Source: a virus
IMG/VR virus record: IMGVR_UViG_3300034072_000428
Span: 1-27,423 of that record
Length of the DNA stretch: 27,423 bases
Strand: one strand, 5' to 3'
Each line of letters starts with the position of its first letter. Position 1 is the stretch's first letter. A program made the translations under genes and the position numbers. The notes under the pieces are model-generated. The model made no database searches and was not told the origin of the DNA. It worked only from the letters and a program-made list of their open reading frames with translations. Shown here one piece after another: positions 1 to 27,423 of this stretch.

Positions 1-95
1 CGTGCATAGAAATCGTGAGCATAGAACCATGCCGCACGGTCGATGATGGCCATGCGGATCGTGGTGTCTGTGTCGAAGGTGTATTTGTGGGTCAT
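1..95 (-). CDS. Partial gene running off the left edge, unknown function
   Basis: Reading leftwards from an ATG at 95-93 there is an open frame of 31 codons up to the window edge, beginning MTHKYTFDTDTTIRMAIIDR. A Shine-Dalgarno-like AAAGGA lies about 8 bases upstream of the ATG, which is why I accept such a short stub. The peptide is not one I recognise and no domain can be named from 31 residues. The gene is divergent from the small membrane-protein gene at 352, so the two probably share the palindrome-rich region between them. The ribosome-binding site falls mostly in the loop of a possible leader hairpin (97-124), which could affect translation; that is inference. A chance open frame cannot be excluded. 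Confidence 0.5.
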   Translation of the reverse strand, partial: MTHKYTFDTDTTIRMAIIDRAAWFYAHDFYA

Positions 96-351
96 TGGTC
101 GGTTTCCTTTGATGAAAAACGACCGGCCCCAATGCCAATTGGTGGCCGGACGTGCCGAGATTGGCATACTGCTCAAAGGAAACAGCGCGTCTTTCGACGC
201 TCTCGACACGCCCAGCCATAAGAAACCGCGCCTAAGCGGTTGCTCGGCGCGGGGTGCGCCTTTGATAAGTGATGCCAATCACTCGTCTGGAATTTGCCAG
301 ACGCTTCATGGTATGCACTCTCAAAGGTAAGCCGTCAATAGGAGAGTTAAT
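96..351. promoter_or_regulatory. Divergent intergenic region dense in palindromes
   Basis: This 256-base gap separates two divergent genes and holds no convincing gene. It contains several exact or near-exact inverted repeats: GGTCG/CGACC plus TTTC/GAAA at 97-124; CCGGCC/GGCCGG with an inner CCAA/TTGG at 123-149; a 10-base inverted pair GTTTCCTTTG (102-111) and CAAAGGAAAC (174-183); CCGCGCC/GGCGCGG at 226-252; AGTGAT-N4-ATCACT at 268-283; and CGTCTGG-N6-CCAGACG at 284-303. The octamer ATGCCAAT occurs at 132-139, inverted at 160-167, and again at 272-279. Such repeats fit operator sites for a regulator, or a structured origin. No clear -35/-10 pair was found. Confidence 0.45.
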
Positions 352-618
352 ATGGAAGCGTTTGTAGCGATTGGCCTGATCATTCTCGCACCCGGCTTGA
401 TGGGCTGGAAATACGGCCTCGATGGTGGCTCGAACTACGGCTACATCGCCGCCGTTGCCGTGGGCATGACGATCCTGTCTAACGCGGGTGGCGTTGGTCC
501 GCTTGCTGCGTTCGGCCTGTCCTATGCGGTGGCGGTGACGTTCTTTTTCCTGCTCCTGGCGATCCCGTTCACGATCGGCGCGTTCGCTCGGCGCTGGAAA
601 CGCCCTGCTGCCAACTAA
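352..618 (+). CDS. Small integral membrane protein, unknown function
   Basis: The 88-residue product is strongly hydrophobic, with likely membrane segments at about residues 3-18, 28-48 and 53-77, and ends in a basic tail (RRWKR) that would face the cytoplasm by the positive-inside rule. The start is well supported: AGGAG lies just upstream of the ATG at 352. I do not recognise a family. A small multi-span protein next to a phage structural region could be a holin, a superinfection-exclusion protein or an unrelated host protein. There is no endolysin beside it, so a holin call is not justified. It is divergent from the partial gene at the left edge and followed by tandem hairpins (642-682). 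Confidence 0.6.
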   Translation: MEAFVAIGLIILAPGLMGWKYGLDGGSNYGYIAAVAVGMTILSNAGGVGPLAAFGLSYAVAVTFFFLLLAIPFTIGAFARRWKRPAAN

Positions 619-641
619 CCTCATAAAAAAAATTCCTCTGG

Positions 642-682
642 CGAACGGGTGAAATCACCCTGTTCGGGTATGTATCATACCC
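642..682. other. Two tandem hairpins after the membrane-protein gene
   Basis: CGAACGGGTG (642-651) pairs with CACCC-T-GTTCG (656-666) across an AAAT loop, giving a 10-base stem with one bulged T. It is followed at once by GGGTATG-TAT-CATACCC (666-682), a perfect 7-base inverted repeat. Neither is followed by a T run on the plus strand, so they are not classic intrinsic terminators in that direction. Read on the minus strand, the first stem is followed about nine bases later by eight T residues (complement of 625-632), a poor but possible terminator for leftward transcription. They may also be protein-binding palindromes. Confidence 0.4.
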
Positions 683-716
683 GGCAATCCCTTCCAAGCG
701 GTAAACTCTCGGTGTG

Positions 717-780
717 CCATACCGGCGCACTGTCCAGCGCGCTTGACACGTTGAAAAAAATGGGTGGTTTCCATACCGGC
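717..780. repeat. Direct repeat CCATACCGGC flanking a TTGACA box
   Basis: CCATACCGGC occurs exactly at 717-726 and again at 771-780, 54 bases apart, followed by GCAC and AC respectively. A near copy, CATACCCGGC, lies at 676-685 in the second tandem hairpin. Between the exact copies is TTGACA (743-748), a perfect -35 hexamer, but no good -10 follows at 16-18 bases. The arrangement looks like operator sites around a promoter for the gene at 856. The repeat is seen directly; the regulatory role is inference. Confidence 0.4.
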
Positions 781-802
781 ACGAATAGGTTAAAAGTGAT
801 GC

Positions 803-830
803 CCGAAATCGGCACTTAGATTTCGGTTTT
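803..830 (+). promoter_or_regulatory. Hairpin with T4 tail upstream of the gene at 856
   Basis: CCGAAAT (803-809) and ATTTCGG (820-826) form a 7-base stem with a 10-base loop, followed by TTTT at 827-830. The stem is AT-rich and the T run short, so it would be a weak terminator or attenuator in the leader of the gene at 856. It could equally be a binding palindrome for a regulator. Only the inverted repeat itself is certain. Confidence 0.3.
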
Positions 831-855
831 CGGCCATTACATAAGGTGCAAGGCT

Positions 856-1545
856 ATGGGATCAGACGTTTCGACCTATAAAAAGGTGCGGTTTGGGGAC
901 GACCTTCTAACCGACCTTCAATACATCGCGGATTGCTTCGGCTGTCCGCTGCAACACCTCATCACCAAGGTTCTGTCGGCCTATCGCGACGGCAAAAGCT
1001 ACCCGCATCCGCCTGAGTATGAGGAAATGCTGAAAGAGCGCGAGTGGGCTGCCAAGGAAGCCCAGCGCGAGAAGCATCGCCAGGGTCATCGCCAGCAATC
1101 GCGCCTGGTGCGGCAGGAGGCCATTGCATCATCTGTGATCTATCGTCGCCCTGTTGGTAGGCCGCGCACCGCGAACAGCGCCCGCGTCAAGCTTCTCCGC
1201 GATTTTCTGGCGCTTTTCGGCGATCAGGTGAAGTTTCCGACCACGCCTCAAATCCTCGGCCAGATGACGCACGACTGGAGTATCGAGAAGGAGCCGAACG
1301 TCGTCGAAGGCCGCGAGCGCGCGCATCTCAACATCGCCGATGTAGAGCCTGAATGGGTCTCGACCGCCGATTGCTGGCGCGAGCTGGGCAATATGCAACT
1401 GCTGCGCGTTGCTCCCGGCGAACCCGATCTGGTGACGCTCTGGTACAGCGATGAAGCGCCCGATGCGAACGTCGAGATTAAGCCCGAGAACGATCCGTGG
1501 CCCGGTCTCATTACCCAAACCTATGCTTCACTACGCAAGCCTTAA
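856..1545 (+). CDS. Unknown protein with a basic middle, possibly DNA-binding
   Basis: The 229-residue product is not one I recognise. Residues 1-45 have a pattern (KKVRFGDDLLTDLQYIADC) that loosely resembles the start of small ribbon-helix-helix or helix-turn-helix proteins. Residues 60-110 are rich in Arg, Lys and Gln and include VGRPRT, similar to the AT-hook core GRP. The C-terminal half has conserved-looking Trp residues and ends in PWPGLITQTYASLRKP. AAGG sits about 7 bases before the ATG. The gene stands alone between two regulatory-looking gaps upstream of the small terminase gene, so a regulator is possible, but no function can be claimed. Confidence 0.65.
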   Translation: MGSDVSTYKKVRFGDDLLTDLQYIADCFGCPLQHLITKVLSAYRDGKSYPHPPEYEEMLKEREWAAKEAQREKHRQGHRQQSRLVRQEAIASSVIYRRPVGRPRTANSARVKLLRDFLALFGDQVKFPTTPQILGQMTHDWSIEKEPNVVEGRERAHLNIADVEPEWVSTADCWRELGNMQLLRVAPGEPDLVTLWYSDEAPDANVEIKPENDPWPGLITQTYASLRKP

Positions 1546-1767
1546 TCGTGAACGGCAACGCAAAAACGTTCTATATCAATGGGTTATAATTCCATTACTG
1601 ACCTTACTATCTTACTCTATAGTTTGAAGACTTTCATTTCTGGAAATCCAAGGAATATATTTTATATAAATTGGGTTTTAGGGTTAAACAGAATAGGAAG
1701 TTTGAAAAAACGCCCCCAGTCTGAAAGCGCGTAAGACACCCGCTTTGCCGAGGTTTCCGATTTTCAG
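1546..1767 (+). promoter_or_regulatory. AT-rich gap with a TATAAT box
   Basis: This stretch after the gene at 856-1545 is far richer in A and T than its surroundings, especially 1560-1710. It contains a perfect TATAAT at 1585-1590, but no good -35 at the right distance, and TATAGT at 1618-1623 with a weak TTACTG 17 bases upstream. Any transcript starting here would meet the terminator at 1768-1798 before reaching the small terminase gene, so it may make a short RNA. No open reading frame of credible quality was seen. Confidence 0.3.
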
Positions 1768-1798
1768 GCCCAGGCGACACGCTCGCTTGGGCTTTTTT
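1768..1798 (+). terminator. Rho-independent terminator upstream of the packaging genes
   Basis: GCCCAGGCGA (1768-1777) pairs with TCGCTTGGGC (1783-1792) through a 10-base stem with one G-T wobble and a 5-base loop, followed directly by TTTTTT (1793-1798). This is a textbook plus-strand intrinsic terminator. It isolates the upstream genes from the long structural run that starts at 1906. Confidence 0.8.
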
Positions 1799-1868
1799 CT
1801 GGGCTGGTGGGTCTGTGGGTATCTATCGTACCTACCGCCGCCACCTTCCCGGATCGTCACGCGGTATC

Positions 1869-1897
1869 TTTACTACCCTGCTGCGATCAGGCATAAA
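1869..1897 (+). promoter_or_regulatory. Candidate promoter for the structural operon
   Basis: TTTACT (1869-1874) and CATAAA (1892-1897) are separated by exactly 17 bases, each matching the sigma-70 consensus at four of six positions. Lying between the terminator at 1768-1798 and the small terminase start at 1906, this is the place where a promoter is needed. The predicted transcription start would lie almost at the ATG, implying a nearly leaderless message, in keeping with the absence of a Shine-Dalgarno sequence there. Match quality is modest. Confidence 0.3.
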
Positions 1898-1905
1898 TCT
1901 GCGCC

Positions 1906-2646
1906 ATGCTGGCAGCCTCACATCCGACTGTTTCAGATGACCATGCTGTCCCCATGGCAATCGAAGATTTGCGCGTTGACGATGACGAGGTGGCCAGTGA
2001 TTTGGCCTCCGACGCCGCAAAACCGCGCTTTTTAACTGAGAAGCAACGGCTCTGGGCACGGCATTTCGTGCTCAACGGTGGCCGCTCGCAAGCCGCAGCT
2101 GTCTCGGCTGGCTTCGGATCGCCCAGCAACGCCGCCTATCGGATGCTTGTCAACCCCCAGGTCATGGCCGAAGTGCGCCGACTGGCGACGTTGAACATGG
2201 AAGCGGCCCTGCCCCGCACCATCAATCGGCTGCTCGAAATCCTTGAGGACCCGAAAACACCGGCCCAAGCTGCTGTAAACGCTGCGATTGCGATCATGGA
2301 CCGCGCTGGCCTCAAGCCAAAGTCGTCGCCGCTCGTGGCGATCCAGAATAACACCTACAATCAGGCTTCCGGATCGGCAGTGCAGAAGGCAATTGCAGAG
2401 ATATGGGCAGCGAGAGATGCCCGTATGTCCGACATTGCAGGTGGAATGTCGGACAAGAAGCCACGCCCAGGAACCAGAGCCCACTACCGCGCCGTCCGTG
2501 ACGCAGCCCGCGCCGAGCAGGCCCAAGGGGGGGGGTCGGAAATTTTGGAACCGTCGCCCCCGTCATCCATACCCGGTAACCAGAGCGCGCCTGAACACTC
2601 CCCCCACATTGACCCGGGCGGCGATGATGAGGACGCGGAAGAATGA
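1906..2646 (+). CDS. terS: Terminase small subunit (TerS)
   Basis: This 246-residue protein would recognise phage DNA and hand it to the large subunit for packaging. Residues 43-83 carry the helix-turn-helix signature of the Terminase_2-type small subunits: TEKQRLWARHFVLNGGRSQA, followed by AAVSAGF and a segment leading to NPQVMAEVRRL. A helical oligomerisation region follows (about 95-130), then a Pro/Gly-rich, acidic tail ending GGDDEDAEE. No good ribosome-binding site precedes ATG 1906, and the in-frame ATG at 1954 is an alternative start that would remove a poorly conserved leader. A run of nine G residues at 2527-2535 encodes three Gly and is a possible slippage site. The stop overlaps the next start by ATGA. 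Confidence 0.85.
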   Translation: MLAASHPTVSDDHAVPMAIEDLRVDDDEVASDLASDAAKPRFLTEKQRLWARHFVLNGGRSQAAAVSAGFGSPSNAAYRMLVNPQVMAEVRRLATLNMEAALPRTINRLLEILEDPKTPAQAAVNAAIAIMDRAGLKPKSSPLVAIQNNTYNQASGSAVQKAIAEIWAARDARMSDIAGGMSDKKPRPGTRAHYRAVRDAARAEQAQGGGSEILEPSPPSSIPGNQSAPEHSPHIDPGGDDEDAEE

Positions 2647-2930
2647 CCCCTCCCCTCCCCGCCCTCACGAAACTGAGGCAGCTATGCGAGCGCCGCGGCT
2701 GGACGGTTGCGCTGTCCGACGGCGTGACGATTGGGGATATGCCGACGCGCGAACTGGCGGTGAGAGGGAAGGATTTTGGCGAGGTCCTGGATTTCCGGTC
2801 GCGCAGTGTGCCGGTGGGAGCGGATGACGCGGAGAAGGCTGTCGCTGACAATCGGCTGGCTGCTGTGGCGCTGATCCGGCTGGTGTTTCGGGAATGGGGT
2901 GTTGAGTATCCTGAAGGGGTGACGCTGTAG
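2643..2930 (+). CDS. Unknown 95-residue protein between terS and terL
   Basis: The gene overlaps terS by ATGA and its TAG overlaps the GTG start of terL, so it is translationally coupled to both packaging genes. The product has an Arg/Trp-containing N-terminus (LRQLCERRGWTVALSDGVTI), an acidic and basic middle, and a C-terminal FREWGVEYPEGVTL. I do not recognise a family. Its place inside the packaging operon suggests a packaging accessory role or a small early head protein, but that is only context. The length and tight coupling on both sides make it a real gene rather than a chance frame. Confidence 0.7.
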   Translation: MTPPLPALTKLRQLCERRGWTVALSDGVTIGDMPTRELAVRGKDFGEVLDFRSRSVPVGADDAEKAVADNRLAAVALIRLVFREWGVEYPEGVTL

Positions 2931-5440
2931 TGGCCGGTCGGGGGGCAGCAGCGTCCGAGAGCCCGACACGGACGGTGGAGTATGTCGCGGAGATCGCGCG
3001 GCTCTATCGGGAGGATTACACGGGGTATTGCCAGGATATTCTCGGGTTCACGCCGTATGAGTGGCAGTCGCAGTTGGGGCGGGACCTGCTGACGAAGAAG
3101 CGGAACGGGATCGCGTCGGGGCACGGGATCGGGAAACTGCAATCGGTCGATGAGCCGGTGCTGTGTCCGGATGGCTGGCGCAGGATCGGCGACATTCGGG
3201 CGGGCGATCTGGTGGCGAGCGTGGATGGGTCGTTCACGCGGGTCACGCGGGTATTTCCGCAGGGCGTCAAGCCGATGTACCGCGTGGTGCTGGACGATGG
3301 CACCTGGACGCTGGCGGGTGATGAGCATCTGTGGCTGACGACGACGCGGAGCGAACGGAAGCACGGCCGCGAGGGGAAGGTTCGCACGACGGCTGAGATT
3401 GCCGGGACGCTGACGTTTCTGAACGGGCCGCGCGCGGGGTTGAACCATCGACTCCCCCGGCTGGCGGCAGTGCAGCACCCGGCGCGTGAGTTCCCGGTCG
3501 ATCCGTATGTGCTGGGGGTTTACCTTGGCGACGGGTGTTTCTCGGACAGTTCGATCACGCTGTCGGTGGGCAAGCGCGATGAGCTTGCGCGGCGGGTGGA
3601 GTTTCTGAGCGATAGTCCGTCGAACGGGAAGGAGCATGTTCGGATCGTGCGGATTGCCGGGCTGATGCAGCGAGTTGAGGCGCTGGGTCTTGGAGGTTGC
3701 CGGTCGTGGGAGAAGTTCATCCCCGACGTGTATATGTTCGGGTCGATCGAGCAGCGTCTGGCGCTGTTGCAGGGGTTGCTGGACACCGACGGCACGGCTG
3801 GGAAGCATGGTTCGGTGACGTTTGACACGTCGTCGCCGTTGCTCGCGGCGGGTGTGGCGCAGTTGGTGCGGTCGTTGGGCGGGGTCGCGCGCCGAAGCGG
3901 TCGCCAGGGTCGGCTGAACGGCGTGGACAAGCGGTGGTCGTACCGGGTGTATGTGTCGCTGCCCGACGGAATGCCGGCGTTCACGGTGCCGGAGAAGCTG
4001 GCGCGGTATGCGCCGCAGCAGGGGCACCGGAACCGTGAACGGACGCTGGAGCGGTTCATCGAGCGCGTCGAGCGGGTCGAGGATTGCGAGGCGGTGTGCA
4101 TCGAGGTCGAGCATCCCAGCCACCTCTACGTGACGCGCGACCACATCGTGACGCACAACACGCGGTGTGCGGCGTCGTTGATCCACTGGTTCATATCGAC
4201 GCGGCCGAGGCCGGCGATCGTGGCGACGGCGAACACGGAGGATCAGCTTCAGAAGAAGCTGTGGCGCGAGTTGGCGGTGGTCAACAACGGCGCGAAGAAC
4301 CGGGACTGGTTCACGTGGAAGACGTCGACGTTCACGATGTTCGAGGACCCGACGGCTCAGGCTGTGGCGCTGGCGTGGTCGGAGAACAATTCGGAAGCGT
4401 TTGCGGGCACGCACGAGACGCACGTGCTCGGGGTGTTCGATGAGGCGTCGGCTATTCCGAGGGTGATTTTCAACGTGTTTGCTGGCGCGATGTCGACGGC
4501 TGGAGCGCGGTGGGTGGCGTTCGGCAATCCGACGCGCGCCGAGGGGTATTTCTACGATCTGTGCTTCGGGAAGCTGAAGGCGAGGAAGCCCGGCGATCTG
4601 GCGGAAGGGCTGTGGAATTCGCGGTCGGTGGCGTCGTGGGAGAGCCCGGCCGTCGATCCGTCCTGGGTCGAGGAAATGCGCGCGCAGTATGGCGACGAGA
4701 GCGACGAGTTTCGCGTGCGCGTGGCCGGTTTGCCGCCGCGGTTCGACAGTGAGCAGTTCATCGCGCGGGAGATGGTCGACCGTGCGATGACGCGCGAGGT
4801 GGAGTTGTTCAAGCGGTGGCCGTTGGTGCTGGGCGTGGACATCGGGCACTCGCACGATCGGTCGGTGATCGTGCCGCGTCGTGGTCGGAAGGTGCTGGAC
4901 GCGATCAAGTCGATCAAGGGCGAGCGGACGATCGATTTCGCGCGGCGTCTGGCCGAGGAAGCGCAGTATTACCGGGAATACGAGGGCCTGACGGCTCAGA
5001 TGGTGATCGAGAACGTCGGCATCGGTGTCGGCGTGGTCGAGACGCTGGAGGATCTTGGGTTCGCCGATCAGGTGTGGGGCATCAATCCGGGAACGACGGA
5101 TGATGTCGACACGGAGCTCTATGCGAACCTGCGGTGCAAGATGTGGGCCGAGGGGAAGGAGTGGCTGGAGGGCGAGGTCGACCTGCCGAACCACCCGGAA
5201 CTGTACGACGACCTGGTGACGCTGAAGCGGAAGCCATCGGGCTCGCGCAATAATCTGCGGCTGGAGACGAAACATGAATTCCGGGCGCGCACGAAGCGGT
5301 CGCCTGACTTTGGCGATGCGTGGGCGCTGACGTTTGCGCTGCCGTTCGAGCTGCTGCCGGATCGCCGCGCGGACCGTTGGCGCGATGATTACGACGATCG
5401 GGGGGGTGCTGTGGAAGGCACCTGGATGGGGGCGATGTGA
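2930..5440 (+). CDS. terL: Terminase large subunit (TerL) interrupted by an in-frame intein
   Basis: The 836-residue precursor is an ATP-driven DNA packaging motor and nuclease split by a 341-residue intein (residues 70-410). Removing the intein leaves 495 residues, a normal TerL size. The N-extein ends ASGHGIGK and the C-extein starts TRCAASLIHWF, so splicing rebuilds the Walker A motif GHGIGKT. Walker B is VLGVFDEAS, with D504 and E505. The RNase H-like nuclease domain includes D637 (GVDIGHS), IENVGIG and D793/D796 (PDFGDAWALTF). The start is GTG 2930, overlapping the previous stop. Without splicing the ATPase should be dead, so packaging depends on intein activity. The extein resembles GHGIGKT-type phage terminases; naming a closer subfamily is beyond what I can see. 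Confidence 0.92.
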   Translation: MAGRGAAASESPTRTVEYVAEIARLYREDYTGYCQDILGFTPYEWQSQLGRDLLTKKRNGIASGHGIGKLQSVDEPVLCPDGWRRIGDIRAGDLVASVDGSFTRVTRVFPQGVKPMYRVVLDDGTWTLAGDEHLWLTTTRSERKHGREGKVRTTAEIAGTLTFLNGPRAGLNHRLPRLAAVQHPAREFPVDPYVLGVYLGDGCFSDSSITLSVGKRDELARRVEFLSDSPSNGKEHVRIVRIAGLMQRVEALGLGGCRSWEKFIPDVYMFGSIEQRLALLQGLLDTDGTAGKHGSVTFDTSSPLLAAGVAQLVRSLGGVARRSGRQGRLNGVDKRWSYRVYVSLPDGMPAFTVPEKLARYAPQQGHRNRERTLERFIERVERVEDCEAVCIEVEHPSHLYVTRDHIVTHNTRCAASLIHWFISTRPRPAIVATANTEDQLQKKLWRELAVVNNGAKNRDWFTWKTSTFTMFEDPTAQAVALAWSENNSEAFAGTHETHVLGVFDEASAIPRVIFNVFAGAMSTAGARWVAFGNPTRAEGYFYDLCFGKLKARKPGDLAEGLWNSRSVASWESPAVDPSWVEEMRAQYGDESDEFRVRVAGLPPRFDSEQFIAREMVDRAMTREVELFKRWPLVLGVDIGHSHDRSVIVPRRGRKVLDAIKSIKGERTIDFARRLAEEAQYYREYEGLTAQMVIENVGIGVGVVETLEDLGFADQVWGINPGTTDDVDTELYANLRCKMWAEGKEWLEGEVDLPNHPELYDDLVTLKRKPSGSRNNLRLETKHEFRARTKRSPDFGDAWALTFALPFELLPDRRADRWRDDYDDRGGAVEGTWMGAM
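3137..4159 (+). other. Class 3-like intein with LAGLIDADG homing endonuclease
   Basis: This is the intein inside TerL (precursor residues 70-410), between the Lys and Thr of Walker A. It starts LQSVDEPVLCPDGWRRIGDI, so residue 1 is Leu, not the Cys, Ser or Ala of class 1 and 2 inteins. Instead it has the WCT triplet of class 3 inteins: Trp135 in block B (DEHLW), Cys390 in block F (AVCIEV) and Thr408 in block G (VTHN), with +1 Thr in the C-extein. The endonuclease motifs are LGVYLGDG (Asp201) and LLQGLLDTDG (Asp285, Asp287), both with acidic residues, so cutting activity is plausible. Class 3 inteins are established as phage-associated and as using Cys F4 as first nucleophile. Splicing here is inferred, not shown. 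Confidence 0.9.
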
Positions 5441-7440
5441 TGGATATGGAGACGATCGAGCAGCCGGAGGCTGAGGACGCGAAGGACGGCTCGGAAGCGG
5501 TGTCGCCGTATGACCTGGGCGATGTCGAATTGGTGCGCGTGCTGCGGAAGTGGTTCAAGGAAGGGATGGACGCGAAGCGGGACGCCCTGCCGAAGCGGAA
5601 GCGGTGTCACGAGGTCTATGCGAACAAGCAGTGGGACGATGCGGACATCGAGAAGGCGAAGCAGCTCAAGCGGCCGACCCTGACACTGAACATGGTGCTG
5701 GCGATCATCTCGGCGATCGAGGGCTATGAGCGCGAGAACCGGGCGGAGATTAAATTCTACGGCAACGAGGAAACCGACGACAAGGTGGCGCACGGCCTCA
5801 ACCGGCTGCTGAAGTGGGTGATGAAGCAGTGCGGCGGCGAGTTCGAGCTATCGGACCAGTTTCGCAACACGATGATCGCTGGGCAGGACTGGATCGGCGT
5901 CACGGTCGATTACCTGGAGGACCCGGAAGGTCGCATCTGTCTTGAGCAGGTCGACGACGAGGAAATGGTCGAGGACCCGCTGGGGAAGTCGCCCGTCGGC
6001 AGCGACGATCGGTACATCCACCGGCACCGGATGATGCCGGAGGACGAAATCAACGCGAAGTGGCCGGGCGCGCTGGCGAAGTTGCATCAGTCGTGCAGCG
6101 AGAGCGGCGACGGCGACCCAGAGAGCGACGGCAAGGGTTTCCGCGATGTGTATTCGGAGCCGGGCAACGCGACATCGACGAAGCTGTACGACGCGAAGGG
6201 CAAGCAGTGGCTCGTTGTGGAAACGCACTGGTATCAGATCGAGCCCGGCTATCACTGCCTGAACGAAGCGACGGGGCAGTTGGAGGAATGCAGCCAGGCT
6301 GAGCTCGATGTGAAGCTGGCGCAGCGGAAGGCGGAGCAGGAACAGGCGATGCAGGCGATGATCGCGGCCGTGTCGATGCCGCCCGCGCCTGCCCTGCCCG
6401 GCCTGCCGGCACCGGCGCCGGAGATGCCGCGCGTGCCGGGTCCGCTGGAGTATCGCGAGCGCCCGATCAAGCGGCTGTACCGGGCATTCCACTGCTACGA
6501 CGTGCTGCTGGAGAAGGCGCCGTATGAGATGCGGTCGCTGAAGCGGTTCCCGTATGTGCCGCAGCGCGCGTTCCGGGACAAGGCGCGGAAAACGTGGTTC
6601 GCGTTCGTCGAGCTCATCATGGACGTGCAGTTGCAGCACAATATCGAGCAGTCGATCATCGTGCAGTTGCAGCAGTTGATGCCCAAGGCGTCGTGGATGG
6701 GGCCCAAGGGTGCGTTCCACAACAAGCAGGATTGGGAAAAGGGGCTCGCGCGGCCTGGCGCGATGCTGGAATACAACGCTTCGCGCGGCAAGCCTGAACC
6801 GATCCCGCAGCCGACGGTCCCTCGGCACATGATCGACATGATGGTGACGCGCACCCAGGCGATGCGCGACATCTCGGGCGTGAATTTCGAGATGTCGGGG
6901 CGCGGCGCAGACACCGGCGTCGTGATCGAGAAGCGGAAGGCGTCGGCGAAAACGTCGCTCGCCCCGGTGTTCGACAATTACCGGCGCACGAAGATCGAGC
7001 TGGGGAAGGTGCTGCTGGCGTTCATCCAGCACTACATCAAGCCCGGCCGCATCATCCGTGTGGTCGGCCCTGACGGCAATTCCGAGCAGGTCATCATGTC
7101 GCGCGAGATGCAGGTCGGCCGGTTCGACATCACGGTCGACGAGGGCGAGGACAGCATCAACGACCAGTTCGACGCGCTGTACGTGCTCCAGACGACGCTG
7201 CCGCAGATGATGAAGGCGGGCATTCCGATCACGCCGGAGTTCATCGACCTGCTGCCGATCCCGCCGCACATCCGGCAGACGTGGAAGCGTCAGATTGCGT
7301 GGGAGATGACGCTGGCTGGCCGTGTGCCGCCTCCGGGATGGGAGCCCGGAATGCCGATCCCGCAGGCAGGCGGGATGATGCCCGGCCTGCCGATGCCAGG
7401 TTCAACACCCGAAGATGGAGTAACCAATGCCCCCGTTTGA
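5440..7440 (+). CDS. Portal protein, P22 gp1-like
   Basis: The 666-residue product would form the dodecameric ring at one head vertex through which DNA enters and leaves. Length and gene position fit, and the text matches the P22-type portal family: an N-terminal segment with KRPTLTLNMVLAIISAIEGY, an acidic middle, a Pro-rich insert around residues 305-330 (PPAPALPGLPAPAPEMP), and a helical region with MRDISGVNFEMSGRGADTG followed by KTSLAPVFDNYRRTKIELGK. I chose ATG 5440, which overlaps the terL stop as TGATG; GTG 5437 one codon earlier is possible. It is followed by the scaffold candidate with a 14-base overlap. Confidence 0.85.
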   Translation: MDMETIEQPEAEDAKDGSEAVSPYDLGDVELVRVLRKWFKEGMDAKRDALPKRKRCHEVYANKQWDDADIEKAKQLKRPTLTLNMVLAIISAIEGYERENRAEIKFYGNEETDDKVAHGLNRLLKWVMKQCGGEFELSDQFRNTMIAGQDWIGVTVDYLEDPEGRICLEQVDDEEMVEDPLGKSPVGSDDRYIHRHRMMPEDEINAKWPGALAKLHQSCSESGDGDPESDGKGFRDVYSEPGNATSTKLYDAKGKQWLVVETHWYQIEPGYHCLNEATGQLEECSQAELDVKLAQRKAEQEQAMQAMIAAVSMPPAPALPGLPAPAPEMPRVPGPLEYRERPIKRLYRAFHCYDVLLEKAPYEMRSLKRFPYVPQRAFRDKARKTWFAFVELIMDVQLQHNIEQSIIVQLQQLMPKASWMGPKGAFHNKQDWEKGLARPGAMLEYNASRGKPEPIPQPTVPRHMIDMMVTRTQAMRDISGVNFEMSGRGADTGVVIEKRKASAKTSLAPVFDNYRRTKIELGKVLLAFIQHYIKPGRIIRVVGPDGNSEQVIMSREMQVGRFDITVDEGEDSINDQFDALYVLQTTLPQMMKAGIPITPEFIDLLPIPPHIRQTWKRQIAWEMTLAGRVPPPGWEPGMPIPQAGGMMPGLPMPGSTPEDGVTNAPV

Positions 7441-8350
7441 TGACGATCTGACCGATGAGGAAAGGGCGGAACTTGAAGCGTTCGAGAACACCACCCCGCC
7501 TGCCGACATCGACGACGCCGATCCCAATCCTGCACCGGCACCGGCTCAAGAACCGCCAGCGCAGCAACAGGCGCCCGCCGATGACGGCAACGAACCCGAC
7601 GACATAGAGGCGTTCAAGGCGAAGTACGCCGGGAAAACGCCGGAAGAACTGATCCAGATTGCCTATGCGCAGTCGAAGCGGGCGAACAAGGTCGGGTTCG
7701 AGGCGCGCCAGACCGGCGAGACACTGAAGCAGTTTCAGGAGCGCGCGCGCGCGGTGCTGGAGCAGAAGAAGCAGCAGGCGGCCGGCACGCTGGAAGGGCT
7801 CGAAGCGCGCCGTGCCGCGCTGAAGCAGAAGATCCAGGACGATCCCGATGCGGCGACGGCTGAAATCATGGAGATGCTGCTGGATCGCGACAAGCAGGCG
7901 GTCCAGAGCGAGGTCGAGGCCGCCGAGGTCGAGGCTCAGGTGCAGGAGGCGCTGGCGTTCGCGGGGCAGTATATCCCGGAATTCCACACCCGCGCGCCTC
8001 AGATGTTCAGCACGGCGGTCGAGCTCGGCTTCCAGCCCGAGGAAGTGCACGCGATCCGCGACGGGCGGCAACTGGTGGTGCTGCACCTCGCGACGGCGGC
8101 GGCGAACGCGATGAAGGCGGGCCTGATGGACCGTTTCGGGAATTTCACCGCACCGCAGCCCGGCACGAACCAGCCGACCGATCCGCGGTTGCAGGCCGAC
8201 AATCCGCCGAACGGTTTCGGTCGGAAGCCCGCGCCTGCCGGTGGCGCCCGATCGCAGCAGGACCAGTTGAACGACCTGCTGAATATGTCGGACGCCGACC
8301 TGGCGAAGCTCGGCGACGAGGAACTGATGCGGATTACGGGGATGATTTGA
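7427..8350 (+). CDS. Scaffolding protein candidate
   Basis: This 307-residue protein lies between portal and coat, the usual place for an assembly scaffold. It begins with a very acidic, Pro- and Gln-rich disordered segment (residues 1-65), followed by KAKYAGKTPEELIQIAYAQS and a long charged helical stretch rich in Gln, Glu and Lys (about 95-185), likely coiled coil. The C-terminus has a small helical element (QDQLNDLLNMSDADLAKLGD) that could bind coat protein. These properties are typical of podovirus scaffolds, which diverge too much for sequence motifs. GGAG lies six bases before the ATG. A minor head protein is the alternative. Confidence 0.7.
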   Translation: MPPFDDDLTDEERAELEAFENTTPPADIDDADPNPAPAPAQEPPAQQQAPADDGNEPDDIEAFKAKYAGKTPEELIQIAYAQSKRANKVGFEARQTGETLKQFQERARAVLEQKKQQAAGTLEGLEARRAALKQKIQDDPDAATAEIMEMLLDRDKQAVQSEVEAAEVEAQVQEALAFAGQYIPEFHTRAPQMFSTAVELGFQPEEVHAIRDGRQLVVLHLATAAANAMKAGLMDRFGNFTAPQPGTNQPTDPRLQADNPPNGFGRKPAPAGGARSQQDQLNDLLNMSDADLAKLGDEELMRITGMI

Positions 8351-8381
8351 TTTTACACCCGAGAGAGAAAGGAAACACCCG

Positions 8382-8786
8382 ATGAGAACGATCGACGGCC
8401 ACAAGGTCAACCCTGCGAACGACACCCTCGAAATCACTGTTGAAGATGAGCCCGGCGCTGGTGGAGCTCAGCACCTCTACATGGTGAGGGGCTTCAATAC
8501 CGGCACAAATCCGTCCTGCCCCTTTACGGCCCGCCATGGCCAGCCAGCAGAACACGCCACTATCCTTTTCCAGAACGGCCCTATCAACGAGGTTGGTGTG
8601 AACGGCGTCACGCAGGAAGCCTTGCTTGAAATCGTGGCCGACCGGCTGCGCTCGTTTCAGGCTGGCCCATATGCTTGCCGCGAAAACGCTCTGGCGCTGA
8701 CCAAGATCGAAGAAGCTCAGCATTGGCTTCAGCAGCGCACCTTGCAGCGTATGAGGCGCGGCGTCGAAGGTACGCACAAAATCTAA
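8382..8786 (+). CDS. acb2: Acb2/Tad1-hairpin family protein, probable anti-CBASS sponge
   Basis: Residues 62-134 match what I know of the Acb2 family: LFQNGPINEVGVNGVTQEAL, then LLEIVADRLRSFQAGPYACR, ENALALTKIEEAQHWLQQRT and RRGVEGTHK. Acb2 proteins of phages such as Pseudomonas phage PaMx33 bind the cyclic oligonucleotide messengers of CBASS and so stop effector activation. The first ~60 residues (NPANDTLEITVEDEPGAGGA and on) form an additional domain not present in the short Acb2 proteins. AAAGGA precedes the ATG. The gene interrupts the scaffold-to-coat order, as expected for a moron, and is followed by a hairpin at 8789-8818. Family membership is confident; ligand range and host defence are inferred. 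Confidence 0.8.
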   Translation: MRTIDGHKVNPANDTLEITVEDEPGAGGAQHLYMVRGFNTGTNPSCPFTARHGQPAEHATILFQNGPINEVGVNGVTQEALLEIVADRLRSFQAGPYACRENALALTKIEEAQHWLQQRTLQRMRRGVEGTHKI

Positions 8787-8788
8787 TT

Positions 8789-8818
8789 CAGCAGCATAGC
8801 CAGTGGGCATAGCTGCTG
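8789..8818 (+). other. Hairpin directly after the Acb2-like gene
   Basis: Three bases after the stop, CAGCAGC (8789-8795) pairs with GCTGCTG (8812-8818), with an unpaired ATA/ATA internal loop, then GCC/GGC closing an AGTG-type loop. No T run follows, so it is not a standard terminator. It may protect or process the message downstream of the moron, or mark an insertion boundary. Confidence 0.35.
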
Positions 8819-8869
8819 GATCAAGGGGGCGGTCCGGCGAGGCCGCGCAAGGAAGAAGGAACATCGACT

Positions 8870-9421
8870 GTGGCAAAATCAACCGCAGGCCAGGGCGGAA
8901 CCCCGGCGACCAAAGGCACAGCGCCTGTCGAACCGAAGGAAGCCACCCAGGCAGCGCCGGAGCATCCGGTGGCAGATGAACCGCCTGCACCGGCTCCGTC
9001 ACCGGCGCAGGCTACCACCGCAGCCCGCAAAGCGTTCAAACTCGGCCCCGTCGACGCGACGGCAGAGAGGGCGGCGCTCGCGGGTGTTCTTGAGCGACTG
9101 GACGAAGCAAGTCTCGAACGGATCGCGGCCATGGAAAAAATGGCCTCGATCATCGCCAAGGCTGAGCGGTTGCTTGCGACCGATGGCCGGATCGCCCCCG
9201 CAGTGTATTGCGACGATGTGCTGTTCTACGGGCACGAAAACATCGCGCTCGCGAAACTCACTGGTCAAACCGAAATTGTGAAGGTATACATCCTACCCGA
9301 AGATGTCGGCGTGGCTCAGTCGTTTCTCGCGAAACGCCAGCGGCCTGCCCGGCCTCAATCGGAAGGCGATGAAGAACTGTTCTGGCAGGTCATCGCGCAC
9401 TACGACGCCTCGCCGACGTAA
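8870..9421 (+). CDS. Unknown head-region protein with a Pro/Ala-rich N-terminus
   Basis: The 183-residue product has a disordered Ala/Pro/Thr-rich N-terminus (residues 1-52) and a folded-looking C-terminal half with a helical segment (ERLDEASLERIAAMEKMASI) and a mixed region KVYILPEDVGVAQSFLAKRQ. The start is GTG 8870 with AAGGA about 8 bases upstream. I do not recognise the family. Lying between the scaffold/Acb2 genes and the coat gene, it may be a minor head component, a scaffold partner or a second moron. Confidence 0.6.
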   Translation: MAKSTAGQGGTPATKGTAPVEPKEATQAAPEHPVADEPPAPAPSPAQATTAARKAFKLGPVDATAERAALAGVLERLDEASLERIAAMEKMASIIAKAERLLATDGRIAPAVYCDDVLFYGHENIALAKLTGQTEIVKVYILPEDVGVAQSFLAKRQRPARPQSEGDEELFWQVIAHYDASPT

Positions 9422-9568
9422 TCGGCAGCGGCCTCGCCCGGCCTCACGGGTAGCGGCATGTTCCCGGCCTGATTGGGGACAACAGGATCGCGCACTTCAC
9501 GCGCAGCGGCCGTCCAGCCTCACCGGACACCTCCGTTTTCTGTTGTTCAATCAGGCAAGGACTTTCCC
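9422..9568 (+). promoter_or_regulatory. 147-base leader before the coat gene
   Basis: This is the longest non-coding gap in the structural run. It holds short inverted repeats such as CCCGGCCTCACGGG near 9437 and GTCCAGCCTCACCGGAC near 9510, the latter followed by a T-rich stretch. Either may act as a processing site or partial terminator. A dedicated leader before the most highly expressed gene is common in phages. No convincing promoter was seen. Confidence 0.25.
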
Positions 9569-10663
9569 ATGGCAGGAACTTCTTTCACGGCAGCCTCTCC
9601 GCAGGCCGTCAAACTGTGGGCGCGCAAGGCGTTCATGGATGCCGTCAAGCCGACCATGTACGGCAAGCTCACCGGCAAGAGCGAAAATTCCATCGTGCAG
9701 ATCAAGGACGAACTCGGCCGCTCGGAAGGCGACCGCGTGCGTTTCCGCATCAAGGCGCTGCCCACCGGCATCGGTGTGCAGGATGACCAGACCCTCGAAG
9801 GCAACGAGGAAGGGCTGGATTACAAGTATTTCGACCTGCACCTCGGCGAGAAGCGCCATGCGTTCAAGGTCGAGCTCAACCTGTCCCAGCACCGCACGAT
9901 GGCCAATGTCCGCGAGGACATGAAGGCGTCGATCGAGGAATGGGTGCAGGAATATGTCGACACCACGTTCTTCGAGGTCCTGACCGGCTCGGGCCAGGGT
10001 TCGTCGACCAGCGTGTCGAAATATCACCCCTCGGGTATGCTCGGCGGCAACTCGCTGCTGGCTCCCTCGGCTGACCGTCTCGTCTATGGCGGCACTGGCG
10101 TCACCGCGAAGGCGGGTATTGCTGCTACCGACGTGATGTCGCTGGCGGTGCTGGACAAGATCGCCGAACGCGCGAAGCTCGCTGAGCCGACCATGCGCAA
10201 GGCGACCTTCGACGGCAAGAAGGCGTGGGTGGTCATCATGCACCCGTATCAGGTCAATGACCTGCGCGCCTCGACCTCGACCGGCCAGTGGTTCGACATC
10301 CAGAAGGCCGCGATGCAGGGCGGCAAGGTGGATGGCAACCCCATCTGGACCGAGAGCCTGGGCATGTACCGCGACATGATCCTGGTCGAGAGCACCCGCA
10401 TTCCGACGTTCTCGGATTACGGCGCTGGCGGCAACGTGCAGGCCGCGCGCGCTCTGGTCCTCGGCGCTCAGGCCGGTGTCGCTGCCTATGGCAAGGAAAC
10501 CGACAAGGACGGCCGCATGAAGATCGCGGAAAAGACCTTCGATTACGGGAAGTACCTCGGCAACGCTGTCACCATGATTTGGGGCATCGCCAAGACGCGC
10601 TTCTCGGACCAGTCGGATTACGGCGTGTTCGCGGTCGACACCGCAGCCGCTCCGACGAACTAA
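9569..10663 (+). CDS. Major capsid protein, N4-gp56 family
   Basis: This 364-residue protein would be the HK97-fold shell subunit. It matches the N4-gp56 coat family: an N-terminal AVKLWARKAFMDA, GKSENSIVQIKDELGRSEGD, then DDQTLEGNEEGLDYKYFDLH and QHRTMANVREDMKASIEEWV, with a C-terminal region reading ARALVLGAQAGVAAYGKETD. I set the start at ATG 9569 (MAGTSFTAAS), which has AAGG eight bases upstream; the longer frame from 9473 adds 32 residues of unlikely leader. It is preceded by a 147-base leader and followed after 12 bases by a small head protein gene. Confidence 0.88.
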   Translation: MAGTSFTAASPQAVKLWARKAFMDAVKPTMYGKLTGKSENSIVQIKDELGRSEGDRVRFRIKALPTGIGVQDDQTLEGNEEGLDYKYFDLHLGEKRHAFKVELNLSQHRTMANVREDMKASIEEWVQEYVDTTFFEVLTGSGQGSSTSVSKYHPSGMLGGNSLLAPSADRLVYGGTGVTAKAGIAATDVMSLAVLDKIAERAKLAEPTMRKATFDGKKAWVVIMHPYQVNDLRASTSTGQWFDIQKAAMQGGKVDGNPIWTESLGMYRDMILVESTRIPTFSDYGAGGNVQAARALVLGAQAGVAAYGKETDKDGRMKIAEKTFDYGKYLGNAVTMIWGIAKTRFSDQSDYGVFAVDTAAAPTN

Positions 10664-10675
10664 GGAGCAACCATC

Positions 10676-11101
10676 ATGGCAGTCATCACTTCCATTGCCG
10701 TCCCGGCCACCGTCATGCCCCAGCTTGACGTGGGCGTTTATCCGGTTCGCCATGTGTTCAGCATTTCCGCCACGCTCGCCGATAGCGGCGATCTGGTGAA
10801 GCTGTTCACGTTCCAGCGCGCCGGCGTGCTGCACCAGGTCAACGGGGCCACCTCGGCGACCCTCGGTGCCAGCGCGACCATCAAGCTGGCCGTCGGCACG
10901 GACGGCTCCACCACCGATGTTACCGGCGCGTCGACCGCTGGCTCGGCGCAGAAGATCAACGGCAACACCGTTGGCCCGATCGCGTTCGCAGCCGGTGACA
11001 GCCTGTACGGCATCATCGGCGGCGCGGACGTGTCGAGCGCGGCGACCCTCACGGTTGACCTTCTGGTCAGCCATGTGGCGCCGATCAACTACGTCGCATG
11101 A
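10676..11101 (+). CDS. Small structural protein, possible head decoration protein
   Basis: The 141-residue product is rich in Ala, Ser, Thr, Val and Gly with few charged residues, a composition typical of beta-rich virion proteins. It begins MAVITSIAVPATVMPQLDVG and ends with LTVDLLVSHVAPINYVA. AAGGAG lies seven bases before the ATG, a strong site that fits high expression. Placed right after the coat gene, it may be a decoration or cement protein. I do not recognise a family, so the role rests on position and composition. Confidence 0.6.
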   Translation: MAVITSIAVPATVMPQLDVGVYPVRHVFSISATLADSGDLVKLFTFQRAGVLHQVNGATSATLGASATIKLAVGTDGSTTDVTGASTAGSAQKINGNTVGPIAFAAGDSLYGIIGGADVSSAATLTVDLLVSHVAPINYVA

Positions 11102-11116
11102 CCGTAGGCGCGCGGC

Positions 11117-11827
11117 GTGGCGATCATTTATGGTGAGGGGGCTGATACCCTTTCGTGGACGCAAGCCCGCGACAAGGTAAGATCTGACCTGTGGCGTCCT
11201 GGGACTTCGGGTGTTCCCGACGACGTTGCTGATCGCGCGCTGCACGCGGCCTTGCGCCGCCTGGAGACGGAGCGGAAATGGCTCTGGCTTCAGGCGGTGC
11301 AAGCTACTCTGACCGCCGACGAACAGACGGACGTGATCGATGCGCCGTCCGATCTGGCTTCGGTTTCGGCACTCGCCTATCTGAACGGCGACATCGGGTT
11401 CGATCCCGTCACCATAGCATCGCTGGAGTATACCCGGCAGGAAGCGCGTGGTGGCCAGTTGGGCTATCCGACCTATTTCGCGCTCGCAGGTGGCAAGCTG
11501 TACCTCGATAGCTGGGTGCTGGCCGGATCGCAGTTCCATCTCATCTATCAGGCAAAGACGCCTGACAGCATCGCGGCCTGCATCGCCAGCCCGCCGTTCA
11601 CTCTGACCCATCGGCAGGAGGCGGTAATCGCGGCGGCGTGCCGGCACATCGCGCTCAGCTATCTCAAGAACACCGAGGAAGCCGTGCGGCAGGAGGCTGC
11701 ATATCAGACCATGCTCGAAGTCTATGAGGCCGAGGAAGATCAGGCCCGCAGCGACGACTATGGCCCCGGCATCCAGCCCGACATGACCTATTACGAAGCC
11801 GCGCACGGAAGGGCACGCCATGCCTGA
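11117..11827 (+). CDS. Head-tail adaptor, P22 gp4-like
   Basis: The 236-residue protein has the features of the gp4-like tail accessory family that binds beneath the portal. Residues 12-55 form a helical segment with [13 protein letters not shown] and [20 protein letters not shown]; the middle has [20 protein letters not shown] and a [11 protein letters not shown] beta element; the C-terminal part has [20 protein letters not shown] followed by a charged helix. Start codon GTG 11117 has only a weak ribosome-binding site, and the stop overlaps the next gene by 8 bases. Order portal, scaffold, coat, adaptor matches P22-like head-completion clusters. Confidence 0.7.
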
Positions 11828-12608
11828 TACCACCACCACGAATTACGGCCTGACGAAACCCGAGGTTGGCGCTTCCAGCGACACATGGGGCACTAAGGTC
11901 AACACGAACCTCGACACGATCGACACGCAGTTGAAGGCCGTCTCGAACGTCGCGAATGCCGCGCAGACGACGGCCAATGCCGCGCTGCCTGCCACGACTT
12001 ACACGGCCGCCGACATTCTCACGAAGATCAAGACCGTCGACGGCGCGGGCTCTGGCCTGGACGCCGATACAGTCGATGGTGTGCAGGGTGCCGATTTGCT
12101 GCTGGCATCGGCCTATACCGCCGCCGACGTTCGCACAAAGCTGCTCACCGTCGACGGCGCGGGCTCGGGCGTCGACGCGGACCTGCTCGACGGCCAGCAG
12201 GGCAGCTATTACGAGAACATCCCCGCGCGCCTCGGCTACACCCCGGCGAACCGCGCGGGCGACACGTTCACCGGCGCCTGCACGTTCACCACGATCACCG
12301 CCAGCAGCATCACCGGCACATCGGACGAACGGCTGAAAACCGACATCGCCCCGCTCAACGGCGCGATCTGCCTGCGGGCGCTGGAGGACACGGGCGGCTG
12401 GGAATTCACGCTCAACGGTGCGCGGCGCATGGGCGTCATCGCGCAGCGGCTCCGTGAATTTGGCCTGCCCGAGCTGGTCCAGGCCGATCCCGAAACCGGA
12501 ATGCTGTCGGTGAACTATCTCGACATCGTGGGGCCGATGATCGCCGCGCTCAGCCACCTCGCCGACCGCGTGCGGACGCTGGAGGCAGAACGTGACGCTT
12601 CCAAGTAG
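11820..12608 (+). CDS. Short tail fibre with S74 intramolecular chaperone domain
   Basis: The 262-residue protein begins with a phage-fibre leader ([20 protein letters not shown]). Residues 61-92 and 99-129 are a tandem repeat starting YTAAD and carrying VDGAGSG, DAD and DG, as in fibre shaft modules. From S168 the C-terminus matches the Peptidase_S74 chaperone: [47 protein letters not shown] and a final coiled coil. In this family the trimeric chaperone helps the shaft fold and cuts itself off before the conserved Ser, here S168. It lies between the adaptor and the hub gene. Confidence 0.8.
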
Positions 12609-13029
12609 CGGCCCCATCTCCCTCGCCGATGCGGCTGCCGAATACGGCCTGTCGCTGCCCGTAACCTTGCCCAACAGCTTCTGGGGCAAGCCGGGTATGC
12701 CGTCGTCTGGCCCGCTCAGCCTGCCCGGCGATTTCTACGGCAAGAGCAATGTCATTTTTTCGCCCGACGGCGGTACGCTGCTGGCCACGGGCACCACGTT
12801 TGCGAGCATCGAACTGACCTGCAATTTCGCCGCTGTGTGGACGTATTCGGGCGGCGGCACGGGCTCTGCCGTCAGCATTGCCTCGGGCGGCTCGGCGGTG
12901 ACGATCACGTTCCTCCTGAACAACTTTTCGGGCTTTCGCTCGGCATTCTGGACCGTCACCGGCACCGCGCTGGGTGTGACGCGGAATTTCACCGTCAACC
13001 TCGAATGCGACACAGGGGGCATCGGCTGA
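12592..13029 (+). CDS. Unknown small tail protein
   Basis: The 145-residue product has two similar short N-terminal segments, [15 protein letters not shown] and [15 protein letters not shown], each after a Pro, followed by a Gly/Ser/Thr-rich beta-type region with an alternating pattern ([20 protein letters not shown]). It resembles small immunoglobulin-like or fibre-tip modules in texture, though I cannot name a family. GTG 12592 is preceded by GGAGG about seven bases upstream. The gene overlaps the S74 fibre gene by 17 bases and the hub gene as TGATG, so it is co-translated with both and probably attaches to the tail. Confidence 0.65.
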
Positions 13030-14540
13030 TGTTCCAGCAGGTTCCCCTCCAGTTCCGACCGGGCATCTACGCGAACCGCTCCAAGCGTTCGAGCGAGCAG
13101 CGGTGGGTGGATGGCGACCTCATCCGGTTCCGCGATGACGTGCCAGCGCAGATGGGCGGGTGGCGCGCGCTGCCGGTGGATGGCGCGACGATCGCGGGCG
13201 TCCCGCGCGGCGCGATCGCCTGGCGCCCGAATAGCCAGTCGGGCCGCTTCATGGCGATCGGTACGAACAGCCACGCCTACCTGTTCGACGGTTCGTTCAT
13301 CTCCGACATTACCCCGTCCGACATGACCGTCGGGCGCAGCGATAGCATTGAGGGCATCGGGTATGGCGCGGGACCGTTCGGCGAGGACGCCTATGGCACG
13401 CCACGCACGATCAGCGGCATCACGCTCGTCGCGACGGCATGGTCGTTCGATATGTTCGGCGAAACCGTGCTGGGTGTGCCGACCTCGGACGGGAAGATCC
13501 GAGAATTCACCGAAGGCACCGACACGCTGCTGACGACGGTGGCCGGCGCGCCGACCTGCCGCTCGATCGTCGTCTCGCCGGAGCGCCACGTTTTCGCGCT
13601 GGGAGCCGATGACAATCCGCGCCTGGTGCAGTGGTCGGACCGCGAGGATTACACGGTATGGGACCCGCTTTCGACGAACCGCGCGGGCGGCTATGAGATG
13701 CAGGTGACATCGCCGTTTCAGTGCGGCGCGCGCGTTCGCGGCCTGACCTGTGCGTGGACCGAGAGCGAAATGGTGGTGTTCGAGCCGTCTTTCAACGCGC
13801 TCGTCTATTCGCGCCAGACCGTCGACGAAAGCACCGGCGCAGTCGGGCCCGGCGCGGTTGCCGTGATCGCCGAGCAAGCCGGGGCGTCGGCGTTCTGGTT
13901 CGGCATCGACGGGTTCTATATGTTCGACGGCATCGTTCGGAAGCTGAATTGCGAGCTTCAGGACTATGTGTTCGGCGACATTAACCTGTCGCAGCGCGCG
14001 AAGTTCACCGCAACCACGAACGTCGAATTTCAGGAAATCCGGTTCAGCTACTGCTCGGCGGGCTCGATGGAAATCGACCGCTGCGTCGTGCTGTGTACCC
14101 GCAACGGCGCATGGTCGAAGATGAACATCGAGCGGACCATCTGGCTCGATCGCCGGATATTCCGCAAGCCGATCGCGCTCGATGCGTCGGGCGTGATCTA
14201 CGAACATGAAGTGGGCGAGACGGCCGACGGGCTGGCCATGCAGTCGTTCGTGACCTCGCACCCGCTCACCATCGGCACCGGACAGCAGATGCTCAACCTC
14301 GCCGCATTCTGGCCCGACCTCGATCCGGCCAGCGACGGCGCGGCGATGACCGTCATCGGCAAGGACTATCCGGGCGGCCCCGACATTGTGTTCGGGCCTT
14401 ATTCATTCCTGAAGTCAGCCGAGAAGATCGACCTCGCGGTGAACGTGCGTCAGGCGCAAATCAAGGTCGCGGGCAATGGCGGCTATTGGGAATTGGGCCT
14501 GCCGATGATCGACGTGCAGGCTGGGGGAGGACGCGGATGA
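13029..14540 (+). CDS. Tail hub / packaged-DNA stabilisation protein, P22 gp10-like
   Basis: The 503-residue protein matches a conserved podovirus tail family. Recognisable segments are VPLQFRPGIYANRSKRSSEQ with RWVDGDLIRFRDD, PVDGATIAGVPRGAIAWRPN, GAGPFGEDAYGTPRTISGI, ATAWSFDMFGETVLGVPTSD, ERHVFALGADDNPRLVQWSD and FWFGIDGFYMFDGIVRKLNC. Repeated short beta blades of this kind fit the gp10 tail hub, which seals the head below the adaptor and carries fibres. I use ATG 13029, overlapping the previous stop; the longer frame from 12837 lies inside the preceding gene. Membership is by recalled pattern, so the gp10 label is less certain than the tail role. Confidence 0.7.
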   Translation: MFQQVPLQFRPGIYANRSKRSSEQRWVDGDLIRFRDDVPAQMGGWRALPVDGATIAGVPRGAIAWRPNSQSGRFMAIGTNSHAYLFDGSFISDITPSDMTVGRSDSIEGIGYGAGPFGEDAYGTPRTISGITLVATAWSFDMFGETVLGVPTSDGKIREFTEGTDTLLTTVAGAPTCRSIVVSPERHVFALGADDNPRLVQWSDREDYTVWDPLSTNRAGGYEMQVTSPFQCGARVRGLTCAWTESEMVVFEPSFNALVYSRQTVDESTGAVGPGAVAVIAEQAGASAFWFGIDGFYMFDGIVRKLNCELQDYVFGDINLSQRAKFTATTNVEFQEIRFSYCSAGSMEIDRCVVLCTRNGAWSKMNIERTIWLDRRIFRKPIALDASGVIYEHEVGETADGLAMQSFVTSHPLTIGTGQQMLNLAAFWPDLDPASDGAAMTVIGKDYPGGPDIVFGPYSFLKSAEKIDLAVNVRQAQIKVAGNGGYWELGLPMIDVQAGGGRG

Positions 14541-14764
14541 GAAGCCCCCTCCTTCTGTCGCGCTCGGAAAATCAGGCGCAGGACAATGACCGGAAGTTTC
14601 GCGAAGTCGATCGCATCGTGCGCCTCCAGTTGGAGGCCGATGTTGTGTGCCAGGCTGAGCGCCGCCTGATCCTGCAATCGGCGGATGGGCATTACTGGCA
14701 AATCCAAGTCGACAATACCGGGCTTCTAGCGACGACCGATCTTGGCACGGATTTCCCGTCGTGA
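14537..14764 (+). CDS. Unknown 75-residue protein after the hub gene
   Basis: The gene overlaps the hub gene by ATGA and its TGA overlaps the next GTG, with GGGGGAGG upstream of its start. The product begins MRSPLLLSRSENQAQDNDRK and ends in a beta-type segment SADGHYWQIQVDNTGLLATT. It looks like a small conserved tail accessory protein. I do not recognise a named family and would not assign a function. Confidence 0.6.
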   Translation: MRSPLLLSRSENQAQDNDRKFREVDRIVRLQLEADVVCQAERRLILQSADGHYWQIQVDNTGLLATTDLGTDFPS

Positions 14765-15168
14765 CCCCGCGCCTCGATCCCATCCCGCCCAAAGGCATTC
14801 ACCTCATCTGGCCGATGCTCGAAGGACGGCTCGAACAGCTTATGGCTGAGAGCCACGATCCCGAACCGCTCGGCGTCGTCCACGATGACCTGATGACCGG
14901 CAAGGCAACGCTGCTGGCATCCGAAGGCGCGGTGTCGTTCGTGATCTGCCGCATCCTGAGCAACACGGCCGGACTGTGCGACCTCCATGCTTCTTGGGTG
15001 TGGCAGGGCATCGCCGGCCGATCCGCCGCAGACTTCATGCCGCAGGTGGCTCGCTGGGCCGCTGTGCACGGCTGTCAGCGCGTCGTGTGGGAAAGCGCGC
15101 GCCGGTGGGAGCGCGCCGTTCCCGGCACCACTGTCAGCTATCGTTATTCATATCCGGTCGGGGGTTAA
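14761..15168 (+). CDS. Unknown protein, possible GNAT-like fold
   Basis: The 135-residue product starts at GTG 14761, overlapping the previous stop. Its C-terminal half (DLHASWVWQGIAGRSAADFM, then PQVARWAAVHGCQRVVWESA) resembles the ending of small phage proteins with an acetyltransferase-like fold, where a helix is followed by a strand and an arginine-rich element. The acetyl-CoA-binding Q/R-x-x-G-x-G/A signature is not visible, so enzymatic activity is doubtful. It sits between tail and ejection protein genes. The fold suggestion is weak. Confidence 0.55.
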   Translation: MTPRLDPIPPKGIHLIWPMLEGRLEQLMAESHDPEPLGVVHDDLMTGKATLLASEGAVSFVICRILSNTAGLCDLHASWVWQGIAGRSAADFMPQVARWAAVHGCQRVVWESARRWERAVPGTTVSYRYSYPVGG

Positions 15169-15170
15169 AC

Positions 15171-16313
15171 ATGGGCAGCAGCACCAAGACCAAGGAAACG
15201 TCGAACAATATCCAGAAGGTCGAGCTTCCCGCGTGGATGACGCAGGCAGGGCAGGACCTTTACAGCAACGCGAAGGCGACGGCCGATCTGAACCCGGTGC
15301 AGGCGTATGCGGGCCAGATTGCACCCAACCTTCAGGCGAACCAGGCAGCGGCGGGACAGCAGGCGTCGGCGGGCCAGAACACCGGCCAGCGCGAACAGAA
15401 TGCAGCGTCGGCGCTCACCGTCGGCGCGGCCGCTGGCGGCGTTCCCGACATTCAGGGCGGCACGTTCGGCAACGAACAGGCCCAGCAGTACATGAACCCG
15501 TACATCCAGCAGGTGCAGGAACGCACCGTCATGGACATGCTGAAGAACAACAAGCGCGAGATCGACGGGCTTGGCGATCAGGCAGCAGCGGGCAAGGCAT
15601 TCGGGGGCACGCGCCATGCCGTGCTGGAGGCTCAGACGCGCGGCAATCAGCAGGAAAACCTGCTGGACTATCTCGCCGGATCGAACGCGCAGGCATACAG
15701 CGATGCGCAGGGCCAGTTCGAGCGCGATCGCCAGGCGCGGCTCGGCGCGGAAACCACGAACAACGCCAATCGGCAGGCGATCCTTGATCGGATGCTCGCG
15801 GCTGGCGGGCAGATGTCGAACATCGGCGCGACCCGTGCGGGCCTCCAGTCGCAGAGCATCATGGACCTTCTGCGCACGGGCGGGGTGCAGCAGGAAACCG
15901 AACGCGACCAGCTTGGCGCGGCGTACAACGAATTCCTCCGGATGCAGGACGCGCCGATGGAGCGTTACCGCGATCTGGCCTCGATACTGTCGGGTGTGCC
16001 TCGGAATGTCACGACCACCTCGAACGGCACAGCGACCTCGAAAACGTCGGGCGGGCTGATGAACACGCTGCTGGGCGTGGGGCAGTTGGGTGTCGCAGCT
16101 TACGGCGCTGGCATGTTCTCCGACCGCCGCCTGAAGCGCGACATCGTTCGCATCGGCTCGATCGGCGACATCCCGCTCTACGCCTATCGCTACCTGTGGG
16201 ATCGCGTGCGCCGCATCGGTGTCATGGCCGATGAAGTCCCGGTTCATGCGCTCGGCCCGCGCGTGTTCGGGTTCCAGACCGTCAACTATCAGGCATTGGG
16301 AGGCGCGGCATGA
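15171..16313 (+). CDS. Candidate internal virion protein with C-terminal S74-like motif
   Basis: The 380-residue protein is the first of three genes in the place where podoviruses keep ejection (internal virion) proteins. It is rich in Gln, Ala and Asn and largely helical, with YMNPYIQQVQERTVMDMLKN, a Gly-Gly segment GKAFGGTRHAVLEAQTRGNQ and a helical run to about residue 290. From S317 it reads SDRRLKRDIVRIG, then YRYLWDRVRRIGVMADEV and TVNYQAL, a very short S74-like chaperone ending. The start ATG 15171 gives the conserved MGSSTKTKET; the frame extends upstream to 14976 but that part overlaps another gene. The S74 match is clear; virion location is inferred from order. Confidence 0.65.
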   Translation: MGSSTKTKETSNNIQKVELPAWMTQAGQDLYSNAKATADLNPVQAYAGQIAPNLQANQAAAGQQASAGQNTGQREQNAASALTVGAAAGGVPDIQGGTFGNEQAQQYMNPYIQQVQERTVMDMLKNNKREIDGLGDQAAAGKAFGGTRHAVLEAQTRGNQQENLLDYLAGSNAQAYSDAQGQFERDRQARLGAETTNNANRQAILDRMLAAGGQMSNIGATRAGLQSQSIMDLLRTGGVQQETERDQLGAAYNEFLRMQDAPMERYRDLASILSGVPRNVTTTSNGTATSKTSGGLMNTLLGVGQLGVAAYGAGMFSDRRLKRDIVRIGSIGDIPLYAYRYLWDRVRRIGVMADEVPVHALGPRVFGFQTVNYQALGGAA

Positions 16314-17350
16314 TCCGGCTCAATCGTCCGTCGGTGTTCAATCAGGGTGGACCGGAGCGCGTCGGCGCGTCGGTGTTCGGCAGCGCAGGCTCCGGCATTG
16401 TCGGCGGCGAACCGTCGATGCCCTATTTCGACAAGAACATGGTGATCCAGGGAATGCCCGGCCCCGTGATGAACGCGCAGGCAACCCCTGCCCGCCCGCC
16501 GTCGCCTGCCATGGGCGGCTTGATGAACGAAGTCGCCGCCATGCCCGCACCGGCAAGCCCCTCGCCCACTGCGCCGTCGGTGTTCGCGATGCAACCGCAG
16601 GATATGCCGATGTCGGATGCGGCGATGCAGACAGGGTTCCTCGGCGCGAGTGTGCCGCAGGTCGCCAAGCCGAAGTCGGTATTCGAGCAGTTCATCAGCT
16701 CGCCCGCTGGCATTCAGGCGCTTCTCGCCTCCGCAGGCGCAACCATGCAGGGCGGCCTCGGCGCTGGCATTCAGGCTGGCCTCGGCGCGTACAACCAGTA
16801 CGGCCAGCAGCAGGCGCAGATGGATGCGCAGAACCGCCGTCTCGATCAGGGCGACCGTGGGCTGGAGATTGACCAGCAGCGGGCCGACATTGACGCCATC
16901 GCGACGGACGCGAAGATCAAGAACCTCGCGGTGCAGGCGGGGATCGATGTCGCGAAGCTGCAAGAGGCGATCCGGAAGAACAAGACCGGCGAGGCGCTGG
17001 ATGCAGCCGAACTGGAGGCGCTTCAGTGGTATCGGCAGAACCAGCTTCAGATCGATCAGCAGCGCAATGCGATCACGATGCGCGGCCAGGACATCGACCT
17101 CCAGAAATGGAACACCCCGTCGGCCAGCACCGTGTTCGCGCAGGACCGCACGGACAACCGCTATTTCAATCCGCCTGCCCCGGCAATCACCACCACCACG
17201 TCGACCAAGACGAAGAGCGAGGACGGCGCGGAAACCACGACGGCTACCCGCTCGGCGCTTCCCCGCATCACGACGCAGGAGGCTTATGACCGCCTGCCGC
17301 GCGGCGCGAAGTACATGGACAGCCAGGGCAATCAGGCGACCAAGCGGTAA
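16310..17350 (+). CDS. Candidate ejection protein with helical core
   Basis: The 346-residue product overlaps the previous gene by ATGA and the next as TAATG. Residues 1-115 are Pro/Met/Ala-rich and likely disordered. Residues 120-260 contain a Gly-rich hydrophobic stretch (ASAGATMQGGLGAGIQAGLG) and a long Gln/Asp/Arg-rich helix. The C-terminus has a Thr-rich linker and ITTQEAYDRLPRGAKYMD, a motif I know from phage virion proteins of similar place. Together these suggest a DNA-ejection or membrane-interacting internal protein, but no exact family can be named. Confidence 0.6.
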   Translation: MIRLNRPSVFNQGGPERVGASVFGSAGSGIVGGEPSMPYFDKNMVIQGMPGPVMNAQATPARPPSPAMGGLMNEVAAMPAPASPSPTAPSVFAMQPQDMPMSDAAMQTGFLGASVPQVAKPKSVFEQFISSPAGIQALLASAGATMQGGLGAGIQAGLGAYNQYGQQQAQMDAQNRRLDQGDRGLEIDQQRADIDAIATDAKIKNLAVQAGIDVAKLQEAIRKNKTGEALDAAELEALQWYRQNQLQIDQQRNAITMRGQDIDLQKWNTPSASTVFAQDRTDNRYFNPPAPAITTTTSTKTKSEDGAETTTATRSALPRITTQEAYDRLPRGAKYMDSQGNQATKR

Positions 17351-20300
17351 TGGCCGGTTTCGTCGCCCCGACCTCCGATCTGGAGAGCCGCCCGGCTCGC
17401 GGTGGATCGACGCCGCCCGCGCGCCGGTTCGATTTCGTTGCGCCGGAAGCAGACATTGCGCCCACGCCAGCCCCGGCCCCATCGCCCACCGGCCCTTCAT
17501 GGTTCGATGGCGCGCGGAACCTCGTCGACCGCGCGGGCCTTGCGCTCGGCGTCATCGATCCGGCTGAATATCTCGGGTACAATCCCGACGGCACGCCGCG
17601 CACTGCCGCCGATCCGGTGCAGGCTCCGTCGATCAGCGCGCCCGCCCCGCGTTCGTGGACGGACATCATGGGCACGTCGTTCGACCGGGCGCGCTCGATG
17701 GCTGGCGAGGGTGAAGTCGGCAACCTGTCGCGCGGTGTCGCCGACGCGCTGAACCTCAACGACGCATTCGATCGCCAGCGGTTCGGTCTGACGCAGCAGG
17801 AAGCCGAGGCGAAGCGCGACAAGACGATGGCCGATCGCGTTCGTGCTGAGCGCGACTATTGGGCGCAGCAGGACGCGGCCGATCCCGTGTGGCAGCCGGG
17901 CGGTAGCGTGTTTGCCAATGTCGGCCGTGTCGCCGCGCAGATGGGCGGCGATTTGGCTGGCAACATCAATCCGACCTATCTTCTCAGCCCCGGCGCGTCG
18001 GCAGGCGCTCGCATCGCGGCGCAGGCTGGCATCTCGGGTGGAATGGACGCGCTGTTGCAGGGCAACGAAATGCGCGAGGGCATCTTGGATCAGTTCGATC
18101 CCGCCCGGCTCGCGTTCAACACCGCAGCGGGCGGCCTGTTTCAAGGCGCGGCGGAAATTCCCGGCGCTGTCCGTGCATTCCGCGCGGGCCGCGCCGACGT
18201 GCCGACGCCCGACCTCCAGCCTGCCGCGCCTCTCGATGGCATCGCGCCGAACATCATGGACATGCTCGCCGGTCGCGGTGTCACGCCCGAACAGGCCGCC
18301 GCGATGTCGCCGGAGTTCCAGGCGCGCGTCGTCGAGCGGCTGGGTGGTGCGCCCGCCGACATGGGAATTCCCACATCACCCTCGCCCGGCCCCGACATCA
18401 TCGCCGCACCGGAAGGCAACGTCCTCACCTCCGACCTCGGCGCAATCGCTGGCCTGACGCGCAGCCGCGCGGTCATGGACGAAATTCTCGGCCGCGCTCA
18501 GGAACGCGCCGCCGACAATCCGACGCTGGCCGCGATCCTTGAAACGAACGCGCGCACCCAGCAGCAGGTCGCGTCGATTTGGGACCGCCTCGCCGAAGTC
18601 GACGCGATGGGCCAGCGCGAACCGTTCCCGATTGCCGATGTGACGCAAACGCCCATGCCGGAGCCCGGCCGCCTGCCTGATCCGAAGGCAGTCGGCCAGA
18701 CGCCGAGCCGGACGTTCGAGCGGATGATTGGCGCGGAAAGCGGTGGCCGTCAGAAGGATGCGCAGGGCCGCACGATCAAGTCGCCCGTCGGCGCTACCGG
18801 CATCGCCCAGGTCATGCCCGCGACCGGCCCCGAAGCTGCGAAGCTGGCCGGACTGGAATGGGACCCCGCGCGGTTTGAGAATGACGCGGCGTATAACCGC
18901 TCGCTCGGCCAGGCGTATTACAAGGAAATGCTGCGCCAGTTTGGCGGCGACAATACGAAGGCGGTCGCGGCCTATAACGCTGGCCCGGGCCGCATCCGTG
19001 AGGCTGTTCGGGAGCACGGCGCGCAGTGGGCCGACCATATCCCCGGCGAAACGAAGGACTATCTGCGCAAGGTCCTCGGCAACGATCCGCTGCCGCCCGC
19101 GACCGATGCCGCGCCACCCTTCCTGACCGCCGACGATGGCACGCCGGAAATGACCCGTCGCCGCAACGAGGATGACGGGCTTGAGGCTATCGGACAGCGC
19201 CCTGCTGATTTCGAGGATCTGAACGCCCAGCCCAGCCCGACCCGTCGGCAGATGGAAACCGGCGACATCTTCGAGACGCAGACCGGCCAGTTTGGCCCGC
19301 AGACGCGCGGCGCACAGCCTTATGAGGCTCCGATGGGCACGGGTTCGTCCGCGCGCCCGTTCCGCCCCGTTGGCGACGATCCGGCTGGAAATGCCGGGTT
19401 TTGGGAACAGCGCGCCCGGATGCAGGCCGACGAACTGCGCGCGGCCTATGAGGAAGCCCTTCGTGGCGGAGAGAGGATGGGCCGCGAGCGCCAGGCAGGC
19501 GCAGGCCCGGCCGATCGATACTCGGCCTATGACCAGAAGCCAGCGCAGGGCGAGGACGGCTTCTGGCGGTTTACGGACGATGGCTTTGTGGCGGGCGCGA
19601 AAGGACAGCCGGTGGCGTTCCGCAACGCGAAGGACGCTGCCAAGTGGGCAGCCGCGAACAAGATGGGAGGTGATCTCGAACCCGTTGTGTGGAAGTCGAA
19701 CAGCACCCGCATTGTTCTGCGTCGTCGCGATGGTTCGACCTATGGCACAGCACAGCCGACCGGCCCGGCTGAACCGGCTGCTGGGCGCTCCACGGATACC
19801 AGTCAGCGCGCACTGACTGGCCCTGAGGAACCGAACCAGCCCGGCTTTGACCTCCCGCCCGGTGGCAGCACTCCGCCACCGGGCCCCTCTGCGCCGTCGG
19901 CCCCGTTCCGAGGCGGCGGCGGCAATGCAGCCACGCCCGAGGCAAGACCGCCCCGCGAGCGCGTCACCACCGACACCGGCACCGAAATCGACACCGAGTT
20001 TCAGGTCGTCGAGGCGCGCGACCTCATCACGTCGTCCGATGCCGGGTTCGACCAGCGTTTCCAGCCACGCGATCGTTCCGGCCGTTCGTCGTCGGACGCG
20101 CAGATTGCGGACATCGCTTCCCGGCTCGATCCCGCGCAGCTTGGCCGCGCGCGCCTTGCCAGTCAGGGCGCACCGATCATCGGCCCCGACCGCATGGTGG
20201 AAAGCGGCAACGGTCGCGCGTCGGCCATCCGCCGCGCCTATGACATGCACCCGGAGCGCGCCGCCGAATATCGCCGGATGATCGACGATATGGGCTTCGA

Positions 20301-23300
20301 CACGGCGGGGATGGAGCAGCCCGTTCTGGTCCGCAAGCGCCTGACCGAGATGGACGACACCGCGCGCGCGGCATTCACCCGCGATGCCCAGGGCGGCGGC
20401 ACCATGAGGATGTCGCCGACGGAGCAGGCCGGCGCAGACGCGAAGGCACTCACCCGCGACACGATGAAGCTCTATCGCGGCGGCGACGTTTCCAGCGCGG
20501 GCAATCGCGATTTCGTGCGCTCCTACATGGAGAACGTCGTTTCGCCGAACGAACGCAATGCGCTCCAGATGGCCGACGGCACGCTGTCGAAGGCTGGCTC
20601 TGACCGCATCCGCGCGGCGCTGACGGCAAAGGCTTATGGCGATCCCCGGTTCGTCGAGAAGCTGCTGGTCGACGAGAACACCGAAATCAAGGCCATCGGC
20701 AACGTCCTGACCGATCTGGCGCCGGGCTTCTCGCGCCTGAAGGACCGCATCGACGAGGGCGAATTGCCAGCCGCGTTCGACATCACTCCGCAGATTGTCG
20801 AGATTTCCCGCCTCATCGCCCGCACCCGCGCTGAAGGTCGGCCGATTTCCGATTTCCTCGACCAGACGGACATTTTCGCAGGCGACATCGACCCGATCAC
20901 TGAGGCGCTGGCTGGCGTGATGCTGAAGGGTGAAGGGCTGTCCACCGCGCGCTCGGCGAAGGACATGGCCGACGGGCTCAATTTCTACCTCCGCGATGTC
21001 GATGCGAGCGGCGCAGACCTGTTCGGCGGCGATCTGCGCGACCGGGCAACATCGATCGTCCAGGCGGCGCGCGAGATGCTAGTGGCGCGCGATCTGGCGA
21101 AGGGACAGCAGCCCGGCGACCTGTTCGGCGGCTCGCAGCGTGCGGCGCGTCTCGGCACCGGCCCCGTCACGATCGACACCACGCGCCGCCTCGCTGACGA
21201 TCTGCGCGCCGTCTCCGGCGACGATGCCCCCCTCGCCCGCCTGCTGGCTGATCTGGTCGGCGATGACGCGACGGTGCGCTATGGTCGCGAAGGGATGCAG
21301 AACCGCTATGCCGTCGGCGAAGCGGACATTGGCACCGGGCGCGCGTTCGTTCGCGATGCTGGCGACACGGAGACGCTGCTGCACGAAGCCATCCATATCG
21401 CGGCGATGGGCCGCTATGGGTTCGAGTTCAACGCGCTCAAGCCCGGCGATGCTGCCAGCAACCCGGCGCGCGCGGTGCTGGACCTGTTCAACGAGGCGCG
21501 CGGGAAGCTGGGTCGCACTGCGCCGTTCGAGGTGAAGTACGCGCTCACCACGCCCGATGAATTCCTCGCAATGTCGCTGACCAACAAGCCGTTCCAGCAG
21601 TGGCTCGAAAAGGGCACGCTCTGGAACCGCGTAGTCGATGCGGTTCGTCGCCTGCTGGGCATGGAACCGAAATGGACGCCGATGCTCGACCGGGCGATGA
21701 GGGTCAGCCGCGATGTGCTGGAGGCGGCTGGTAGCGATCCGATGCGTCGGCGTGTGCGGGCGGTGGAAAGCCGCCCCGCCAACCTCCGCAAGCCCTCCAT
21801 CCTCGACCGCGTGTTCGACCGCGACGAAATGGACATGACCGCCGATGGGCTCCGTCGCGCAGTCGGCGATCCGAAGGCGGCCGTCCGGTCGATCTTCAAG
21901 GACCCCAAGGATTTCGCCACGCTTGTCGCATTCTCGAACGACGCGCGCATTCGGGGCATCGGCTCGCGGTTCGGCGGCAAGGTCGCGGAACTGGCGAACC
22001 AGATGGCCGACCATTTCCATGCACGCTCCGGCGAGGCAGACGGCGCACAGCGGACCTATCACGAAGCGGTCAAGCGGCGCTCGGCGGTGCAGCTCACCCA
22101 GGCGCTCGAAGCCCTTGATCCGTTCCTGCGCGATCAGGCGGCGCAGAACCGCATCCGGTCGCTGTTGGCCAATCCGAAGAAGGCTGTCTCCGCAACCGCT
22201 GGCGAGCGCGAGGCGGCGGGCAAACTGCGCGATCTGCTGAAGGACGAAATCGCCTATCGCAAGGCGGCTGGCGAGGACATCGGCGAGGTGTCCGATGGCT
22301 ATTTCCCGCGCATCATCGATGTCGAAAAGACCGTGAAGGGCCGGGAGAAGTTTCTCCAGAAGGCCGTCGAGCTCTATCGCCGCCACGGTGCCGACGATCC
22401 GCGCGCATCAGCCGAAGCATGGTTCGATCACATCTTCGACACCTATGCCGGTATCGATGGCGGCATCGGGTTCTCGCGGTCCTCGGGCGATCAGGGCATG
22501 GGCTCGTCGTCGGCGAAGTCGCGCGAATTCGGCAAGGCTGCCGACGAACTGCTGGCCGAATTCTATGTCGACGATGTGCCCGGCACGATGGCAGCCTATT
22601 TCAACGGCTCTGCGCGCCGGGCCGAGTATGCGCGCCGGTTCGGCATGAAGGGCGAGCAGGGCAGTCCTGAGCGCAAGGCATGGGAACGCGAGCACGACGG
22701 CAAGACCCAGCTTCAGGTGTGGGAAGATGAGATGCGCGCGGCTCTGCGCGATGCTGACGGCGATCCCGAAGGCGCGATGGGCGTCATCGACACGGCGTTC
22801 AAGTCGAACCTCGGTCGCCTTGGATCGATCGGCGCGCGCGGCTCGGCATGGCTCTCCGGCCTGCACGCATGGAACCAGGTCGGCAAGCTCGACCTGACCA
22901 CTGTTACCTCGCTGACCGAACTGGCGGCCGGGTTCGTTCGTGGCGGACCGCGCTACGGTTTCCATTTTGCCGCGAAGTCGCTCTCGGAATTCGGCCGATT
23001 GGTGCGCGGCGCGAAAGACAAGTCGGACGCGGAACGATGGGCCGATGCGGTGGGCGTCGGCACGAACAGCATGGTCAACCAGATGCTTATGTCGCGCGCC
23101 GGCATGGAGGGCATGAACCAGTCGACGCAGCGGCTCATGGCGAAATTCTACAAGGCCATCGGTTTGCACCAGTACACGGAAGGCACGCGCATTGCCGCGG
23201 TCGATATGGGGCGCCGGTTCATCGACACGCTCGTCGGCGATCTGTCGTCGAAAGACGCGCGCACGAAATCGCGGGCTGGCCGGTATCTGGCTGAGCTCGG

Positions 23301-24093
23301 CATCAAGGACACCAAGGCGTTCGCCGATTGGGTGGCGAAGGGCGGCGCGACGATCAATGCTGTCCGCGCCGACAAGGACCCGATGGCGCAGGCATATGGC
23401 ACGGCGCTGATGCGGTTTGTGAACCAGACGATCATGTCGCCCGATCGCGCGGTGAAGCCTGCCTATGCGAACCACCCTGTCGGCTCGCTGTTCTACTCGC
23501 TGATGTCGTTCAGCTTCGGCTTCAAGAAGAACGTCCTCGACCGTGCATTCCGCACCGGGCGCGCGGCGATCAAGAACGGCGATCCTGTCATGCTCGCCCC
23601 GGCTGCTGGCCTGGCGATCCTCGCGCTGTGGACCGATATTGTCGACAAGCAGGTTCGCGGACGGCTGCGCGGCAATACCGAGAAGTTCGAGAAGGAGGAC
23701 GCCATCGCGACCACGATGCGCGTCCTCGACCGCTCGGGCATGACCGGCGTGCTGTCGCCGCTGGTAAATGCCGTGCAGGGCGTGCGCTACAATCGCGACC
23801 TGCCGACCTCGCTTGCGGGACCGATCATCGGCGACATCGCGGACAAGACGCAGAAGATCGCGATCGATCCGATCGTGAAGAATTCCGAGAACACGAACAC
23901 CACGGAGCGCGCCCAGGCTCTCGCGATCTACGACGCGCTGATTGAGCCTGCCATGGACGCGACCGGCGCACGCTATCTGCGCGGCGCTGCGGCAACGGCG
24001 GGTATTCTGGCTACCGGAAATCGCGAAGGTGGGGTATTACCGGGCGACCGTGATGCGTTCGTCGATGCTATGGCGGGGGAAAAGGAACAATGA
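17350..24093 (+). CDS. Giant polyvalent ejection protein: transglycosylase, ParB-like and zincin-type motifs
   Basis: At 2247 residues this is by far the largest protein here. A lytic transglycosylase (SLT) domain lies at about 455-570: catalytic Glu463 in MIGAESGG, then GATGIAQVMPATG and VAAYNAGPGRIREA. It would cut peptidoglycan during DNA entry. A disordered Pro/Gly/Arg-rich linker follows. About 878-1215 matches the DdrB/ParB-like domain of phage polyvalent proteins, with VESGNGRASAIRRAYD. HEAIH at 1345-1349 is a zincin-type HExxH motif. The C-terminal 800 residues are helical, with a hydrophobic stretch at about 2081-2096. Iyer and colleagues described polyvalent proteins as injected virion proteins. 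The domains are seen; combined function and delivery into the host are inferred. Confidence 0.8.
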   Translation: MAGFVAPTSDLESRPARGGSTPPARRFDFVAPEADIAPTPAPAPSPTGPSWFDGARNLVDRAGLALGVIDPAEYLGYNPDGTPRTAADPVQAPSISAPAPRSWTDIMGTSFDRARSMAGEGEVGNLSRGVADALNLNDAFDRQRFGLTQQEAEAKRDKTMADRVRAERDYWAQQDAADPVWQPGGSVFANVGRVAAQMGGDLAGNINPTYLLSPGASAGARIAAQAGISGGMDALLQGNEMREGILDQFDPARLAFNTAAGGLFQGAAEIPGAVRAFRAGRADVPTPDLQPAAPLDGIAPNIMDMLAGRGVTPEQAAAMSPEFQARVVERLGGAPADMGIPTSPSPGPDIIAAPEGNVLTSDLGAIAGLTRSRAVMDEILGRAQERAADNPTLAAILETNARTQQQVASIWDRLAEVDAMGQREPFPIADVTQTPMPEPGRLPDPKAVGQTPSRTFERMIGAESGGRQKDAQGRTIKSPVGATGIAQVMPATGPEAAKLAGLEWDPARFENDAAYNRSLGQAYYKEMLRQFGGDNTKAVAAYNAGPGRIREAVREHGAQWADHIPGETKDYLRKVLGNDPLPPATDAAPPFLTADDGTPEMTRRRNEDDGLEAIGQRPADFEDLNAQPSPTRRQMETGDIFETQTGQFGPQTRGAQPYEAPMGTGSSARPFRPVGDDPAGNAGFWEQRARMQADELRAAYEEALRGGERMGRERQAGAGPADRYSAYDQKPAQGEDGFWRFTDDGFVAGAKGQPVAFRNAKDAAKWAAANKMGGDLEPVVWKSNSTRIVLRRRDGSTYGTAQPTGPAEPAAGRSTDTSQRALTGPEEPNQPGFDLPPGGSTPPPGPSAPSAPFRGGGGNAATPEARPPRERVTTDTGTEIDTEFQVVEARDLITSSDAGFDQRFQPRDRSGRSSSDAQIADIASRLDPAQLGRARLASQGAPIIGPDRMVESGNGRASAIRRAYDMHPERAAEYRRMIDDMGFDTAGMEQPVLVRKRLTEMDDTARAAFTRDAQGGGTMRMSPTEQAGADAKALTRDTMKLYRGGDVSSAGNRDFVRSYMENVVSPNERNALQMADGTLSKAGSDRIRAALTAKAYGDPRFVEKLLVDENTEIKAIGNVLTDLAPGFSRLKDRIDEGELPAAFDITPQIVEISRLIARTRAEGRPISDFLDQTDIFAGDIDPITEALAGVMLKGEGLSTARSAKDMADGLNFYLRDVDASGADLFGGDLRDRATSIVQAAREMLVARDLAKGQQPGDLFGGSQRAARLGTGPVTIDTTRRLADDLRAVSGDDAPLARLLADLVGDDATVRYGREGMQNRYAVGEADIGTGRAFVRDAGDTETLLHEAIHIAAMGRYGFEFNALKPGDAASNPARAVLDLFNEARGKLGRTAPFEVKYALTTPDEFLAMSLTNKPFQQWLEKGTLWNRVVDAVRRLLGMEPKWTPMLDRAMRVSRDVLEAAGSDPMRRRVRAVESRPANLRKPSILDRVFDRDEMDMTADGLRRAVGDPKAAVRSIFKDPKDFATLVAFSNDARIRGIGSRFGGKVAELANQMADHFHARSGEADGAQRTYHEAVKRRSAVQLTQALEALDPFLRDQAAQNRIRSLLANPKKAVSATAGEREAAGKLRDLLKDEIAYRKAAGEDIGEVSDGYFPRIIDVEKTVKGREKFLQKAVELYRRHGADDPRASAEAWFDHIFDTYAGIDGGIGFSRSSGDQGMGSSSAKSREFGKAADELLAEFYVDDVPGTMAAYFNGSARRAEYARRFGMKGEQGSPERKAWEREHDGKTQLQVWEDEMRAALRDADGDPEGAMGVIDTAFKSNLGRLGSIGARGSAWLSGLHAWNQVGKLDLTTVTSLTELAAGFVRGGPRYGFHFAAKSLSEFGRLVRGAKDKSDAERWADAVGVGTNSMVNQMLMSRAGMEGMNQSTQRLMAKFYKAIGLHQYTEGTRIAAVDMGRRFIDTLVGDLSSKDARTKSRAGRYLAELGIKDTKAFADWVAKGGATINAVRADKDPMAQAYGTALMRFVNQTIMSPDRAVKPAYANHPVGSLFYSLMSFSFGFKKNVLDRAFRTGRAAIKNGDPVMLAPAAGLAILALWTDIVDKQVRGRLRGNTEKFEKEDAIATTMRVLDRSGMTGVLSPLVNAVQGVRYNRDLPTSLAGPIIGDIADKTQKIAIDPIVKNSENTNTTERAQALAIYDALIEPAMDATGARYLRGAAATAGILATGNREGGVLPGDRDAFVDAMAGEKEQ

Positions 24094-26432
24094 AGGGCTA
24101 TCAGGAATGGCTGATTGACGACGCGGGCAACAAGCGCACCAACGTCACAGTCGAAGTTCGGGTCGCGAACAGCACGCCGGGGGCGGGTGCGAAGGCGACG
24201 ATTTTTTCGAACGCAGCCGGCGCGGCAAAGGCCAATCCGTTCACGAACCTTGCCGACGGCAGCTATTCGTTCTTCGCCAATGACGGCCGATACGATGTGG
24301 TCCTGAACCCCGGCACGGTCGACCAGAAGATCATCCCTGCTGTCGAAGTCGTCGACGGGCTTGATCTGTCGCAGCGTTCGGTCCGCGTCCAGCCAGGCGA
24401 AACCGCCGTCACGATCCCCGCGCTCGCCGATCGCACCGGCGACGAGGACACTGTGATGGTGTTCGACAAGGACACCGGCGCTGCGAAGGCGCTGCCGGTC
24501 GGATCGTTCCCGCCTGGCCCGATTGGGCCTCCGGGGACGAACAACACCGTCGAGACGCTGGAGGCATTGGCTGCGCTCGATGTCGAGCTGGTGTCGGCGA
24601 TTGCAGCCGGAGCACCGTTCATCTGGAAAACGGGCGACTATTCCGCGCTGGTGGATGGCGTCGATTATGTGCAGTCGGACGATGTGGCTGCGACGACGGG
24701 CGCGTGGGTGCGGCTGGGGCAGGAGGATCTTCGGAAACTCGGCACGTTCTCCGGGTCGACGATCGCCGACAATCAGACGCCGAAGCAGGCGATGCAGGCG
24801 CTTGAGACGGCGGTGGAGACGAAGGCGACGGCGGCGGCCCTCGGTGTTGCTGCCGACGATGAGGATATGGGGGAGTTCGAGAACTCACTGATCGACAATA
24901 ACGTCGACGCCAAGGCGGCGCTTGAAAGCATCGGGACGAACCTTGCGGCTGCGACCGGCTCTAGCTTTGTTGGGTTTAAGCAGACAGGAACAGATACAAC
25001 CACCCGCACGGCGGACCAAAAGCTCAAAGACTTTGTGAACGTCGCTGATTACCTGCCTGCTGGCTATGTGACAGATGGTAGCGTTGATTACACGACGCAA
25101 ATCCAGAAGTGCATCAACGACCACAAGTACGTTCAATTTCCCGCCGGGACTTTTCGGCACAGCCGCCTAATTCTCAAGTATGAGGGGCAGGTTATAGCAG
25201 GCATGGGCATGGGCTATGCCACTGTGCTTTATTGCCCGTCTGGATATGGCTTCACCAATTTTTCTGGCGATGATGACGATCCCATTGGCTCTGACTGGGT
25301 GGGCAACCCTACGTTTCGGGACATTGTGCTTCGTGGCGGGTTCACACACACTGACGACTTTAGTGCGCCAGCCAACAGCTGGGCATTTGCCTCTGGACGC
25401 AGCAAGACCCTGACCACAAGCAACATCAACGCTGCAATCCGTCTAAAGCGGTGCTTCCCCTACCAGCTGCAAGACATAATCGTGGAAAACTTTCATCGCG
25501 GCGTCTACCTCAGTGCGGGTGCTCTGGCCCGCTACGACCGCTTTCTTTTCAGCGATTGCGAGATCGGGATCTACGGGGAAAATGGCACCGTCTGGGGCGA
25601 TGGCGCATGGCAGGTAACCACACACAGGTGGTCTAACGGGCGCTTTAAGAACGTCTGGTTCGGCATCAACGGCACAGACTTTGTTCAGTGCAACGTTGAC
25701 AAGAAAACCGTTGATTTCGAGCCCTGCAACACTGGCATCGCTATCACCAATGGCGGTGACAATGTCTGGTCAGGCTATTTTGAACTCTGCTACGAAGGCA
25801 TCTACCGGAATGGCTCTTTCATGGGTCATGATGTTGTTGAAGATGCGTTTTTTGCGGGAGAACCTGGCGCTTTTTGGGGGAATGGCCGGTCCATCCTCAT
25901 GGATAGCGGCATTGGTGCCAACGGCAAGCTGACAATCCGCGACGGTCAACGCAGACCCGGCGGCGGTGGTTTCGAGGTTCTGGCTGGCAAACTCTATCGC
26001 AGCGAGTTTTGTAGCAAGACCCTGCTTTTCGCCACGGCAACCACACCAGCCGGTGGCTATACCCCCACAAATCTCGGCTGGGTGTTTGCCTCCGGCTATG
26101 ATGATTGCGGTGTCTTTGACGTTGCCGATCCTGAAGTGCTGACCATCCCGGCGTGGCTGAACGGCGCGACAATCAAGATCACGGTTTCGCTTAGGGTCAA
26201 TGGGGACGCGACTGCGAACGATGTCCAGATCGACACGCTACTGAACGGCGGTGCGTTTGCTGGCATGGGGCAGTGGGCCGAAGTCTTTGAGTTCGGCCGC
26301 ACCATTCAGTTCTCTACGGGACCGATCAAGGTCGTTGAAGGCGATGAGTTTAGCGTCAATGTCCTGATGAACCTGTCGCGCACGATCGCATCCGGCAACA
26401 ACAGCTGGATCATGTTCGAGGTGATTGGCTAA
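24090..26432 (+). CDS. Tailspike with collagen-like turn and pectate-lyase-like beta helix
   Basis: The 780-residue protein overlaps the previous gene by ATGA. Residues 1-120 are a head-binding-like domain (MKGYQEWLIDDAGNKRTNV). A short collagen-like GPIGPPG is near 143-149, then an Ala-rich segment. From about 290 comes the linker SFVGFKQTGTDTTTRTADQK leading to KLKDFVNVADYLPAGY, the typical entry into a pectate-lyase-3-type right-handed beta helix (about 310-620), with a C-terminal beta-sandwich. Such spikes bind or degrade surface polysaccharide. Codon use changes sharply near 24,960, with more A and T in third positions afterwards, which marks a swapped receptor-binding module. Catalytic residues cannot be assigned by eye. 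Confidence 0.8.
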   Translation: MKGYQEWLIDDAGNKRTNVTVEVRVANSTPGAGAKATIFSNAAGAAKANPFTNLADGSYSFFANDGRYDVVLNPGTVDQKIIPAVEVVDGLDLSQRSVRVQPGETAVTIPALADRTGDEDTVMVFDKDTGAAKALPVGSFPPGPIGPPGTNNTVETLEALAALDVELVSAIAAGAPFIWKTGDYSALVDGVDYVQSDDVAATTGAWVRLGQEDLRKLGTFSGSTIADNQTPKQAMQALETAVETKATAAALGVAADDEDMGEFENSLIDNNVDAKAALESIGTNLAAATGSSFVGFKQTGTDTTTRTADQKLKDFVNVADYLPAGYVTDGSVDYTTQIQKCINDHKYVQFPAGTFRHSRLILKYEGQVIAGMGMGYATVLYCPSGYGFTNFSGDDDDPIGSDWVGNPTFRDIVLRGGFTHTDDFSAPANSWAFASGRSKTLTTSNINAAIRLKRCFPYQLQDIIVENFHRGVYLSAGALARYDRFLFSDCEIGIYGENGTVWGDGAWQVTTHRWSNGRFKNVWFGINGTDFVQCNVDKKTVDFEPCNTGIAITNGGDNVWSGYFELCYEGIYRNGSFMGHDVVEDAFFAGEPGAFWGNGRSILMDSGIGANGKLTIRDGQRRPGGGGFEVLAGKLYRSEFCSKTLLFATATTPAGGYTPTNLGWVFASGYDDCGVFDVADPEVLTIPAWLNGATIKITVSLRVNGDATANDVQIDTLLNGGAFAGMGQWAEVFEFGRTIQFSTGPIKVVEGDEFSVNVLMNLSRTIASGNNSWIMFEVIG

Positions 26433-26435
26433 GTT

Positions 26436-27185
26436 ATGCCCGCCGTCAGCGCCTCGAAATATCTGGTCAACGCGGGCTGGGACGACGTGCCCCATCTCGA
26501 CAAGCAGACCAAGGACGAGCTGCTCGCCGCAACCCCGCCGTATCTCCGCGATGCGCGCAGCAAAGGTATTCCCTCGCTCGGCTCAGGCGCGATCTACCCG
26601 ATCGAGGAATCCTTCATCAAGGTCGAGCCCTTCCCGCTGCCTGCGCACTGGCCGCGCTGCTACGGCATGGACGTCGGCTGGAATCGCACCGCTGTGCCCT
26701 GGCTGGCGCATGATCGCGACCAGGACGTCGTCTACATCTATGCCGAGCATTATCGCGGCCAGGCCGAGCCCTCGACGCACGCCAGCGCCATCCGCGCGCG
26801 CGGTGACTGGATCCCGGGCGTTATTGATCCCGCAGCGCATGGCCGCAGCCAGAAGGACGGCGAGCAGCTGATCGCGACCTATTCGGGGCTGGGGCTCAAC
26901 ATCGTCGGCGCCAACAACAGCGTTGAGGCTGGTATCCTCGAGGTGTTCGAGCGGCTGTCTACCGGGCGGCTCAAGATATTCTCAACCTGCATCAACTGGT
27001 TCGCGGAGTACCGGCTTTACCGCCGCGACGAGCGCGGCCACATCGTCAAGAAGAACGATCACCTCATGGACGGCACGCGCTACGCGATCGTGTCCGGCCT
27101 GAAACGCGCCATCTGCCGCCCGATCCAGCGCATTGGGCAGGAGCAAGGCGCGCGCACCGTTGCAGATCGAATTGGGGGATATTGA
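26436..27185 (+). pseudogene. C-terminal half of a second large terminase, N-terminal ATPase missing
   Basis: These 249 residues begin just before KYLVNAGWDDVPHL and carry the C-terminal part of another TerL: RSKGIPSLGSGAIYPIEESF, then HWPRCYGMDVGWNRTAV with nuclease Asp79, GVIDPAAHGRS with Asp131, and DHLMDGTRYAIVSGLKRAI with Asp212. All three RNase H-like nuclease positions are present. The Walker A and B half is absent upstream. The ATG is in frame with, and three bases after, the tailspike TAA, and lacks a properly spaced ribosome-binding site, so the coding start is probably artificial. The family differs from the TerL at 2930. Most likely a truncated gene created by recombination or by contig joining. 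Confidence 0.75.
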
Positions 27186-27187
27186 CC

Positions 27188-27423
27188 ATGGCGTCACGGC
27201 CAACCAGCATGCGCAGCCAGGTGACGCCCATGTCCCCTGCCCCACCCCCGTCAGAGGCACGCCACCCGCTTGTGGCCGACCCGTTCGACGAGGCGATCAA
27301 CGGTGGCGAGCAGCGCACCGACGAAGAGCGTATGGAAGAGCTGCAGAAGGGCGTCTCATCCGTCATCGATCATCTGACCAGCATGGTCACTGACCGCATC
27401 AGCAAGCGCGCCAACATCGAGAG
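27188..27423 (+). CDS. Start of a second portal-like gene, cut by the right edge
   Basis: From ATG 27188, with GGGGG about 9 bases upstream, 78 codons run to the window end. The visible product is Pro-rich (SPAPPPSEARHP), then acidic, and then helical with VSSVIDHLTSMVTDRISKRA before the cut. Phage portals that follow TerL in this gene order often open this way, with a helical element before the conserved core. Since it follows the second TerL fragment, portal is the natural reading. The core domain is outside the window, so the call rests on position and N-terminal texture. Confidence 0.45.
   Translation, partial: MASRPTSMRSQVTPMSPAPPPSEARHPLVADPFDEAINGGEQRTDEERMEELQKGVSSVIDHLTSMVTDRISKRANIE

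Follow-up and report, generated by a model that had tools for sequence, protein, structure and literature searches.

The window analysed here is a 27.4-kb virus record (27,423 nucleotides; IMGVR_UViG_3300034072_000428) in which we detected a precursor gene for the large subunit of the terminase (TerL; PHROG phrog_2, 4.6e-33). Its homology extends across the ATPase and the nuclease parts of TerL, and the Walker A motif is predicted to be restored on splicing of an intein. Nearby are a P22-type portal gene, a major capsid protein gene and a small-terminase-like ORF with a Pfam Terminase_2 match that is below the Pfam cut-off. Positions 1695-24837 can mostly be aligned to the record L002 (IMGVR_UViG_2708743030_000007), a sister phage, at approximately 82-86% DNA identity, and the intein is the largest gap. 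The features of the gene are the following (the 184 relatives are described below):

2930-5440, + strand: TerL precursor ORF, 836 aa, GTG start, stop included
2930-3136, + strand: N-extein, 69 codons, ending in the Walker A sequence ...SGHGIGK (alignment to the intein-free L002)
3137-4159, + strand: intein assigned to class 3 with a LAGLIDADG endonuclease domain, 341 aa, Leu1...Thr-His-Asn (empty-site alignment, profiles and model)
3137-3139, + strand: intein position 1 (A1), Leu, CTG (DNA reading and empty-site alignment)
3326-3334, + strand: block B, His64 (B10)-Leu65-Trp66 (B12) (survey of the 184 relatives)
3503-3535, + strand: first LAGLIDADG motif, PYVLGVYLGDG (Asp132; Asp in 174/184 relatives)
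3761-3793, + strand: second LAGLIDADG motif, ALLQGLLDTDG (Asp216 and Asp218; Asp216 in 184/184)
4097-4099, + strand: block F, Cys321 (F4), expected to act as first nucleophile and to form the branch point (invariant, 184/184)
4151-4159, + strand: block G, Thr339-His340-Asn341 (G5-G7) (invariant, 184/184)
4160-4162, + strand: +1 residue, the Walker A Thr of mature TerL (L002 alignment)
4160-5440, + strand: C-extein, remaining TerL ATPase domain and nuclease domain (PHROG match and L002 alignment)

The contig that carries this full TerL also encodes a stand-alone ORF of 249 aa (26436-27185, + strand), which has a TerL nuclease domain of a different family (Pfam Terminase_6C, 2.7e-13; 55% identical to the TerL of EBPR podovirus 1) without the ATPase part. 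It has no homologue in the L002 record, whose alignment ends at about 24837, and may be what is left of a second phage at the end of the contig.

Insertion site and the intein-free homologue

The intein splits the TerL Walker A motif between Lys69 and Thr411 of the precursor. With the junctions marked by slashes, the DNA reads ...GGG ATC GGG AAA / CTG CAA TCG ... ACG CAC AAC / ACG CGG, and the protein GIGK69 / L70QSV...VTHN410 / T411RC. Removal of the 341 codons leaves 495 codons. L002 encodes a natural intein-free TerL that is 93% identical, has a contiguous GIGKTRCAA and likewise measures 495 aa; it aligns with the window exteins over all 495 aa, gap-free at the junction. Because the Walker A Thr is present only to the right of the insert, the junctions are unambiguously K/L and N/T, and since the empty site of L002 sets them at K/L and THN/T, position 1 of the intein is Leu. 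A preliminary description of this DNA had placed the intein at 3137-4159 between Lys69 and Thr411, which proved exact to the base. It had also named an N-terminal junction elsewhere as grounds for abandoning its reading, and the alignment to L002 rules such a junction out.

The TerL of L003, which is 73% identical to that of the window and matches the TerL of Sphingomonas baiyangensis (L017), is intein-free as well. When 398 genomes from the family of this species were screened for close TerL relatives with an intein, one new close relative (72%) came up, and its TerL is likewise without one.

Class 3 residues and variation at position 1

Trp135, Cys390 and Thr408 of the precursor correspond to W66, C321 and T339 of the intein, and B10 is H64. 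An alignment with eleven relatives, taken from a range of phage genes, shows no variation at these four residues or at H340 and N341. We then considered 184 distinct related inteins, which were gathered by resemblance to the window intein or its kin and are thus biased toward its family; the large scans used search patterns based on the endonuclease region rather than on the catalytic splicing residues. His-B10, Cys-F4, Thr-G5, His-G6 and Asn-G7 are invariant among them, and B12 is Trp in 178 and Phe in 6.

The sequence features by which class 3 inteins are recognized are present. Position 1 is Leu and so provides no Cys, Ser or Thr nucleophile, the B12, F4 and G5 residues are in register with those of the relatives, and His B10 is accompanied by a terminal His-Asn and a +1 Thr, where Ser, Thr or Cys is expected (Thr in 149/169 related inteins, Ser in 19/169 and Cys in 1/169). 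Among solved structures the kinship is also to class 3 rather than class 1. In a search of the family profile against PDB, the top two matches are class 3 DnaB inteins (6BS8, 5.5e-28 and 6RIX, 6.7e-28), while the class 1 gp41-1 intein is lower (6QAZ, 2.1e-19); an E value near 1e-28 for the solved class 3 inteins excludes chance resemblance. Pfam detected only the endonuclease domain in the window intein, not the splicing domain, and the NCBIfam intein C-terminal model scored 14.1 bits, just below its cut-off of 15.6. The splicing-domain assignment therefore rests on alignment and structure. The AlphaFold model (mean pLDDT 91.3) fits 6BS8 at 1.4 A over 123 residues of the splicing domain (Z 20.6), and the whole model matches the PI-SceI intein-endonuclease end to end (approximately 320 residues, Z about 26).

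The class 3 assignment with its Trp-Cys-Thr (WCT) triplet, already proposed in the preliminary description, is thus well supported as judged from sequence and model, and the lack of conservation of Cys390 and Thr408 that would have spoken against it was not seen in the 184 relatives. The DnaB inteins of M. smegmatis (6BS8) and M. chimaera (6RIX) have His, Trp, Cys and Thr-His-Asn in register with the window intein and share its insertion in a P-loop and a non-nucleophilic position 1 (Ala in the DnaB inteins). They are, however, mini-inteins without an endonuclease, whereas the window intein has Leu1 and a LAGLIDADG domain.

We surveyed position 1 in 169 distinct inteins, that of the window among them, in which the residue at -1 is a clean Lys, and found 12 residue types: Ala (94), Cys (16), Gly (12), Met (10), Phe (8), Glu (8), Ser (7), Leu (5), Asp (3), Val (3), Arg (2) and Gln (1). 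Leu1 persists in three clusters after clustering at 60% identity and hence probably arose more than once. It occurs in one other TerL at the same Walker A site (L198) and in the helicases L051, L118 and L150 (the latter two assigned by resemblance to L051). The empty site thus bears out the Leu of the preliminary description, but at 5/169 it is neither unique nor the remarkable feature it had been taken for. By the class 3 mechanism, in which position 1 has no chemical role (PMC3196547, PMC7664689), Leu1 is ordinary variation, position 1 being chemically free in this group of inteins.

The intein of L198 (IMGVR_UViG_3300010371_000157), like that of the window, is a class 3 intein in a TerL Walker A motif at GK/T with Leu1 (GPGK/LHPKS...), but the two are less than 60% identical and the L198 ORF has a further Cys1-type intein-like segment. 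The same pairing of a Walker A class 3 intein with a second, Cys-starting intein-like segment (class 1 type by eye) was observed in the ORFs of L051 and L004.

The endonuclease domain and mobility

Matches to Pfam LAGLIDADG_3 (4.1e-8) and Hom_end (1.5e-5) are both above the Pfam cut-offs. Both motifs retain their catalytic acidic residues (Asp132 and Asp216), as had been described before, and the fold matches PI-SceI; from its sequence, the domain appears intact. Continued homing, also suggested earlier, is plausible on these grounds. LAGLIDADG motifs were present in 82.5% of 1701 class 3 inteins in a database survey (PMC7891396).

The closest inteins found are those of L005 (54% identical) and L020 (50%), although their host TerLs are only 29% identical to the window TerL. 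Other related inteins are located at GK/T or GK/S of ATPases, helicases among them, whose exteins show no detectable similarity. At the sequence level, inteins in distant TerLs thus resemble each other more than those TerLs do. The L005 intein (IMGVR_UViG_3300037755_000850, 1537-2586) occupies the same TerL site as that of the window but begins with Ala1. It keeps its splicing residues, but the first LAGLIDADG Asp is replaced by Asn (YLGNG), a substitution that suggests a dead endonuclease.

The intact LAGLIDADG residues and the intein-free allele of a close sister phage are most simply explained by a homing element. A foreign base composition of the intein was rejected: its GC (0.66) and GC3 (0.83) match those of the exteins (0.64-0.65 and 0.83-0.84), so that composition is uninformative on a recent arrival. 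Directly downstream of the insertion (4160-4282, codons 70-110), 22/22 fourfold sites are identical between the window and L002, compared with about 0.79 elsewhere in the gene. This may be a weak hint of local exchange, or a co-conversion tract, at the insertion site, and a hint only, because the same codons are also the most conserved stretch relative to L003.

Predicted splicing and the proposed packaging switch

We conclude, with a probability of about 0.94, that the insert is a selfish class 3 intein with a LAGLIDADG homing endonuclease, located between Lys and Thr of a phage TerL Walker A motif. The site, the junctions, the class 3 catalytic set, the HINT and LAGLIDADG architecture and the intein-free sister gene are read from the sequence, and the splicing steps are modelled on characterized class 3 inteins. 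Cys321 would attack the Lys69-Leu70 peptide bond to give a branched thioester, from which Thr+1 would take over the N-extein; cyclization of Asn341 would release the intein, and an acyl shift would yield the native 495-aa TerL with an intact Walker A loop. Leu1 would have no part in this chemistry. Acting on intein-free TerL alleles, the endonuclease would cleave around the K/T codons, and repair would spread the element.

The class 3 mechanism and the TerL P-loop sites are established (PMC5050341, PMC3196547, PMC7664689), and both class 3 inteins and the TerL K/T site have been described in mycobacteriophages (Kelley et al. 2016, PMC5050341). Like the window intein, the TerL1-a inteins of that study interrupt Walker A after the invariant Lys and before the nucleophilic Thr. 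The likeness to TerL1-a was noted for the site, and the phage class 3 inteins of the study share the WCT triplet. The phage and the TerL family differ, however; among TerL relatives whose host is known, the closest belong to sphingomonads (L003/L017, Sphingomonas baiyangensis). The window intein is an ordinary, well-made member of the known class 3 phage inteins. It adds a Leu1 example, leaves the understanding of inteins and of phage packaging unchanged and, with the near-identical natural allele of L002, offers a clean pair for tests of splicing and homing.

The preliminary description had further proposed that splicing acts as a switch, and we considered a version in which it is held back until a signal (redox, metal or temperature) permits DNA packaging. 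With its Walker A loop split, the precursor is very probably without ATPase activity, but this is true of every P-loop intein. A mycobacterial class 3 DnaB intein has been described as sensing oxidative stress through its block F Cys (PMC6195587), and in the window intein another Cys, C317, precedes the catalytic C321 by four residues. However, no conserved regulatory feature was seen in the intein family, where C317 is uncommon, mycobacteriophage TerL inteins are reported to splice efficiently (Kelley et al., PMC5050341), the TerL of the sister phage does without an intein, and the intact endonuclease fits a selfish element. We found nothing that supports the switch, which is a conjecture and improbable. 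The CEAVC sequence at 4085-4099, which includes both Cys residues, is of note in that C317 is common to L010 and L012. Redox-gated splicing, for example through a Cys317-Cys321 disulfide that would make assembly of the packaging motor conditional, seems less probable still.

We give equally little credence to a decayed intein that no longer splices and leaves TerL dead. Leu1 is indeed uncommon, and there is a known class 3 pseudogene without activity (Arsp-FB24 Arth_1007, PMC3196547). That pseudogene, however, lacks His B10 and Cys F4, whereas all catalytic positions are present here, the reading frame is open across 836 codons, the remainder of the essential TerL is intact, and Leu1 recurs among relatives in other phages. 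A class 1 or class 2 intein with its true N junction elsewhere has practically no chance of being correct: we found no point in its favour, the intein-free homologue refutes it by setting K/L, and the intein has Cys at F4, Trp at B12 and its best solved matches in class 3.
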